Assembly: GCF_013839425.1 (NCBI RefSeq)
Contig: NZ_JACDNP010000008.1
Span: 62,001-126,000 of the forward strand
Source: Halorhabdus salina
GTDB taxonomy: Archaea; Halobacteriota; Halobacteria; Halobacteriales; Haloarculaceae
Direction of reading: 5' to 3'
Length of the DNA stretch: 64,000 bases
Shown: piece by piece, positions 1 through 64,000 of the stretch
How the letters are laid out: every line of letters starts with the position of its first letter
How positions within the stretch are numbered: the stretch's first letter is position 1
Program-made: the position numbers and the translations under genes
Notes under the pieces: model-generated
What the model was told of the DNA's origin: nothing
What the model saw: only the letters and a program-made list of their open reading frames with translations
The model's database searches: none

Positions 1-696
1 CGGTGGGATCCCCGACCCGCGCATGGCGTCGAGTAACACCGGCGCGCCGAACAGCCCGGCGAACAGTGGGGCGAGCATACTGCCGACTGGTAAGACACCC
101 GCCGCGGGGACGTCAAGCGTCAGGACGCCGAGAAGTGCGCTGACGGTGAACGAGAGCAGCGCGGCCCGTCTGGCGTGGGTCGTCGGTTCTGTGGCGATCA
201 CTGCCGCGGCAATCACCGTCAGGACGACCGGCAGATTCGCAGCGAGTGTGGGATAGATCCGTAACATAGCGAGCGTCACCGGAACCGCGAGCGGCAGTGC
301 AAAGACGACCGCGAGCCCGCTGCCGAGTGCCGACAGCCGGAGCGCTTCGCGCCCACGACCGGCGAGTACCAGTCGGTGGCTCGGGAGCGCGCTTGCGGCC
401 ATCGCCGGGTCGGGGACGCCAAGGGCCAGTGCGGGCACGAAATCGAGGAACGTGTGGGTCACGCCCGCAGCGAGCATCGCCGCCCCGACCAGGCGCGGTG
501 GAGCGGGAATGCTTGGGGCGACCGCTGCGAGCAACAGTGCGAAGTTGTTGGCGTGCAAGCCGGGCGTCAGCCCGCTGATCGTCCCGAGACAGATTCCACC
601 GGCGATTGCGCCAACGGCGAGGAGTGTCGCTTCGGGGGCGAACGCGACTCTGACGCCGAGATCGAACACGAAGGCATTGGTTTCGTTGTCAGTCAT
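1..696 (-). CDS. TctA-like (DUF112/COG1784) membrane protein, C-terminus cut by window start
   Basis: An open frame runs on the minus strand from the ATG at 696 to base 1 with no stop, giving 232 residues. The product is very hydrophobic, with several membrane segments and small acidic or charged loops. Near residues 40-55 is a GLTPGLHANNFALLL stretch, typical of the archaeal TctA-like permease family (COG1784). The family resembles the large membrane subunit of tripartite tricarboxylate transporters, but archaeal members usually lack the other subunits and their substrate is unknown. It is divergent from the next gene across about 75 bases, which must hold both promoters. The open end at base 1 means the protein continues outside the window. 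Confidence 0.75.
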   Translation of the reverse strand, partial: MTDNETNAFVFDLGVRVAFAPEATLLAVGAIAGGICLGTISGLTPGLHANNFALLLAAVAPSIPAPPRLVGAAMLAAGVTHTFLDFVPALALGVPDPAMAASALPSHRLVLAGRGREALRLSALGSGLAVVFALPLAVPVTLAMLRIYPTLAANLPVVLTVIAAAVIATEPTTHARRAALLSFTVSALLGVLTLDVPAAGVLPVGSMLAPLFAGLFGAPVLLDAMRGSGIPP

Positions 697-770
697 AAAG
701 TCGCGGCTCGAGCGGCGGGGACCGACCAAATGAAAAACTTCATTAACATAGTGGAAAAGAACATATACAC

Positions 771-1352
771 ATGGACCGGGACAAATGGGTGATGATCGGA
801 TTGTTCCTAACTGGAGTATCCCTCATTGGGGTTGGAGACACAATCATCGTCGACGTGGGCACCTGGATAAATCCAGGAACAGCCCTGTCGATCGCAGGTG
901 GTGCCGTACTGGGGCTAGCTGGGATAATCGCGTTCCGGTGGCAGACAGGATCAGTCTCACGGCGGCGTGCGGGAGCGCTCGTCGGGAGTTTTCTCGTCGT
1001 CGGGGTCGGGAGTGTCGTCAGCTCGAGACTGATTGGCGGAGAAATCAACGAAGGATTCCCCCTCGTCTTCGTCATCGTGTTCATATACTGGCTCGATACC
1101 CTACAGTCAGAGACGCCAGGTCGGACTGAACGCATGGGCCTCCTGGGTCGGACTGACGAACGTATGCGCTTGTTGGCGTACAAGGCGGCCTACGGAGTGC
1201 TTGTCGCACTCATCGTCGTGGCAGGGCTGTGGCTCTGGCTGCGGGAGGTCGGTATCGTCGTCGTGTCGGCTGAGACAATGATCGCCGTCGTCGGCGCGAT
1301 CGCGCTATTCGGCTGGCTCGGCGCGTATCGCTACCTACAGACGCACAATTGA
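771..1352 (+). CDS. Membrane protein, DUF2178-like, first of an XRE-linked pair
   Basis: The 193-residue protein has about six predicted membrane segments: three in the first 95 residues, one pair around 100-110, and two more after 135. The cytoplasmic linker carries a GRTDERMRLLAYKAAYG motif before the last two helices; this R-x-DER...YK pattern is what I associate with DUF2178 proteins. The next gene is a clear paralog sharing the RTDERMRLL..YK motif and the end (YxQ[ST]HN), so the pair arose by tandem duplication. Both are followed by a minimal XRE repressor, in apparent operon order. Function unknown. Family naming is from memory; the membrane topology and paralogy are directly visible. 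Confidence 0.8.
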   Translation: MDRDKWVMIGLFLTGVSLIGVGDTIIVDVGTWINPGTALSIAGGAVLGLAGIIAFRWQTGSVSRRRAGALVGSFLVVGVGSVVSSRLIGGEINEGFPLVFVIVFIYWLDTLQSETPGRTERMGLLGRTDERMRLLAYKAAYGVLVALIVVAGLWLWLREVGIVVVSAETMIAVVGAIALFGWLGAYRYLQTHN

Positions 1353-1365
1353 TGGGTGTGAAAGA

Positions 1366-1932
1366 ATGCTCGATACCAAAAGAGTCGGTGTGATCGCCCT
1401 GTTCACACTGGCGATTGCACTCTTTGGCGGCGGCTACGCGATGGTGCTCGAATCTGGCGTCGAATATCTCCCGGGCGTCGGCCTGACGATCGCTGGGAGT
1501 TTCGTCCTCGGGTTGTCGTGGGTCGTCGAGTTCCGCCGCCGGAGTGGCCAGGTTTCGCGTCGTCGGACGCTGGCGCTCGTCGCTAGCTTCCTCGGCGTGG
1601 GTCTCGGGTCGGTCGCAATCACGCCGTTCGTCGGATCGGGTGACGTCGCCAATCTAGCGTTTCTGGTGGTTTTCATCCCCGCTATCGTCTACTGGATCCA
1701 CAAACGGGAAACCGGGACGAAAGTGACCCGGACCGACGAACGGATGCGATTGCTGACGTACAAGTCGGCCTTCTGGATGCTTGCCATCATCGTCCTGGTG
1801 AGTGGGGGGCTCCTGTGGGCCGAACTACTTCTCTCCTACACGGTCTCCGCGAAAACGATACTGACGCTGAACATCGGGATCGGCCTGTTCGGCTGGTATG
1901 GCACGTATCTCTACGTCCAATCGCACAACTGA
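1366..1932 (+). CDS. Membrane protein, DUF2178-like, second of an XRE-linked pair
   Basis: A tandem paralog of the preceding gene, starting 13 bases after its stop. The 188-residue protein has the same layout: a membrane hairpin, a basic RRRSGQVSRRR linker near residues 65-75, another membrane pair, then RTDERMRLLTYKS and two terminal helices, ending YVQSHN. The spacing and the XRE gene 11 bases downstream indicate one transcript. No enzymatic motif is visible. By analogy with membrane-protein/XRE pairs in many prokaryotes it might be controlled by, or control, its regulator, but that is inference. Confidence 0.8.
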   Translation: MLDTKRVGVIALFTLAIALFGGGYAMVLESGVEYLPGVGLTIAGSFVLGLSWVVEFRRRSGQVSRRRTLALVASFLGVGLGSVAITPFVGSGDVANLAFLVVFIPAIVYWIHKRETGTKVTRTDERMRLLTYKSAFWMLAIIVLVSGGLLWAELLLSYTVSAKTILTLNIGIGLFGWYGTYLYVQSHN

Positions 1933-1943
1933 ATGACAGAAGC

Positions 1944-2150
1944 ATGGAAAACGATATCGAACTTCGACGGGTCAAGCACGATCTCACCCAGGAGGACCTG
2001 GCGGAAGCCCTCGACGTGACTCGCCAGACCATCGGCGCCATCGAACAGGGACGCTACGACCCTCGGCTCGAACTCGCTTTCGACCTCGCGGACTTTTTCG
2101 ACACGACTGTTGATGAGTTGTTCTGGCGGGAAGACGATGGCGAAAATTGA
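1944..2150 (+). CDS. Minimal XRE-family HTH regulator (68 aa)
   Basis: A single Cro/C1-type helix-turn-helix domain fills the protein. It reads [27 protein letters not shown] in two helices with the recognition helix at [12 protein letters not shown], then a hydrophobic [11 protein letters not shown] helix and an acidic end. Proteins of this size and pattern ([17 protein letters not shown]) are dimeric repressors that usually sit next to small membrane proteins. The ATG at 1944 is chosen because it begins at the conserved domain edge and lies 11 bases after the upstream stop; a longer frame upstream overlaps the membrane gene. It is closely similar to the regulator at 53552-53764. Target operator not identified. 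Confidence 0.9.
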
Positions 2151-2218
2151 GTGCCCGGACGCTGCGGTCGACAGGCGAAAGCGACTCGTTAAGTGAATCC
2201 ACGGTCAATCTAACCGCA

Positions 2219-3124
2219 ATGACCGAAACCGATCTCGAAGACCTGCGTCGCGGTACCGATCTGGTCAAGCGTGGCTTCGCAAAGATGCAGAAAGGTGGCG
2301 TCATCATGGATGTCGTCAACCCCGAACAGGCCCGCATCGCCGAGGATGCGGGCGCAGTTGCCGTGATGGCCCTGGAAGCAGTCCCGGCGGACATCCGCAA
2401 ACGCGGCGGCGTCGCGCGGATGGCCGACCCCGCCGACGTCGAGGAGATCATCGACGAAGTCTCGATTCCGGTGATGGGCAAGTCCCGCATCGGCCACACC
2501 AAGGAGGCCCAGATCCTCGAAGCGATCGGCGTCGACATGATCGACGAGAGCGAAGTCCTGACGCCGGCCGACGACGCCTACCACATCGACAAACGGGAGT
2601 TCACCAGTCCGTTCGTCTGTGGCGCTCGCAATCTCGGGGAAGCACTGCGCCGGATCGACGAGGGCGCGGCGATGATCCGAACGAAAGGCGAGGCCGGCAC
2701 TGGCGACGTCAATCAGGCCGTCCACCACCAGCGCACCATCAAGAGCGCGATCCGGAAATTGGACGGGATGAGCCACGAGGAACGGGAAGCCTGGGCGCGA
2801 GAGCACGAAGCGCCGGCCGAACTCGTTCACGAGACCGCCGAGATGGGGCGCTTGCCGGTCGTCAACTTCGCCGCCGGCGGGATCGCAACTCCTGCCGACG
2901 CGGCGCTGATGATGCACCACGAATGTGACGGCATCTTCGTCGGCTCGGGCATCTTCGGTGCCGAGGATCCCCAGGCCATGGGCGAGGCGATCGTCGAGGC
3001 TGTCAACAACTGGGACGATCCCGAGACACTGGCAGCTATCGCGTCGAACATCGGCTCGGGAATGAAAGGCGACGCGAACGCGGACCTGCCCGAAGACGAG
3101 CAGATGCAAGGTCGCGGCGTCTGA
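2219..3124 (+). CDS. pdxS: Pyridoxal 5'-phosphate synthase, lyase subunit PdxS
   Basis: PdxS condenses ribose 5-phosphate, glyceraldehyde 3-phosphate and ammonia into PLP, with PdxT supplying ammonia. The 301-residue TIM barrel is near full family length and highly conserved. Asp31 (in [11 protein letters not shown]), the Schiff-base lysine Lys88 (MGKSRIGH) and the second lysine Lys156 ([10 protein letters not shown]) are all present, as is the [15 protein letters not shown] phosphate-binding part. A TATA-like CGTTAAGTG at 2187-2195 lies about 27 bases before the ATG, so the message is probably leaderless and this start is right rather than the longer frame from 2147. pdxT is not in this window. 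Confidence 0.97.
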
Positions 3125-3182
3125 AGGTCGATAGCTGTTTTTTTGGCTGATTCAGTGAGAAAGGTAGTCCGTTTGTCGCGCG

Positions 3183-4961
3183 TTACTGTCGCGGATTCCT
3201 GGGCGCTTGCTGTTGGGGCGCTGGGGCGCGATTACGGGTTTCGAGCCACCACGCTAGCGCGCCGCCAGCGCCGCCGACGACGACCGGGTAGACGATCGTG
3301 CCCACGAGCATCAGGTTGGCGTACTCGCCGATGCCGGCGACCGCATTCTGATTGAACGCCTGGGCGAACACGTAGAATATCTGGCCGAGTTCGAGTTCGT
3401 CGATTACGAAGCCGCTGGTTGCGACGACAGTGAGACTGGTGAACAGCCCGAACAGCGTCAGGTACGCGATCGCTGGCGTCGTCCCTTTCGCGAAGGCGTC
3501 AGTCAGTGAGCGAACGTAGTTGCTCCGGCGGACGCGAACGAAGCCAACGAGTCCGACGATCAGGGCCGTCACGAGGTACGGGATCGCCGCCGTACTCACG
3601 CCTTCGCCGATCGAGAGGCCATGAACTTGGGCAAACACCACGAACGAGGCCAGCAACCGGTCCAGGGTCGAGACCTCGACGAGCTCGGAGACGTCCATGT
3701 ACACGTAACTCGTCGCGAACAGCCCGATCAGGACGCCGAAGAAGGCGAGTGTGCCGTACGACGTGCCGGCTTTGCGCTCACTCGGCCCGAAGTACCACGA
3801 GACGAAGCCGCCAAGACCACCGAACAGGAGCGGGTAGATGAGGCCAGCGAGGACGATCGCAGTCATCATAGAGAATTCTGAACTGCTCGTTGTCGGTACC
3901 AGAACCGCGGCGATCAGCATGACCGGCAGATAACCCAACGTGACGGTCGCTCCCGTGAGAACGCCGTCTGTCAGCGATGCGTTCTCATAGAGGTTCGAGT
4001 CGGTGATGAGTTTCGCCGTCTGATACAGCAATAGCGGCGCGAGCAGGTAGAGGAACCCGAACGCTGCTTCGCCGGCTTGGAACGTATCAAACGTCGCGTA
4101 CAGGTACGGAACGATATGGTCTGGCGTCGCGAAGTGCAGATCCATCGTGGTCACCGCACCGATTTCGAGGAGATTGTCGACCAGCCCCTCAGGCATCAGT
4201 ACCGCGATGCCGATTCCGAGGGCGAACATGACTGCTCCGACGACCGCCCCGGCAATCCCTCCTGACAGCAACGGAAGCACCGTCCGTAACCGGTCGAGAT
4301 CGAAGCCACCGCCGTAGCCGCCGCCTGGACCACCCGCTGGTGCTGGCTGTCCGGGGCCACCGCCCTGGCCCCCTGGCCGCCCCTGGACCGGTTGGGCTGG
4401 AGACTGTCGCTGTCCACCCTGGGGTGGTTGCCCACCCTGTCCCTGGGGAGGCTGGCTGCCTTGTCGGGGCTGGCCGTCCTGCGGTGGCTGTCCGCTCTGT
4501 TGTGGGTAACCCTGTCCCTGTTGGGGGCCGCTACCCTGCGGTGGCTGTGTGTCTGTCGGTTGGCCTTGTGTGGGCTGTGTACCTGTTCCCTGCGGTGATG
4601 GCCCGCTCTGTCCCGGTTGCCCGGGCTGTTGACGTGGCCCACTTCTAGACGGCTGGCCGTCTGGACCTTTCGACTCTCCCCGATCGGTGGTTCCCGGTGA
4701 CTGCTGCATTCCCCCAGCCGGGTCTGAGGGCTGCTGGCTCTCTGACTCGTCGTCAGTCTCTGGCCCCGTGTCTGTTCCCGGCGACTTGTTCTGTCCAGTT
4801 GGGGGCTGGTTTTCAGGCCTCCCCTGCTGGTCGGGTTCGTTCGGAGTTGTTCGCTCGCTCGGTTCGTTCTCAGCCTCGGATCCGACTGTCAACGTCGCCC
4901 CACACGATGGACAAATCCCGGCCGATTCGGGGACTTCGTCCCCGCACTCGTGGCAATACAT
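3183..4961 (-). CDS. Zinc-ribbon membrane protein with long Pro/Gln/Gly-rich linker
   Basis: The 592-residue protein starts with a C4 zinc ribbon (CHECG...CPSCG, residues 3-24). About 190 residues of acidic then Pro/Gln/Gly-rich low-complexity sequence follow (roughly 30-220, imperfect repeats such as GQPPQ), and then about ten hydrophobic membrane segments to the C-terminus. The layout resembles haloarchaeal zinc-ribbon proteins whose membrane half is Yip1-like, but I do not recognise a specific function. The start is fixed by a TTATAAA box at 4984-4990 on the minus strand, 26 bases upstream of the ATG at 4961, so transcription is probably leaderless and the longer frame from 4979 would lie before the transcript. 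It ends head-on against pdxS. Confidence 0.85.
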   Translation of the reverse strand: MYCHECGDEVPESAGICPSCGATLTVGSEAENEPSERTTPNEPDQQGRPENQPPTGQNKSPGTDTGPETDDESESQQPSDPAGGMQQSPGTTDRGESKGPDGQPSRSGPRQQPGQPGQSGPSPQGTGTQPTQGQPTDTQPPQGSGPQQGQGYPQQSGQPPQDGQPRQGSQPPQGQGGQPPQGGQRQSPAQPVQGRPGGQGGGPGQPAPAGGPGGGYGGGFDLDRLRTVLPLLSGGIAGAVVGAVMFALGIGIAVLMPEGLVDNLLEIGAVTTMDLHFATPDHIVPYLYATFDTFQAGEAAFGFLYLLAPLLLYQTAKLITDSNLYENASLTDGVLTGATVTLGYLPVMLIAAVLVPTTSSSEFSMMTAIVLAGLIYPLLFGGLGGFVSWYFGPSERKAGTSYGTLAFFGVLIGLFATSYVYMDVSELVEVSTLDRLLASFVVFAQVHGLSIGEGVSTAAIPYLVTALIVGLVGFVRVRRSNYVRSLTDAFAKGTTPAIAYLTLFGLFTSLTVVATSGFVIDELELGQIFYVFAQAFNQNAVAGIGEYANLMLVGTIVYPVVVGGAGGALAWWLETRNRAPAPQQQAPRNPRQ

Positions 4962-5185
4962 GTTTCTGACATGACCCACCGGGTTTATAAAGGTGCGTGT
5001 TGGATGAGCGGGTTGCTGGGACGGTAAGCGAGTGTGTGGCCAGCGGTGGCCTGATTCGTCAGGTGTTGCGGACTCATGATGGGTCTTCTGATCCGTATCA
5101 CCCGCGACTCGGTCGGCCCGTCCGCCAGTCTGGGTGGTTATCCGCGAGGGTAATCGTCAAGTCTGTTCGTCTCGGGATTTAGCAT
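4962..5185. promoter_or_regulatory. Divergent promoter region
   Basis: This holds the minus-strand TATA box (4984-4990) of the zinc-ribbon membrane protein and, further right, the promoter of the MscS gene on the plus strand. No open frame or strong repeat is visible. Confidence 0.6.
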
Positions 5186-6394
5186 ATGGAATCCGTTGCG
5201 TCCGTTGTGACGCAGGCCCGTGATTTTCTATCTGCGTTGACGAGTACCGAAGCTAAGCTGGCGTGGTCGGCGATTGTTCTGCTCGTCGCGATCCTGCTGG
5301 CGGTCGTCGTCGTGCCGCGTGTGCTTGGCCGCGTCTGGTCGCTGTTCACTGACCGATTCGTCCGCGGCAAGGTTGCGGAGGGTGCGGACGTTCTGAGTCA
5401 GTACGTTCCGACAACGGCCACCTACCTCCTGGTACGTGGGCTGCAATCTGCCATCCTGTTTGGTGCTACGGTAGCTCTGTTGGTCGTCTGGGGTGGTATG
5501 GCCGAAGCCTGGCAGTTGCTCGTGTTGATCAAAGAGTCGATCCCGATGCTGACGCAGTTGCTGCTGACGGTTGGGTTGGCCATCGCGGCATACATCGCCA
5601 TCGATCAACTCCAACAGGCCGTCGGGAGAATCAGCGAGCAAGCCGATTGGATGACTGATCACCAACAGGAGATCGTCGTCAGGATGGGCCAGCTCACGAT
5701 TCTCGTGGTCGCTGGCCTGCTGGGACTGACGATCTGGAACATCAACCTCCAGGGATTGCTCGTCGGCGCGGGGTTCCTCGGAATTGTCGTCGGCTTTGCC
5801 GCTCGCCAGACGCTGGGATCGATCATCGCCGGATTCGTGTTGATGTTTTCCCGACCGTTTACGATCGGCGATTGGGTCCAGATCGGCGACGAGGAAGGCG
5901 TCGTCACGGACATCACGATCGTCAACACGCGCCTCGAGAACTTCGACGGCGAGGTCGTCGTCATCCCGAACGACCGCGTCAGCGACAGAGCAATTGTCAA
6001 CCGGAGCGAGCGCGGTCTCCTCCGATTGCGCATCGACGTCGGGATCGACTACGAGTCCAGTCCCGAACGCGCAAAGGAAGTCGCCCTGGAGACGATCAAA
6101 TCGATCGGCGTGATCGCCGATGCACCGCCGCCACAGATCGTGCCAAAGGCGTTTGGCGACTCGGCGATCGTCATGGAGATGCGGTTTTGGATCGATCATC
6201 CGACGCCGCCACGAAAGTGGAACGCGGTCGAGAACGTTGTGATGTCGGTCAAATCGGCCTTCGAACGCGAAGACATCAAGATCCCGTTCCCGCAGCGTGA
6301 ACTCACTGGGCGAGCCGAAACCGGCGGATTCACTGTTCGCGACGCCGAGGCTGGATCGCTGGAGAGCAGTAGCCGATCCACTCACGACTCATAG
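5186..6394 (+). CDS. MscS-family small-conductance mechanosensitive channel
   Basis: The protein forms a stretch-gated channel that releases solutes on osmotic downshift. The 402 residues contain four to five N-terminal membrane segments (about 25-45, 75-100, 110-135, 165-190). The pore-lining helix and beta domain follow: GFAARQTLGSIIAGFVLMF, then RPFTIGDWVQIGDEEGVV, and PNDRVSDRAIVN, the MscS signature, at roughly 205-275. A C-terminal alpha/beta domain and a disordered tail complete it. The start ATG at 5186 follows a long upstream region. It is convergent with thrB. Substrate specificity cannot be read from sequence. Confidence 0.92.
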   Translation: MESVASVVTQARDFLSALTSTEAKLAWSAIVLLVAILLAVVVVPRVLGRVWSLFTDRFVRGKVAEGADVLSQYVPTTATYLLVRGLQSAILFGATVALLVVWGGMAEAWQLLVLIKESIPMLTQLLLTVGLAIAAYIAIDQLQQAVGRISEQADWMTDHQQEIVVRMGQLTILVVAGLLGLTIWNINLQGLLVGAGFLGIVVGFAARQTLGSIIAGFVLMFSRPFTIGDWVQIGDEEGVVTDITIVNTRLENFDGEVVVIPNDRVSDRAIVNRSERGLLRLRIDVGIDYESSPERAKEVALETIKSIGVIADAPPPQIVPKAFGDSAIVMEMRFWIDHPTPPRKWNAVENVVMSVKSAFEREDIKIPFPQRELTGRAETGGFTVRDAEAGSLESSSRSTHDS

Positions 6395-6427
6395 CGGTAC
6401 CGACCGAGCTTGGTGGACTGGGCGCGA

Positions 6428-7306
6428 TCACTCGTATAGCTGGGTGCCAGCACCGATCCGTGTCTGGTAGGTCCGAGCGTCGACACCCCATTCGTCGAAC
6501 GCATCGAGCATGGCCGTCGCGACGGCCCGCTGGTCGCGGTCTCGACAGACTGCGAGGACGCCCGGGCCGGCACCGCTAATCGTCACGCCAGTCGCGCCCG
6601 CTGACAGCGCTCGCTCCCGGACGGCGTCGTAGCCGTCGATCAGCTTCGCTCGGGCCGGCGTGACGATACTGTCTTCCATGCCTCGGCCGACGAGATCCGG
6701 GTCGTCCTGGGACATTCCCGCGGTGAGCGTTGCCGCGTTCCCGACCGTCTCGACCAATTGGTCGACGGACGTCTCCGTTGGGACGACGCGCCGTGCGTCA
6801 CGAGTCGAGACGACAATTTCCGGGAGACAGGCGACCAGGGAGATATTTGCGTCGATCTGTGTGACGCCGTCCGGTGTCGCAATGGTGAAGCCGCCCAGAA
6901 TTGCCGGCGCGACGTTGTCGTCGTGGGCGTCCCCGGAGACGACTGCCTCGCCTTCGGCAGCGATCGGGACCAGTTCTTTGCGGGACTTTCCGCGATCGTA
7001 GAGTTCGTTGAGCGCGACCGCCGCCGCGGCCGCACTGGCAGCCGAGGAACCGAGGCCAGAGGCCGGGCGAATCCCTTTGTCAATCTCGATCCGAGCCGGC
7101 GCGTCCAGCGCGTCGACGACGGCACCGACGGTATTTTTCTCGGGGTCTTCCGGGATGTACTGGCTCCCGGCACCTGTCACTTCGATCGTCGTCTCGGCGT
7201 CGCGTTCGACGCGGACGACATCAGCCGGCGCGGCGAGCGCGATCCCGAAGACATCGAACCCACTCCCAAGGTTCGCGCTCGTGGCTGGTGCCCGCGCCGT
7301 CAACAT
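6428..7306 (-). CDS. thrB: Homoserine kinase (GHMP family)
   Basis: The enzyme phosphorylates L-homoserine with ATP in threonine biosynthesis. The 292-residue protein opens with MLTARAPATSANLGSGFDV, the usual ThrB N-terminus. It contains the GHMP ATP-binding motif PASGLGSSAASAAAA near residues 85-100 and the C-terminal motif GVTISGAGPGVLAV. The ATG at 7306 is chosen over a 26-residue longer frame because it matches the conserved family start. It is convergent with the MscS gene and divergent from the histidine kinase at 7441. Asd, acting in the same pathway, is encoded far away at 60588. Confidence 0.95.
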   Translation of the reverse strand: MLTARAPATSANLGSGFDVFGIALAAPADVVRVERDAETTIEVTGAGSQYIPEDPEKNTVGAVVDALDAPARIEIDKGIRPASGLGSSAASAAAAAVALNELYDRGKSRKELVPIAAEGEAVVSGDAHDDNVAPAILGGFTIATPDGVTQIDANISLVACLPEIVVSTRDARRVVPTETSVDQLVETVGNAATLTAGMSQDDPDLVGRGMEDSIVTPARAKLIDGYDAVRERALSAGATGVTISGAGPGVLAVCRDRDQRAVATAMLDAFDEWGVDARTYQTRIGAGTQLYE

Positions 7307-7440
7307 GTCTCGCTGTTGCCGGACTGCTGGCAAAAAGGTAGCGAACTGTCGAGGCTCCTTCGGGTGGCGAAACGTGTCGGCCACCTAATCGAACGCACAA
7401 CTGATAAGCCCCCGTCCCCGCAATCGCCAACCTGGCCCTC

Positions 7441-9642
7441 ATGGAGTTAGATTTCGCTCGCCTCGTGCTCGTGGCCGGTGACCTTGCTGCCGGGGTCGTG
7501 ACTGGGTGGCTCGCCGTCTACGCCTGGCGTCACCGTGAGGTCCCCGAAGCGATTCCGTTCGGTGGACTCGCGGCTGTCGTCTGCGTCTGGGCAGTTGCGG
7601 ACGCCCTGGCGCTGCTCACCACGAGCTCGACGGCCGCAACCGTGCTGACCGTCCTCTCGACCGTGGCTTATTCACACGTCGCCCCGCTCTGGGTGCTGTT
7701 TGCGCTGGCGTATACCGGATACGACAACTGGGATCGACCGCACATGCTCGTTACACTCTGGCTTGCACCGCTTGCCTACTCGCTCACTCTGCTCACTGCA
7801 CCCCTCCACTCGCTGGCCGACGTGGCAGTGACGTTTCAGACTGTCAACAGCATCACGGCACCCGTCAATCCACGGGGAGCACCGTTTTGGCTGTTTACTG
7901 CTGTCGCCTATCTGTTGCTCGTTTTCGGGTACTACCGCCTCGTCGAGTTCTCTGTCCGCTCGCGACGCGTGTATCGCCGGCAGACGGCGACGATCGTCGG
8001 TGCGAGTCTCTTCCCGCTGATCGCTAATGCGGTCGACGTACTCGGTTTTGGACCTCATCCCGGATTGGATATGACGCCGCTCGCGTTCGCACTAACCGGT
8101 GCTTTCGTCGGCTGGGCGCTGTTCGAGTACGACTTCCTGACCGTGGCCCCGCTTGCCAGCGATGTTCTCGTCGAAGAACTACCGGATCCGGTCCTCGTGC
8201 TCGATACCGATGATCGAATCATCGATCACAACCAGGCGGCTGTCGCCGCGCTCGGTGTCGAAACACTATCGGGCCAAGCGCTGGACGACGTCGCTCCGGA
8301 ATTGCTCGACCGACTCGGCACGGATCGGCCCGTCTCGGACCTCGGGCCTGCACGCAGCGACGGTTCATATGCCGTCTTTCGGCCACAGACACAGGCCATT
8401 ACTGACCGGGCCGGACACCGTCGTGGACGGCTGCTCTTGCTTCGGGACGTGACCGTCCAGCAACGTCGGCTCGACCGCGTCGAGGCCTTGCAGGCGACGA
8501 CCGAGCAGTTCATCCAGGCTCGCATCGACGATCAGGTGGCTGAAATCGCGGTTTCGTTCGTCGAAGGCGTCCTCGATCAGGAGGTCGCGGCGGTTTTGCT
8601 GGCTGAAGACGATTGCCTTCGCCCGGCAGCGCTGTCGACGGAAGTTGCGTCGATTGTCGACGGGCGTCCGCCGGACGTGACGCCCGAAGACGGGGCGTTG
8701 TGGGACGCCTACAAGAGCACACGGCCGGGCGTCATCGAAACCGACGGCGCGAGTTGGGGCCCGATCGGCGACTGTGTTGACGGGTCGGGGCCATTACTCG
8801 TCATCCCGCTTGACGACGACGGCCTGCTGATCGTCGGTTCGGCGTCAGCCGATGAATACTCGGCCGAGGATCGACAGTTCGCAAACATTCTGGCGGGCGC
8901 GACGGCGACGGCGATCGAACGAGTCTCCCGAGAAGAGGAACTCCGGGAGAATCGGCGGATCGTCCGCCAGCGAACCGAACAGCTCGAGTTTCTCAACGGT
9001 GTCCTTCGACACAATATCCGCAACGGCATGCAGGTCATCGACAGCAACGCCGATCTGCTGGCCCGATTCGTCGACAGCGACAGTGACGGCCAGCGCCATC
9101 TCACTCGGATCCAAGAGCGGTCGGGTGAACTGGCGACGCTGACTGAAACGATCCGCTCGATCACCGATACACTGACCGACGAAACAGACGAGCGTCTCTG
9201 GTCAGTCCCGCTCGAACGGACGCTCACGACAGGCCTCGAAGACGTCACAGGCGAGCACGATGTTTCCATCAAGACTGACATCGCGGATGGATCGACGGTC
9301 CTGGCGAATGACCTCCTCGCGGACGTCTTCGAGAGTGTTGTCCGCAATGCCATCGAGCACAACGACACCAAGACGACTCACATCGAGATTACGGTCCAGA
9401 ATGTCGGCGAGTGGGTCCAGGTCTATATCGCTGATAACGGCCCCGGTGTCTCCGATCACCTCAAGGAATCGCTGTTTGAGCGCAACTTCGGCATCAGCGA
9501 TACCGCCCATGGGTTCGGGCTGTACTTCGTCGCCGTCATGATGGATCTATACGGTGGGGATATCTGGTTCGAAGACAACGATCCGCGGGGCGCAATTGCT
9601 GTCCTCGAATTTCAGCGAGGCGACGCGGAACGCGATTTCTGA
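7441..9642 (+). CDS. Membrane sensor histidine kinase (7TM-PAS-GAF-HK)
   Basis: The 733-residue protein has an N-terminal block of seven membrane segments (about 1-225) of the type found in histidine-kinase 7TM regions. A PAS domain follows (about 240-345, LPDPVLVLDTDDRIIDHNQAA), then a GAF-like domain (about 355-500), a phosphoacceptor helix with His524 in FLNGVLRHNIRNGM, and an HATPase_c domain ending the protein. That last domain shows the N box (VRNAIEHN), the G1 box (DNGPGVS) and the GFGLYFV G2 box. The H-box form is typical of haloarchaeal kinases. There is no adjacent response regulator, so its partner is elsewhere. The signal sensed is unknown. Confidence 0.93.
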   Translation: MELDFARLVLVAGDLAAGVVTGWLAVYAWRHREVPEAIPFGGLAAVVCVWAVADALALLTTSSTAATVLTVLSTVAYSHVAPLWVLFALAYTGYDNWDRPHMLVTLWLAPLAYSLTLLTAPLHSLADVAVTFQTVNSITAPVNPRGAPFWLFTAVAYLLLVFGYYRLVEFSVRSRRVYRRQTATIVGASLFPLIANAVDVLGFGPHPGLDMTPLAFALTGAFVGWALFEYDFLTVAPLASDVLVEELPDPVLVLDTDDRIIDHNQAAVAALGVETLSGQALDDVAPELLDRLGTDRPVSDLGPARSDGSYAVFRPQTQAITDRAGHRRGRLLLLRDVTVQQRRLDRVEALQATTEQFIQARIDDQVAEIAVSFVEGVLDQEVAAVLLAEDDCLRPAALSTEVASIVDGRPPDVTPEDGALWDAYKSTRPGVIETDGASWGPIGDCVDGSGPLLVIPLDDDGLLIVGSASADEYSAEDRQFANILAGATATAIERVSREEELRENRRIVRQRTEQLEFLNGVLRHNIRNGMQVIDSNADLLARFVDSDSDGQRHLTRIQERSGELATLTETIRSITDTLTDETDERLWSVPLERTLTTGLEDVTGEHDVSIKTDIADGSTVLANDLLADVFESVVRNAIEHNDTKTTHIEITVQNVGEWVQVYIADNGPGVSDHLKESLFERNFGISDTAHGFGLYFVAVMMDLYGGDIWFEDNDPRGAIAVLEFQRGDAERDF

Positions 9643-9734
9643 TCGTCTGAGTGTCCCTCTGGGGATCAGATTCGGTCTCACACGGGACGGGCCGACAGGG
9701 AAAGGCCTATTCACCAACCAGCACAAGCCGATCC

Positions 9735-11048
9735 ATGATCGGCGTCGTCGGGGGCGGGATCGCCGGACTGGCGGCCGCCCACCGCCTCCAGAAGCAGGAT
9801 CGAGAGGTTCGCGTTTTCGAGGCGAACACGGACCTCGGTGGTCTCGCAGCGACCTACGAGACCGCCGGCGATCCAATCGAGAAGTTCTATCACCACCTCT
9901 CGAAATCCGAGGAGACGATCGTCGAGTGGATCGACGAACTGGGCCTGGAGTCGGATCTGGAATGGCGCTACGGCAGCGACGCCTACTACGTCGACAGCGT
10001 CGTCCACCCGATGGACAAGCCCTGGGAGATTCTGGCCTATCCGCACCTCTCGCTGTATGACAAGTTCCGGCTGGGTATGCTCGTGCTGGATGTCGACATC
10101 CGTGGCGGCATCCCCAGCTTCGACACCTACGAACGACTGGAGGATTTCGAGGATGTGCCCGTCAAGGAGTTCATCCTCGATCACACCTCGCGGGGCTGTT
10201 TCGAGCGATTCTTCAAACCGCTTCTGGAGGCGAAGTTCGGCGACCGCTGGGAGGACGTCAGTGCGGCCTGGCTGCTCGGTCGCGTGAAGTTCCGCGGCGA
10301 ACGGGACATTCTCAAGGGGGAACTCCTGGGCTACCTCGACGGTGGATTCGGTCGGGTGATCGACGCACTGATCGACTCCGTCGGCCGTGAAAATATCGTG
10401 ACTGGCGCCCGCGTGACTGATGTGGCGATCGACGGCGCTGGAGTGGAGTCGCTCACTGTCGAGACAGCGGCGGGGGTCCAGACCCACGATGTCGAGGCGG
10501 TCGTCGTCGCCACGATGCCGGACGTGCTGGAGCAGTTGACGGGATACACCTGCGAGATCGACTTCCAGGGCACGGTCTGTTCGGTACTCAGTATAGAAGA
10601 GTCACTGACGGACACTTACTGGCTCAATATCGCCGACGAGGCTCCTTTCGGTGCACTGATCGAGCACACCAACTACGTCCCGCCCGAGCGGTATGGTGGT
10701 GAACACCTGCTGTACGCCGTTAAGTACGTCCAGGACATGGACGACGACCTCTGGCAACAGGACGACGACGGCGTCGAGGAAACCTGGCTTTCCGGGATCG
10801 AGGACCTCTTCCCCGAATTCGACCGCGAGTCAGTCAACTGGATCGAGACGGCACGCAACCCGAAGACGGCTCCAATCTACGAGCGAGGCTATCTCGACAT
10901 GGTGGTGCCCTACGATCTTGGCGACGACGTGGCCGAGGGCGTCTACTACGCGGGGATGGCCTCACAAGCCCAGTATCCGGAACGCTCGCTTAACGGCGCG
11001 ATCGTCGCCGGCCAGACGTGTGCCGAACGAGTCCAGGAAACACAGTAA
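9735..11048 (+). CDS. NAD(P)/FAD-dependent oxidoreductase, protoporphyrinogen-oxidase/amine-oxidase fold
   Basis: The 437-residue protein begins with a Rossmann FAD motif, MIGVVGGGIAGLAAAHRL, followed by the ExNxxxGGL..T substrate-domain motif. It ends with the YYAGMASQAQYPERSLNGAIVAGQ segment that closes the FAD site in this superfamily. Haloarchaeal proteins of this sort are annotated as protoporphyrinogen oxidase-like or UDP-galactopyranose-mutase-like. The middle region does not let me choose between them. The start is the ATG at 9735 just before the Rossmann strand; the longer frame has no conserved residues. It lies 92 bases downstream of the histidine kinase and is probably independent. 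Confidence 0.85.
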   Translation: MIGVVGGGIAGLAAAHRLQKQDREVRVFEANTDLGGLAATYETAGDPIEKFYHHLSKSEETIVEWIDELGLESDLEWRYGSDAYYVDSVVHPMDKPWEILAYPHLSLYDKFRLGMLVLDVDIRGGIPSFDTYERLEDFEDVPVKEFILDHTSRGCFERFFKPLLEAKFGDRWEDVSAAWLLGRVKFRGERDILKGELLGYLDGGFGRVIDALIDSVGRENIVTGARVTDVAIDGAGVESLTVETAAGVQTHDVEAVVVATMPDVLEQLTGYTCEIDFQGTVCSVLSIEESLTDTYWLNIADEAPFGALIEHTNYVPPERYGGEHLLYAVKYVQDMDDDLWQQDDDGVEETWLSGIEDLFPEFDRESVNWIETARNPKTAPIYERGYLDMVVPYDLGDDVAEGVYYAGMASQAQYPERSLNGAIVAGQTCAERVQETQ

Positions 11049-11107
11049 TTCTCTCCCCATCGAGTGGTGAGCCGACTCCTTGTCACCGCACTCGTCTGGA
11101 TACTGGA

Positions 11108-11515
11108 TCATCGTGTTCGACTATACACGACAACCAAACCAAGCACCACGAGATAGAGACCGAGTGCGTTACGAACGGGGATCCATCCTGGCGACTGCGC
11201 TGTAATTCCGAGCCACATTTCCGCGATTCCGTACCCCAAAAGTGTCACGACAGCAGTTGTCCAACTGATTGGCTTGGCGTTCGGACGCCAGCGTGTGAGT
11301 GCCAGCGCTGCTCCGACTGAGACAAGGCTGCTTGTACCGATCGTCTGTGTCATCGACACACCAGGTGTGTGACCGAATGCGATGGCTACCGGGAACAGCA
11401 CCATGTTGATCGCGACAGACGCAGACACAATGCGTTTCCCACGTTGCCAGCTTTCTTTGAACGATTTGACCGGATGGGGGCTTGACCGATCCGCTGGCTG
11501 GCTGGTGGCGGTCAC
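11108..11515 (-). CDS. Small multi-pass membrane protein, hypothetical
   Basis: The 135-residue reading from a GTG at 11515 contains four likely membrane segments after a basic N-terminus (KSFKESWQRGKR) and ends VVYSRTR. The frame extends a little further to a TTG at 11560, but that stretch is Cys-rich and unlike a haloarchaeal N-terminus, so the start is uncertain. It is convergent with the FAD oxidoreductase. No known family is recognised. Confidence 0.5.
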   Translation of the reverse strand: MTATSQPADRSSPHPVKSFKESWQRGKRIVSASVAINMVLFPVAIAFGHTPGVSMTQTIGTSSLVSVGAALALTRWRPNAKPISWTTAVVTLLGYGIAEMWLGITAQSPGWIPVRNALGLYLVVLGLVVVYSRTR

Positions 11516-11562
11516 GCCAGAACTGACAACACAGCATAACAAAACGGTTTCGCATTGCAAAT

Positions 11563-11724
11563 ATGCCCAATGGGCTCGTCTTCACCCTGGATATTGGCGG
11601 TTCCACAGCGGAAACACCACGCCAGGGATTTGCCATCGGCCCTGTCGAGGTCCTCGCTACCGCCGATCACGACTCCGCGCTTGGCGGTCTCGACACAACG
11701 TCGTCAGACATATCGATAGCGTGA
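11563..11724 (+). CDS. Possible small protein (53 aa), unrecognised
   Basis: This is an ATG-initiated frame of 53 codons whose composition (MPNGLVFTLDIGGST..., acidic, regular beta-like pattern) looks like haloarchaeal protein. It could be the front part of a decayed gene, since the following 200 bases hold no continuation. There is no motif and no clear ribosome site. Low confidence. The stretch 11725-11945 shows no further gene. Confidence 0.25.
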   Translation: MPNGLVFTLDIGGSTAETPRQGFAIGPVEVLATADHDSALGGLDTTSSDISIA

Positions 11725-11945
11725 GAGTGTCCTGGGTGCTCATGCTCTTCGGTATCGAAAGCGGGGCCGATAATCAATAGGTCTCGGCCGCGACATCGAG
11801 GCGTTCGAAATTCACGCCTCGTGTGTAGTTGCCAGTTCTTCGCCGAGAACCGCGACGAACGATGGAGTTACAGACGTTTCGTCACGAAACTGATCCGGTC
11901 TGACGGGCCGATCGGCGACGCCAGTTGCCCCGCCGTTGCGGTCAA

Positions 11946-12551
11946 TCAGGTACCAATCTCGCTCTCGACGGCATCCGGGTCGACGCCAGGGGCGTCTTCG
12001 ACATCGACTTCCTCGGGCTCCTCACCGCCGCCGACCACGACTTCGCCGTCGTCGGTCTCGACGTAGACATCGTCGGCGAAGCCTCCGATTGCGTGGGGGT
12101 GGTCGGGGTCGTCGAGTTTTTCCGGCGTCGAGGGCGCGTCGGGAAGCCCACTCTCAGGCAGGAACTCGCCCAGTGGATCGTCGATCGTGATCCCGTGAGT
12201 CTCGAAGAACTCGGCGTAGCGGTCGTAGTGAGCCTCGACCTCATTGACGGGGAACTCCATCATCTCGGTCCAGCCGTGGTTGTAGAAGTCAAAGTTGGCC
12301 TGGGCGTGGGTTATTTCGCGCGCCTCTGCCTCAGGGTAGCCGTCCTCTAGCGCGACGACGTAGGTGTCCATCGTCGCATCGAACAGCGCTTCGAGGCGAT
12401 CGCGGCGCTCCTCGCGGCGCTCTTCGTCGGCCCAATCTAAGAAGAAGTCGGTGTGAATGTCGACGAGGCGGTCGGCCACCATGTCGCCGACGACCGGTGC
12501 TGTCAGGCTTTGCTTTGCCGCCCAGTGTTTGACGCCTTGTTTGATTTTCAT
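11946..12551 (-). CDS. Haloarchaeal conserved protein, DUF6149-like
   Basis: The 201-residue, very acidic soluble protein starts MKIKQGVKHWAAKQSL, followed by a helical core rich in Asp/Glu/Arg (about 20-110) and a disordered tail with an ETDDGEVVVGGG segment. I recall this pattern as the haloarchaeal DUF6149 family; its role is unknown. The start ATG at 12551 is the first in frame and fits the conserved beginning. It is divergent from the FAD oxidoreductase at 12760 across a 208-base region that must contain both promoters. Confidence 0.75.
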   Translation of the reverse strand: MKIKQGVKHWAAKQSLTAPVVGDMVADRLVDIHTDFFLDWADEERREERRDRLEALFDATMDTYVVALEDGYPEAEAREITHAQANFDFYNHGWTEMMEFPVNEVEAHYDRYAEFFETHGITIDDPLGEFLPESGLPDAPSTPEKLDDPDHPHAIGGFADDVYVETDDGEVVVGGGEEPEEVDVEDAPGVDPDAVESEIGT

Positions 12552-12759
12552 ATACCTGGCTTTTGGCTAGCCAGACACATCAACGTCCGGGAGTCGATAG
12601 CCTGGGATGACACGAATGACGGGCACGATGTCTTTCCATGGAACGATCGACCCGAGATGTCGATCTGGAGCGGGTCCGAACGGACGAGCGGAAACCAGCT
12701 AATGCTGCCGATTGTGACGATAGCAATCCACATTAGGCCCCGGTTCCAATATCGAGAGC

Positions 12760-14004
12760 ATGACCACGGCCCACGTAATCCTCGGCGATGGTATCGCGGG
12801 CAGTTCCGCCGCGGAGACGATCCGCGAGGCGGATCCCGACGCCGACGTGACCGTCATCACCGAGGAAGGCGAACCCCTCTACAATCGGATCCTGATCAAG
12901 GAGTTCGCCAAGGGGAAACTCCCCGAAGATCCCATTGCAATTCACGAAGAAGAGTGGTACGACGACCGTGATATTGAGCTCCACCTCAACACGCAGGTCA
13001 CGGGTGTCGACACCGACGCCCAGACTGTCGAGGCCAGCGACGGGGAGACCTTCGAATACGACAAGCTCCTCGTGGCGACCGGTGGCACGCCGATCGAACT
13101 CCCGATCGAGAACAGCGACGCCGACGGGATTCATCACTTTTGGACCTTCGAAGACGCGCGTCGCATTCGCCAGCACGCCAGCGAGGCCGAGACCGGTGTG
13201 GTCGTTGGGGCCGGACTGCTCGGGATCGACCTCGCGGCGATCTGTGGCGCTCAGGGCGTCGACGCCGACTATCTCATGCGGGGCAACCGCTGGTGGCGCT
13301 ACGCGCTCACGCTCGATGGGGCTGAACTGATTCACGAAGCACTTCGAGATCTGGGCGTGACGCCGGTGTTCGAGAGCGGCATCGAGCGCTTCGAGGTCGA
13401 CGACGACGGCCACGTCTCCGGGGCAGTCGACTCCAACGGCGAGTTCCACGAGGCCGAGTTCGCGGCCGTCGCGGTCGGGCTTGACTACAACACGGAGTTC
13501 CTCCAGGAGTCGCCCGTCGAACTGGACGGCGGGGTCGTCGTCGATGAGCATATGCGAACCAGCGTCGAAAACGTCTATGCGGCCGGCGATCTCACCCGGT
13601 ACTTCGATGTCATTCTCGACGAGCGCGCCCAGAACGGTTCGTGGGGCAGCGCCAAAGAGCAGGGAGCCGTCGCCGGTGAGAACATGGTCGCTGACGAACC
13701 TGCAGAGACGTTCCGGTACGTGCCGACGTACTCGATCACACACTTTGACTTCCCATTTCTTTCCTTTGGGCACCCGACGCTCGGCGACGAGTCCGCCGAA
13801 TGCACCTACAGCGACGACGAGTGGCGACGACTCACCTTCAAAGACGGGTGTCTGATCGGTGGTGTCCTGATCGGGGATCTCTCGCAGCAGAGTGCCTTCA
13901 AACGCATTATCCGCCAGGAACGGCCCGTCGGCGATCAAAGAGACCTTCTGCTTGAACCCGAGGTCGATCTAGACGCCCTGGCCGCCCCCGCGGTCGAACT
14001 GTAG
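12760..14004 (+). CDS. FAD-dependent pyridine-nucleotide reductase, NirB N-terminal/rubredoxin-reductase-like
   Basis: The 414-residue two-dinucleotide-domain flavoprotein begins MTTAHVILGDGIAGSSAAETIREADPDA. It carries PLYNRILIKEF, characteristic of the NirB N-terminal reductase module, and then LLVATGGTPIELPI. The NAD(P) site is GVVVGAGLLGIDLA (about 145-160), and VYAAGDLTRYFD near residue 275 is the FAD-closing motif. The siroheme nitrite reductase half of NirB is absent, so this is a stand-alone electron-transfer reductase. Its acceptor is not evident from neighbours, which are unrelated small genes. Confidence 0.88.
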   Translation: MTTAHVILGDGIAGSSAAETIREADPDADVTVITEEGEPLYNRILIKEFAKGKLPEDPIAIHEEEWYDDRDIELHLNTQVTGVDTDAQTVEASDGETFEYDKLLVATGGTPIELPIENSDADGIHHFWTFEDARRIRQHASEAETGVVVGAGLLGIDLAAICGAQGVDADYLMRGNRWWRYALTLDGAELIHEALRDLGVTPVFESGIERFEVDDDGHVSGAVDSNGEFHEAEFAAVAVGLDYNTEFLQESPVELDGGVVVDEHMRTSVENVYAAGDLTRYFDVILDERAQNGSWGSAKEQGAVAGENMVADEPAETFRYVPTYSITHFDFPFLSFGHPTLGDESAECTYSDDEWRRLTFKDGCLIGGVLIGDLSQQSAFKRIIRQERPVGDQRDLLLEPEVDLDALAAPAVEL

Positions 14005-14082
14005 GCCAGCTAATCCTCGTCAGTTGTCGTCTCTCGTCACACGTATCGACACCGTTTTGCGCCCCAGTCCGCTGGTAGACGT

Positions 14083-14499
14083 ATGCAGAGCGATTCGGGT
14101 GGCGAGATGACTCTCGCCTTCGATCTGGACGCGCTACAGCGACTCGCCCACCCCGACGCTGTTTTCAACGACGCTCGGACGTGGAGCGAGTACGTCGGCA
14201 TCGTCTCGACGGAGCCAACCTACGTCGTCACCAACTTCGCCCGCAAACACCGGGTTCGCCAGGACTTTTTCTCCGGGCCGCGCGGGCGCAAAGATAGTCT
14301 CACCTCGGTCAAAGACCAGTTCGAAACCCCGCGGTACGTCTACGTCGGGTCCGACGAGGACGCCAAGGCACTGGCTACCGAGCAGGGCTGGGAGTACCTC
14401 GACGTCGAAGCCGCGGCCGAGGCCGCCGAGTGGGAACTCGGCGACCCCGAACCGCCGGCCCAGGCAGAGAACGAAGAGACGCGAGACGACTGGCCCTAG
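14083..14499 (+). CDS. Haloarchaeal conserved small soluble protein (possibly DUF7124)
   Basis: The 138-residue acidic protein contains MTLAFDLDALQRLAHPDAVFNDARTWS followed by an alternating alpha/beta region with YVVTNFARKHRVRQDFF, and an Ala/Glu-rich tail. The frame opens at 14083; the internal ATG at 14107 would start directly at MTLAFDL and is a plausible alternative. I associate the sequence with an uncharacterised halobacterial family whose number (DUF7124) I cannot confirm. The following gene, DUF5815-like, is also halobacteria-specific and begins about 100 bases later. Confidence 0.7.
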   Translation: MQSDSGGEMTLAFDLDALQRLAHPDAVFNDARTWSEYVGIVSTEPTYVVTNFARKHRVRQDFFSGPRGRKDSLTSVKDQFETPRYVYVGSDEDAKALATEQGWEYLDVEAAAEAAEWELGDPEPPAQAENEETRDDWP

Positions 14500-14596
14500 A
14501 CGAGTTGCGTGTGACAGGTCCGCAAGCAGCGACAGTTCTCGGGTGGCCTTGCACCCTTCGAGTTGTTTAACCCCGCCGGCGAGCAACGTCCAGCCG

Positions 14597-15127
14597 ATGA
14601 GTTCCCCGCGCGTTCCCGGCTCTGGCAACCGTCTCGAACTCCCCTGTGGCGAGTCCGTCGGCCTCTCTGCCCTGGACATGGGAATGCGGGAGTTCGAGTG
14701 TGACTGTGGCGACACCCACGCCGTCGTCATGGACGTGCATCCGCCCGGTCGCTTCCTCCCGGAATTTCTCGTCGACGTGCTCAGAGAGACAGTCGAAACG
14801 ACAGACGAGGCTGAACAGCTGGGAACTATCCACCTCATGGGGATCGTTTTCGAGGAGTTTCCCGACGCCGTCGTGGCCGAAGACGTCGAGGACGACGGTG
14901 ACATCGGCTGTGGACTCGTCTGGATCACTGACTTTGACTCCCGGCGCCTCCACGAAATCGTCGTCGAACTCGTCGTCGAACTGATGGAACACGCCGTCAG
15001 CCACGCCGACGACGAGTCGGCGATCGACGCCTTCGAAACCGAGATGGCTGAGTTCGACGTGGGCGAGTTCGTCGAAGTGTATCGCCAACAGCGGGACTTC
15101 GATGGCGAACGGGATTCCCCAGTCTAA
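14597..15127 (+). CDS. DUF5815-like haloarchaeal protein
   Basis: The 176-residue acidic protein contains FECDCGDTHAVVMDVHPPGRFLPEFLVDVL near residues 35-65, with two close cysteines and a histidine that could bind metal, and then a mixed alpha/beta region and a long acidic helix. The pattern matches the haloarchaeal family I know as DUF5815. The ATG at 14597 (MSSPRVPGSGNRLELPCGESVG) is used; the frame upstream of it lies in the non-coding spacer. Function is unknown. Confidence 0.75.
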   Translation: MSSPRVPGSGNRLELPCGESVGLSALDMGMREFECDCGDTHAVVMDVHPPGRFLPEFLVDVLRETVETTDEAEQLGTIHLMGIVFEEFPDAVVAEDVEDDGDIGCGLVWITDFDSRRLHEIVVELVVELMEHAVSHADDESAIDAFETEMAEFDVGEFVEVYRQQRDFDGERDSPV

Positions 15128-15262
15128 CCCACTGTGTGACAGTATTGGGCCCGCCCTCGCTTGTGTGACAACCAATTGCGTCTCAGTCTGGCAGTTCGCC
15201 GGCACAGCCGTCAGACGCCAGTCTGACGGTGTTTAATGTGGGTTGGGGCCGTGTGTCATACC

Positions 15263-15490
15263 ATGTTGCGCCACGGCGACTTCGAGACCATTTGCGCCGT
15301 GATCCGCGAGGCCGATCGCGACGGGCCGCTGACCGCGCGGGAGATCCTCGACCTGCTCGAGGCACACGGCGAATCCTTCGATAGTGCTCACCAGGTGGCG
15401 ACCGTCCTCGGCCGACACGCCGACACGGGCGAGATCGAAGTCATTCAGGACCGGCCGTACCGCTATCGATTCGACGAGCGGGGTCGGTAA
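15263..15490 (+). CDS. Small winged-helix-like protein (75 aa)
   Basis: The short acidic protein has a helix-helix-wing arrangement: LTAREILDLLEAHGESF, then a second helix SAHQVATVLGRHADTGEIEVI, then a beta wing PYRYRF. Such small halobacterial winged-helix proteins are presumed DNA-binding or interaction modules. The ATG at 15263 is the natural start; the longer frame from 15236 adds unconserved residues. It stands alone between DUF5815-like and Agl23-like genes. Confidence 0.7.
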   Translation: MLRHGDFETICAVIREADRDGPLTAREILDLLEAHGESFDSAHQVATVLGRHADTGEIEVIQDRPYRYRFDERGR

Positions 15491-15551
15491 GGCGGTCCCT
15501 CTGTTGCTGTCCGGTCGATCGCCGATCGCAACACGTTTTTAGGCCTCATTC

Positions 15552-17270
15552 GTGGCCGTAGCCGTGCAGCGTCTCCGTGATCGAGTCCGGCTTGCGAACC
15601 CTCGTCGAGCCCTTGCCCTCGTCGCCGCGCTCGCGCTCGTCGTCAGGCTGGCCGGGCTTGGTGTTCGTATCGCCCACTGGGATGAGGGACGGGTCGGCTA
15701 CTGGATTCTCCGGACCGCCGCGAGCGGTCACTGGGAGTACCGCCCGATCATTCACGGCCCGTTCGTCCAGCACGTCACGCGGTGGGTGATCGGTGTCGCC
15801 GGCGCATCGGACTTACTCATGCGGCTCCCGGTAGCCGTGCTCGGCAGTCTCCTTCCGCTCTCGGCGTTGCTCTTTCGGACCCGACTGCGGGACGCCGAAA
15901 CGATCGCCCTCGGCGTCGTTCTGGCCCTCAACCCACTGTTGTTGTACTACTCACGGTTCATGCGCAGCGATCTCCCGCTAGCGCTGTTCGCGTTCGTGAC
16001 CCTCGGTGCGATCGTGGCCGCGATCGACACCGACCGACGGCGCTACCTCCACCTGGCAGCGGTCGCGTTCGCGCTGGCGCTGACGACCAAAGAGAACGCG
16101 ATTCTCTACCCCGTCTCCTGGCTGGGTGCGCTGGCGATGCTCAGTGTCGGTACTGCCATTGCTGCTCGCCGGGATGGCGGAAATCCGCTCGATGCCGTCC
16201 AAAACCGAACCGTCGCCGTGAAGGACCGTCTCTGGGCGTGGCGCCGGACGCTACCCCTCCTCCCATTGGAAATACTCGCTATCCTCGTGTTCTTTTATGC
16301 ACCTCGGTCCCCCGATCCGGGCGCTGGACTCTGGAGCGCACTCGTCGATCCGTCGCTTCTCCCGGGCGTCATCTGGAAAGCCACTATTGGGTCGGCGGCC
16401 GCTTTCGTCGACCTTTGGCTCGCCCCGGATATGCACGCTCACCCATACGTGCCGTACCTGGCCCACTTCGGGGCCGTCCTTGCTGTGGCGGCCGCGGCGA
16501 CGGTTCTGTTGGCACTGCTTGCGATCCGCTGGCGATCCAGACCGCTCGTGGGCTTCTGTGGCTGGTGGGCGCTGTCGGCGTTCGTCGGCTACCCCTACGT
16601 TGCGGACATCAAAGCGCCATGGCTCGCCGTTCACGTTGTGATAGCGCTGGCAATTCCAGCGGCAATTGGACTCGTGGCCGTCTCCGACCGACTCCAGGCT
16701 GCGCGTCTGGACGGCCGAGCTGTCGCCACTGTTGGACTTGCAGCACTGTTGGTCAGTTCGGGTGCGTTCGTCGTCGGCTCCAGTGCTACCCTCACCTATC
16801 AGCAACCGCCACATGGACTCAACGTCGTCGCCCAAGGTGGACAGCCGGGTGGTGATCTCCGGCCGATCGTCGATGACCTCCAGACGATCGCGGCAACCAA
16901 CGAGGGGGCTGACGTGCTATACTACAGTGATCTCGCCGTCGACAACGAGTCACACAACGACCAGCCGCCGGCCGCGAGCAACTGGTACGACCGATTGCCG
17001 TTACCGTGGTACACCGAAGCGACCGATGCGACCGTGACCAGCGCGGCCGACGTCGATTCCATGCCGGCCGACCCACCGCCGATCGTGATCGCAAACAGCT
17101 CCCATCGGGATGTCCTCGAACCCCGACTCCCGGGATACAGCGTCCGTGAAGAAGCCGTCTTGCTGCGTCCAGGCCCCGTGACGATCGGTGCGTTCGGTTT
17201 CGAGTACAACCTCGGCGGGAAAACGTTCGTGTTCTTCGTCGATCGGGACGCACTGGCGGCTGGCAGGTAA
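15552..17270 (+). CDS. Agl23-like membrane protein (TIGR03663, GT39-like)
   Basis: The 572-residue integral membrane protein has at least ten membrane segments in the first 390 residues and a soluble C-terminal domain. The first loop after helix 1 carries the acidic motif AHWDEGRVGYWILR, equivalent to the Asp/Glu motif of GT39/PMT-like glycosyltransferases. This architecture matches the archaeal TIGR03663 family, named for flippase-associated Agl23 in lipid-linked glycan assembly. The start is a GTG at 15552. The gene is monocistronic between a small HTH gene and carB. Its exact role in N-glycosylation is inferred from family only. Confidence 0.85.
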   Translation: MAVAVQRLRDRVRLANPRRALALVAALALVVRLAGLGVRIAHWDEGRVGYWILRTAASGHWEYRPIIHGPFVQHVTRWVIGVAGASDLLMRLPVAVLGSLLPLSALLFRTRLRDAETIALGVVLALNPLLLYYSRFMRSDLPLALFAFVTLGAIVAAIDTDRRRYLHLAAVAFALALTTKENAILYPVSWLGALAMLSVGTAIAARRDGGNPLDAVQNRTVAVKDRLWAWRRTLPLLPLEILAILVFFYAPRSPDPGAGLWSALVDPSLLPGVIWKATIGSAAAFVDLWLAPDMHAHPYVPYLAHFGAVLAVAAAATVLLALLAIRWRSRPLVGFCGWWALSAFVGYPYVADIKAPWLAVHVVIALAIPAAIGLVAVSDRLQAARLDGRAVATVGLAALLVSSGAFVVGSSATLTYQQPPHGLNVVAQGGQPGGDLRPIVDDLQTIAATNEGADVLYYSDLAVDNESHNDQPPAASNWYDRLPLPWYTEATDATVTSAADVDSMPADPPPIVIANSSHRDVLEPRLPGYSVREEAVLLRPGPVTIGAFGFEYNLGGKTFVFFVDRDALAAGR

Positions 17271-17355
17271 GCTCTAAATACGATTTTCGAAATTCACTTG
17301 CGAGTATCGTAACCTTTCGCCGGGTTTATTACGACGAACGAACTCCAGATGCACA

Positions 17356-20300
17356 ATGACGGACGACGAAGATCGTACGATCCTGCTGATCGGTAGTGGC
17401 CCGATCCAGATCGGACAGGCGGCCGAGTTCGACTATTCGGGGGCACAGGCTTGTCGTGCACTCCAAGAAGAGGGTGCGCGCGTGGTACTGGTCAATTCGA
17501 ACCCCGCAACCATCATGACCGATCCGGAGATGGCCGACGAGGTCTACCTCGAACCCATCAACACGGAAGCCATCGCCGAGATCATCCGCAAGGAGGAGCC
17601 GGATGGGGTAATCGCCGGGCTTGGGGGCCAGACCGGACTGAACGTCACCGCAGAACTCGCCGAGGAGGGTGTCCTCGAAGAACACGACGTGGACGTGATG
17701 GGCACGCCACTCGACACGATCTACGCAACGGAGGACCGTGATCAGTTCCGGAAGCGGATGCAAAAAATCGGTGAACCAGTCCCGACCTCGACGACTATCA
17801 AGAGCATGGACGAGGTCGAGGAGGCCGTCGACGAGGTGGGTGGCCTCCCGGTCATCATGCGGACGACCTACACGCTCGGCGGGGCCGGATCGGGCGTCAT
17901 CGACGACATGGACGAGTTGAAAGAGGCCACCCGGAAGGGGCTGCGCCTCTCCCGTGACGACCGCGTGATGATCACCGAGTCCATCGACGGCTGGATCGAA
18001 CTGGAATATGAGGTGATGCGCGACGCCGATGACTCCTGTATCATCATCTGCAACATGGAGAACTTAGACCCGATGGGGATCCACACCGGGGAGTCGATGG
18101 TCGTCACGCCCTCCCAGGTCATTCCGGACGATGGCCACCAGGAGATGCGCGACACGGCGCTGAAGGTAATCCGCGAACTGGAGATCCACGGCGGCTGTAA
18201 CATCCAGTTCGCCTGGCGTGACGACGGGTCGCCCGGCGGGGAATACCGGGTCGTCGAGGTCAACCCCCGCGTCTCCCGCTCGTCGGCACTGGCGAGCAAG
18301 GCGACTGGGTACCCGATCGCCCGCGTGACCGCGAAGGTCGCGATGGGCAAGCGCCTCCACGAGATCGAAAACGAGATCACCGGCGAGACCACCGCCGCCT
18401 TCGAGCCAGCGATCGACTATGTCGTCACGAAGATTCCGCGCTGGCCGATTGACAAGTTCACTGACGTCGACTTCGAACTCGGTCCGGCGATGAAGTCCAC
18501 GGGAGAGGCAATGTCGATCGGGCGAACGTTTCAGGAGTCACTGTTGAAGGCGCTGCGCTCAACAGAGTACGACCCCGCGGTCAACTGGGCCGAGATCGAC
18601 GACGAGGAACTCGAATCGGAATACCTCGTGCGCCCCTCGCCCGATCGCCCGTATGCGATGTTCGAAGCCTTCGAGCGCGGGTACAGTGTCGAGGCAGTCT
18701 CGGAACTCACCGAGATTCGCGAGTGGTACGTACAGCGGTACAAGCGGATCGCCGACGCTGCCGAGGCCGCCCACAACGGCGATCTCGAACTCGCGGCCCA
18801 GGAGGGCTTTACGAACCACGAAGTCGCCACGCTGGCCAGCGGCGGGGCCTTCGAGGATACGCACGCCTCCTGGTTGCCTGACCGTTTGCTCGATAAGCGC
18901 GGGGTCGTCGAGGCGGACAGCGAGGTCACGCCCCAGACCGACGGCGGGACCGGCACCGTCTCAGTCGAGGACGTCGAGGGGAACGCGCCACCCCGCTCGT
19001 TCAAGCAGGTCGACACCTGTGCCGGCGAGTTCGAGGCTTCGACGCCATACTACTATTCGGCCCGCGAGCCCATCTCGGGGCTGGAACGCAACGAAGTGCA
19101 GGTCGATCCGGACGTCGAGAGCGTCGTCGTGGTCGGTGGCGGGCCGATCCGGATCGGCCAGGGCGTCGAGTTCGACTACTGTTCGGTCCACGCCGTCCGC
19201 GCCTTAGAGGAGATGGGCATCGACGCCCACGTCGTCAACAACAATCCCGAGACGGTCTCGACGGACTACGACACCTCTGACGGACTGTTCTTCGAGCCAA
19301 TCACCGCAGAGGAAGTCGCCGACGTCATCGAAGAGACCGGGGCTGACGGCGTGATGGTCCAGTTCGGTGGCCAGACCTCTGTCGATATCGGGCATCCTTT
19401 GGAGACGGAACTCGACCGCCGCGGGCTGGACTGTGAGATTTTGGGCACCTCGGTCGACGCGATGGACCTCGCGGAGGACCGGGACCGCTTCAACCGGCTG
19501 ATGGACGAACTGGGCATCGATCAGGCCGAGGGTGGCACGGCCACGAGTGAGGCGGAGGCGCTCGAACTCGCTCGCGATATCGGCTATCCCGTCCTCGTCC
19601 GCCCGAGTTACGTTCTGGGTGGGCGCGCAATGGATGTCGTCTACAACGACGAGGACTTGAAGACCTACATCGAAGAAGCTGTCAGGGTCAGCCCGGACAA
19701 GCCGATTCTCGTCGACGATTTCCTCGCCGATGCCGTCGAACTCGACGTCGACGCTGTCGCCGACGCTGCCGGCGAGGGTGGGGATGTGCTCATCGGTGGC
19801 ATCATGGAACACGTCGAGACGGCCGGGGTCCACTCCGGCGATTCGGCGTGTATGATACCGCCACGTAGCGAGGAGATCAAGGATGTCATGCCGCGCATCC
19901 GCGAGGTTGCCGAGGAGATCGCTCGCGAACTCGACGCCGAAGGACTGCTCAACGTTCAGTTGGCGGTCCGGGACGGAACGGTCTACGTGCTTGAAGCGAA
20001 TCCGCGCTCCTCGCGGACGGTCCCGTTCATTTCGAAGACGACAGGCGTCCCGATCGCCAAGATTGCCGCGAAAGTCATGGCCGGGACCGATCTCGACGAC
20101 CTCGATATCGAGGAGAACCAACCCGAGCAGGTTTCGGTCAAGGAAGTCGTCCTGCCGTTCGATCGCTTGCCAGGATCGGACCCGCGTCTCGGCCCGGAAA
20201 TGAAGTCCACGGGCGAGGTCATGGGGACTGCTGGCTCCTTCGGGAAAGCCTATCAGAAGGCCCAGCAGGCGGTCGGCAAGGCGATCCCCCTCGACGGCAC

Positions 20301-20595
20301 GGCGATCGTGGACCTCCCCATCCTCGGGTTCGAAGAGCACTTCGAGACGCTGGCTTTCGAGGACTTCGAGGACAATGCGGCGATCGAGCAGGCACTGCGT
20401 GACGGCGAGGTCGACCTCGTGATCTCCCGTGATCGGGATGTTCTGGAGGTCTGTGTCGAGGAGACGATTACGTACTTCTCGACGCTGGAAAGTGCCGAGG
20501 CCGCCCTCGAAGCGATGGAGTCCGCTGACGAGCCACTGAACGTTCAGGACATCGCCTCACGCCCCAAGGCTGCCCGGAAGTGGGGTGGTGAGTGA
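17356..20595 (+). CDS. carB: Carbamoyl-phosphate synthase large subunit
   Basis: CarB makes carbamoyl phosphate from bicarbonate, ATP and ammonia delivered by CarA, for pyrimidines and arginine. The 1079-residue protein has full family length. Its two homologous halves each open with GSGPIQIGQAAEFDY and GGGPIRIGQGVEFDY. Each contains an ATP-grasp domain (LGGAGSGVID near residues 173-183, LGGRAMDVVY in the second half) and ends with the NPRxSRSSALASKATGYPI and NPRSSRTVPFISKTTGVPI segments. A TATA-like GTTTATTA at 17324-17331 lies about 27 bases before the ATG, so the mRNA is probably leaderless. carA is not adjacent, unlike in many genomes. Confidence 0.98.
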   Translation: MTDDEDRTILLIGSGPIQIGQAAEFDYSGAQACRALQEEGARVVLVNSNPATIMTDPEMADEVYLEPINTEAIAEIIRKEEPDGVIAGLGGQTGLNVTAELAEEGVLEEHDVDVMGTPLDTIYATEDRDQFRKRMQKIGEPVPTSTTIKSMDEVEEAVDEVGGLPVIMRTTYTLGGAGSGVIDDMDELKEATRKGLRLSRDDRVMITESIDGWIELEYEVMRDADDSCIIICNMENLDPMGIHTGESMVVTPSQVIPDDGHQEMRDTALKVIRELEIHGGCNIQFAWRDDGSPGGEYRVVEVNPRVSRSSALASKATGYPIARVTAKVAMGKRLHEIENEITGETTAAFEPAIDYVVTKIPRWPIDKFTDVDFELGPAMKSTGEAMSIGRTFQESLLKALRSTEYDPAVNWAEIDDEELESEYLVRPSPDRPYAMFEAFERGYSVEAVSELTEIREWYVQRYKRIADAAEAAHNGDLELAAQEGFTNHEVATLASGGAFEDTHASWLPDRLLDKRGVVEADSEVTPQTDGGTGTVSVEDVEGNAPPRSFKQVDTCAGEFEASTPYYYSAREPISGLERNEVQVDPDVESVVVVGGGPIRIGQGVEFDYCSVHAVRALEEMGIDAHVVNNNPETVSTDYDTSDGLFFEPITAEEVADVIEETGADGVMVQFGGQTSVDIGHPLETELDRRGLDCEILGTSVDAMDLAEDRDRFNRLMDELGIDQAEGGTATSEAEALELARDIGYPVLVRPSYVLGGRAMDVVYNDEDLKTYIEEAVRVSPDKPILVDDFLADAVELDVDAVADAAGEGGDVLIGGIMEHVETAGVHSGDSACMIPPRSEEIKDVMPRIREVAEEIARELDAEGLLNVQLAVRDGTVYVLEANPRSSRTVPFISKTTGVPIAKIAAKVMAGTDLDDLDIEENQPEQVSVKEVVLPFDRLPGSDPRLGPEMKSTGEVMGTAGSFGKAYQKAQQAVGKAIPLDGTAIVDLPILGFEEHFETLAFEDFEDNAAIEQALRDGEVDLVISRDRDVLEVCVEETITYFSTLESAEAALEAMESADEPLNVQDIASRPKAARKWGGE

Positions 20596-20596
20596 G

Positions 20597-21193
20597 ATGA
20601 GTAGCGACCGAGCCAAGCAAGCGCTGCGCTCGTTTCTCGGTGATGACGAGCAACTGCTGGAAACCTGGGCCGTCGACGGGGCCACGCGCGGACTGTCGCT
20701 GTCAGTTCCGACGCTTGGCGACTCGGAGACGCTCGGGCTGACCGATCAGCGACTCCTCTGGCTCGACGAGGACCTCGAAACCGTGCCACTCGAGAATATT
20801 CGCGACCTCGAACCGACGTCGATGCAGCCCTCCGGGGCTGGACTGCTAGCTGGCGTTGGCGGACTGGCTCTGGCACTGGGGTTACTGGTCACACCAATTC
20901 TCTGGGTGTTCGTCGACGTGTCGGCCCGGATGGCGCTGGCGCCGATCGTCATTGGCGCGGTGCTGTTTGTCGCCGGCCTGGTCGGGTCGCGGCTGCGGGA
21001 CGACAGCGACGATCGTCCGGCCCAACACTACCTCCAGATTAGAACGTCCGAGACGACCGTTCAGGTGTTCGCCGACGACTCGGACATCGAGGACATTCGT
21101 GAGCGAATTGCAACAGCCACTGACGAGACAGCCACTGACGAGACAGCCACTGACGAGACAGCCACTGACGAGACAGCCACTGACGAGACTTAG
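20597..21193 (+). CDS. PH-like membrane protein with ATDET repeat tail
   Basis: The 198-residue protein starts 1 base after the carB stop. Its N-terminal half reads like a PH-like domain (LGLTDQRLLWLDEDLETVPLENI), followed by a membrane hairpin (about 85-135), a soluble beta segment, and a C-terminal tail of five exact ATDET repeats ending DET. The ATG at 20597 is chosen; the GTG at 20585 overlaps carB. Function unknown. Proximity to carB suggests transcription read-through, not necessarily related function. Confidence 0.75.
   Translation: MSSDRAKQALRSFLGDDEQLLETWAVDGATRGLSLSVPTLGDSETLGLTDQRLLWLDEDLETVPLENIRDLEPTSMQPSGAGLLAGVGGLALALGLLVTPILWVFVDVSARMALAPIVIGAVLFVAGLVGSRLRDDSDDRPAQHYLQIRTSETTVQVFADDSDIEDIRERIATATDETATDETATDETATDETATDET
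21113..21187 (+). repeat. Five tandem 15-bp repeats (minisatellite) in coding sequence
   Basis: The unit ACAGCCACTGACGAG occurs five times without a single mismatch, encoding ATDET. It is in frame and forms the end of the PH-like gene; two further residues precede the stop. Exact copies imply recent or actively homogenised slippage. Confidence 0.98.
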
Positions 21194-21259
21194 GCGACGG
21201 TCGCTCGCCGCGTCGAAGCGATCGGCAAACACTTTCCGCCGGCCCTCCCTATTGCAGGT

Positions 21260-22156
21260 ATGAACGACGTGGACCTGACGGCAGAGAAGTACGAGAAACA
21301 CCGGGAAGCCGGGGAGATTCTCGCTGAAGTTCGTGACGAAGCCGCAGAGCGCGTCGAGGTTGGTGTCAGCCACCTCGAAATCGCTGAGTGGGCCGAAGAT
21401 CGGATCCGAGAACTCGGCGGGGAGCCGGCCTTTCCGGTCAATATCAGTATCGACGAGGAAGCTGCTCACGCGACGCCCAGCGTCGAGGACGACGAAACCT
21501 TTGGTGAAGAACTGATCAATCTCGACATCGGCGTCAGCGTCGATGGCTGGCTGGCTGATACGGCCGTCACTGTCGACCTCGCTGGCCGTGACGAACTCGC
21601 CGAGGCATCCGCCGAGGCGCTCGATGCAGCCCTTGACATCGTGCAAGCGGGTGTCGAAACCGGCGAGATCGGTGCCGTCGTCGAGGAGACGATCGAGGGC
21701 TACGGATTCAACCCCGTCGTGAACCTTACGGGCCACGGACTCGGCCAGTACGAACAACACACGGAACCGAACATCCCGAATCGTGCAGTCGACCAGAGCG
21801 TTACGCTGGAAGCCGGTGACGTGGTCGCCATCGAACCGTTCGCCACCGACGGCCCCGGCAAGGTCCGAGAAGGCAGCGACGAGGAGATCTTCGCGCTCGA
21901 ACGCGAAGGTAGCATTCGGGACCGGCGGGCCAGACAGGCCTTAGAGCAGATCGCCGAGGAGTTCAAGACCCTGCCCTTTGCCACCCGCTGGCTTGACGTC
22001 AAGCGGCCCAAGATGGCCCTCCGGCGGCTCAAACAGCAGGACATCATCCACGGCTATCCCGTCCTCAAGGAAGACGACGGCCACTATGTCAGCCAGAAAG
22101 AGCACACGATCATCGTCACCGAGGATGGGTGTGAAGTGACGACGCGAAGTCGGTAA
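21260..22156 (+). CDS. map: Methionine aminopeptidase, type II
   Basis: The enzyme removes N-terminal methionine from nascent proteins. The 298-residue protein has the pita-bread fold ligands: Asp in LDIGVSVDGWLADTAVTVDL, His in NLTGHGLGQYEQH, Glu in VAIEPFATDG, and a C-terminal Glu in HTIIVTEDG. The insertion between the last two ligands (about 200-270, including ALRRLKQQDIIHGYPVL) is the type II hallmark. The ATG at 21260 is the only sensible start. It is convergent with the membrane-anchored hydrolase. Confidence 0.97.
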   Translation: MNDVDLTAEKYEKHREAGEILAEVRDEAAERVEVGVSHLEIAEWAEDRIRELGGEPAFPVNISIDEEAAHATPSVEDDETFGEELINLDIGVSVDGWLADTAVTVDLAGRDELAEASAEALDAALDIVQAGVETGEIGAVVEETIEGYGFNPVVNLTGHGLGQYEQHTEPNIPNRAVDQSVTLEAGDVVAIEPFATDGPGKVREGSDEEIFALEREGSIRDRRARQALEQIAEEFKTLPFATRWLDVKRPKMALRRLKQQDIIHGYPVLKEDDGHYVSQKEHTIIVTEDGCEVTTRSR

Positions 22157-22215
22157 TTCGGTGGACGATAGCAGTTTGTTTTTCTCAGCCACCACGACGA
22201 TTGCCGCGCTGCCGA

Positions 22216-22989
22216 TCACCCGGTCCTTTCAGACTGGGCTTGCTGGAACCAGGAGACTGTCACGTTTGCCAACCGCTGGTGGGCGACCGCGTATGTCGTT
22301 CCTGACGGCTGATCGCCCGGCTGGCCGGTGTAGCTACCGAACTGCGTGTGATTCACGCCTGGAATGGTTCGAACCGTCGCATTTGCCGGCAGGTTTCCCG
22401 TAGTCTGCGCGTAGGTCCCCCAGTCCAGTACGGTATCCGCTTCCCCAGCGACGCTCAACACGGCCAAATCGGTCTCCTCGATCGACTGGTCACAGTAGGA
22501 GCCGAACAGCACGACGCCAGAAACGCGGTCGGGGTTGTGTTTCGCGTAGCGACAGGCCATCGCCCCGCCCAGCGAGTGGCCGCCGACGTACCACTGGTCG
22601 ACGGCAGACTCCTGCATGACTCCTGTCGCTGCGCCCCGTTCCAGAACGGCCAGATTCAGCGGTAACTTGACGACCACGACCGTGACGTTCGCCTCGGCAA
22701 CCAGCGGCGCCACCGACGAGAGATATGCATCCGGGTGGACGCGTGCCCCGGGATAGAACACCAGTCCAGTGGCCGACGTTGCGTTTGCGGGCGTGAGGAC
22801 GTAGTCGCCGCCGACGACTTGGAGGGCGACCTGGTCGTTCTCCTGGACAGCCTGGATGCTCTCGGGACTGCCGTGAAACGGCGTTCCGAAGTACAGCAAA
22901 ACGCCGACGATCGCCACAAAGACAATCACGAATGACCAGACTGCAAGTCGCTCCCGATTTCGTCTCAGCCAGGTCCGAACGTGTCCCAT
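22216..22989 (-). CDS. Membrane-anchored alpha/beta hydrolase
   Basis: The 257-residue protein has one N-terminal membrane helix (about 17-37, AVWSFVIVFVAIVGVLLYFG) after an Arg-rich cytoplasmic end; the rest is an extracytoplasmic alpha/beta hydrolase domain. The nucleophile elbow GGHSLGGAMA is near residue 140, LSVAGEADTVLDW gives the acid, and GVNHTQFG the histidine. Haloarchaeal members resemble dienelactone-hydrolase or carboxylesterase types; the substrate is unknown. The gene is convergent with map. Confidence 0.85.
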   Translation of the reverse strand: MGHVRTWLRRNRERLAVWSFVIVFVAIVGVLLYFGTPFHGSPESIQAVQENDQVALQVVGGDYVLTPANATSATGLVFYPGARVHPDAYLSSVAPLVAEANVTVVVVKLPLNLAVLERGAATGVMQESAVDQWYVGGHSLGGAMACRYAKHNPDRVSGVVLFGSYCDQSIEETDLAVLSVAGEADTVLDWGTYAQTTGNLPANATVRTIPGVNHTQFGSYTGQPGDQPSGTTYAVAHQRLANVTVSWFQQAQSERTG

Positions 22990-23221
22990 TGAGCACTACT
23001 GGTACCGACACATCCCTAATTGTACCGCCTACGGGTGTCGGTCCGGCTTCGTTCGTTACGGTGGCTCTTTGGACAGCACACTGCTTCGTTCCACATGGGA
23101 TACTCACTCCTGTCGGACATTCTTCTGTATGGCAACAAGCACAGTTCGACCCAAAAATCGTACCATCCAGGCACGGCCGTTCGGCGAAATTCGGGCGTGT
23201 GGGGTGTTCGACCTGCCCGGG

Positions 23222-26200
23222 TTAGTCGTCAGTCGGCGCAGCTTCTGCCGTCGGCGTGTCGTCCACGCTTGCGTGCTCAGGGCCAAAGTACTTCGTCCAG
23301 ACGACGAGCAGGCTTGGCAAGACGAGCACGCTCGCGAGGAACGCGTAGATGATCGTCAGGCCGGTAATGATGCCGAACTGCTGGAGCGGTGGCAGGATCG
23401 CGAACGCAAGCACGCCAAAGCCACCGACCGTGGTGGCGGCACTGCCCAACAGCGCACCGCCGGTGCCGGTGACAGCGGTCTCCATGGCGTCCCACATCGT
23501 CTCGGCGCGTTCGAGTTCCTGGTTGTACCGCTCACTGAGGTGGATGCTGTAGGCGACCCCGAGCCCGACGGTCAGGCTCGTGATCATCCCCGTGAGGATG
23601 TTGAACGGGATCCCAAGCAGGTACATTGTGCCCAGGATCCAGCTGACACTCATCACCACCGGGAGCAGTGTAAACGCCCCCAGTGAGGCACTTCCCTCCG
23701 TGATACGGTAGGTGAACATCAGGAAGGCGAAGACGGCGACGAGTGTAATGAGCAGACTCTCGATCACCGTCTGGAGGAGCTGATCTTGGACGATTTTGAA
23801 CAGGATCGTCTGCCCCGTCGCAGTGGCGGTGAGGCCATCGCTATCGACCGTCCCCGCGATGTCTCGCATCTGCGTCGTCACTGCACTGCCTGACGTGCCA
23901 CCTTCGACGGAGATGACCATTCGGACTGCCTCGTAGGAGCCACTGTCCGTCCGGTGGATTACGCCCGCAGCCGTTTCCGGTGCGGTTGCGAAGAGACTGT
24001 CATAGACCGCGTTGATGTTCTGGTCGGGCACGCCGTCACCGTTCGTATCGGCCTGGGTGAACGTGGCGTTGAACGTCTCGTTGTCGGCTGCGACCGATTG
24101 CATGACCGACAGCGGACTCTGGATGTCCGGATTCCCATTAGAGAGCACCTGGACGTTCGGCGCCACCGAATCGTTGCCAGCAGCCAGGCGTGCGTCGTGT
24201 AATTCGCCGATCGCATCGCTCGTGGCGACGGGTCCTTCGATCAGGATCTGCGCCTGGGAGTCCTGGCGCAAGAAGTTCTGGTTTACGTACTTGAGGTTTT
24301 CCTTCGCGGAGTAATCGCCGGGTTTGAACGGCTCCGGGAGGTTTTTCGTCCAGTCCGGTGGATCCTCAGCGAGGAAACTTTCTTGGTCGAAGCTCGTGTC
24401 GACTTGCGATCCACCGACGGCCCCGGCCGCACTGAGCAAGACGGCGACGATGATGAGGGCGTATGGTGCCTTGCGAGCCCCCGTCGCACCGATACTGAGC
24501 AGCGAACTGAATCGCCCGCCACCGGTTCCAAAGGCGGGCTTTTTGCGGTCGATCCCGCGGCCCTCGAGGAACTCGTCGATCTCCACTTTCAGTGCTGGGA
24601 TCAAGATTCCAAACACGAGCAGTGCGGCGACGATCCCGACTGAGCTCACGATGCCGAAGTCCTGAATCGGTGGCACCGGACTCGTGAGATTCGAGAGGAA
24701 GCCGATGGCTGTTGTCGCCGTCACCCAGACCAGCGCGACGCCAACCCCGGCTAGCCCGACGCCCATTGCGCCACGCACACTACTCGCGGTGTGGTCGTTG
24801 TGGCGTTCCTCACGATGACGCATGAAGGTGTGGATCGCGTAGTCGATGCTCAGCCCGATCAACAGCACCGGAACGGCGATGAACATCTGATTGAACGGAA
24901 TGTTGGCCCAGCCCATGAACCCGAATGTCATGATGAGGACGGCACCGATTCCAACGATCCCGAGGAGGATATCCAGGACGTCCCGGTAGGCGACGATCAG
25001 CGCCAGGACGACGAACAACAGCGCGAGTGGCCCGACAATGGCCAGGGAGTCGGTCATCGACCGGTTGATCTCGTCGGAGATTTTGCCAGTCCCGAAGACG
25101 ATCGCTTCGTCGTTTTCGACGGTCGCTCCCGACACGATCGATTCCATCGCGAGCTGGGAATCCATCAGTCGATCACTGACGGCACCGGCTGAGAGTTCGC
25201 CCTCGGACGTCTGGCTGATGATCCACATCGTGGCGTTGGCGTTCGGACTACCGGGTTCATACCCAGTCGGCATGAACGCGAACGCCTGCCCACTTCCGCC
25301 GTTTTCGCTCAGAATCTGGCCGAGTACAGCGTCGATTTCGGACTCGTTCATTGACGCGAGTTGCTCACGCTGGGCGGACAGCGACGCGGAACTCGCGTTG
25401 TCCAGTCGTGACTGTAGTGTCTGAAGCTCCGCACCGACTGATTTGAGGCGCTGTGCTTTCGACTCAAGACTGCTTGCCCGGTCTTGGAGTGCCGTTCGAT
25501 TGCGCTGTAGCTGCTGGTATTCCGAACGAAGGACTCCCTGCGTTCCGAGTTTGTAGGCCGCTTGGATTTGCGACTCGTTGGTTGCGGCCCGGAGCTGCTG
25601 GACCGACTGATTGAACGTCAGAAAGTGCTCGTCGTCCAGCGCCACTGTCGAGTTCGCGTCGACCTGCTCGAACAGCGTCCGTGCGTCCGACGCGGGCGTG
25701 CGCTGGACTGTCTGTAGAGCACGCTTGAGTCCGTCCGCCGTCTCGTTGAGCGTTGTGGCGCGTTGTTTGAGCTGTGCGGTCTGCTCTGCGATGGCTGTTC
25801 GCTCGCTCGCGACTGTCGCGTTCAATCGCTCGAACTCGACTGCAGTCGGTCGTAGCTGCTGGCCAATCTCCGCTTGGATGCCAGCCGTTGCGACGATATT
25901 GGGGATGCCGACAATCGCGTTTTGCTTGGCCAACGTGCGATTGACTGTCTCGTTGGCACGGAGCTCGGCCTGCATTGCCAGCATCTCCGTCAGTGACTCC
26001 TTATCGAGGACGTTCTCGTCCCGGATGATTGCCTGTACCGACGTCGTGTTCGATTCTCCTGAGGAGAAATTCGTATCTATATAATCTAACTTTTCGGACT
26101 CTGTTGTCTGGCCCTGAAACTGATCCAGAGACGATGATTGTGATACCTGTGTCGCTCCAGCGCCGACGGCGACCGTCAACACCAGAAGCACCACGATGGC

Positions 26201-26251
26201 GATCTTGCTGTGTTCGATCACCTGCTCGAACAGCCGGTCAATCAGTCCCAC
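23222..26251 (-). CDS. MMPL/RND-superfamily exporter
   Basis: The 1009-residue membrane protein has the two-fold RND plan: helix 1 (about 15-33), a long external domain with coiled-coil stretches (about 150-300), five clustered helices, then a repeat of the same arrangement (helix at about 595-615, external domain, five helices from about 835). The ALLFVVLALIVAYRDVLDILLGI and IGLSIDYAIHTFMRHREE segments, the latter an RND acidic-helix motif repeated as TVGLGVAYSIHLSERYNQE in the second half, are typical of MMPL-type lipid or hydrophobe exporters, including hopanoid/polyisoprenoid transporters. The GTG start is preceded by a GAGGAGG ribosome site. A palindromic operator lies over its promoter at 26298-26317. 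It is followed (in plus direction) by an array of regulators described below. Confidence 0.9.
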   Translation of the reverse strand: MGLIDRLFEQVIEHSKIAIVVLLVLTVAVGAGATQVSQSSSLDQFQGQTTESEKLDYIDTNFSSGESNTTSVQAIIRDENVLDKESLTEMLAMQAELRANETVNRTLAKQNAIVGIPNIVATAGIQAEIGQQLRPTAVEFERLNATVASERTAIAEQTAQLKQRATTLNETADGLKRALQTVQRTPASDARTLFEQVDANSTVALDDEHFLTFNQSVQQLRAATNESQIQAAYKLGTQGVLRSEYQQLQRNRTALQDRASSLESKAQRLKSVGAELQTLQSRLDNASSASLSAQREQLASMNESEIDAVLGQILSENGGSGQAFAFMPTGYEPGSPNANATMWIISQTSEGELSAGAVSDRLMDSQLAMESIVSGATVENDEAIVFGTGKISDEINRSMTDSLAIVGPLALLFVVLALIVAYRDVLDILLGIVGIGAVLIMTFGFMGWANIPFNQMFIAVPVLLIGLSIDYAIHTFMRHREERHNDHTASSVRGAMGVGLAGVGVALVWVTATTAIGFLSNLTSPVPPIQDFGIVSSVGIVAALLVFGILIPALKVEIDEFLEGRGIDRKKPAFGTGGGRFSSLLSIGATGARKAPYALIIVAVLLSAAGAVGGSQVDTSFDQESFLAEDPPDWTKNLPEPFKPGDYSAKENLKYVNQNFLRQDSQAQILIEGPVATSDAIGELHDARLAAGNDSVAPNVQVLSNGNPDIQSPLSVMQSVAADNETFNATFTQADTNGDGVPDQNINAVYDSLFATAPETAAGVIHRTDSGSYEAVRMVISVEGGTSGSAVTTQMRDIAGTVDSDGLTATATGQTILFKIVQDQLLQTVIESLLITLVAVFAFLMFTYRITEGSASLGAFTLLPVVMSVSWILGTMYLLGIPFNILTGMITSLTVGLGVAYSIHLSERYNQELERAETMWDAMETAVTGTGGALLGSAATTVGGFGVLAFAILPPLQQFGIITGLTIIYAFLASVLVLPSLLVVWTKYFGPEHASVDDTPTAEAAPTDD

Positions 26252-26297
26252 TGTCTGGCCTCCTCGTATTGTCTGCGGTCATTATCTGATCTCGACG

Positions 26298-26325
26298 CTG
26301 ACTAAACATTTAGTCAGTATATATG
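26298..26325 (-). promoter_or_regulatory. RND promoter with perfect palindromic TetR-type operator
   Basis: CTGACTAAACATTTAGTCAG at 26298-26317 is a 9-2-9 perfect palindrome. On the minus strand a TATA-like ATATATA (26318-26325) precedes it directly, so the palindrome covers the expected transcription start of the exporter. Repressor binding there would block initiation. A related motif occurs at 28024-28045 and 28992-29013. Confidence 0.8.
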
Positions 26326-26601
26326 TGGCGGTTTCGGAACCTGGGACGGATTCGTCTGAGTGGGCGCGAAAATACGTTCTTCTGTGGCAACGTCCACACA
26401 TAGTATCGTTCGGCAGTCACGAACAAATCAACACGTATTCGTCATATACTGGTCTTGTGGGGTCTATGTTCCTCTCATATTGTTCGTCTTGTTTGTCGAC
26501 CGACTACCGCTCAGTCTTGCGATTGTCTTTATACTCGCGCCACCAGCCAAGGCGGTCCCGGAGCCACAAGATTTACTACCTACTGAACGGTTATTCAGCA
26601 T

Positions 26602-26997
26602 ATGAGCCGCCAACAGTATGATCCGCGACCGTACATTGCCGCGTTGCTCGGTTCTCTGCTGACAGGGCTTGGGCACGTGTATCTCGGTCGCTGGAAACGC
26701 GCAGTCGGCTGGTTTGCTCTTCTCGTCTGGAGCAGCGCTGTGTTCGTCGGTCCACAGACAAGCCAGCCTCTCGCCTCGGGAGGACTGACTGGCTCACTGT
26801 CGATGGTCCCGCTGTTTTTGATCAGTATCATGAGTATTGTTGACGTGTTCCTGGTCGCTCGCCGGGATCGGCTGTCTGCAACCACCGATTCGGAACCATC
26901 GTTCGAGGCGTGTCCGGACTGCGGACGGGATCTAGATCCTGCTGTAGATTTCTGTCCGTGGTGCGGGGCTGACCGTCCTGCCGAGCGCACTGCTTGA
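26602..26997 (+). CDS. Membrane protein with C-terminal zinc ribbon
   Basis: The 131-residue protein has two membrane segments (about 11-30 and 35-52), a third at about 72-92, then a charged linker and a two-CxxC zinc ribbon CPDCGRDLD...CPWCGADRP at the C-terminus. The inverse order, with the ribbon at the end, is a known haloarchaeal arrangement. A TTTACTA box around 26570 lies about 30 bases upstream of the ATG, fitting a leaderless start. It lies just upstream of the first TetR gene and may be co-transcribed with it; the TetR frame opens within the last bases of this gene. Confidence 0.7.
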   Translation: MSRQQYDPRPYIAALLGSLLTGLGHVYLGRWKRAVGWFALLVWSSAVFVGPQTSQPLASGGLTGSLSMVPLFLISIMSIVDVFLVARRDRLSATTDSEPSFEACPDCGRDLDPAVDFCPWCGADRPAERTA

Positions 26998-27029
26998 GGA
27001 GACAGCGAGTTGGGATATGCGGCTCTGTC

Positions 27030-27644
27030 ATGACTGAGGTGAGCGGAGACGAGACGCGGGCGGCAATCAGGCGGGCTACGTTCCAGGCGCTTCGTCGCCA
27101 CGGGTACGCAAACCTGTCGATAGCACATATCGCTACCGAGCTTGGAAAGAGCAAATCGCTCCTGTATTCCTACTACGAATCCAAGGACGATGTACTTGTC
27201 GCGCTGCTCGATCACACTATTGAGGGGTATGGTAGCGACCCATCTCTCAGTGCGGATACATCGATAGAGGACACACTCAAACAGTTTCTCGAGACGCTTC
27301 TTGTCCCACCGGACGTCGACGAAGAGTCAGAACTGATCGCGGTCCTGCTCGAACTCCGTGTGCAGGCAGTCTCGGACATCGCCTACCGTGAGCGGTTCAC
27401 AATCTTAGACCAGCGCCTTCGAATCACGATTACTGATATGATCGAGCGCGGCATCGAGGCTGGCGAGTTCGCATCTGTCGACGCGACGCGAATAGCGGCC
27501 CACGTTGTTCTCATCATAAATGGAATGATGCTCCAGCAAGCAACGACTGCGGCGGACGCCTCAATGCCGACGGGACCCCGACAGATGCTCTACTCGTATC
27601 TCGACGAGACACTTGGAACGAACTACGTAGTGGACCGGCGGTAA
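27030..27644 (+). CDS. TetR/AcrR-family transcriptional regulator 1
   Basis: The 204-residue protein has an N-terminal TetR DNA-binding domain (about 8-55: RRATFQALRRHGYANLSIAHIATELGKSKSLLYSYYESKDDVLVALLDH) and a helical ligand-binding domain. The start at 27030 (MTEVSGDETR) is chosen; the longer frame from 26994 runs into the previous gene. Haloarchaeal TetR regulators normally repress nearby efflux genes and release DNA on ligand binding. The likely operator is the palindrome shared with the RND and squalene-synthase-like promoters, but which of the two TetR proteins binds it cannot be told. Confidence 0.9.
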   Translation: MTEVSGDETRAAIRRATFQALRRHGYANLSIAHIATELGKSKSLLYSYYESKDDVLVALLDHTIEGYGSDPSLSADTSIEDTLKQFLETLLVPPDVDEESELIAVLLELRVQAVSDIAYRERFTILDQRLRITITDMIERGIEAGEFASVDATRIAAHVVLIINGMMLQQATTAADASMPTGPRQMLYSYLDETLGTNYVVDRR

Positions 27645-28197
27645 TCTCACCGATGGGGCACGCTTGGGACCGCGCCTGACTCTTTCTCTCCCAACTGTGC
27701 TATCGCAGTTGTTGCAGGTGAGAGAGAAGCAGGCAGTCCACACGAGCTACTGGATGTCGTTTTCGTCGAATGGTTGCCCGGAGCGGTCCTCAGTTATGGG
27801 GGTTCTGGACCGCCGTTCCGGGACGGCCATTCGTTACGGGGGAGCGTGGTCGATGCGTGGAGCGTGGATGCGGGTTCGGGGAGGGAAACGTCCAGACACA
27901 GGGGGTGGGTCGCGACGGGCCGACAGAACCTGGTCCCACTGGAGCTGTGTTGGGCAGTTCAGATGGCTGTTGACTGTGCGATGAGCGCGAGAATCACTTG
28001 CTGGCTGTGTTTCCCTCCGTAGATTACTAACTAATTGGTCAGTATCAATCTTTTGATCGCTGTCAGGGGCCCGTGAGTCGGACTGCTATTGATTGCGAAG
28101 GGACGAAAGATCATCTAACGCCAGGTCCTCGCTGGGATCGAGTGCTTATCGAGCGGTCAAAACAATTAATTGCGTGATGTCTCTATGTATTCCTAGC
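27645..28197. promoter_or_regulatory. Long intergenic region with operator copy
   Basis: This 553-base gap has no convincing coding frame. Near its end (28024-28045) is an imperfect copy of the shared palindrome, with left arm TTACTAAC, centre TAATTG and right arm GTCAGTAT. It sits about 150 bases before the second TetR start, which is far for a simple promoter. The region between may have lost a gene or carry an untranslated leader. No known RNA could be recognised. Confidence 0.55.
28024..28045. promoter_or_regulatory. Operator-like palindrome, copy 2
   Basis: The left arm TTACTAAC and right arm GTCAGTA flank TAATTG. Read in reverse complement it differs from the 28992-29013 element at only a few positions. 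It carries the ACTAA..TG.T.AGT core of the RND operator and probably is a binding site for one of the two TetR proteins. Confidence 0.7.
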
Positions 28198-28812
28198 ATG
28201 GAAGATTCTCCGCGAACTCCTGACCCAGACGGTCACGAGGAAATCATGCGCGCAACCTATCGTGCATTGTGTGAGTACGGGTATGCGGATCTTACAATCA
28301 AACGGATCGCCAAGGAGTACGGCAAAACCACTGCGGCTATCCACTACCACTATGACACAAAAGACGATCTGCTGTTGGCGTTCCTCGATCACATACTTGG
28401 CGAATACGTGAGTGCACTCCACGAAGTACAGGCGACCGATCCCCAGGAACGTCTCGAATTACTTGTCGAGAAATTACTCATGGATCCGCGGGACCACCAC
28501 GATCTTCTCGTTGCGCTCGCTGAAATGCGTAATCAGACCCTCCACAAGGAATCATTCAGTCTCCGGTTCAAGGAGACTGATCAATATATCAGCTATCTCC
28601 TCAAAACGGTCATCGAGCAGGGCATCTCCGACGGAGTCTTTTGCGATGTTGATCCGGCACACGTCGCTCAGACTCTGCTCATGATTGTCAACGGCGCTCG
28701 TGCTCGCTCGATCTACTTAGATGAAGACAGCATCGTGGCCGATGCGAGACAAGCCGCTGACGAGTATCTCACGGCACAACTGTTCGTCGAGAGTCCCTCG
28801 CACAGTCAGTAG
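28198..28812 (+). CDS. TetR/AcrR-family transcriptional regulator 2
   Basis: The 204-residue protein has a TetR HTH (about 10-60: MRATYRALCEYGYADLTIKRIAKEYGKTTAAIHYHYDTKDDLLLAFLDH) and a divergent C-terminal ligand domain. It shares the YGYADL[ST]I and (H/Y)YxSKDDLL patterns with regulator 1, so the two are probably paralogs. The start is taken at 28198, where the conserved sequence begins; upstream in-frame codons from 28093 or 28177 are possible. It lies between two copies of the palindromic operator, which suggests autoregulation and control of the downstream synthase operon. Confidence 0.88.
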   Translation: MEDSPRTPDPDGHEEIMRATYRALCEYGYADLTIKRIAKEYGKTTAAIHYHYDTKDDLLLAFLDHILGEYVSALHEVQATDPQERLELLVEKLLMDPRDHHDLLVALAEMRNQTLHKESFSLRFKETDQYISYLLKTVIEQGISDGVFCDVDPAHVAQTLLMIVNGARARSIYLDEDSIVADARQAADEYLTAQLFVESPSHSQ

Positions 28813-28983
28813 CCTGGTTCAGTCTGCTTTGTCTCTTCGCTTGTCCGGATGTCTCGCGGTCGCGAAAGAAGCACACAGACAGTGATACGCGAACAGTTGC
28901 GTTGTTCAACGAACTGCCGGTTGGGTCACCTGGACGCTTGGCTGGTATCGTCTCTTGGGTTGCTTACAACTAGGCCGTAACAG

Positions 28984-29013
28984 TTATATACTTACTAACC
29001 AATTAGTTAGTAA
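28984..29013 (+). promoter_or_regulatory. Promoter with 8+8 palindromic operator for the synthase operon
   Basis: A TATA-like TTATATA at 28984-28990 is followed at once by arms TTACTAAC (28992-28999) and GTTAGTAA (29006-29013) around CAATTA. The operator thus covers the expected transcription start, as at the RND promoter. The downstream ATG at 29039 has a GGAGA site upstream. Confidence 0.75.
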
Positions 29014-29038
29014 TTGCCATGTGGAGAATTCACCTCAT

Positions 29039-29287
29039 ATGAGCCTGTCACGAGACAGCGTTCTGAATTCGGTCCAGGCTTGGAATCAGGATGGGCGTCT
29101 GTACGTCGCTGTCGGCCTGACTGCGGCCATCCTGTCACTCGTGTTTATTCCATTGTTAGGCCTTGCCGCCGTGTATTGCGGGTACAAACTGTACGCTACC
29201 CAGGAACGAACGATACTAGCCTTGCTACTGTCTGGCTTCGGCGGCTTTGGGTTCCTGTGGTGGATCTTTTACCTCAGTACTCTGTGA
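29039..29287 (+). CDS. Small membrane protein upstream of synthase
   Basis: The 82-residue protein has two predicted membrane segments (about 20-40, 55-78) and a short polar N-terminus. The ATG at 29039 (MSLSRDSVLNSV) has GGAGA ahead of it; the longer frame from 28955 would start before the promoter. It ends 10 bases before the squalene/phytoene-synthase-like gene, so they are probably one transcript. No family is recognised; it could be an accessory subunit or a partner of the exporter, but that is a guess. Confidence 0.65.
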   Translation: MSLSRDSVLNSVQAWNQDGRLYVAVGLTAAILSLVFIPLLGLAAVYCGYKLYATQERTILALLLSGFGGFGFLWWIFYLSTL

Positions 29288-29297
29288 ATAACCTCCC

Positions 29298-30350
29298 ATG
29301 GTAGCTGTTTCTTCTCCCGAGCCCGACATCTCTTGGTGTTACGACGCGGTACAGGGTGTTTCCCGAACCTTTGCTCTAACTGTCGACGCCCTGTCAGAGC
29401 CGATGTCGTCACAGATCTGCGTGGGGTATCTTCTGTGTCGCGTGGCCGATACTGTCGAAGACGCCAATCACATCCCGCCTGCTACGCAGGCGTCCCTCCT
29501 TCGAACGTTCGGTGCTGCGCTTGATCCGGCCAGTGACGAAACGATACTGGCGTTCCGGGACGCCGTTGACGACTGGCTACCCGCATCAGACAATCGCAGC
29601 CCCGATTGGACCGTCGTTGCTCGCTCTCCGACAATTTGGGCGACGTTCACTGCTCAGCCAGCATCTGTCCAGCGAGCCATCGTTCCACCAGTCCGGGAAA
29701 TGGTCGACGGGATGGTGCTGTTCTTGGAACGCTACGCAGCTTCCGGCGGACTGCGTCTCGGCGATCGTGCTGAACTTGAGGAGTATTGCTACTACGCCGC
29801 TGGGACCGTCGGCGAGCTCATCACTAACTTACTGACGCGGGACGAAATCGGACAGGCCCGTGCCCGAACGTTGGACGATACCGCCACCGAGTTCGGACTC
29901 CTTTTACAGCTAGTGAACGTCGCGAAAGACGTCTACGACGATTATACGGAAGAAAACAACGTCTATTTGCCCGCTGAGTGGCTCGCCGCCGAGGGGATCA
30001 AGCAAGATGCGATTCTCCAGGCGACCAACCGAAACGCAGTTGCGCAGGTCGTCGAACGGACTGCTGCCTACGCGTCGACATTTCTCGATGATGCCTTGGA
30101 GTACATCGATGCAATGCCACTCACTCACGGTAATACGATCGCCGCGTGGTCGGTGCCCTATCTGTTGAGCGTAGGGACAATTCGAGAGTTGCGTGACCGC
30201 CCAGAAGATGCACTTACCGAAGGCGGAGTGAAAATTTCCCGTCAGGAAGTGTTTGCGATCATGGAAGCAGCAAACGGAACTGGGCGCGATTCGATCGCAG
30301 ATCTTCGCCAAACTATCGCCGAAACGCCGTACCATCTCGCTATCGACTAA
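29298..30350 (+). CDS. Squalene/phytoene-synthase-family enzyme (FPP farnesyltransferase type)
   Basis: The enzyme condenses two isoprenyl diphosphates head-to-head, giving squalene or phytoene. The 350-residue protein has both metal-binding aspartate-rich motifs: LLCRVADTVED (Asp51, Asp55) and NVAKDVYDDYTEENNVYLP (Asp211, Asp214, Asp215), as in squalene synthases. The N-terminus (PDISWCYDAVQGVSRTFALTVDAL) is that of haloarchaeal farnesyl-diphosphate farnesyltransferases. Product (squalene, dehydrosqualene or phytoene) cannot be told from sequence. It sits in a TetR-controlled operon with a small membrane protein; the shared operator links it to the MMPL exporter. Confidence 0.9.
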   Translation: MVAVSSPEPDISWCYDAVQGVSRTFALTVDALSEPMSSQICVGYLLCRVADTVEDANHIPPATQASLLRTFGAALDPASDETILAFRDAVDDWLPASDNRSPDWTVVARSPTIWATFTAQPASVQRAIVPPVREMVDGMVLFLERYAASGGLRLGDRAELEEYCYYAAGTVGELITNLLTRDEIGQARARTLDDTATEFGLLLQLVNVAKDVYDDYTEENNVYLPAEWLAAEGIKQDAILQATNRNAVAQVVERTAAYASTFLDDALEYIDAMPLTHGNTIAAWSVPYLLSVGTIRELRDRPEDALTEGGVKISRQEVFAIMEAANGTGRDSIADLRQTIAETPYHLAID

Positions 30351-30715
30351 CAAGCGCACTCATCTCGGACTCGGGCGTGCGTCTCTCTCATGGCTTGTTT
30401 GTCACAAAAGCCCAATACGAACGAGCCGCTCCGGGACAACCGAACGCTTTTCAGACGCTTTGGTGTCTCACACCGCGGGCAGAAACGCGTGAATGTAGCG
30501 GTCACCCGCCTCGGGTCAATGGTTCGAGCGTTTTTGGGTCTCGTCAGCTGCACACGGCGCTTGGGCCGCTCGTCGGTTCGTGAGACTTCGTCACACGCTC
30601 ATCACGAACATCTTCGATTTTGAACGACCCCGTGTCATCTGCCTTGACAACCTGTACACGCCGATGCAAGCAATTCAGCTATGCCCGGATCACCGCTAGT
30701 CCGTCTCATTCACCG
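30351..30715. other. Intergenic debris, no supported gene
   Basis: The 365 bases have short frames on both strands, none convincing. One plus frame at 30390-30623 has RVNVAVTR, recalling the C-terminal motif of UPF1/Dna2-type helicases, but nothing around it supports a helicase. An 11-base direct repeat CACCGCTAGTC occurs at 30691-30701 and 30711-30721. Confidence 0.5.
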
Positions 30716-31063
30716 CTAGTCGGACAGCAACGAGGAATCGGTCCCGTAAACCCGTTCGGCAAACAGCAGCGCAACTAGCGCAAAGATACGAATTGCATAC
30801 GATCCAGCGGCGAATACGGCGTCTTCGAGTGTGGGATATTCGCCTGTTCGAAAGATGATGGCTTTCCTGAGCATCGCTATGACTCCGGTATAGATAACGA
30901 GTTGGTCAATCCGTCGCGTGTCGTTCTCTTCGACGTATGCTAGCACCGTGTGGTACACTTCGCCGATGATTAACAGGAGAAATCCAGTATCTATGAAGCC
31001 AATGACGACGAGAGTTCGGGTTCGACACGGTCCGAAGAGTTCTCTGGAGGCTCTCGTGCCGGT
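30716..31063 (-). pseudogene. PsiE-like membrane protein, 5' end lost
   Basis: Translated from the open frame that starts near 31063, the sequence contains VVIGFIDTGFLLLIIGEVYHTVLAYVEEND, and then a second membrane segment AAGSYAIRIFALVALLF, matching the C-terminal half of PsiE-type (phosphate-starvation-inducible E) proteins. The upstream part (before about 31020) is not PsiE-like but belongs to the tRNA-derived repeat region, so the gene has lost its N-terminus exactly where that array begins. A GTG at 30958 would start a shorter 80-residue protein. Most likely a remnant. Confidence 0.6.
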
Positions 31064-31098
31064 TCACTCACTCGCAAAACTCGTTCGCACAGAACAGC

Positions 31099-31180
31099 GG
31101 GCGCGAAGGGATTTGAACCACGCGAACACGGTCGCCTCGCTACGCTCGGCGCTGCGTGTTCTCTACTTCAAATCCCTTCG
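31099..31180. repeat. tRNA-derived fold-back unit A
   Basis: It begins with the 21-base 3' piece of the tRNA-Arg gene (31099-31119; T-arm plus acceptor stem on the complementary strand). At 31167-31180 the segment TTCAAATCCCTTCG repeats it in inverted orientation, pairing perfectly with 31104-31117. The unit can fold into a long hairpin. With 18 upstream bases it is identical over 39 bases to unit B. Confidence 0.85.
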
Positions 31181-31220
31181 ATACAGCTGGCAGAGCTCAC
31201 TGTCGTTCGCACAGAACAGC

Positions 31221-31351
31221 GGGCGCGAAGGGATTTGAACCGGAGGCAGACGGTCGCTCACTTTGTTCGCGCTGCGACTTCTGTCAGAGCTTCGGTCTGA
31301 CAACGTCTTGCTCGCTCCACTCGCAAGACTGCCAGGGCTCAAACCCCTCCG
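31221..31351. repeat. tRNA-derived fold-back unit B
   Basis: The same 21-base tRNA-Arg piece is at 31221-31241, and an imperfect inverted copy CTCAAACCCCTCCG at 31338-31351 (11 of 14 pairs match the left arm 31226-31239). Between lie GC-rich segments with CGCTCACTTTGTTCGCGCTGC. The 39 bases 31203-31241 duplicate 31081-31119 exactly. Confidence 0.8.
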
Positions 31352-31395
31352 ATAGCACATTTGTTGCTCGCGTTTTGCTCGCAGCAAAATGTTAC

Positions 31396-31522
31396 GGGCG
31401 CGAAGGGATTTGAACCACGCCCAGACGTGCTCGCTCTGCTCACGGCTCCGCCGTTCGCATCGAGGTCTCCCTCCGGTCGACCTCGCTCTCGCTGCGCGCG
31501 ACTGGTCTGCTCAAATCCTTCG
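31396..31522. repeat. tRNA-derived fold-back unit C
   Basis: The 21-base tRNA piece lies at 31396-31416, with an inverted copy CTCAAATCCTTCG at 31510-31522 matching the left arm 31401-31414 apart from one deleted base and the final position. This unit directly precedes the intact tRNA gene. None of the three copies has an anticodon or D arm, so none is a tRNA gene. Confidence 0.8.
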
Positions 31523-31565
31523 TGCCGGTTCGCTCGTTTCTCACTACGTTCGAAAACTCGCTGCA

Positions 31566-31638
31566 CGGGCGCGAAGGGATTTGAACCCCTGACCTCTTGG
31601 TCCGGAACCAAGTACTCTGTCCACTGAGCTACGCGCCC
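31566..31638 (-). tRNA. tRNA-Arg (anticodon CCG)
   Basis: Read on the minus strand it is 73 bases including a G discriminator. The acceptor stem is GGGCGCG paired with CGCGCCC and the D arm GCTC...GAGT. The anticodon arm is CTTGG-TTCCGGA-CCAAG with anticodon CCG. The T arm is AGGGG-TTCAAAT-CCCTT. No intron. Three partial copies of its 3' end lie to the left (lower coordinates), the direction an integrative element would insert after a tRNA 3' end. Confidence 0.97.
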
Positions 31639-31691
31639 TCACGTGATTGTTTTCCAGGGGCGAATAAAACGGTTGTGAACCGGCCCGAGAC

Positions 31692-31771
31692 ATACGGATT
31701 GCTGTGAGTGAGACCCAATCGACCGCACGACTACGTGTGGTTCGAGCGGAAACAGTCACAGCAATCCGTAT
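31692..31771. repeat. 16-bp perfect inverted repeat, 80-bp span
   Basis: ATACGGATTGCTGTGA at 31692-31707 is repeated inverted at 31756-31771, whose last base touches the ferredoxin stop codon. The arms are separated by 48 bases. It could be a bidirectional terminator between the tRNA and the convergent or adjacent gene, or the end pair of a miniature element. No transposase is nearby. Confidence 0.75.
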
Positions 31772-32349
31772 CAGGGCGTCTCGCTGGTCTCGATCGTGAG
31801 ATCGCTCGTCGGATAGGCCGTACAGGTGAGACAATACCCCTTCTCCAACTCGTCGTCGCTGAGCGTGTCGTTGTTGGAGTGGCGGATATACTCGTCGGCG
31901 TCGCCGTCTTTGACTTGCCCACCACAGGAGAGACACTGTCCCTGCCGGCAGGAATAGGGCAGGTCCCAGTCTTCGTCCTCGCCGGCTTCGAGAATCGTCT
32001 CGTTGTTGGCCACTTCGATCGTCTCGCCCTCCTTGGCGAACTCGACTTCGTGGTACTCGATTTCGTCTTCGGCGATCGCGTCGGGATCGAAACCAGTCTC
32101 TTCGGCTTCGGTTTCACCTTCTGCGAGTTCACCGTCGGCTCCTTCAGCAGGGAGCGCGGCCCCGCCGCCGCCGATCGCGCGATTCATCGGTTCCGGAAAG
32201 TCAGTCTCCGGGACGGCTGCAGCCCGGCGTTCGAGTACCTCCGCGGAGATATCTTCAGTGGGCTCCCAGCCAGTCCCGCTGACGTAGTGCAACAGGACGG
32301 CAACGGCCGCAAACCCGGCGCCCAGCGCGACGCCCAGTGTCTGAACCAT
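31771..32349 (-). CDS. Membrane-anchored 2Fe-2S ferredoxin
   Basis: The 192-residue protein has an N-terminal hydrophobic helix (about 5-24) that may anchor it, a long acidic linker (about 30-110), and a plant-type ferredoxin domain with the cluster motif YSCRQGQCLSCGG and the fourth Cys in KGYCLTCTAYPTSDL. It is therefore a low-potential electron carrier, similar to halobacterial ferredoxins but with an anchor. The ATG at 32349 is the only start. No obvious redox partner is adjacent. Confidence 0.88.
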   Translation of the reverse strand: MVQTLGVALGAGFAAVAVLLHYVSGTGWEPTEDISAEVLERRAAAVPETDFPEPMNRAIGGGGAALPAEGADGELAEGETEAEETGFDPDAIAEDEIEYHEVEFAKEGETIEVANNETILEAGEDEDWDLPYSCRQGQCLSCGGQVKDGDADEYIRHSNNDTLSDDELEKGYCLTCTAYPTSDLTIETSETP

Positions 32350-32657
32350 GTTGTCGCCGGATACGGAACAAAGGTTTAATTAGCTGTTGCTTGTGCCAAT
32401 CAACCCCGGAAGGCGGTGTATCAAAAACTGTCATTTGTACTATCGTCTATAGCAACTACGACAGTTGACGATATTCTCCGGTCTGATCGCACTGGCAGTC
32501 TTCACGGTGTCAATCCACAGGATGACTACTCGTGCTCCGCGAATCTAGCATCGAAACAGCTGTCGATTACGCTGTCGGTACCGGGATTTTCGACACGCGT
32601 CGGACTCAAAATATATCAACGACTGGAACGACGGTCCTGACGGAGGATCACACACAT
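32350..32657. promoter_or_regulatory. Divergent intergenic with thiolase promoter
   Basis: A TATA-like AAAATATATCA at 32608-32618 lies about 40 bases before the thiolase ATG, fitting a short leader. A second AT-rich stretch near 32375 may serve the ferredoxin on the minus strand. No coding frame is supported. Confidence 0.55.
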
Positions 32658-33821
32658 ATGTCAACACCGATAGCTGGGGTAGGGATGACGAAGTTTGGCG
32701 AGATGCCTGACCGAACAGGACGAGATCTATTCGCCGACGCAGGTGAGAGCGCGATCAAGGACGCCGGGATCGATCGCGAGGAGATCGATGCCCTCTACGT
32801 GGGCAACTTCATGGGGGAACTCTCGGAACGCCAGGGCCACATGGGCCCACTGATGGCCAAGATGCTCGGCCTGGACGTCCCCGCGACGCGCGTCGAAAGC
32901 GCTTGTGCCTCGGGCGGAATGGCCGTCCGACAGGGGATCCACGCCATCCGCGCTGGATCGGCCGATGTCGTCCTCGTCGGCGGCGTCGAACGAATGCACA
33001 ACATGGGCACGACCGGTGCGACCGGCGGCCTCTCTGTCGCCGCCGACGACCTTTGGGAGATCAAACACGGGATCACCTTCCCGGGCGCCTATGCCCTGAT
33101 GGCCCAACGGTACTTCGCCACCCACGGCGGCGACCGCGAGGACCTCGCCGAAGTCGCGGTAAAGAACCACGCCAACGCGGCAAACAACCCACTCGCCCAG
33201 TATCAGAGTGAAATCACCGTCGAGAAAGTGCTGGACGCCTTCCCGGTCGCCGACCCGCTGGGGCTGTTCGACGCCAGTCCGATCACCGACGGGGCCGCGG
33301 CAGCGCTGCTCGTTAGTGAGGACTACGCCGCCGAGCACGATCTGGACGCCGCCGTTTCGATTGCCGGGACTGGACAGGGAACCGACGACCTCGCCTTACA
33401 GCACCGTGACTCGTTGACCTGGACGCCCGCAACGGCCGACGCCGCCGAAGAGGCATACACCGACGCCGGGATCGACGCCGAGGACGTCGACTTCCTCGAA
33501 GTCCACGACTGCTTCACGATCGCCGAAGTCCTCGCCCTGGAGGGACTCGGTCTGTACGACCCTGGCGAGGCGATCACCGCCGCCAGGGAGGGCGAGACGA
33601 CTGCCGACGGCGAGCTACCCGTCAATCTCTCGGGCGGCCTGAAAGCAAAGGGCCATCCAGTCGGAGCGACTGGCGTCGCCCAGATCACCGAGATGACGAA
33701 GCTCTTCCGCGGCGATCACGTCAACAGCGACGCCGTCGAGAATGCCGAGGTCGGCCTGACGCACAACGCCGGTGGGACAGTCGCGTCTGCTGTGGTTCAC
33801 GTCCTGGAGGTGGAAGCATGA
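32658..33821 (+). CDS. Thiolase-family acyltransferase (SCP2/acetyl-CoA acetyltransferase type)
   Basis: The 387-residue protein has the nucleophile Cys83 in ESACASGGMAVRQG, the catalytic HDCFTIAE, GHPVGATGVAQI, and THNAGGTVASAVVHVLE at the end. These are features of the SCP2-like thiolases, which act on acyl-CoAs in fatty-acid or isoprenoid metabolism. The ATG at 32658 (MSTPIAGVGMTKFGEMP) begins the conserved domain. Its stop overlaps the DUF35 start by four bases. Such a thiolase with a DUF35 partner is known to form a channeling complex, in some archaea with HMG-CoA synthase; here that synthase is not adjacent. Confidence 0.9.
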   Translation: MSTPIAGVGMTKFGEMPDRTGRDLFADAGESAIKDAGIDREEIDALYVGNFMGELSERQGHMGPLMAKMLGLDVPATRVESACASGGMAVRQGIHAIRAGSADVVLVGGVERMHNMGTTGATGGLSVAADDLWEIKHGITFPGAYALMAQRYFATHGGDREDLAEVAVKNHANAANNPLAQYQSEITVEKVLDAFPVADPLGLFDASPITDGAAAALLVSEDYAAEHDLDAAVSIAGTGQGTDDLALQHRDSLTWTPATADAAEEAYTDAGIDAEDVDFLEVHDCFTIAEVLALEGLGLYDPGEAITAAREGETTADGELPVNLSGGLKAKGHPVGATGVAQITEMTKLFRGDHVNSDAVENAEVGLTHNAGGTVASAVVHVLEVEA

Positions 33822-34201
33822 GCGAGGAAGTCAGAGACGATGGCTACGACGACTTCATGGACGCTCTGGAGGAGGGCGACCCGTACTACATCGAGTGTGC
33901 CAACGGCCACGCCTCCCTCCCGCCCCGTAGACTCTGTCCCGAGTGTGCCAGTGACGATCTCGAGGAGGCAGCGCTCCCGGAAACTGGCGAACTCCTGACC
34001 TACAACGTCACGCACGTCCCGACGCCGGCCTTCGCGGACGACGTGCCGTTCGTGCTCGGGATCGCCGAGTTTGGGGATGTGCGGCTGACCGGCCAGATTC
34101 GGGCCGAAAGCGAAGACGTCGAGGTCGGTGAGAGTGTCTCGATCGGCACCGACGTCAGCGAGACGAACGGCGAGCGATACATCGCCTTCGACCTCGCGTA
34201 A
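33818..34201 (+). CDS. DUF35 OB-fold/zinc-ribbon partner of thiolase
   Basis: The 127-residue protein has a C-terminal OB-like region (LTYNVTHVPTPAFADDVPFVLGIAEFGDVRLTGQI) and a C4 zinc ribbon: Cys in YIECANGHASLPPRRLCPECASD, near residues 26-48. DUF35 proteins bind acyl-CoA and bridge thiolase to the next enzyme. It overlaps the thiolase stop (ATGA), so they are translationally coupled. Confidence 0.9.
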   Translation: MSEEVRDDGYDDFMDALEEGDPYYIECANGHASLPPRRLCPECASDDLEEAALPETGELLTYNVTHVPTPAFADDVPFVLGIAEFGDVRLTGQIRAESEDVEVGESVSIGTDVSETNGERYIAFDLA

Positions 34202-34243
34202 CGGCTTCGTCGCTGTTTTCTTTTTGCCGCCCGGGTGTTGTCT

Positions 34244-35335
34244 ATGGACGAGCGCATCAGAAGACACGCCGAGATTCTGGTCGACTGGAGTGCACAGATT
34301 GAGAGTGGTGACGATATCGTCCTCAGTATCGACGAAGGGGCACACGACCTTGCCGTCGCCGTTGCCGAGGTCCTCGGCTACCGTGGGGCCAATCTCGTAA
34401 GCGTCTATCGATCCGACGAGATCCAGCGCGCGTATCTCCGTGCACACGATGGGGAATTCGATGCTGATCCGACATTCGAGAAGTCGCTGTACGAGAACGC
34501 GGATCGCGTTCTGCTCCTGAAAGGGTCCCGAAATACCGCCGCGATGGCAGACGTGCCCGACGAGCGCCAGCAAGCCCACGCCAGAGCGCGCCAGGGCATC
34601 CGCGAAGCCCGCCTGGCAACCGACTGGGTTTCGACACTCCACCCGACGCGAGCCCTCGCCCAGCAGGCCGGGATGGCGTTCGAGGAATACCGCGAATTCG
34701 TCTACGATGCCACCCTGCGGGACTGGGAGTCCCTGGCCGAGGAGATGGGCCGGCTCAAGACGATCCTCGATGACGGGAGCGAGGTCCACATCGACGCCCC
34801 CGGAACGGATCTCTCGCTCTCGATCGAGAATCGGACGGCAGTCAATAGCGCAGCTTCGGTGGCCTACGACTCGCACAATCTGCCCAGTGGCGAAGTATTT
34901 ACCGCCCCTGCCGACGCCGACGGCGAGATTACCTTCGACGTGCCGATGACGGTCCGGGGCGAGCGCCTTCGGGATGTCCGTCTCACCGTCGAAAACGGTG
35001 AAGTCGTCGATTTCGAGGCAGCGAGCGGCGAGGAGACGCTGGCCGCGTTGCTCGACACCGACGACGGTGCGCGCCGATTCGGTGAGCTCGGCGTCGGGAT
35101 GAACTGGGGGATCGACCGCTTCACGGACAATATCCTCTTCGACGAGAAGATGGCCGAGACCGTCCACCTCGCACTGGGCCGGGCCTACGACGCCTGTCTG
35201 CCAGAGGGCGAGTCGGGCAACGACAGCGCGATCCACGTCGATCTGATCACTGAGATGAGTGAAGACGCGACGCTGTCGGTCGACGGTGAAGTCATTCAGC
35301 GGGACGGCGTCTTCCGGTGGGAAAGCGGGTTCTAA
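34244..35335 (+). CDS. M29-family metalloaminopeptidase
   Basis: The 363-residue protein has the M29 metal ligands: Glu in NLPSGEVFTAP, Glu in FGELGVGMNWG, His in ETVHLALGRAYD and the His/Asp of SAIHVDLITEM near the end. The enzyme cleaves N-terminal residues using two metals. The ATG at 34244 (MDERIRRHAEILVDW) is used; three additional codons upstream exist. It follows the DUF35 gene by 42 bases. Confidence 0.9.
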   Translation: MDERIRRHAEILVDWSAQIESGDDIVLSIDEGAHDLAVAVAEVLGYRGANLVSVYRSDEIQRAYLRAHDGEFDADPTFEKSLYENADRVLLLKGSRNTAAMADVPDERQQAHARARQGIREARLATDWVSTLHPTRALAQQAGMAFEEYREFVYDATLRDWESLAEEMGRLKTILDDGSEVHIDAPGTDLSLSIENRTAVNSAASVAYDSHNLPSGEVFTAPADADGEITFDVPMTVRGERLRDVRLTVENGEVVDFEAASGEETLAALLDTDDGARRFGELGVGMNWGIDRFTDNILFDEKMAETVHLALGRAYDACLPEGESGNDSAIHVDLITEMSEDATLSVDGEVIQRDGVFRWESGF

Positions 35336-35364
35336 TCGTCGTCAGCAGTATACGCGCTGCTTCG

Positions 35365-35550
35365 ATGTTCGATCCGATGAACTTCGGGGGCGGGCGATCC
35401 CCGATCAAGCATGCACGCGAGGCGGTACTGACCGACGCGAAGTTTCGAGAACGGGCTCTTACTGAAGACAGTGAAATAGCAGAATCCATCAAGAAACGAG
35501 TGGGTCGATCAGTGCAAGATAGAAGGCGCGTATCTTGCACTGACGGTTAG
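35365..35550 (+). CDS. Short ORF with hairpin-encoded end, unrecognised
   Basis: The 61-residue frame contains MFDPMNFGGGRSPIKHAREAVL..., hydrophilic and helix-rich, ending in residues encoded by the hairpin at 35510-35542. It could be a truncated gene whose 3' end was replaced by that element. No family is recognised. The first 50 residues have protein-like composition. Confidence 0.3.
   Translation: MFDPMNFGGGRSPIKHAREAVLTDAKFRERALTEDSEIAESIKKRVGRSVQDRRRVSCTDG
35510..35542. repeat. Dispersed hairpin repeat, copy 1
   Basis: CAGTGCAAGATA and TATCTTGCACTG form a 12-bp perfect stem around loop GAAGGCGCG. The same stem core and loop recur at 38094-38124, and single arms TGCAAGATATAG occur reversed near 37435-37446 and 40194-40206. 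It resembles the palindromic ends of IS200/IS605-derived elements (PATEs) known from haloarchaea, or a REP-like element. Confidence 0.75.
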
Positions 35551-35646
35551 TGTAGATTGAGGTCACAGGATAGGTCAGTACAGGAACATTCTTAAACGAT
35601 TGGGTTCGAAATTAGCTATTAGACTGATCTGATAATTACTGTATGA

Positions 35647-36105
35647 TTGCTCTCGGCCCGCGGTCTCAGCCAGCGATCATTGGGAAAAAACCGTAAGTAC
35701 TGCCGCTACGATGTCCCCGCTCTGCCCTACTGCCCCTCGTGCGGGTCGGAAGTGGATGGAGAGGCCCAGTTCTGTCCTGAGTGTGGCGAAGCACTGGGTG
35801 AGGGGACACAGACTCAACAAAAGCAGTCACCGCCATCGCAGGCCGGACAACAACCGGCCCAGACACCATCTCAGCAGACCACCCAGTCCGGTCGCTTGAG
35901 CTGGAAGGGCTGGGCGTACATCTCAATCGGGTGTTCGGTTATCGCACTCATGCTATTCCCACCCGTCTTCGGGATTGCTGGCATCTTTTCCGGGTATCAG
36001 GTGCACAAACGCGGCCGTGAAGGCCAGGGGATTGTCCTGATGATCGTGGCTGGCATTGCGTTGATCGCAGGGATGCTTATCGGCGCCTACGTCTTCACCA
36101 GCTGA
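35647..36105 (+). CDS. Zinc-ribbon/two-TM membrane protein, start codon unclear
   Basis: The protein has an N-terminal zinc ribbon PYCPSCGSE...CPECGEALG, a Gln/Pro/Ser-rich linker (about 50-80), and two membrane segments at the C-terminus separated by GYQVHKRGREGQG. Its conserved beginning in relatives is MPYCPSCG, but here the codon at that place is CTG (35734). The frame is open back to a TTG at 35647 with no ATG or GTG close to the domain. So the start is either CTG or TTG, or the gene has lost its start. Confidence 0.55.
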   Translation: MLSARGLSQRSLGKNRKYCRYDVPALPYCPSCGSEVDGEAQFCPECGEALGEGTQTQQKQSPPSQAGQQPAQTPSQQTTQSGRLSWKGWAYISIGCSVIALMLFPPVFGIAGIFSGYQVHKRGREGQGIVLMIVAGIALIAGMLIGAYVFTS

Positions 36106-36140
36106 TATTGTGGCTACAGCGGATGGATCGTCGCGCTGGT

Positions 36141-36159
36141 GTAGCCGGCGGTCATCGGG
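36141..36159 (+). repeat. 19-bp direct repeat, left copy
   Basis: GTAGCCGGCGGTCATCGGG is identical to 36964-36982, about 800 bases to the right. Between them lie a strong hairpin, a small ORF and the Fic gene. The spacing suggests the boundaries of an inserted or duplicated segment. Confidence 0.85.
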
Positions 36160-36175
36160 AGAGAACCCGCCGTCA

Positions 36176-36208
36176 GATCAAACATTGCCCATAGGGCAAT
36201 GTTTGATC
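36176..36208. terminator. 15-bp perfect hairpin with 3-base loop
   Basis: GATCAAACATTGCCC and its exact complement flank ATA. The stem is long and has no mismatches. It may end transcription after the zinc-ribbon gene on the plus strand, although archaeal terminators are usually T-runs and none follows. It could be a processed or protein-bound RNA structure. Confidence 0.5.
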
Positions 36209-36297
36209 ATGTGCGGAGAAGGTTCGTTGACATCACCCCGCCGCCACATCCATCGTTATCCCGAATACCTAAGTCCGTGTACCGCATTGGTACCAAT

Positions 36298-36396
36298 ATG
36301 GCACTGAATCGTGAGGCCGAACGAGACATGGCCCGTGACGTCGAAGAAAACGCGGAATTGTACGAAGCGCTGGCTGCGTCGGCCGACGACGAATAG
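36298..36396 (+). CDS. Small acidic ORF (32 aa) next to Fic
   Basis: MALNREAERDMARDVEENAELYEALAASADDE is too short for family recognition, but its acidic-helical composition fits a short antitoxin or protein remnant. It ends 11 bases from the Fic stop on the opposite strand (convergent). Its AUG follows an AATACC/ACCAAT region rather than a clear ribosome site. Confidence 0.3.
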   Translation: MALNREAERDMARDVEENAELYEALAASADDE

Positions 36397-36407
36397 TAAT
36401 CGCTTTC

Positions 36408-36914
36408 CTATCCTTCGACTCGAAGGACCGTTTTGAAGTACAAGAGCCACACCAAGAAGAGTCGGTCGTGGCGATACAGCGTGTCGAGTCTGACGTTCTC
36501 GATCTCTCTTCTGATTGCGTGTGACCGGAGCACGACGTCGCGAGTGAGTCTTGGTGGCCACTGTCCTGGGGGGATCCCATTGTCCTGCAGGAGTTTTCGG
36601 AGTGTGGCGATCGCCGTGCGGTGGTTCGCATCGGGGAAGAAGTGACGCCCGGCGACGGCATGGACCCAGCCAGCACACTGCTCATAGACCGGCGCGTCGG
36701 TCGGGAAGTCTCTGAGAATCTGCCGAAGATCGCCGTTTCGGGTGACCCAGATTTTGTGGCGAGCGTCTTGGTGGGTCTGATGGTCGAATAGCTCATACTC
36801 TTTGTCGCTCGTCAGAAAATTCGTGTTTCGTTGTTTGAAGTTTTCGGCCCCGATACCGGAGAGGTCCGTGATCCGCGGGGCGTCGGGCTCGCCGCCTTCC
36901 CAACCACTCGCCAT
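36408..36914 (-). CDS. Fic/Doc-domain protein
   Basis: The 168-residue protein contains a central Fic-like motif, AGRHFFPDANHRTAIATL (His91 followed by FxDANxRT), which differs from classical Fic HPFxDGNGRT but matches Doc-type toxins. Doc phosphorylates EF-Tu; other Fic proteins transfer AMP. The first 40 residues (ITDLSGIGAENFKQRNTNFL) and helical C-terminus are divergent. No classical Phd antitoxin is adjacent; a tiny 32-aa frame converges on it. The flanking 19-bp direct repeats support an island origin. Confidence 0.7.
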   Translation of the reverse strand: MASGWEGGEPDAPRITDLSGIGAENFKQRNTNFLTSDKEYELFDHQTHQDARHKIWVTRNGDLRQILRDFPTDAPVYEQCAGWVHAVAGRHFFPDANHRTAIATLRKLLQDNGIPPGQWPPRLTRDVVLRSHAIRREIENVRLDTLYRHDRLFLVWLLYFKTVLRVEG

Positions 36915-36963
36915 GATCGCGGCTTAGTAGGGTGTAGGGAAAAAGTTAGCCGACCCGCGGTGC

Positions 36964-36982
36964 GTAGCCGGCGGTCATCGGG
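36964..36982 (+). repeat. 19-bp direct repeat, right copy
   Basis: Identical to 36141-36159. Its position just upstream of the Fic gene start (36914 on minus) places the Fic gene inside the repeat-bounded segment. Confidence 0.85.
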
Positions 36983-36990
36983 TAATTATC

Positions 36991-37275
36991 CTATCGGTTC
37001 CAGAATATCCGGAACAACTCCCTTCGCCCAGGGATGACAATCTGGACCAAGACAACAACCAAGATAAGGATCGCCAGTGCAAACAGCGCCGCCGGCTCTC
37101 CGTTCAGAGCCGCGCCGATCAAGCCTTTGCCATCCGATAGTAGTGTCTCGATCACATCACGCATTGCTGTCGCGGGTGCGCCGCCAGCGAATAGAACAGC
37201 AAAGAGAATCACGGGGAGCGGTAATAATTTCACGGCGTGTTCCAGCAAATGACCGGGATAGTCAACATCTACCAT
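36991..37275 (-). CDS. Small two-TM membrane protein
   Basis: The 94-residue protein has membrane segments at about 16-35 and 60-84 (AALFALAILILVVVLVQIVI), with a charged end GRRELFRIFWNR. No family is recognised. It lies outside the right-hand direct repeat. The ATG at 37275 is the only start. Confidence 0.5.
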   Translation of the reverse strand: MVDVDYPGHLLEHAVKLLPLPVILFAVLFAGGAPATAMRDVIETLLSDGKGLIGAALNGEPAALFALAILILVVVLVQIVIPGRRELFRIFWNR

Positions 37276-37478
37276 GGTTGGTATTATTGGCTAGCAAATA
37301 GATGAGCTTTGTCCGACGAAGTTTATTACGGACAGAGTACAGTGAAACGGCTACTGTCTACATCTCAGTAGAGCGCGGTAGTTTTAGTAGATATGGAACG
37401 GAACGAACGAGACTACCGTGCTGGATAGATCCTCTATATCTTGCATGCCAACTAGTAGTCGTGTGAGCAGATCATACA

Positions 37479-37601
37479 TTATTTCGCCAGATTAGGCAAG
37501 AGCTTCGAGACGATTCGATCCTGGATGTGCGGATCGAGTTTGTCAAACTGCTCTGCGGCTTGGGACGTGAACGCCCAGGTCCAGTTTCCCTCACTTGTCA
37601 T
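37479..37601 (-). pseudogene. ParE/RelE-type toxin N-terminal fragment
   Basis: The 40-residue frame MTSEGNWTWAFTSQAAEQFDKLDPHIQDRIVSKLL... has the N-terminal helix pattern of RelE/ParE toxins (W.F...A...F.KLD...Q..I...L), but a stop follows where about 45 more residues are expected. Its ATG overlaps the antitoxin stop in typical TA fashion. It is a truncated remnant, with the second half lost in the AT-rich DNA downstream. Confidence 0.65.
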
Positions 37602-37999
37602 CGTTTTTCCGGCCCATCATCGCCAGCACCTCGTCTCGTGAGACGAGTTTGGCGCCGTCCGACCGCAACTCGTGTTCGCTCGCCGCGATCTGTTTCCACC
37701 CGTCCCGGGAGAACGCCGGATGTTTCACAGCGTCGCGGGCGGCGTACCGGAGGAACTCGCTACGGGAATTGAATCCCTGTTCCTTTCATTCGGTCGGGCG
37801 TAATCAATTTCGGCAGTGGATCAGATACTGCGTCTGTTCAGAGCTGAAAAAGTGTGTTCGGCACAGGTGGCCGGCAAAACAATTACGCACGACCGTATCA
37901 GGTGGTACCGATGTCGTCGAGAAATGCCTGACTGAGCCGGAGGTTGATCTGTACCGTTTCCGAGTCATCGTCGCCAATCTCGGAGGTCGAATTGGACAT
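37591..37999 (-). pseudogene. RHH-type antitoxin gene split by MITE-like insertion
   Basis: The 5' part (37999 to 37901; MSNSTSEIGDDD..., including TVQINLRLSQAFLDDIGTT) is an RHH (CopG-like) beta-strand and first helix. The continuing helix and C-terminus (EQGFNSRSEFLRYAARDAV, then ...EVLAMMGRKNDDK) reappears on the other side of the 105-bp element at 37791-37895. The two halves join into a normal antitoxin of about 85 residues if the element is removed. The stop at 37591-37593 overlaps the toxin start. Confidence 0.75.
37791..37895. mobile_element. 105-bp MITE-like element with imperfect terminal inverted repeats
   Basis: The left end CGGTCGGGCGTAAT and the right end (reverse complement CGGTCGTGCGTAAT) match at 13 of 14 positions and continue with weaker similarity for about 10 more bases. 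There is no coding frame. It sits within the RHH antitoxin gene and adds a stop at the junction. On the minus strand both flanks contain TGA close to the element, possibly a short target duplication that has decayed. Family of the mobilising transposase is unknown. Confidence 0.7.
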
Positions 38000-38257
38000 A
38001 TACGTAACTTCACGCTTGGGATGGATATGTCTTCTAGGCTCTTCCCTGATCTAGTGAAATAACTATCTGATTAGTAACATTGTTATGAGTTGCCGTGCAA
38101 GATGGAAGGCGCGAGTCTTGCACGACGTGCTGCTCAAATGGCAGGCGAAGAGAATTAGTCGATACAGTGGACGTGACTACCATCTATCCGTGTTACAAAC
38201 CCTTAATCAGAAAATTGATGGTTATATATAAGTATATCCGAGTTATGTAACTAACTG
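38000..38257. other. AT-rich spacer with hairpin copy 2
   Basis: There is no coding frame. Holds a second dispersed hairpin (38094-38124) and, close to 38225-38235, an AT-rich ATATATAAG stretch that is a good TATA box for the downstream gene. Confidence 0.6.
38094..38124. repeat. Dispersed hairpin repeat, copy 2
   Basis: CGTGCAAGA and TCTTGCACG form the stem; the loop contains GGAAGGCGCGA, and the loop core GAAGGCGCG is shared with the copy at 35510-35542. The two copies are in the same orientation, 2.58 kb apart. Confidence 0.75.
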
Positions 38258-39508
38258 ATGGTTCAGAACACGACCAGGCGGACGTTTCTCAAGAGTATCG
38301 GTGCGACAGCAGCGACTGCGGGTGTGGCAGGGACGGCGAGTGCGCAAGAATATCGCACGTCGACCCGGTTCGCGGTGTTCAACATCGAGGAGCTGACGAC
38401 CGGGCAGGTACAGGAGACGGAATCCAGTTTCTCTGCTGACGATTCGACCGACGAACAGGCTGAGGCGGCCGCACGCGTCATTCAGGAGATCCGTCCCGAT
38501 GTCATCGCTCTTAAAGAGTTAACGAACAACATCCAGCAAGGAAAAGCGACGGACAAAACGAACGTCCGGGCGTTCATCGACAACTACCTGCGCGAACCCC
38601 AGGCGGATCACCTCGACCCGATCGCTTACCCCTACACGCTCCAGCCGAAGAGCAATACCGGCGTCCTTCCGGAAGACGAGGGAGAAACGAACTACGACTT
38701 CAACAAGGACGGGGAAGCCGGCTCGCGTCCCGGTGACGCGTTCGGGTTCGGGCTCTATCCCGGCCACTACGCGTTTGCCATCGCGAGCCAGTATCCGATC
38801 ATCGAGTCGGAGATCCGGACCTTCCGGAAGTTCCGCTGGAAGGACATGCCGGGGAACCTGATGCCGGTTGACGACGGTTCCGAGACCCTCTCGAAGGAAG
38901 ACGGTGACCTCTGGCTGACTCCGGAAGAGGCCCAGATCTATCGGCTGTCCTCGAAGACGCACATCGACGTGCCGATCCGCATGGACGGGGAGGTCGTCCA
39001 CGGATTAGTCTCCCATCCGACTCCAGCTGCCTTCGACGGGGCGAACAACTTTAACGAGCGGTGGAACCACGACGAGAACCGGTTCTGGGCCGATTACGTC
39101 GCGAGCGCGGACTACATCTACGACGACGACGGCAACGAGGGCGGGCTTGAGGACGGTGCCCCCTACGTGCTGATGGGGGATATGAACACGGGCTTCGGTG
39201 GACCGGCGGACACGTTCTTCATCGAAAACGACGACTTCTACACCGAAGAACTCCCCACGAGCGCTGGCGGTAATGCAGTCGGTAATCAGTATGCAACTGC
39301 GGAGTTCGGTGGCGGTTCGCTGGTCGACTATGTCCTCCCGTCACCGCATCTTACCTACGAGGGCGGTGCCGTCGTCTGGCCGACCGCGGACGACGAGGGG
39401 TCCGGGCTGGCTGAGGCCGCCGAGACTGCATCCGACCACCGGATGGTGTGGGCAGACGCGAATCTCGAACGTCCCGGGCTGATCCGATCGCTGGTGGACC
39501 GTCTGTAG
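38258..39508 (+). CDS. Tat-exported endonuclease/exonuclease/phosphatase-family protein
   Basis: The 416-residue protein begins with a twin-arginine signal MVQNTTRRTFLKSIGATAATAGVAGTASA (RRTFLKS motif, cut after ASA). The mature part is a DNase I/EEP-fold domain, with RFAVFNIEELTTG, the motif IRPDVIALKELTNNIQQ (Lys rather than the usual Asn/Gly before Glu), VLMGDMNTGFGG and the final ASDHRMVWADANL. The replaced residue near the catalytic Glu and the lack of neighbours leave substrate open: extracellular nuclease or phosphatase are both possible. It is one of the few complete genes in this island. Confidence 0.88.
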   Translation: MVQNTTRRTFLKSIGATAATAGVAGTASAQEYRTSTRFAVFNIEELTTGQVQETESSFSADDSTDEQAEAAARVIQEIRPDVIALKELTNNIQQGKATDKTNVRAFIDNYLREPQADHLDPIAYPYTLQPKSNTGVLPEDEGETNYDFNKDGEAGSRPGDAFGFGLYPGHYAFAIASQYPIIESEIRTFRKFRWKDMPGNLMPVDDGSETLSKEDGDLWLTPEEAQIYRLSSKTHIDVPIRMDGEVVHGLVSHPTPAAFDGANNFNERWNHDENRFWADYVASADYIYDDDGNEGGLEDGAPYVLMGDMNTGFGGPADTFFIENDDFYTEELPTSAGGNAVGNQYATAEFGGGSLVDYVLPSPHLTYEGGAVVWPTADDEGSGLAEAAETASDHRMVWADANLERPGLIRSLVDRL

Positions 39509-39576
39509 CACCCTCCTGCGCTCCGCGATTGTATTATGCTGCCCCACACTTTATCCGTCCACATCTATAATAATTA

Positions 39577-39720
39577 TTGGGGATAGAAACAGGCATTACC
39601 CCTTCCGAAACGTCCCTGTACGTGTGTCAAGACTGTGGAACCAGTGTTAAAACTGAACATTCAACTGAGTGTTCCGAATGTGGTGGGAAACTACGAAACA
39701 CCACGGTCCCGCACGACTAA
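39577..39720 (+). CDS. Small rubrerythrin-like zinc-ribbon protein (about 47 aa)
   Basis: The frame reads ...SLYVCQDCGTSV...STECSECGGKLRNTTVPHD, which is the pattern of haloarchaeal rubrerythrin-like-domain proteins (CxDCG...CPECGG..NI.VPR). Four cysteines bind one metal. The start is unclear: a TTG at 39577 is the only initiator-like codon upstream. TAATAATTATT just ahead could be a promoter but is too close for a leaderless start from it. Function unknown. Confidence 0.6.
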   Translation: MGIETGITPSETSLYVCQDCGTSVKTEHSTECSECGGKLRNTTVPHD

Positions 39721-40352
39721 TCACTCAATATCTGGTAACTCTGCAAGCTCAATAGGCGGATAGTTCGGCGAGAGACGGGTGAAAGAAAATGGTGATAGTG
39801 GTAGCTTCATCTTCTGTATCAGTCACACCTACTGACAACGTCCGAAGAGTTAGTGAGGACACTGCTGAATACAACGAGCGAGTTTTCCACTCGCGGTCAG
39901 TTTGGATCGGCCCCGCTTGATCGGTCAGTACAGACGTAAACGCTTCGGTATGGAGGTTACTGAAATACAGATACGACGGTGATTGGTAGGGACGGACTCA
40001 TTTGCGATTTATTCCATGACAACAAATAGCATAATACTGTTGGCGCTTCTCGGCACGACTATCACACATTCACCAATAATCAGTGATACAGCCCCAACCA
40101 GAGATCGTTGAACAGGCACACGTACTGAGCAGATGATTTACTATCTCAGCCACAAAAGAAGAGCAGCCGTCGTGCTGCATGGATGCTCTGTGCCCTATAT
40201 CTTGCACGCTCCCTGCTATCAACTTCGAAACATATGGCGCTGTTTCACTGTGTTCAGTAAGAGCCGTCTTCTATATAGATTCAAACCGCTGGAGAGGACA
40301 GGACAGGGAAAAGTATCCAGCGAGCTGGCGTCTTCCGCTGGGAAGACGATTG
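39721..40352. other. Gene-free AT-rich region
   Basis: No coding frame of convincing composition is present in these 632 bases. A partial arm of the dispersed hairpin (TATATCTTGCAC around 40196-40207) is present. The region ends at the ilvD stop. Confidence 0.6.
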
Positions 40353-42092
40353 TTAGTCGTCGGCGGTTGTCGCGTCACCGGATGCGTCGGGCACCTCGAT
40401 CGACGGCGTCGGCAGATCAGGCACTTCTAGGACGCCCCCAGTCGCGGCGCTGGTCGCCAGCGCGGCGAAGCGCTCTAAATTCCCCGTCGCGTTGAGTTGC
40501 GGCGGCTCCCATTCAGCAGCACGCTCGCGCAGTTCTTCGTCAGAGACGTCAAGTTCGAGCACACCCTCGTCGACATCGATCCGAATGGTGTCGCCCTCTT
40601 CGACGAGCGCGATCGGACCGCCCGCGGCCGCCTCGGGACTGGCGTGGCCGATCGCCGCCCCCCGAGTCCCGCCGGAGAAGCGGCCGTCCGTCAGCAGCGC
40701 GACCTCACCCGACAATCGGTGCGAGCCGCTGATCTTCGAGGTCGGTTCGAGCATCTCGGGCATGCCGGGGCCGCCTTTGGGCCCCTCGTAGCGAATGACC
40801 ACGAAGTCGCCGGGCTCGATCGCACCCTCGTCGTAGGCCGAGAGCATCGCCTGCTGGGACTCGAAGACCCGCGCACGCCCTTCGAATTGGTGCATATCTT
40901 CGTCCATCGCGCCGGACTTGACGACTGCGCCCTCGGGTGCGAGATTCCCTCGGAGCACAGACAGTCCACCCTCTTCGTGAACGGGATCGTCTCGCGGTTG
41001 GATGACTTCTCCCGGTTCGTCGCCTTCCTCCATGCGTTCGCCGATCGTCTTCCCGTCGACAGTGGGGAGATCAAGATGCAATAGGTCCTCGATGCGGCGA
41101 TAGAGCGCGGGCAGACCGCCATCCTCGCGTAAGTGTTCCATTCGCCAGGGGCCGGCGGGACTCATGTGTGCGAGGTGGGGGGTCCGCTCGGCGATCTCCT
41201 CGAAGTCAGTGAGTGTGATGTCCAGCCCCGCTTCCTGGGCGATGGCGGGGATGTGAAGCATGGTGTTGGTCGAGCCACCGAGTGCAAGGTCGACGGCGAC
41301 GGCGTTCTCGAAGCTCTCGCGGGTCAGAAAGTCGGAGGGACGCCGGTCCTCGGCGACGAGATCGAGGATCCGCTCGCCGGACTCGCGAGCGATCTCGAAC
41401 TTACGTTGGTCGGTCGCGCCGTGGGTCGCACACTCGGTCCAGGAGAGGCCCAGCGTTTCGGTGACACAGGCCATCGTGTTCGCGGTGAACATCCCGGCGC
41501 ACGAACCCTCACCGGGGCAGGCCGAACACTCGAGTTCGTACAATTCGTCGTCGGTCATCTCGCCTTCCTCGTACTGGCTGACGCCCTCGAAGACCGTCAC
41601 GAGGTCGGCGGGTTCGTCCTCGTACTCGCCGGCGGCCATGTGCCCGCCGGTGACGACGATCGCCGGGATGTCCAGCCGGGCGATCGCCATCAGCATGCCG
41701 GGGACGATCTTGTCGCAGGAGGCCAGTGCGACGATCCCGTCGAACTGGTGGGCGTTGGCCATGAGTTCGACGGAGTCGGCGATGACCTCCCGGGAGGGCA
41801 GCGACGAACGCATGCCCTCGTGGCCCATCGCGATGCCGTCGTCGACGGCGATGGTGTTGAACTCCAGGGGGGTGCCGCCGGCCTCGCGGACGCCCTCCTT
41901 GACGTACTCGGCGAGTTCGTCGAGATGGACGTGCCCGGGGACGATCTCATTCCAGGAGTTGGCGATCCCGATGTGGGGATTGTGGATCTCTTCGTCGCTC
42001 AGTCCAGCCGCACGAAACAGCGATCGGTGGGGTGCGCGGTCGGCCCCTTCGGTGACCTCCGCGCTACGAAGCCCCTCCTTCGAGTCGGCCAT
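40353..42092 (-). CDS. ilvD: Dihydroxy-acid dehydratase
   Basis: IlvD dehydrates 2,3-dihydroxy-isovalerate and its methylvalerate homologue in valine, isoleucine and leucine biosynthesis, using an iron-sulfur cluster. The 579-residue protein has full length and the cluster cysteines in ALASCDKIVPGMLMA and CSACPGEGSCAGMFTANTM, plus TDGRFSGGTRGAAIGHASPEAAAGGPIAL near the end. The ATG at 42092 is the only start. It is transcribed away from the hydrolase operon, across a 208-base divergent region. Confidence 0.97.
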   Translation of the reverse strand: MADSKEGLRSAEVTEGADRAPHRSLFRAAGLSDEEIHNPHIGIANSWNEIVPGHVHLDELAEYVKEGVREAGGTPLEFNTIAVDDGIAMGHEGMRSSLPSREVIADSVELMANAHQFDGIVALASCDKIVPGMLMAIARLDIPAIVVTGGHMAAGEYEDEPADLVTVFEGVSQYEEGEMTDDELYELECSACPGEGSCAGMFTANTMACVTETLGLSWTECATHGATDQRKFEIARESGERILDLVAEDRRPSDFLTRESFENAVAVDLALGGSTNTMLHIPAIAQEAGLDITLTDFEEIAERTPHLAHMSPAGPWRMEHLREDGGLPALYRRIEDLLHLDLPTVDGKTIGERMEEGDEPGEVIQPRDDPVHEEGGLSVLRGNLAPEGAVVKSGAMDEDMHQFEGRARVFESQQAMLSAYDEGAIEPGDFVVIRYEGPKGGPGMPEMLEPTSKISGSHRLSGEVALLTDGRFSGGTRGAAIGHASPEAAAGGPIALVEEGDTIRIDVDEGVLELDVSDEELRERAAEWEPPQLNATGNLERFAALATSAATGGVLEVPDLPTPSIEVPDASGDATTADD

Positions 42093-42256
42093 TGCTACCG
42101 TTCTATCGGTGATTGTTCAGGGAGTAGGTTTCGGTTTGCTGGCGGGTCACACGATTCGTCGAGCCCTGCGTCTTGCCGCCGATACCACATCCGATCTTGA
42201 CTGGATAGTTGGTGAGCACTCTACCACAATTTGTACTCTCCGACCAAGGCAACACA

Positions 42257-42283
42257 TATGAACGAAAAATATTTCTATTCATA
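42257..42283 (+). promoter_or_regulatory. Putative operator/promoter of hydrolase operon
   Basis: TATGAA (42257-42262) and TTCATA (42278-42283) bracket an AT-rich core GAAAAATATTTC (42264-42275, itself an imperfect palindrome) that would serve as the TATA region, about 27 bases before the GTG start at 42301. This suggests a leaderless message with a TetR site over the promoter; the operon encodes a TetR protein. Confidence 0.5.
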
Positions 42284-42300
42284 GGTTCAAACTCGGTCTT

Positions 42301-43278
42301 GTGATCGAGACAATTCACCGGTCGGTCGACAGAGCCCAGGGCCACCTCGCAGCCCGGCTTTTGCCGGAGGCTTCTATCGACTCGACAACGGAGGATCTCG
42401 ACCAGTTCACAGAGCAATCGCCTCGGAACGTCCATCCCGAGGCGGTCGAACCGGCACCGGTTTCCTTCGGCCCGTCAACCGGGCGGTTCCGGACGACCCG
42501 GACGCAGTTTCGGTTCCCGTCGCCAGTAACGACTGCTGAGTGTAACGAGACGGTCGTCGGACAGCGATGGAGGCGAGCAGGTGACGGTGATTCCAAGACG
42601 GCAGTCGTGATGCTCCATGGTGCCTGGGCGAGTGGGTTCTGGGCCGAACGAGTACTGTCCGGGCCACTGCTTGATGCCGGCGCGGACGTGTTCGTGATAG
42701 CTCAGCCCTATCACATGGAGCGCGCCCCTCCAGAATCCGATTATTCGGGCCAACAACTCTTTTCGGGAGACATTCCCCGGACGATCGAGGGAGTTATCCA
42801 GGCGACAGCTGACACGCGGGCACTGATCGGCGCGCTTCACGAACAGGGATACGACCACATCGGATTGAGTGGGATCAGTCTCGGTGGGAACGTCGCTGCT
42901 CAGACGCTCGCGTTCGTCGATATCGAAAGAGCCGTACTGACGATTCCCGGTGTGGATCTGTTCGAGACGATGTGTGAATCAGCGATGGCGCCTCTCCTTC
43001 GAGACAAAGCCATTGCGCATGGGTTTCCCGAGAAGCGTCTCAGACAGGCGTTCGAGGTCATCACGCCGATCGAATTCGACGATCCTGCCACCGACCCGGA
43101 CGACATTCTGGCACTGTACGGACGGTACGACGAGATCGCACCGCCGGGACCTGTTCGACGATTGGCTGAAACGTGGGGGTTCGGAACGCGATCGTTCGAC
43201 GTCGGGCATCGAACGATAGCCCTGAACATGCTCTCCCTGCGAACGTCTTCTGCTAGCTGGCTACTGGAGGCACCATGA
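42301..43278 (+). CDS. Alpha/beta hydrolase, first gene of TetR-SRPBCC operon
   Basis: The 325-residue soluble protein has an alpha/beta hydrolase core (VVMLHGAWASGFWAERVL near residue 100). The nucleophile elbow is HIGLSGISLGGNVAAQ near 190, with a later FDVGHRTIALNML His. The unusual elbow GISLGG keeps the Ser-x-Gly form (G-I-S-L-G). Start is GTG at 42301. Substrate is unknown. Its stop overlaps the TetR start by four bases, and the TetR and SRPBCC genes also overlap, so the three are one operon. Confidence 0.85.
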   Translation: MIETIHRSVDRAQGHLAARLLPEASIDSTTEDLDQFTEQSPRNVHPEAVEPAPVSFGPSTGRFRTTRTQFRFPSPVTTAECNETVVGQRWRRAGDGDSKTAVVMLHGAWASGFWAERVLSGPLLDAGADVFVIAQPYHMERAPPESDYSGQQLFSGDIPRTIEGVIQATADTRALIGALHEQGYDHIGLSGISLGGNVAAQTLAFVDIERAVLTIPGVDLFETMCESAMAPLLRDKAIAHGFPEKRLRQAFEVITPIEFDDPATDPDDILALYGRYDEIAPPGPVRRLAETWGFGTRSFDVGHRTIALNMLSLRTSSASWLLEAP

Positions 43279-43880
43279 GTCCGTTCACCGAGGACGACCG
43301 CGATCGGATCCGTGAGGCGTTGATCGAAGCTGGCCGAGATCGGTTCAGCCGGTACGGATTCCAGAAGACGACGATCGGGGAACTCACCGACGACGTCGGT
43401 ATCGCCCAGGGGACGTTCTATCAGTTCTTCGACTCCAAGGCGGAACTGTATCTGGCTGTCATCGAACGCGAGGCCGACCGGGTGTTCGACCCACTCGTCG
43501 AGAACACGCTCGGTGCGTACGACGATCCGGAACGCGCTCTCGAGGCGTTTCTTCGCGAGATGCTCGAAGCGATCGAGACGAACGATCTCGCCCGGTCGCT
43601 GCTCACCCAGAGTGAATACGCACTGCTCCGCCGGAAACTTCCGGCCGAGGCGATCGAGAAGCGCCGATCGAACAGCGTCGAGCGGTTCCTCACGTACATC
43701 GTTCAGTGGCAAGAGCAAGGCATTCTTCCGGAGGAGAACCCGGAAACCATTGCGAACGCGATCAGATCGGTTGCCTTCCTCGCGCTCCATCGCGAGGAGA
43801 TCGGCGAGGACTACGAGGCTGCCCGGGACGTGTTGATCCGCAGTGTCGCCGCCGGCCTGATCCGGGAGGACCAGCCGTGA
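43275..43880 (+). CDS. TetR/AcrR-family regulator of hydrolase operon
   Basis: The 201-residue protein has an N-terminal HTH (about 10-60: RIREALIEAGRDRFSRYGFQKTTIGELTDDVGIAQGTFYQFFDSKAELYLAVIE) and a helical ligand-binding domain. It is not closely related to the two TetR proteins at 27-29 kb. Overlaps on both sides indicate translational coupling. The probable target is the palindromic promoter at 42257-42283. Confidence 0.92.
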   Translation: MSPFTEDDRDRIREALIEAGRDRFSRYGFQKTTIGELTDDVGIAQGTFYQFFDSKAELYLAVIEREADRVFDPLVENTLGAYDDPERALEAFLREMLEAIETNDLARSLLTQSEYALLRRKLPAEAIEKRRSNSVERFLTYIVQWQEQGILPEENPETIANAIRSVAFLALHREEIGEDYEAARDVLIRSVAAGLIREDQP

Positions 43881-44359
43881 TCGTTCTCGAAGACTCGATC
43901 GAAATCAGTGCGTCGCCGACGGATATGTTCGCCTTCGCGGCGAATCTGGACGAGAATTATCTGCTCATGTCCGACGATCACGTACATTTCGAATCGCTAT
44001 CGGGGGACCCCGTCACCGAAGGTTCGGTGTTCTGTCAGTACGAGTGGTTCGGCGACCGGCTCATCGGGGGAAAATATCGGGTGAAGACGGTCGTGTCTAA
44101 CAGTCGGCTTGTGTACGAAGTGACGTTCCCGCGGTCGATTCTTGGGGGCAAACTGTTCTTTTCGATCGAACCGATCGACGCGGGAATCGTGTTGACCGAA
44201 CGCCTCGAAATCGGGCGATCGATTCCTGTTATCAGCCCGGTCATCGATCGCTGTGTCACAACTGTCCTGGATTCGACGATAGACAGTCTCCGCGATCATC
44301 AACGCGACGGGTTGAAAAATATCAAACGGGCACTCGAAACTGATTCGTTCAGTCGGTGA
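43877..44359 (+). CDS. SRPBCC-family (START/Bet v1-like) protein
   Basis: The 160-residue protein begins with a GTG that overlaps the TetR stop. MIVLEDSIEISASPTDMFAFAANLDENYLLMSDDHVHFESL is a polyketide-cyclase/SRPBCC start, followed by a beta-rich cavity region and a long C-terminal helix (VIDRCVTTVLDSTIDSLRDHQRDGLKNIKRAL). The fold binds hydrophobic ligands or serves as cyclase; with a hydrolase and TetR it may form a small hydrophobic-compound-handling unit. Confidence 0.85.
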   Translation: MIVLEDSIEISASPTDMFAFAANLDENYLLMSDDHVHFESLSGDPVTEGSVFCQYEWFGDRLIGGKYRVKTVVSNSRLVYEVTFPRSILGGKLFFSIEPIDAGIVLTERLEIGRSIPVISPVIDRCVTTVLDSTIDSLRDHQRDGLKNIKRALETDSFSR

Positions 44360-44404
44360 TTCTCTCAGGACCTCGACCCCGAGCGAGTGTGTCTCACGGC
44401 GCTA

Positions 44405-46666
44405 TCACTCGAACCGATCGCGTTCGATACGAGCTACGCTCTCGCCGTACGCTTCGACTAGCCCTTCGATTGCCGCTCCCAGCGCACGCATACACTCTCG
44501 CCGGGAGTGATACGCCAGTTCCTCGGCAACCTCGTCCCAGGAACGACGTTGGAGCGTCTTCGTGACCAACACGCGTTCCTGGCGGGCCGACAAGAGCGAT
44601 TCTGCCGCGGGATCGACTAAATGCCGGAGCGACAAACGGGCAAACGCGTCGGGCGCAGTGTTGTACAGTCCAGCTCCGTGTGGCGACCCAGCCAGAACAC
44701 GCCATTCAAGATCGGAGAGGTTGAGTTCGGGTGGCTCAGCGATCGATCGGAGCACGGCCCCCACTACGTCCGGGTCCAGATCCGCGAGTGGGTCTGATAG
44801 CATTCCCTCGATGCGGTTGAGGAACCACGTGGTGTGGCGACCAAGCAGTGCCTGTCCTTCCCTCGATGTCGCCTGCAGCATGATCGCCGAGTGCTCGCCA
44901 CTGCGTTCGTTGCGCGAGGTTGAGAGGTGAACAGCACTGTATCCGTTCTCCTGCCAGAACGCAACCAGTTCCGGCGTCGCACCGTACCCAGTGCCGATCC
45001 AGTCCATCTCGTCGCCGAACTCGGTTTCAATCTCGGTCAGCAACCGTGATCCGAGTCCGCGCCCCCGGACAGCGTGATGGGTTGCAATCCGCATAACGCG
45101 TTGGCCGACAGGCTCCCCCGCGTCCTCGTCACGGAGTTGGCTCGCCAGTACGTCCGGTAGCATATTCCCCCCGATTCGACCACCTTCGTACATCTCGGCC
45201 CGAATATCGGCCGGAAGATCGCCTTCCTGGGAAAGGAGTGCCACCGAGACAACGTGGCCGTCATAGAGGAGTGCCCTGACAGAGACGTTCGGTGCGTCGA
45301 GCAGTCGGGCGAAATCGGCCGGCTCTGTCCGGTAGTGGGCAACGACAAGCAAGCCGAATATCTCCCGGAGGAGGTGTTCGTCGTCGAGCAGGGCTGACGG
45401 GTCGAGTTGCCGATAGGTCACGGTCCCGGGCGTCGCATCGGCTACCAGTCGGTCAGCCGCGGGTGTCGCATCGAGTAACAGCGCACAGAAGAGCCAGACT
45501 TCGATCGGATCGCCAGCGGCGTAGCGGATCGGCTCGTCCATCGTCCGCTCGGTCACTTCGAAGTCGGACTCGGCGAGGCGATCACGAAAGCGCACCTCAA
45601 AGCCCCGGCCCGTCCCCTCATACCCTCGGACAGTTGTCGTGAACCCGACAGCCGGCGCGTCTAGACACGTCAACAGCACGTCAACGGAAAGGGCGGCCGC
45701 CTCGTCGACGATCAGCACGTCGACACCCCCCGCACGGTTGGCTGCCGCGGTTGGCCGAGCGAAGTGGATCGAGCCGTCGCCGATCCGGATCGGCAAGTCC
45801 TCGTCCGTGGACGATCCGGAGTCGCGATCGGCGTCATCTCCTCGTTCTATATCGAGATCGTCACGCAACTCGCGTGCCCGTTCGAGAAGTTCTGTGGCGT
45901 TTCGACGCTCGGGAGCCGTCACGAGTACGTCCCGCCCGGCGGCGGCGAGACTTCCAGCGGCGAGCCCGGCGGCACTCGATTTGCCCCGGCCGCGATCGGC
46001 CTCGACGACGACCGTCTGCCCCGGTTCTCGGAGCCGTTCGAAGGCTTGTACCGCCTCGACCTGATCGGCTGTCCGACACTGTCGATAGACACTCGCGGGG
46101 AACGCATAGTCGTCCGACGGTGATGGCTCTGCCTTCTGGAGTCGAGGTGCTGGATCCGTTAGCCCGTCTCTCTCGACGGTCCCCGCGTCGGCGTCGAAGA
46201 TCGCGATTCCCGGATGCGCCCGGAGTGTCTCGACGACCCGCCGCCGGAAGTGCCCAGTCACGTCTTCGACCCCGAATGGCGGAACCGCGAGCGACCTGTC
46301 AAAGCCGTCACGTCGATCTGGCCACGCGTCCAGGGGTGGCGTCAAGAGGATTCCCAATCCGCCACCTGCGATAGCACCGACGACGTGGGCAAGTACATCG
46401 GGATCGAATCGTTCGCTGACGTCGTAGACGATACCGTCACGGGTCTGTCCGAGAAGCGTGTCGCTATGGGTGGGGTCGATCCGCTCACACGCGAGCAGTG
46501 CCTCCTGGCTAATCAACGTGATATCCCCACTGTCGAGAGTAGCTTCAGCCACGACGCTCCGCAAAGCACACTCACGCGCGTCCGACTCTCCCGCTACGAC
46601 GACGAGTCGCCGCTCGTCGGTTCGTTGGGCTTCAGCCCGGAGTCTGCGTCCGATCGAATTCCCCAT
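44405..46666 (-). CDS. tmcA: tRNA(Met) cytidine acetyltransferase TmcA
   Basis: TmcA acetylates N4 of the wobble cytidine in elongator tRNA-Met, using ATP and acetyl-CoA. In archaea, relatives also modify rRNA. The 753-residue protein has an N-terminal DUF1726-like domain, a helicase-like ATPase (Walker A EADRGRGKSSAAGL near residue 230, and VLIVDEAAALSVDVLL), a GNAT acetyltransferase domain (RIATHHAVRGRGLGSRLLTEIE) and a C-terminal tRNA-binding part. The ATG at 46666 (MGNSIGRRLRAEAQR) is the conserved start; the longer frame from 46771 is not. Confidence 0.94.
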   Translation of the reverse strand: MGNSIGRRLRAEAQRTDERRLVVVAGESDARECALRSVVAEATLDSGDITLISQEALLACERIDPTHSDTLLGQTRDGIVYDVSERFDPDVLAHVVGAIAGGGLGILLTPPLDAWPDRRDGFDRSLAVPPFGVEDVTGHFRRRVVETLRAHPGIAIFDADAGTVERDGLTDPAPRLQKAEPSPSDDYAFPASVYRQCRTADQVEAVQAFERLREPGQTVVVEADRGRGKSSAAGLAAGSLAAAGRDVLVTAPERRNATELLERARELRDDLDIERGDDADRDSGSSTDEDLPIRIGDGSIHFARPTAAANRAGGVDVLIVDEAAALSVDVLLTCLDAPAVGFTTTVRGYEGTGRGFEVRFRDRLAESDFEVTERTMDEPIRYAAGDPIEVWLFCALLLDATPAADRLVADATPGTVTYRQLDPSALLDDEHLLREIFGLLVVAHYRTEPADFARLLDAPNVSVRALLYDGHVVSVALLSQEGDLPADIRAEMYEGGRIGGNMLPDVLASQLRDEDAGEPVGQRVMRIATHHAVRGRGLGSRLLTEIETEFGDEMDWIGTGYGATPELVAFWQENGYSAVHLSTSRNERSGEHSAIMLQATSREGQALLGRHTTWFLNRIEGMLSDPLADLDPDVVGAVLRSIAEPPELNLSDLEWRVLAGSPHGAGLYNTAPDAFARLSLRHLVDPAAESLLSARQERVLVTKTLQRRSWDEVAEELAYHSRRECMRALGAAIEGLVEAYGESVARIERDRFE

Positions 46667-46834
46667 CGCCGGTGTGTAGACTGGGTGGAACCTTGGGTGT
46701 GCCGGACTGTGAATCGCACACATCTCAATCCTGAAGTAACAACGATGGGTCCTGCGTTGTAATGTTATCATTACTGATAACTAACACTCGCTGTTTTATG
46801 TAATGGGCTCGAAACGAATTTTGGCGGAAGTGTC

Positions 46835-48295
46835 ATGACAGAACATACGCAACAACCCTCCTCGAACTTGTTAGATTGTGAAACTGTCTTGGACGTCATC
46901 AGCCTCCCGGCGCTAGTCCTCAACAGGTCCGGTGACGTTGTCAACTGGAACCGACATATCGAGTCGCTCCTCGGAGTTGCCGGTGAAGATGTTCGTGGAG
47001 TTGACAACATTGGCCAAGTGCTGTACGATGATCCGTCAGAGTCGCTCCTCGCAGAGAAGGTTCTTGAATCTCCACGGAACGCAGACAGCGACTTTGCCGG
47101 AGTTGGCGTCGTAAACGACGAGTACGTGATGCTCGAAGGCGATAAGACTCCAGTCTACGAAGATACGGCGGAGCTAAGTGGGGACATCTGGTTCATCGCA
47201 ACCCCGATCTACGAGGACGACGAGCTGATCGGTGTCATTGAGATCGTCCAGGACCTAGAGCACTCGGCACGGTACCGTCAGGAACGTGCCGATTTGTTAG
47301 ACGCGATCGAACAGACACTCAATGCCTACGAGCGCGGACACCTCGAAGCGCATGTCGACTTCACGGCCACAGAGAGCATTCTCGACGAAGAACTCCTCAC
47401 GCTCATCGACGTCGTCGATGAAATGGGCACAACGATACAGGAAGTCGTCGACGAGATCGATAACGATATCGAGCAGCTACAGGATTCTGCCGATGGTATC
47501 GCCGAGTACTCCCAGGAAATTTCAGACCTGGCGAGCGGGCAGGCCAACGACATGGGTGAGATCGCCACCGAAGTCTCGGATCTCTCGGCGACCGTCGAAG
47601 AAATTGCATCGACAGCTGACGAGGTCGAAGATACCAGCACCGAAGCTCAAAGTCTCGCTGAAGAAGGCCGGGACTCCGCTAAGGAGGCTGTACGTGTCAT
47701 GGAGAATGCTGCCGATTCCGCCGACGACGTGACTGGAGACGTCCACGCTCTCCAGGGCCGCGTCGACGAGATCGACGAGATTGTCGAGGTGATCAACGAT
47801 ATCGCCGATCAGACGAATATGCTTGCGTTGAACGCATCTATCGAAGCCGCTCGGGCAGGCGAAGCCGGTGAGGGCTTTGCTGTCGTTGCAGACGAGGTCA
47901 AGAGTCTCGCTGAAGAGTCCCAGACCCACGCCAGTGATATCGAAGAGATGGTCGGAGATATTCAGACCGAAACCGAATCCACTGTCGAAAACCTAGAGCG
48001 AACGACAACGCAAGTAAACGAAAGCATCGAGCAAGTCAATCAAGCGATGTCTCGTTTCGAGGCGATCGTCGAAAAAGTGGTTGCGACGGTCGAGGGTATC
48101 AGTCAGGTCTCCGATGCGACTGACGATCAGGCCGCGAGTGCGGAAGAAATCGCAGCGATGATCGATGATGCGCTCGGTGAAGCTGAAACAGTCGCTACCG
48201 AAGTACAGGAAATTGTCGCTAACACGGAACAACAGGTGACAATGATCGAAGAGGTCGAGTCATCGATGGATCGGCTCACCGGCTCGACACGGTAG
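46835..48295 (+). CDS. Soluble Htr-type chemotaxis transducer with PAS domain
   Basis: The 486-residue protein has an N-terminal PAS domain (about 15-135: VISLPALVLNRSGDVVNWNRHIESLLG) and an MCP signalling domain whose hairpin tip reads IADQTNMLALNASIEAARAGEAGEGFAVVADEVKSLAEES near residue 330-365, ideally conserved. No membrane helix is present, so the sensor is cytoplasmic. It signals to CheA/CheW, not found in this window. The ATG at 46835 follows a long intergenic region. Confidence 0.93.
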   Translation: MTEHTQQPSSNLLDCETVLDVISLPALVLNRSGDVVNWNRHIESLLGVAGEDVRGVDNIGQVLYDDPSESLLAEKVLESPRNADSDFAGVGVVNDEYVMLEGDKTPVYEDTAELSGDIWFIATPIYEDDELIGVIEIVQDLEHSARYRQERADLLDAIEQTLNAYERGHLEAHVDFTATESILDEELLTLIDVVDEMGTTIQEVVDEIDNDIEQLQDSADGIAEYSQEISDLASGQANDMGEIATEVSDLSATVEEIASTADEVEDTSTEAQSLAEEGRDSAKEAVRVMENAADSADDVTGDVHALQGRVDEIDEIVEVINDIADQTNMLALNASIEAARAGEAGEGFAVVADEVKSLAEESQTHASDIEEMVGDIQTETESTVENLERTTTQVNESIEQVNQAMSRFEAIVEKVVATVEGISQVSDATDDQAASAEEIAAMIDDALGEAETVATEVQEIVANTEQQVTMIEEVESSMDRLTGSTR

Positions 48296-48535
48296 TCGGT
48301 TCTGTTGGCCTGTGTGCTCGGCTCCCACGGGCAGATGGCTTCGAAAGCGCTTTTACGTCTGCCGGGTCACATTCGAGTACAGCCTGCACGGGGTTGATGA
48401 TGCTCCTAGCCATCTAGGACTTTCATAGCGTCCGGGAACGTCGGTTCACCGGGCGACGTCGGGCCCGCCGGAACGGCCGGCACGGGTTCGAAACGGCGGG
48501 GGAGCGCGAGCCCACGTGCAGGAGGTGATCCAATC
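48296..48535 (+). promoter_or_regulatory. Leader of ribosomal-protein operon with hairpin and ideal Shine-Dalgarno
   Basis: GGAGGTGATC at 48521-48530 is fully complementary to the 16S 3' end, five bases before the L7Ae ATG; most other genes here lack such a site. A small hairpin TCCTAG-CCAT-CTAGGA lies at 48404-48419, flanked by GATGATG and CTTTCAT. L7Ae proteins bind kink-turns and can autoregulate; this hairpin is the best candidate, but no complete kink-turn was recognised. Confidence 0.5.
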
Positions 48536-48898
48536 ATGCCAGTATACGTCGATTTCGATGTTCCCGCGGATCTCGAAGATGACGCCCTCGAGGCGCTCGA
48601 GATCGCGCGAGACACAGGCCAAGTAAAGAAAGGAACCAACGAGACGACCAAGGCGATCGAACGCGGCAACGCCGACCTGATTTTCGTCGCCGAAGACGTC
48701 CAGCCGGAAGAGATCGTGATGCACCTGCCGGAACTGGCAGACGAAAAATCAGTTCCGTTCATCTTCGTCGGCGCCCAAGACGATCTGGGTCACGCTGCCG
48801 GGCTCGAAGTCGGCAGTGCGGCGGCCGCGATCGTCGAGGCTGGCGACGCCAGTGAGGATGTCGACGATATCGCCGACAAGGTTGAGGACCTGCGCTGA
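48536..48898 (+). CDS. rpl7ae: Large-subunit ribosomal protein L7Ae
   Basis: The 120-residue protein binds kink-turns in 23S rRNA, and in C/D and H/ACA snoRNPs. [36 protein letters not shown] and the C-terminal [26 protein letters not shown] are the family signature. It is the first gene of the operon L7Ae-S28e-L24e-Ndk, in the common archaeal order. Confidence 0.97.
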
Positions 48899-48909
48899 GG
48901 TGAGTTGAC

Positions 48910-49137
48910 ATGAGCGCAGAGGAGTCCGAAGACGACGGATCCACGCCCGCGGAGGTCATCGAGGTCGTGGGCCGGACGGGGATGCACGGCGAGGCCATGC
49001 AGGTCAAGTGCCGCATCCGCGAGGGCGAGAACAAGGGTCGTATCATCACCCGCAACGTCCTCGGGCCGGTCCGCGAAGGGGATATCCTCCAGCTTCGGGA
49101 GACCGCCCGTGAGGCAGACGCCATTGGAGGGCAATAA
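48910..49137 (+). CDS. rps28e: Small-subunit ribosomal protein S28e
   Basis: The 75-residue protein contains [50 protein letters not shown], the S28e OB-like domain, with a short acidic haloarchaeal N-terminus. It starts 11 bases after L7Ae and its TAA overlaps the next ATG by one base. Confidence 0.97.
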
Positions 49138-49496
49138 TGCCACAGACACGCGAATGTGACTACTGCGGCGCCGAGATCGAGCCGGGCACCGGGACGATGT
49201 TCGTCCGCACGAACGGGACGACGATCCACTACTGCTCGGCCAAGTGTGAGAAAAACGCCGACCTCGGCCGGGAAGCCCGAGACCTTTCCTGGACAGAAGC
49301 CGGCAGCGAGACCGCCGGCGAAGCAGTCGAAGCGGAGCCAGAAACGGAACCGGAGACAACGGACGAAGCGTCCGAGGATGCCGCTGCTGAGGACGAAGAC
49401 GAGAGTGCAGCGGAGGCTGACGAGGAGTCCGAAGACGAGGCCGTCGAAGAAGCCGCTGACGATGCTGAGGAAAGTGAAGCGGAGGCTGACGCATGA
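49137..49496 (+). CDS. rpl24e: Large-subunit ribosomal protein L24e with long acidic tail
   Basis: The N-terminal 55 residues form the C4 zinc ribbon ([13 protein letters not shown]...[22 protein letters not shown]). The remaining 60 are an extended Glu/Asp/Ala-rich tail absent from most archaeal L24e, which end near residue 65. Such a tail is a haloarchaeal trait but is long here. The gene overlaps the ndk start by four bases. Confidence 0.95.
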
Positions 49497-49975
49497 GCCA
49501 TCACGACGAACGAACCTTCGTCATGGCAAAGCCCGATGCTGTCCAGCGCGGACTCGTGGGCGAAATCATCACGCGTCTCGAAGATCGCGGCCTGAAGCTC
49601 GCCGGGGCGAAGTTCATGCAGATCGACGAAGACCTCGCCGGCGAGCACTACGCCGAACACACCGAGAAGCCGTTCTTCGACGACCTGGTCGCGTTCATCA
49701 CGTCTGGACCGGTCATGGCGATGGTCTGGGAAGGTGCCGACGCGACCCGACAAGTTCGCCAGATGATGGGCGCGACCGATCCCGCCGAGGCCGCGCCCGG
49801 CACGATCCGTGGTGATTACGGGCTCGACTTGAGCCAGAACATCATCCACGGCTCGGATCACGAGGATCCGGGTGCCAACGAGCGAGAGATCGAGCTGTTC
49901 TTCGACGACGAAGAACTCCTCGAATACGAGCGCAGCGACGAACCCTGGGTCTACGAGGACGTCGGCGATCACTGA
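49493..49975 (+). CDS. ndk: Nucleoside diphosphate kinase
   Basis: Ndk transfers the gamma phosphate between nucleotides through a phosphohistidine. The 160-residue protein has His119 in [35 protein letters not shown] near the start, and [20 protein letters not shown]. The start overlaps the L24e stop (ATGA), so it is coupled to the ribosomal operon. Confidence 0.97.
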
Positions 49976-50061
49976 ATCGCCGTCACCCGATTTCTCATCC
50001 AGGTATCAGCGACACGTCACTTCTCGGTAGTTGTTTGTTCAAGGCGGTCGAACTGCCAGTC

Positions 50062-50958
50062 ATGGGTGACACCACTGCCGACCTGATTTCGTATGCTGGC
50101 TGGGACGACTGCATCAAACTGCACAACGAGCACGTCGAATTGATCGCGCCGACGGCGGTCGGCCCACGCATCGTCTCCTTCGGGTTTCTCGACGGCCCCA
50201 ACGAGTTCCACCAGATCGAAGCCGATCTCGGTGCGGGCGGTGGTGACGAATACCGGTTTTACGGGGGCCATCGACTCTGGTATGCCCCGGAGGTCAGCGA
50301 ACGGACGTTGACGCCCGATAACGAGCCAGTCGAGTACGAACTCGGTGACGGGACCGTCACGCTTCGCCAACCAACCGAGCCAGACACCCACATCCGGAAG
50401 GCACTGACCGTCGAGATGGCCGACGACGAACCGGCAGTCACCGTGACTCACCGCGTCACGAACGACGGGGTGTGGCCGATCGAACTCGCCCCCTGGGGGA
50501 TCACCGTCATGGCGGGCGGCGGGACCGGCTTTCTCCCGGCCGCACGGGCCGGGACCCAGGATCGACTGCCGGATCGCTCGCTGACCTTCTGGCCGTACAC
50601 GAGTCTGGGCGACGATCGACTATCGCTACGTGAGGGTCACCTCCGGGTCCAGCAGGATCCGGACGGTGAGGGCGCGTGCAAGGTCGGCTCGACGGGCGTC
50701 GACGAGTGGATCGCGTACGTCAACGACGGCCGCGCCTTCGTCAAGTCCATCGAGTACGAGCCGGACGGTGCGTATCCCGACCGTGGGTGTGCACTCGAAC
50801 TGTATACCGACGCGGACATGGAAGAAATCGAAACCCTCGGCCCTCTGCGGACCGTCGATCCAGGCGAGACAGTCGAACACGTCGAGTCCTGGCGGCTGTA
50901 CGACGACGTCCCGGACCCCGACGAGGCGGCGGCGCTTCAGGACTATCCGTTCAGCTAG
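50062..50958 (+). CDS. Mutarotase-like beta-sandwich protein (possibly DUF4380)
   Basis: The 298-residue, beta-rich acidic protein contains VELIAPTAVGPRIVSFGFLDGPNEFHQI, YRFYGGHRLWYAPE and HRVTNDGVWPIELAPWGIT, features of the galactose-mutarotase-like sandwich fold seen in DUF4380 proteins. The start at 50062 (MGDTTADLISYAGW) is used; the TTG at 50035 is rejected. Activity is unknown: it could epimerise or bind sugars. It follows ndk by 86 bases. Confidence 0.7.
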   Translation: MGDTTADLISYAGWDDCIKLHNEHVELIAPTAVGPRIVSFGFLDGPNEFHQIEADLGAGGGDEYRFYGGHRLWYAPEVSERTLTPDNEPVEYELGDGTVTLRQPTEPDTHIRKALTVEMADDEPAVTVTHRVTNDGVWPIELAPWGITVMAGGGTGFLPAARAGTQDRLPDRSLTFWPYTSLGDDRLSLREGHLRVQQDPDGEGACKVGSTGVDEWIAYVNDGRAFVKSIEYEPDGAYPDRGCALELYTDADMEEIETLGPLRTVDPGETVEHVESWRLYDDVPDPDEAAALQDYPFS

Positions 50959-50992
50959 ACCCTATTGTGTCGAGTGCTGTCGTCTTTCGCTC

Positions 50993-51442
50993 TCACTCGT
51001 CGCTTTCGTTCGGGACTGAACCGACCCGGATCGTCATCACAGGGACGGGTGCCGTCCGGATGACCCGTTCGGCGACGCTTCCGAGCAAGAGTCGATCGAG
51101 TCCACCACGTCCGTGGGTGCCCATGACAATGATGTCGATGTCGTGACTCGCTGCGTAGTCGACGACTTCCTCGCTCGGGACGCCTTCCGTCATCGACCCT
51201 TCGACCGCGACGTCACCGGTACTGTCCCGTACCTGGTTGAGTGCCCGTTCGCCCTCCTCACGTAACATCCCCGAGACAGCCTCCCAGGAGGTTTCCATGG
51301 GCATCCGACTCATCGTGGCCGTGTCGAGGACGTGCAAAGCGTGGATTGCCGCCCTATGATGGCGGGCCAACCCAGCAGTGTGCTCGATGACCTGTCCCAT
51401 CCCCTCGGAGCCATCAGTCGGCAGGAGGATTCTATCGTACAT
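50993..51442 (-). CDS. Universal stress protein (UspA-like)
   Basis: The 149-residue Rossmann-like protein has MYDRILLPTDGSEGMG at the start and GTHGRGGLDRLLLGSVAERVIRTAPVPVMTIR at the end, the ATP-binding G-2x-G-9x-G(S/T) motif. A single-domain UspA of this type is common and its stress input is unknown. Convergent with the mutarotase-like gene. Confidence 0.93.
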   Translation of the reverse strand: MYDRILLPTDGSEGMGQVIEHTAGLARHHRAAIHALHVLDTATMSRMPMETSWEAVSGMLREEGERALNQVRDSTGDVAVEGSMTEGVPSEEVVDYAASHDIDIIVMGTHGRGGLDRLLLGSVAERVIRTAPVPVMTIRVGSVPNESDE

Positions 51443-51473
51443 GGACGTATGTTAACGTTTGTCGACAACCCGT

Positions 51474-52520
51474 TTAATAGTTCGTGTCCCCACCCGCGCA
51501 GGAATCCTCGAAAATGACGTCGGTTACATCGGCGACACCGGCCCGTCGAACAACGGCACGAACGATATCTTCCGCGCCGGTGAGATTGTCCGAATCGCCG
51601 TCGAGAACGAGCAGGCGAGCGTCACGGCCGGGTTCGATCACGCCGCAGTTCAGATCGGCCATCTCCGCCCCGGCAACGGTCGCCATGCGAAGGACCTCCC
51701 TCGCTGAGACGTCGTACAGTTTGGCTGCGAACTCCATCTCCCGGAACATCGACGGGCTGTTGAGCATCACGTTGTCCGTTCCCAGCGCGACGGTTGTCCG
51801 GTCGAGTAACTCGCGGGCGGGTGCCGTCCCGACGCCGGTGACGAGATTCGACCGGGGACAGAGCACGACTGGTGTCTCCTCATCGTCGAGGCGCTCGTAG
51901 TGGAGGTCTTCGAGGTGGACCATGTGGACCAGAAAGTCCGGATCGAGGTCCAGTGCGGGATTGACGTCGGCACTGTCGCGTTCACCGGCGTGAATGCCAA
52001 AGAGTTTTTCCGCGTTTGCAGTCGCCGTCCGTTCGGCACCGAACTCACCGTCTCGGGCACCGCTGGCCCCGAATCCGTCGGCCGCCTCCATTGCCTCGAC
52101 TGTCTCGCGACCGAGGATGACACTCTCGATGTCCCGCCCGTCCAGCGCCGCTTCGATGGCCTCGACACCGTCGATGCCCCCCTCTCGAAATTCGATGAAC
52201 GCGCCGGTACCGGCCTGTTCCATGAATCGGAGCGAGCGAGCCATCGCAGCAATCAGTTCCTCGCGGGTCGCCTCTCGGAGGAGTCGGTGTTTCAGCCCAT
52301 CCGGCGGCGCGACGAGTTCGTCCAGACTCAGACCGCCGCCCGCTTCCTTGGCGATCGAATCGCCGATGTGCGTGTGGGCGTTGACGAACGCCGGGAGGAC
52401 GATCTGCTCGCTGTCAGTACTCGTTTCCTCGACAGCGGTGATCTCGCCGTCTTCGACAACGACCCGGCCCTCGATCGGGTCGAAATCGCGCCCGTGGAGG
52501 ATTGTCCCTTCCAGTTCCAT
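51474..52520 (-). CDS. Amidohydrolase (cytosine deaminase/S-adenosylhomocysteine-deaminase-like)
   Basis: The 348-residue metal-dependent hydrolase has AFVNAHTHIGD as the HxH motif, KLFGIHAGERD (third ligand His), HMVHLEDLHYE and ALGTDNVMLNSPSMFRE (Asp). The N-terminal and C-terminal beta segments form the composite domain of this superfamily. The start MELEGTILHGRD (52520) is used. The substrate is not deducible; the family includes deaminases of adenine and guanine derivatives and related hydrolases. It is convergent with neither gene closely and has an own promoter region. Confidence 0.85.
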   Translation of the reverse strand: MELEGTILHGRDFDPIEGRVVVEDGEITAVEETSTDSEQIVLPAFVNAHTHIGDSIAKEAGGGLSLDELVAPPDGLKHRLLREATREELIAAMARSLRFMEQAGTGAFIEFREGGIDGVEAIEAALDGRDIESVILGRETVEAMEAADGFGASGARDGEFGAERTATANAEKLFGIHAGERDSADVNPALDLDPDFLVHMVHLEDLHYERLDDEETPVVLCPRSNLVTGVGTAPARELLDRTTVALGTDNVMLNSPSMFREMEFAAKLYDVSAREVLRMATVAGAEMADLNCGVIEPGRDARLLVLDGDSDNLTGAEDIVRAVVRRAGVADVTDVIFEDSCAGGDTNY

Positions 52521-52749
52521 AGCTGTCCGTTCGGGCGAACATGGTTTGACGGTTTCGAGGGGTAATCTTCTCACCCGTCTGGGCCGGGACCTCATTAGTT
52601 TCACCCATAGACGCCTGCTGGTTCGCATTCGGGACGGCTCAGGGAATCTTGTTGCCACTCCGGACGAACGCGAGGGCTTCCCAACGGTATCAGCTCAGGA
52701 CGACAATCAGGAAAGTTTTATAGTCAAAGAGGAAAGCATACTTTACATA

Positions 52750-53157
52750 ATGGCACTCAACAACCGGAGTTCCTTCGGCCGGATCAGAATCGTCCTTGTG
52801 GTGATGCTCCTTGGCGGTTTTGGCCTCGGCTTCAGCATGGCCATGGTCGAGGATTCCCTCCCCGAATTCTCCCCATTCTGGATCGGTATCAGTGTGATGG
52901 CGGTCGCCGGTGTGGGCGGATACGCGTACTACAACCGATTAGAGCGGGCAGGGATCGCCGACGAACGGAGCAAGCAGATTACCTATAAGGCAACCGCAAT
53001 ATCCTGGGGCGTACTGGTGGTCGGGCTGTCCGTGGTCATGTTGGTGCTGACGATGACTGACATCGACCTCCCGATCGTGCCGGTACTCTGGGGATTCACT
53101 ATCGGGAGTATTGTCCTCCAACAGGTAGCAAACGAGTATTACCGCCGACAGATGTAA
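52750..53157 (+). CDS. Small membrane protein, module 2 first member
   Basis: The 135-residue protein has four membrane segments and a cytoplasmic LERAGIADERSKQITYKATAIS loop between helices 2 and 3, matching in place the DER...YK loop of the proteins at 771-1932 in shorter form. It ends EYYRRQM, like its neighbour (EYYRRKM). A GTTTTATA box at 52715-52722 lies about 28 bases ahead of the ATG, so it is probably leaderless. The 51994 extension is not used. It is the first of three genes: two membrane proteins and an XRE regulator. Confidence 0.82.
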   Translation: MALNNRSSFGRIRIVLVVMLLGGFGLGFSMAMVEDSLPEFSPFWIGISVMAVAGVGGYAYYNRLERAGIADERSKQITYKATAISWGVLVVGLSVVMLVLTMTDIDLPIVPVLWGFTIGSIVLQQVANEYYRRQM

Positions 53158-53159
53158 CT

Positions 53160-53549
53160 ATGGCATTTGGAAAAATCCGAACACAGTACGTAGTCATCGC
53201 ACTCTTCAGCGTTGCCGTCATGTTCGGCCACGACGTCCTCGTCGAATTTGGTCTCGAGGGGAGTCGGCTCGGTGCCGCATCGTTCGCCGTTATCACCGGT
53301 ACAGCGGGGAGCATTCTCTACGAAAATCGTCTCAAACAAACCAAAGAGATCGACGAACGTGTCGAGCGGATCCGGCGATCTGGTGCAGAATGGGCGTTCG
53401 CATTTCAATCGGGCGCTATTGGTGTCGTCTTACTTCTCCTGTATTTCGGTGGGGCGGAACTCCCCATCGTGCCGGTCTTGTTCGCGATTATGATCGGCGG
53501 AGTCGTCGTCTACGAACTCGCAATCGAATATTATCGCCGAAAAATGTAA
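53160..53549 (+). CDS. Small membrane protein, module 2 second member
   Basis: The 129-residue protein starts two bases after the previous stop. It has four membrane segments, LKQTKEIDERVERIRRSGAEWAFAFQS in the same place as the DER loop, and ends VYELAIEYYRRKM, a paralog of the first. The two have diverged more than the 771/1366 pair. Function unknown. Confidence 0.82.
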   Translation: MAFGKIRTQYVVIALFSVAVMFGHDVLVEFGLEGSRLGAASFAVITGTAGSILYENRLKQTKEIDERVERIRRSGAEWAFAFQSGAIGVVLLLLYFGGAELPIVPVLFAIMIGGVVVYELAIEYYRRKM

Positions 53550-53551
53550 TT

Positions 53552-53764
53552 ATGGAAAACAACCTCAACGTCTGGCGCGCGAAGGAAGACATCACACAGG
53601 GTGAGCTCGCCGAGGCCGTCGACGTCTCTCGGCAGACGATCAACGCCATCGAGCGGGGACGATACGATCCGAGCCTCGAACTGGCGTTCAAGCTCGCCGA
53701 TTACTTCGAGTGTTCGATCGAAGATATCTTCGAGTACGATCCGACGGGTAGTTCCGACGAGTGA
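53552..53764 (+). CDS. Minimal XRE-family HTH regulator, module 2
   Basis: The 70-residue protein contains ITQGELAEAVDVSRQTINAIERGRYDPSLELAFKLADYFECSIEDIF, the same design as the regulator at 1944-2150 with about half of the residues shared. It starts two bases after the second membrane gene, giving a tight three-gene operon. Probably binds its own promoter. Confidence 0.92.
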   Translation: MENNLNVWRAKEDITQGELAEAVDVSRQTINAIERGRYDPSLELAFKLADYFECSIEDIFEYDPTGSSDE

Positions 53765-53794
53765 GCACCCCCTCGATGAATCAGTTCACGGTCG

Positions 53795-55018
53795 TCACTG
53801 GAACTCGTCGAGCGTTGCGTGAATCCCACGACGGGTGTCGCTGATTCGAGCGCCGTCGATGGCGAGACCGAGCGTGCGCACGGCCGCGTCACCGACCCGC
53901 TCACGGACTTTCTCAGGGGCGTATACGCCAAGTCGCCACTGGTCGCGTCGAGCCGTCTGTAAGGCGCCGACCAGCGTGGACTGCTCACCGAGTCGCCGTA
54001 CCTCGCCGTTGACGAGGACGCGAGAACTCGACTCGACCATCGAGGGATCGTCGGGCACGTCGAGAATGACCGACGCGGGATCGACGTTCGCCTCGGCGGC
54101 GATCGTTCGTTCGAACTCGCGAATGGTCTCTTGAGACGCGTCGAGGATATCCGCCGGCACCGCCTCCCGTTCGGCCCAGATCGCACGCTTATAGAGGTCT
54201 CGATATGAAAGACGCCGGGCGATCTCAGCGGTCGCCTCCGTCGATCGAAGCGCGACGATGAGATCTGTATCGTCCATCCGGCGGAAGCGGTTGGGGGAGG
54301 TCTCAGTCGCTTCGAGCAGGCGGGCACTCGCCCGTCGAAGCATCGCTTTGGCGATGCGGGCGACGTGATGACTGTAGACGGTCGGCGTCATCAGCGCGCG
54401 AGCGACGAGGAGACTTTCGGCCGTCTGCACGTTGCCTTCGGCGAGGACCAGTTCGCCGTCGCGAAAGCGCAACTCGCGGACGAGGCGTCCGTGATCGATC
54501 GTGCCATAGGGAACCCCGGTGTGATGGGCGTCCCGCGCGAGGTAGTCCATGCGGTCGACGTCGAGTTCACCCGAGACGAGCTGCCCGAGTTCGCCGTCGC
54601 CTGCAACCAGATCGGCGACGGCATCGGGATTGAGCCCGTGCTCGGAGAGGACGCGCGCGACTTCGCCGTCGCCGAGTAAGTCGTGGACGTCGTCGTGATA
54701 CTTGCCCGTATGGCGGTAGATGAGTGACTCGACGTTGTGGCTGTAGGGGCCGTGACCGACGTCGTGGAGCAGGGCGGCCGCGCGAACACGCTCGGCCTGC
54801 TGGCCCTCGATGCCGAGATGGTCGAGCGCCCGGTCAGCGAGATAATAGACGCCGAGGGAATGCTCGAAGCGGGTGTGATTGGCGGACGGGTATACCAACG
54901 AGACGGTGCCCAGTTGGCTGACGTGGCGGAGCCGCTGGACCGGTTGCGTATCGAGCAAATCACGGCCGACGCCCCCGATCTCGATGTGGTCGTGGACGCT
55001 ATCCTTGATCGTGGTCAT
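53795..55018 (-). CDS. HD-superfamily phosphohydrolase
   Basis: The 407-residue protein has the HD signature: RFEHSLGVYYLADR, then ALLHDVGHGPYSHNVESL (His-Asp) and, further on, the DRMDYLARDAHHTGVPYG motif of dGTPase-like and related HD hydrolases. The family hydrolyses dNTPs or other nucleotides. The start is at 55018 (MTTIKDSVHDHIEIGG). It is next to a dual-specificity phosphatase and CofD, but no common pathway is evident. Confidence 0.93.
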   Translation of the reverse strand: MTTIKDSVHDHIEIGGVGRDLLDTQPVQRLRHVSQLGTVSLVYPSANHTRFEHSLGVYYLADRALDHLGIEGQQAERVRAAALLHDVGHGPYSHNVESLIYRHTGKYHDDVHDLLGDGEVARVLSEHGLNPDAVADLVAGDGELGQLVSGELDVDRMDYLARDAHHTGVPYGTIDHGRLVRELRFRDGELVLAEGNVQTAESLLVARALMTPTVYSHHVARIAKAMLRRASARLLEATETSPNRFRRMDDTDLIVALRSTEATAEIARRLSYRDLYKRAIWAEREAVPADILDASQETIREFERTIAAEANVDPASVILDVPDDPSMVESSSRVLVNGEVRRLGEQSTLVGALQTARRDQWRLGVYAPEKVRERVGDAAVRTLGLAIDGARISDTRRGIHATLDEFQ

Positions 55019-55114
55019 AGCCCGGATTGGTCGGCCCACGGCAAAAGGTATCGGGGGTACTGCCAGCTACACAGCGTCGGCACTGGAGGTATCGTTCGGC
55101 CTGTGTACCTGGCG

Positions 55115-55663
55115 TCACTCGTAGGACGAAAGCAATTCGAACAGTTCACCGCGTTTGGCGTTGCCGGCGTCGACAGCCTCGGTCGGTGCCCGCCCCATCT
55201 CCTGGACAGTTTCGATAGCCTGGACCGGGGTATACTCGCGACCGTGGACGAGCCACGCCGCAAGGACGTGACCAGTCCGCCCGATGCCGTCGAGACAGTG
55301 AACGACGACCCGCTCTTGGCGTTGCACTGCGTCTTCGAGGAACGGGACAATCTCCTGGACCAGCGTGTCACGATCGGCAAGATAGTGGTCACGGACCGGG
55401 ACGTGCGCGACGGACTCCGCGCCGAACGCCTCGCGATACCTGGCCACGTTCGCATCCATCCGGCCGAGTTGGGACCCAGTCAGGAGACTCAGGACGCGTT
55501 CGACATCGTTGTCGCGCATGAACCCGATCCACTCGTCGATGGCCTCGCGGTGGGCTACCGTCGAGTGCCACCCTGGACAGCTTGCGCCATAGACGTAGGG
55601 CTCGTCGGGACCCGCCGATGCAAATCGGTGAGGCCCGACGCGTTCGTCATACAGTTCGGCCAT
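55115..55663 (-). CDS. Dual-specificity/tyrosine phosphatase-like protein
   Basis: The 182-residue protein contains the P-loop VHCLDGIGRTG with Cys123, and an upstream Asp in PVRDHYLADRD that could be the general acid. MAELYDERVGPHRFASAGPDEPYVYGASCPGW is the conserved haloarchaeal start (ATG at 55663). Substrate may be a phosphoprotein or a small phosphomolecule. It is divergent from cofD. Confidence 0.9.
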   Translation of the reverse strand: MAELYDERVGPHRFASAGPDEPYVYGASCPGWHSTVAHREAIDEWIGFMRDNDVERVLSLLTGSQLGRMDANVARYREAFGAESVAHVPVRDHYLADRDTLVQEIVPFLEDAVQRQERVVVHCLDGIGRTGHVLAAWLVHGREYTPVQAIETVQEMGRAPTEAVDAGNAKRGELFELLSSYE

Positions 55664-55774
55664 TATATGGGGCGTGTTTGTCCAGTGACTTGAAGCTAGC
55701 ACCCCAGTTCTCAGCGCTGACAATTGGCTGATGTGGGCGTGCGATTTACGGCAGCGACCTCCCTATCGAGCGCT

Positions 55775-56767
55775 ATGGTTACGTTTCTCGCTGGGGGGAC
55801 TGGGACCCCCAAACTCCTTGCCGGCGCCGAGGGAGTCTTTTCGCCCGCTGAGACGACAGTTGTCGCGAACACGGGCGACGACATCGAACTCGGTGGGTTT
55901 CTGGTCTGTCCCGACGTCGACACCGTGCTGTTCCTGGACGGCGATCTCCTCGATCGAGCGACGTGGTGGGGGATCAAAGAGGATACTGCCGAGACACACG
56001 AGTTCATGCACTCACTCGCCGATTCCGCCGGGTTGGATCGCGGACCACGATATCTCTCTGCGGACCGACAGACAACCGGCCGGCCGATCGCTCGCTGGCG
56101 CCGCTTCTCGGGGGTCGGTGAGTTCATGCACATCGGCGACCGCGACCGAGCGATCCACATCACCCGGACGAGTTTGCTCGACGACGGCCACAGCCTGACT
56201 GAAGTCACACGGACGCTCGGTGACGCACTGGATGCCGACCGCGAGATCCTGCCGATGAGTGACGATCCTGTCGCGTCGCTGATCCACACGCCCGAGCGAA
56301 CGATGCACTTCCAGGAGTTCTGGGTCGCTCACGAGGGCGAGCCAGCGGTCGACGCCGTGGAGTTCCGGGGGGCCGAGGCGGCGACAACGACCGACGCGGT
56401 CCGTGACGCACTCGATGATCCTGTCGTGATCGGTCCCTCGAATCCGATTACGAGCATCGGCCCGATGACCGCTATCGACGAGATCGCTGCTGCACTGGCC
56501 GAGACGCCGGTCGTCGCCGTCTCGCCGTTCGTCGAGGATCGTGTGTTCTCCGGTCCAGCGGCGAAACTCATGGCCGCCGAGGGGTTCGAGCCCAGTACTG
56601 CCGGCGTCGCCGAAGCCTACCCTTTCGCCGACGCATTCGTCCTCGACGCGGCCGACGGAACGACACTCGACCGGCCGACCGTGCGAACGGACACGACGCT
56701 CAACTCGGAGGACGATTCCGAGCGCGTCGCTCGTGCTGTCCAGGACGCCCTGGAGGTGGTGGCCTGA
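55775..56767 (+). CDS. cofD: 2-phospho-L-lactate transferase CofD
   Basis: CofD joins the activated 2-phospholactate unit to the flavin Fo, forming F420-0 (coenzyme F420 biosynthesis). The 330-residue protein starts [20 protein letters not shown] (typical CofD GGTG motif), with [24 protein letters not shown] and [11 protein letters not shown] further on. The ATG at 55775 begins the conserved domain. It overlaps the next gene by one base. Confidence 0.95.
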
Positions 56768-57564
56768 TGGGAGAAACCGGCGACGGCGTCGTGGCTGAAA
56801 CGTCACTGCCGTTCAAGCCACGTGTCGTGGCGGCCAGTCTCAGCGGGGAGTCCGATGCCACGTGGGCGAAGGGAGCAGCACCGTCCGTCGGCGCGGCCGT
56901 TCTCGGTGGGCTGGCAGTCGACAAGCCGACTCGCAGGGCTGCCCGGACGATGGTCGAAGACCGGGATCGCGACGAGTTTCTGCCCGACGATCCGCTCCCA
57001 TTCGCCGAGAAACAACTCACAGAACTCACCGGCGTGCCGATCGTCCCCGGCCTGAACGTCAGGAGTAGTACCCTCGACCCGCTCCGAAAGGTCGCTGACG
57101 TCTGTGCGGCACACGGCGCGATCTGTGAGATCAACGCTCACTGTCGCCAGACGGAACTGTGCGACGTCGGCGCGGGCCAGTCGCTCCTCAGAGAGCCAGC
57201 GCGACTGGCCGCCCAGGTCGAGGCGGTCGCAAATGCTGGGGCGACTGTCAGCGTGAAAGTCCGGACGGAGGTTCCCGGCGCCGACTTGCCCGCCGTTGCC
57301 CGCCGGATCGAACGAGCGGGTGCTGACGCGATCCACGTCGACGCCATGGACAGCGAGGGCGTCGTCGCCGAGGTCGTCGCCGCGACGGAGCTGTTCGTGA
57401 TCGCCAACAACGGCGTCCGGGATCGCGAGACAGTCCGGGAATATCTGGCCTACGGGGCCGACGCCGTCAGCGTCGGGCGACCGAGCGACCGCCCGGCCGT
57501 CCTCGATCGCGTCCGCGAAGCGACTGACGCGTGGTTCGACGAATCGACGGAGGCGAACCGATGA
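56767..57564 (+). CDS. Dus-like TIM-barrel flavoprotein
   Basis: The 265-residue protein has the dihydrouridine-synthase pattern CEINAHCRQTELCDVGAGQSLLREPARLAAQVEAV (motif with the catalytic-type Cys in AHC), then VSVKVRTEVPG, IHVDAMD in place of the usual HGR, and IANNGVRD...VSVGRPS. The N-terminus is short and lacks the normal substrate-binding region. So it may not act on tRNA. It overlaps cofD by one base and the CitG-like gene by four. Confidence 0.75.
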   Translation: MGETGDGVVAETSLPFKPRVVAASLSGESDATWAKGAAPSVGAAVLGGLAVDKPTRRAARTMVEDRDRDEFLPDDPLPFAEKQLTELTGVPIVPGLNVRSSTLDPLRKVADVCAAHGAICEINAHCRQTELCDVGAGQSLLREPARLAAQVEAVANAGATVSVKVRTEVPGADLPAVARRIERAGADAIHVDAMDSEGVVAEVVAATELFVIANNGVRDRETVREYLAYGADAVSVGRPSDRPAVLDRVREATDAWFDESTEANR

Positions 57565-58400
57565 CGCGATCGATCGCCCAGCAAGCCCAACTTGCCTTGT
57601 TGCTCGAAGTCGCTACGACACCCACGCCGGGCAACGTCGATCGACGACGCGATCACGACGACCTCCGGTTCGAGCAGTTCCTCGCCGGCGCTGTCGGTGT
57701 GATCGACGGGCTGGACGCCCTCGCGAACCCGGATGGCCCACCGATCGGCGACGCCTTCGAGCAGGCAATCGAAGGGATGAGCGACAGCGCGAACACGAAT
57801 ACCCAGTTCGGTGGGCTGCTCCTGCTCGCGCCGCTGGTACGGACGGCTGTGACGGGCGACCTCACTCAGGAGCGTGCCACGGCCGTCGCCGAGTCGACGA
57901 CTGTCACGGACGCCGAAGGCTTCTATCGCGCGTTCGAGCACGTCGAGGTCGCTGTTGCCGACCCACCCACCGACATGGACGCTCTGGACGTTCGGCGTGG
58001 CGCTGATGCGATCCCCACCCTTCGTGAGCGCGAACTGTCGTTGTACGACGTGATGGCACGTTCGACCGATCGGGACGGCATCGCCCGGGAGTGGACCGGT
58101 GGGTTCGAGCGGACCTTTGACGCCGCGGATGCGATCGAACGACGGGAGGGACCGATTACCGACCGCTCGGCAGAGGCCTTCCTCGACCTTCTTGCGGCCG
58201 AACCGGATCCCTTCGTCGCGATCAATCACGGCGACGAGGTGGCGGAGACTGTCCGCGAGCGGGCGGCGGCCGCCCAAGAGGGGGTCGACCCCGAGGAACT
58301 CTCCGACGAACTCGTCGCGGATGGCATCAATCCTGGGACGACGGCCGACATCCTCGCCGGTGGCATCTTCATTGCGCTGTGTCGGGGGGTCGAGGTATGA
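57561..58400 (+). CDS. CitG/MdcB-like (triphosphoribosyl-dephospho-CoA synthase family)
   Basis: The 279-residue protein has EVATTPTPGNVDRRRDHDDLRFEQFLAGAV at the start, SDSANTNTQFGGLLLLAPL in the middle and the C-terminal helical region typical of the CitG fold. In bacteria CitG makes the prosthetic group of citrate lyase; archaea have no citrate lyase, and these homologs are associated with cofactor biosynthesis. It starts at 57561, overlapping the previous stop, and overlaps DUF447 by four. Confidence 0.8.
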   Translation: MTRSIAQQAQLALLLEVATTPTPGNVDRRRDHDDLRFEQFLAGAVGVIDGLDALANPDGPPIGDAFEQAIEGMSDSANTNTQFGGLLLLAPLVRTAVTGDLTQERATAVAESTTVTDAEGFYRAFEHVEVAVADPPTDMDALDVRRGADAIPTLRERELSLYDVMARSTDRDGIAREWTGGFERTFDAADAIERREGPITDRSAEAFLDLLAAEPDPFVAINHGDEVAETVRERAAAAQEGVDPEELSDELVADGINPGTTADILAGGIFIALCRGVEV

Positions 58401-58993
58401 GCGACGAGTGGCCTGTCGAGATTCGGGGCGTCACCGAATCGATCGTGACGACACGCGGCCCGGACGGACGCTACAACGTCGCCGCCCTCGGATTGCATGC
58501 CGGGGAACCGGTGACGGCCCGGACGTGGGGTCGGACGCGGACGCGAGTGAATTTCGAGCGGGAGGGCGAGGGCTCCGTCCAGTTTACTCGTGATCCCGTC
58601 GATTTCGTCGAAGCGGCGTTGACGATTCGAGAGATCGACGAGTCGATTCTCGACAGTGCAGACGCCTGGGCCCGCGTCGAAGTCGAACGGCGAGAGACGG
58701 GTCAGGAGGGTGATACCGAGTGGATCGACTGGGAGTTACGGCCAGTCGAGACGAGCGTCCAGAACCGCGTCGTGCCGACGATTAACCGTGGACACGCGGC
58801 CGTGATCGAAGCGACAGTGGCGGCCTCGCGGCTTGACGTTCCCGCCTACGACGACGAACCGTTGGAAGCACGACTGGCGTATTTCGCCGACGTCATCGAA
58901 CGAACTGGTGGGGATCGCGAACTGGCCGCCCTCGATCGACTCTACGAGATCCTGGACTTGCCGGAGACCGACCAACGTTTCGAATCCTTTTAG
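58397..58993 (+). CDS. DUF447 (flavin-reductase-like fold) protein
   Basis: The 198-residue protein contains RGVTESIVTTRGPDGRYNVAALGLH, similar to the FMN-binding split barrel start, and PTINRGHAAVIEATVAASRL with a C-terminal helix. DUF447 members are found in methanogens and methylotrophs in C1-carrier gene clusters. It overlaps the CitG-like gene stop, so the four genes cofD, Dus-like, CitG-like and DUF447 form one coupled unit. Confidence 0.8.
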   Translation: MSDEWPVEIRGVTESIVTTRGPDGRYNVAALGLHAGEPVTARTWGRTRTRVNFEREGEGSVQFTRDPVDFVEAALTIREIDESILDSADAWARVEVERRETGQEGDTEWIDWELRPVETSVQNRVVPTINRGHAAVIEATVAASRLDVPAYDDEPLEARLAYFADVIERTGGDRELAALDRLYEILDLPETDQRFESF

Positions 58994-59018
58994 GGGCCCC
59001 ACTCAGTAACGGTTCTGT

Positions 59019-59210
59019 ATGGCAATCAAACCCGCCTACGTCAAGAAGACCGCGACGACGCTGCGGGAGCGCTATCCGGAAGCGTTCTCGACGGACTTCG
59101 AGCACAACAAGGAAGTCGTTTCGGAACTGACGAACGTCGAATCGAAAGGCGTCCGCAACCGGATCGCCGGCTACGTCACCCGCAAGGAAGCCGGCGGCGT
59201 CGAAGCCTGA
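59019..59210 (+). CDS. rps17e: Small-subunit ribosomal protein S17e
   Basis: The 63-residue protein [20 protein letters not shown]... contains [27 protein letters not shown], the S17e signature. A TTTTAG-like box ending at the DUF447 stop lies about 28 bases before the ATG, so it may have its own leaderless transcript. Confidence 0.95.
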
Positions 59211-59282
59211 TTCGGTCGGTTGTTCTCCTTCCAGACGCGTCGCTGTTCGTTCTGGCGTGCGTATTTGCCAGCTGTCGTCTCT

Positions 59283-60470
59283 TCAGCTGAGTATCCCGAT
59301 AAGCAACTGGGTCAGCGCGGAATCGACCAGTAGCCAATAGGCCCCAAACGCAAGTGCCGGGACCCAGACCGATCGCGTTCGCTCGAACCCGACACTCCCC
59401 GCGGCACTGACAGCCGAAAGCGAGGCGACTCCCCAGACAAACCCAATCCCATATCCCCGGATGCCCGCGGCGATACTGACTGCGAATGTGAGGACACAGA
59501 CAACGCCGATCCCCGCAACGAGCGGCGTGACGTCGCGGTCAATCTCGTGACGGAGCGTTTCCAGTCCGTAAGCGAACACCCATGCGGCGACGATCCCACT
59601 GGTGATCGCAGCGACCGCCACGACGATCGACGGGCCAAACAGCGACGGAGACGCGCTTCGCCCCCCGGATCCGATCAGCAATCGTAGTTCTGGGATCGCC
59701 CAGCTTCGGACGGCAAGCAGTGTTGTGACTGCCACGACGGCGTTTGCAGGCTGTGTGACAGTACGCAACCGACCCTGGACCGCGGCGGTGTACAGCAGTG
59801 CGAACCCAGCACCACCCAGTATGCCGACGATACCGACGCTTAGCAGAATGTCAATAAAGCTCACACTTGGTCGGAAAAACGAGCCGAACACCCCATTACG
59901 AGCCGAGTAGCTGAGTACAACTTGGCCACTGCCTGCGATGACTGCAACGCCCCCAACACCAAGGACGGTCGGCAGTGCCTCGCCGTCTGGCAGCCCAAGC
60001 TGGAGTGGGGCGTCACGATACTGCAGGTACCCGATCGCCAGCCCACCCATCGTGACCGGTCCGACGAGGTCGAAGACGATATCCGGGAGTGGGGCATCGA
60101 ACACGCCCACCGAAAGATAGGCGACCACGAACAGGACCAAACCGATCACACCGCTTATTCTGAACAGCGCTGACTCTTCGAGTGAGTCGAATGTGGCCAC
60201 CCGCTCTCGGAACAGCCAGGAGCCGACACCGACCACCGCCGCGCCGAGGCCAGCGACAATGACCGCAAAGACCACCCTGTCAGTGGAACCGCCACGTGGC
60301 CCCGTGGCGGCGTCGGTTGTCGCGTCCGCTACGGCAAAATATTCGACCACCTCTGTAAGGACCGTACTCACGACGACGACGGCGACCAACAGGGCAGCTG
60401 CGCCAATGAACTCCCGGATGACGGGCCGGGAGTTGCGTGACTGCAACTGCTGGAGGGATTGGTCAGTCAT
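59283..60470 (-). CDS. Polytopic membrane protein, unrecognised
   Basis: The 395-residue protein has about ten membrane segments, with short acidic and charged loops. A region DAPLQLGLPDGEALPTVLGVGG near residue 155 contains a Pro/Gly-rich turn. No transporter or enzyme family is recognised. It is convergent with rps17e and divergent from asd. Confidence 0.6.
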   Translation of the reverse strand: MTDQSLQQLQSRNSRPVIREFIGAAALLVAVVVVSTVLTEVVEYFAVADATTDAATGPRGGSTDRVVFAVIVAGLGAAVVGVGSWLFRERVATFDSLEESALFRISGVIGLVLFVVAYLSVGVFDAPLPDIVFDLVGPVTMGGLAIGYLQYRDAPLQLGLPDGEALPTVLGVGGVAVIAGSGQVVLSYSARNGVFGSFFRPSVSFIDILLSVGIVGILGGAGFALLYTAAVQGRLRTVTQPANAVVAVTTLLAVRSWAIPELRLLIGSGGRSASPSLFGPSIVVAVAAITSGIVAAWVFAYGLETLRHEIDRDVTPLVAGIGVVCVLTFAVSIAAGIRGYGIGFVWGVASLSAVSAAGSVGFERTRSVWVPALAFGAYWLLVDSALTQLLIGILS

Positions 60471-60587
60471 ATCTGACCAACTACCTGGGATTAAAATAGT
60501 TTGATATGTCTACAGCTACCGGAAAAAAGCGTCCTCGACGCCGGGGATCCAAACAGTTTTGACCGGTGGTAGCCCAAGCCTCCAGTC

Positions 60588-61625
60588 ATGCCAGTAACCG
60601 TCGGTATTCTGGGTGCGACAGGTGCTGTGGGCCAGCGACTCGTCCAGTTGCTGGATCCCCACCCGGACTTCGAGATCGCCGCGCTGACCGCAAGCGAAGA
60701 CAGCGCCGGCAAGTCGTACCGCGAGGCAGCCAAATGGCGGATCGACGCGCCGATTCCAGACCACGTCGCCGAGATGACCGTCGGGGCGACCGACCCCGAT
60801 GCTGTCCCCGAGGACGTGGACCTGCTCTTTTCCTCGTTGCCCTCTTCGGTCGGTGAGGCCGTCGAACCTGGCTTCGCTGAGGCGGGCTACGTTGTTTCCT
60901 CGAACTCCTCGAACTTTCGAGCGGACCCGGATGTTCCCCTCACGATCCCTGAAATCAATCCGGATCACGTCGACCTGATCGAGGTCCAACGTGACGAACG
61001 TGGCTGGGACGGTGCCCTCCTGAAGAACCCCAACTGCTCGACGATCACGATGGTTCCGCCCCTCGCCGCCTTGAAGGAGGCCTTTGGCATCGAACGCGTC
61101 GACGTTTCGACCCTCCAGGCCGTTTCCGGGGCCGGATATTCCGGCGTCTCCTCGATGGAAATCATCGACAACGCGATCCCCCACATCGGCGGCGAGGAGA
61201 CGAAGATGGAGACCGAATCCCGCAAGCTCCTGGGCTCTTTCGACGGCAGCGAGGTCGAGTGGCTCGAGGCCGACGTGGCTGCCTCCTGTAACCGGATCCC
61301 GACGCTGGACGGCCACCTGGAGAACGTCTGGGCAGATTTGAGCGAGGACGTGACTGCCGAGGACGTCGCCGACGCGATGAGCGAGTACCCCTCTGCGGAC
61401 CTCCACAGTTCGCCCGAGCCGCTGATCGAAGTCTTCGAGGAGCCTGACCGCCCGCAGCCGCGACTGGACCGGAATCGGAAGGACGGGATGCAGATCAGTG
61501 TTGGCGGTATCCAGGCGACTGAAGAGGGTGTCCAGTTCAACTGTCTCGCCCACAATACGCTCCGCGGAGCGGCCGGCGCGAGCATCCTCAACGGCGAGTT
61601 GCTACTCAAAAAGGGCTACGTTTAA
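60588..61625 (+). CDS. asd: Aspartate-semialdehyde dehydrogenase
   Basis: The enzyme reduces aspartyl phosphate to the semialdehyde in threonine, methionine and lysine synthesis. The 345-residue protein starts MPVTVGILGATGAVGQRLVQLL (NADPH binding), has the active-site Cys150 in KNPNCSTITMVPPLA, and AVSGAGYSGVSSMEI. It has the length of the archaeal/fungal-type branch. The ATG at 60588 is the only start. Confidence 0.96.
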   Translation: MPVTVGILGATGAVGQRLVQLLDPHPDFEIAALTASEDSAGKSYREAAKWRIDAPIPDHVAEMTVGATDPDAVPEDVDLLFSSLPSSVGEAVEPGFAEAGYVVSSNSSNFRADPDVPLTIPEINPDHVDLIEVQRDERGWDGALLKNPNCSTITMVPPLAALKEAFGIERVDVSTLQAVSGAGYSGVSSMEIIDNAIPHIGGEETKMETESRKLLGSFDGSEVEWLEADVAASCNRIPTLDGHLENVWADLSEDVTAEDVADAMSEYPSADLHSSPEPLIEVFEEPDRPQPRLDRNRKDGMQISVGGIQATEEGVQFNCLAHNTLRGAAGASILNGELLLKKGYV

Positions 61626-61669
61626 ACGGCGATACCAACTGTTTTCACGGCCGCCGGAGACTGGCCAGT

Positions 61670-62050
61670 ATGGTCTCCCGTGAAAATACCGTCTACGGAA
61701 TCGCCGTCGGCGGGGCATTCGCACTGCTCTTTGTGATCGCAGTAGCCTCACCGCCGGACTGGCTTGCGGGCGTGGGGCTTCTCGGGTATTACACGGTCGG
61801 CGTGGGCGCCAGTCATTTCTATCTGGCTCGTCGCGGTGAGGCAGGTGAACTCGCTGTTGGCTCTCACTGGCGATTTCTCGCCGCGTTAGGATGTTGGCTC
61901 ACACTCGGTGCGTTTGCTCTCTTCGGTCCGGATTGGCAACTCAGAAGTCTCGAAACAGACGTATTGCTGACCGTGGCCGGTCTCGGTGTTCTTCTCGTGT
62001 ACTGGATCCTGGAGGCCCGTGACGGGTACGTGGCAACTCGCCCAACCTGA
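61670..62050 (+). CDS. Small multi-pass membrane protein
   Basis: The 126-residue protein has four membrane segments with few charges and ends YVATRPT. No family is recognised. It begins 44 bases after asd and may be co-transcribed with it. Confidence 0.55.
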   Translation: MVSRENTVYGIAVGGAFALLFVIAVASPPDWLAGVGLLGYYTVGVGASHFYLARRGEAGELAVGSHWRFLAALGCWLTLGAFALFGPDWQLRSLETDVLLTVAGLGVLLVYWILEARDGYVATRPT

Positions 62051-62174
62051 AGTGCTGACCACCCAGGTGGCGCTCTCGAGCATGTGTCGCGTCGATTCAC
62101 TCGACCGTTGAGTCCCCGGAGCCTAGTCTCGGGCAGCAGTCTCGAACGGCTGGAACCCGCGGGTAAAATCGAGG

Positions 62175-63194
62175 CTATTCCGAGACGGCAACGACCTGCT
62201 TGCCGATGTTGTCACCCGAAAACAGCCCGAGGAACGCATCCGGGGCGTTTTCGAGTCCCGAGACGATCGTCTCCCGGTGGACAAGCTCCCCGGACGCGAC
62301 CCAGGCGCCGAGTTGCTGGCTGGCTTCCTCGAATCGGGTCACGTAGTCACCGACCAGGAGCCCCTGGACGGTTGCACGCGGCGCGATAAGTTGTGGGAGT
62401 TTCCGGGGTCCAGTCGGGACGCCTTCGTCGTTATAGTGCGCGATCTGTCCGCAGACGGCGACTCGTGCGTCGAGGTTCAGTTTCGTGAAGACGGCGTCGG
62501 TGATCGGGCCACCGACGTTATCGAAGTAGACGTCGACGCCGTCGGGCGCCACGTCGTCGAGTGCCCCTCGGTAGTCCGAAACCTCTTTGTAATTGATCGC
62601 AGCGTCGAACCCGAGATCCTCGGTAAGCCATTCGATTTTCCGGTCCGACCCGGCAAATCCGATGACTCGACAGCCGTTCAGTTTCGCGATCTGGCCGACA
62701 ACGGACCCGACCGCACCGGCCGCACCCGACACGACGACCGTCTCGCCCGGCTTGGGGTCGCCGACATCCAGCAGGCCGTAGTAGGCCGTTCGTCCGGGCA
62801 TACCCAGCACACCGAGGTATGCAGGCGGGTCGGCGACCGACGCGTCGACCGGCGCGACGTCCTCGGCATCCAACACTGTGTAGTCAGCCCATGTGCCGTT
62901 GCCCGTCACGAGGTCGCCTTCGTCGTAGCTTTCACTCTCACTTTCGAGGACTTCACCGACGATGGTCCCTTGCATTGGCTCTCCAACCTCCCAAGGCTCG
63001 GCGTACGATTCGGCATCGCGCATCCGGCCGCGCATGTACGGATCGACCGAGAGATACTGTACGCGAACCAGAAGTTCGCCATGTCTGGGCTCAGGAATGT
63101 CATTTTCCTGCAGTTCGAAGCTTTCCATGTCTGGTTCGCCGTCGGGACGCTTGGCAAAAATCCACTCGCGATTTGACTCACGCATACCAGCCAT
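62175..63194 (-). CDS. NADP-dependent MDR oxidoreductase (leukotriene/CurA-type)
   Basis: The 339-residue zinc-independent medium-chain reductase has SNREWIFAKRPDGEPD at the start, VDPYMRGRMRD, and the NADPH motif VVSGAAGAVGSVVGQIAKLNGCRVIGFAGSDRK near residue 155. The C-terminal region LGAWVASGELVHRETIVSGLENAPDAFLGLFSGDNIGKQVV is typical of PTGR/CurA-type enzymes, which reduce activated double bonds. The start is ATG 63194, with a second at 63185. Confidence 0.92.
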   Translation of the reverse strand: MAGMRESNREWIFAKRPDGEPDMESFELQENDIPEPRHGELLVRVQYLSVDPYMRGRMRDAESYAEPWEVGEPMQGTIVGEVLESESESYDEGDLVTGNGTWADYTVLDAEDVAPVDASVADPPAYLGVLGMPGRTAYYGLLDVGDPKPGETVVVSGAAGAVGSVVGQIAKLNGCRVIGFAGSDRKIEWLTEDLGFDAAINYKEVSDYRGALDDVAPDGVDVYFDNVGGPITDAVFTKLNLDARVAVCGQIAHYNDEGVPTGPRKLPQLIAPRATVQGLLVGDYVTRFEEASQQLGAWVASGELVHRETIVSGLENAPDAFLGLFSGDNIGKQVVAVSE

Positions 63195-63407
63195 TCTTCG
63201 TTCGACAGCAAGGAACGTTGCGTTTTCACTCCGGCCGAGGGCGGTCCGCCACCTCGATCAGCGGACGCGGTTCCCCCCTTCTCAGTGAGAGCCCATTCAG
63301 ATCAGCCTGTCCGAACTCACCGGTAGTGGTCCTTCGACGGCGACACTGTGGCCGTTCGTCGAACCGACGGCCCATCGAAAACGACACTTCGACGCTCGCA
63401 TGCGGCC

Positions 63408-64000
63408 TTAGACGACGCGATTTTGCATCGATTCGGGAGTTCCCTTGTGGAGAATCGAGTCCACGTTCGGCGCGACGATATCAGCCAATCGTTCGTAATA
63501 CTCCGGCGTATGTCCCGACATGTGCGGCGTGATAAACACGTTTTCGAAGTCCCACAACGGGTGATCATTCGGCAGGGGTTCTGGGTCGGTCACATCGAGT
63601 GCCGCCCCCCGAAGATGATTGGCTCGTAATGCCTCGACCAGCGCGTCCGTCTCAACAATCGGCCCACGTGCCACATTGACGAGGACAGCCGAAGGCGGCA
63701 GCGTCTGTAACTCCTCGGGGCCGATAAGCCCGCGCGTTGCTTCGGTCAACGGCGAGGCGACCGCGACGTAAGCCGCGTCCGCGAGTGCCTGGTGAATCTC
63801 GTCCAATCCATAGATTTCGTCGGTTGGTCCGCCTTTCTCCGGCGTGTAGCGCACGCCGACAGTCGTCACGTCGAACCCCGCCAGTCGTTTGGCGATCGCC
63901 TGTCCGATTGCTCCCATGCCAACGATGGCAACTCGACTGCCGTCGAGCTCGCGCGACTGAAACCCTCGCCACTCGTGATGTTGCTGCTGGCGGCGGGCCC
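63408..64000 (-). CDS. D-isomer-specific 2-hydroxyacid dehydrogenase, N-terminus cut by window end
   Basis: The frame runs from the stop at 63408 to the window end. It holds the NAD site (VAIVGMGAIGQAIAKRL), LPPSAVLVNVARGPIVETDAL (Arg), TDPEPLPNDHPLW (Glu) and ITPHMSGHTPEYYERLADIV (His), so all catalytic residues of the C-terminal part are present. The internal ATG at 63917 is not the true start, since conserved sequence continues before it. Substrate could be glyoxylate, phosphoglycerate or similar. Confidence 0.9.
   Translation of the reverse strand, partial: ARRQQQHHEWRGFQSRELDGSRVAIVGMGAIGQAIAKRLAGFDVTTVGVRYTPEKGGPTDEIYGLDEIHQALADAAYVAVASPLTEATRGLIGPEELQTLPPSAVLVNVARGPIVETDALVEALRANHLRGAALDVTDPEPLPNDHPLWDFENVFITPHMSGHTPEYYERLADIVAPNVDSILHKGTPESMQNRVV

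Follow-up and report, generated by a model that had tools for sequence, protein, structure and literature searches.

A haloarchaeal TetR locus with operators common to an MMPL exporter and an accessory squalene synthase-type enzyme

The locus at positions 23222-30350 appears to place an efflux pump and a second, apparently inducible squalene-synthase-type enzyme (SQS2) under one set of operators. The reading that we prefer, at roughly even chances, is that of a TetR2-controlled regulon directed against a hydrophobic or amphiphilic compound, in which efflux is coupled to squalene-based membrane remodelling; its ligand, product and physiology are what we infer here. What seems to be new is an operator set that serves an accessory squalene synthase (SQS), with a small membrane partner, as well as an efflux pump, in a locus akin to TetR-controlled efflux loci and built from known families, the small membrane protein (SMP) being the only part outside them. 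The window, that is, the whole 64,000-nucleotide stretch analysed, belongs to a haloarchaeal genome of 2.86 Mb in 25 contigs. With both strands read, the gene order within 23222-30350 is the exporter (minus strand) followed by ZNR, TetR1, TetR2, SMP and SQS2 (all plus strand); all genes are present, with open reading frames. The earlier note was correct in its coordinates and in its description of an exporter, a TetR pair, a small membrane protein and a synthase. The ZNR gene between the exporter and TetR1 was missing from its list, and an alpha/beta hydrolase gene (22216-22989) follows the exporter.

Coordinate control of the exporter and of SMP-SQS2 by common operators is a well-supported prediction from the sequence. 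Three near-identical palindromes of the form ACTNACNANNTNGTNAGT are present: O1 (26301..26318; ACTAAACATTTAGTCAGT) in the exporter promoter, O2 (28026..28043; ACTAACTAATTGGTCAGT) about 155 nt upstream of TetR2, and O3 (28994..29011; ACTAACCAATTAGTTAGT) upstream of SMP. The operators previously proposed to be shared by the two transcription units are indeed found directly past TATA boxes at both promoters: O1 lies immediately downstream of the TATA-like box of the exporter on the minus strand (about 26317-26325; ATATATAC), and the SMP-SQS2 promoter (28984..29011) consists of a TATA-like TTATATAC (28984-28991) and then O3. A repressor sitting just past the TATA box would be expected to shut off an archaeal promoter. 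The pattern is nearly confined to the locus, matches to ACTNACNANNTNGTNAGT with at most one mismatch occurring at only four places in the 2.86-Mb genome, namely, O1, O2, O3 and one unrelated place. The same order, TATA box and then operator, precedes SMP in seven further loci (L034, L035, L177, L187, L193, L279 and L281). About 60 related loci, which are not all independent and span several families, were compared: an operator lies 136-154 nt ahead of the gene for 18 of 36 TetR2 orthologues and 16-30 nt ahead of it for 12 of 28 SMP genes. In random stretches of matching length the rate was 47 of 4000, so chance does not account for these operators.

The putative binder of all three operators, judged by their conservation and position only, is TetR2 (28198..28812, plus strand), which we call the core regulator. 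Both TetR2 and TetR1 (27030..27644, plus strand) carry the TetR_N and TetR_C_6 domains of Pfam (PF00440 and PF13977, above cut-off). Of 394 Halobacteria genomes, about 100 encode relatives of TetR2 at 50-64% identity, and a MATE multidrug-type pump stands beside TetR2 orthologues in 13 of the 18 loci examined outside this genus pair. The congener G224 retains the hydrolase gene, the exporter (91%), TetR2 (91%), SMP (77%) and SQS2 (84%), with operators, O1 included, at matching positions. Values of dN/dS between the window species and this congener are 0.10-0.22 for the exporter, TetR2, SMP and SQS2, and the core unit is thus under purifying selection. The anticipated conservation of the neighbourhood accordingly holds within the genus, where exporter, TetR2, SMP, SQS2 and operators stay together; elsewhere, the parts mix.

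SQS2 (29298..30350, plus strand; 350 aa), which starts 10 nt after SMP, belongs to the squalene/phytoene synthase family (PF00494, SQS_PSY; E=2.3e-52, 178.8 bits versus a cut-off of 26 bits, two Asp-rich motifs). It retains its catalytic motifs (DTVED at 51-55, Y166, D211/D215). The squalene synthase equivalog TIGR01559 is the best of six NCBIfam models for this protein, yet the score of 95.7 bits is below the cut-off of 286.75 bits. Squalene is the likely product, judged by family and motifs only. The genome encodes three SQS_PSY family members: CrtB (contig 12, L001), an SQS (contig 25, L002/L258) and SQS2. Had SQS2 been the sole housekeeping synthase, as the earlier note allowed, the idea of a dedicated module would have suffered; the separate SQS and CrtB led us to reject this assignment. 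The contig-25 SQS, which shares 48% identity with SQS2, adjoins genes for a phosphate permease and a methyltransferase. In a maximum-likelihood tree, SQS2 and the other TetR2-linked copies fall into one group of 14 members (support 100/98), and the contig-25 SQS lies elsewhere. The group also includes six copies devoid of a TetR2 link, and same-clade SQS genes lacking TetR2 or operator were found in loci L122, L125, L127, L116, L123 and L251. Salinarchaeum and the HArc-gm2-like genome G192 have no SQS besides the TetR-linked one, which perhaps also serves there as the housekeeping enzyme.

SMP (29039..29287, plus strand) is an 82-aa, hydrophobic, predicted helical membrane protein. It matched no Pfam family, and its structure model contains confident helices and gives no hint of function. 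Homologues are present in 60 of 394 genomes; in about nine of these, an SQS lies no more than 3 kb away (in L187 as a remnant only), compared with about 0.2 genomes under random placement, a rough estimate given that some loci share ancestry. Tight SMP-SQS pairs, with a gap of about 8-10 nt, were found in this genus, in Halorubrum and in Haloarcula pelagica, where the pair is borne on a 258-kb plasmid. SMP is a natural candidate for the membrane partner of SQS2, an enzyme with no evident membrane anchor.

Comparison across Halobacteria suggests that the exporter and the enzyme are interchangeable members of one regulon. SMP-SQS2 has TetR2 and a MATE pump nearby in Halorubrum sp. GN11 and Halorubrum distributum; TetR2, MATE and SQS occur together without SMP in Salinarchaeum laminariae and HArc-gm2; and TetR2, MATE and MMPL are all present in one genome (L241). 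Families f7 and f12 have the order SMP-TetR-SQS, with a TetR other than TetR2 and an SQS of another clade; the operator stands at the SMP promoter of both f7 loci and of one f12 locus, and no MMPL or MATE exporter was found near these SMP-TetR-SQS loci. TetR2 orthologues, like those of the exporter, mostly occur without SQS.

The exporter itself (23222..26251, minus strand; 1009 aa) is of the MMPL/HAE3 type of RND transporters (PF03176, E=9.7e-40), with two MMPL domain stretches at 136.9 bits versus a Pfam cut-off of 20.5 bits. Its best model, HAE3 (TIGR00921), scores 231.1 bits, under the cut-off of 351.9 bits, which places the protein outside the curated subfamily. The mean pLDDT of its AlphaFold model is 58. 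It was originally suggested that SQS2 makes a C30 or C40 isoprenoid which this exporter places in the outer leaflet or releases from the cell. The operators common to the two genes, the hopanoid and lipid transporters among MMPL relatives, and the retention of the MMPL-SQS2 pairing in the congener all speak for this proposal. However, the pairing of MMPL with SQS is seen in this genus only (2 genomes): orthologous exporters (60-83% identity) are widespread and adjoin other TetRs, and SQS was found in none of 19 neighbourhoods of such orthologues examined, whereas TetR-linked SQS genes elsewhere are accompanied by a MATE pump or by no such exporter. Nor does the protein reach the cut-offs of the HpnN hopanoid transporter models TIGR03480 and NF052374 (113.4 versus 751.85 bits and 54.2 versus 1100 bits, respectively). 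Furthermore, squalene is reported to lie in the membrane midplane by itself (PMC10821996), and there is thus no obvious need for a flippase. Because exporter and SQS do not travel together in relatives, where the exporter is swapped or absent, export of the product by this transporter, unlike regulated synthesis, is unsupported; we rejected it as the main reading and keep it as an unlikely alternative for this genus, where the pairing is conserved.

Also improbable, in our estimate, is a looser connection, in which SQS2 drains excess farnesyl diphosphate, or provides squalene in general, when the envelope is under stress, and the exporter has only its regulator in common with the enzyme. The free mixing of parts is compatible with such a sink or supply, as is the apparent replacement of the housekeeping enzyme by SQS2-clade enzymes in congeners; the tight, conserved SMP-SQS pair, however, suggests a membrane-directed role. 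We give still less credence to the possibility that the product of SQS2 is the precursor of a terpenoid, secreted or used as a signal, which other enzymes finish (for example, the SDR oxidoreductases of f7/f12), with efflux serving self-protection. SDR genes do lie beside SQS in three loci (L279, L280 and L295), and the combination of a TetR, an exporter and a terpene enzyme would resemble a small biosynthetic cluster, but in TetR2-type loci, the window and the congener included, SQS2 has no conserved tailoring enzyme alongside it. Finally, the notion of chance neighbours, an ordinary TetR-efflux locus beside an unrelated synthase, could draw on the commonness of TetR-exporter pairs in Halobacteria but is scarcely credible in the face of an operator at both promoters, conserved synteny and the recurrence of SMP-SQS-TetR in several families.

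Under the coupled efflux and remodelling that we favour, TetR2 would keep the locus repressed in the absence of a hydrophobic or amphiphilic ligand; once such a ligand binds, the MMPL pump would expel the compound and SQS2 would convert two farnesyl diphosphates to squalene. Squalene would fill the membrane midplane and lower permeability, and SMP, translated from the message that also encodes SQS2, may tether this otherwise soluble enzyme to the membrane or assist in placing its product. Consistent with these steps, squalene has been reported at the midplane in archaeal-type membranes (PMC10821996, PMC6770870), and 1 mol% of it lowered the proton permeability of archaeal-type vesicles (PMC10821996). 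For MATE pumps, a link to antibiotic efflux has been reported in Halorubrum amylolyticum (PMC11721430). More tentatively, and with the balance somewhat against it, SMP-SQS2 might be a cassette for sealing the membrane, both transferable and inducible: once a TetR sensed a hydrophobic toxicant, the cassette would raise squalene in concert with whichever pump is at hand, SMP then being a new membrane partner of squalene synthase.

The locus resembles several known systems without coinciding with any of them. As in TetR-repressed multidrug efflux loci (TetR/AcrR-type regulators with RND or MATE pumps), a regulator lies beside a pump and a palindromic operator covers the pump promoter; here, however, the same operators would also control an SQS-family enzyme and a small membrane protein. 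The hopanoid module (HpnN with HpnC/HpnD) likewise unites an RND-family transporter and the squalene-forming enzyme family at one locus, but in our case the scores fall below the cut-offs for HpnN, HpnC and HpnD, no cyclase is seen in the locus and, in relatives, transporter and enzyme are uncoupled. Housekeeping haloarchaeal squalene synthases are of the same family as SQS2 and have the same catalytic motifs, from which SQS2 is set apart by its TetR and operator link, its grouping with TetR2-linked copies and its coexistence with the contig-25 enzyme. In solvent-tolerant bacteria, membrane remodelling is coupled to efflux, pump and lipid change forming one stress response; the present locus differs in its lipid, probably squalene, and in the single local regulator that apparently governs both arms. 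A haloarchaeal TetR-SQS-exporter system was not found described in the open-access literature searched, in line with the earlier note, which knew of no such layout.

On the role of squalene in archaeal membranes, a review goes no further than to name apolar polyisoprenoids as possible membrane regulators, with little direct evidence (PMC6770870). With a putative repressor of its own and a separate housekeeping copy in the genome, the SQS2 gene lends itself to clean genetic manipulation of squalene: deletion or induction of SMP-SQS2 should shift squalene and leave carotenoids and core lipids untouched. If true, the proposed regulon would link antimicrobial efflux to membrane composition in archaea, and it names the unstudied SMP family as a likely partner of squalene synthase.

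The remaining pair of genes, ZNR and TetR1, would form a separable unit of the same kind as the TetR2 regulon. ZNR (26602..26997, plus strand) is a 131-aa membrane protein with a C-terminal zinc ribbon (DUF7575, PF24460, E=6e-10). Its homologues often adjoin TetR and exporter genes, an operator in some cases lying 2-6 nt from their start, and TetR2-like regulators often adjoin ZNR. A degenerate fourth operator-like site, weaker than O1-O3, precedes the ZNR gene (26582..26599; ACTGAACGGTTATTCAGC); its counterpart at L177:9435 reads ACTGAACAGTTAGTTAGT, and the genes behind it are gone. ZNR and TetR1 are absent from the locus of the congener G224, in which the site before ZNR is still there, better preserved than in the window; a site without its gene suggests that the pair was lost by the congener.

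Enzymes of the clade of SQS2, the accessory squalene-synthase-family enzyme of the window, and those of the contig-25 type, named for a separate squalene synthase of the genome that holds the window, seem to substitute for each other within the genus: each of three congeners (G075, G120, and G144) encodes a single squalene synthase, which belongs to the SQS2 clade, and all three lack the contig-25 type. In these genomes, the SQS2-clade gene resides at another locus, adjoining cysteine/methionine genes.

The gene pair comprising SQS2 (29298-30350, +) and the small predicted membrane protein SMP (29039-29287, +) is adjoined or neighbored by a gene for an MscS-type mechanosensitive channel in four related loci (L034, L035, L036, and L299), the last of which lies on a plasmid of Haloarcula pelagica; in Halorubrum, the channel gene and the pair are divergent, with the palindromic operator between them. 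Related locus L187 (8862-9261) carries an intact SMP gene followed by SQS2 reduced to a 39-residue remnant, and is a decayed version of the pair. In loci of the f7/f12 type (L279, L280, and L295), the synthase gene is adjoined by SDR oxidoreductase genes. In the window, the region 2 kb past SQS2 (32532-34201) encodes a protein with a thiolase domain and contains a small gene that overlaps it; the two do not adjoin SQS2 in the congener G224.

The AlphaFold model of the MMPL/HAE3-type exporter (23222-26251, -) displays a long helical hairpin in the first extracytoplasmic loop (residues about 116-314), with helices spanning residues 116-184 and 242-286 predicted at pLDDT near 90, the model being of poor quality outside the hairpin. 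The hairpin is possibly a coiled coil extending in the direction of the S-layer. Elsewhere in the window, 15-bp tandem repeats (21119-21181) encode a repeated ATDET motif, which is located at the C-terminus of the ORF 20585-21193.
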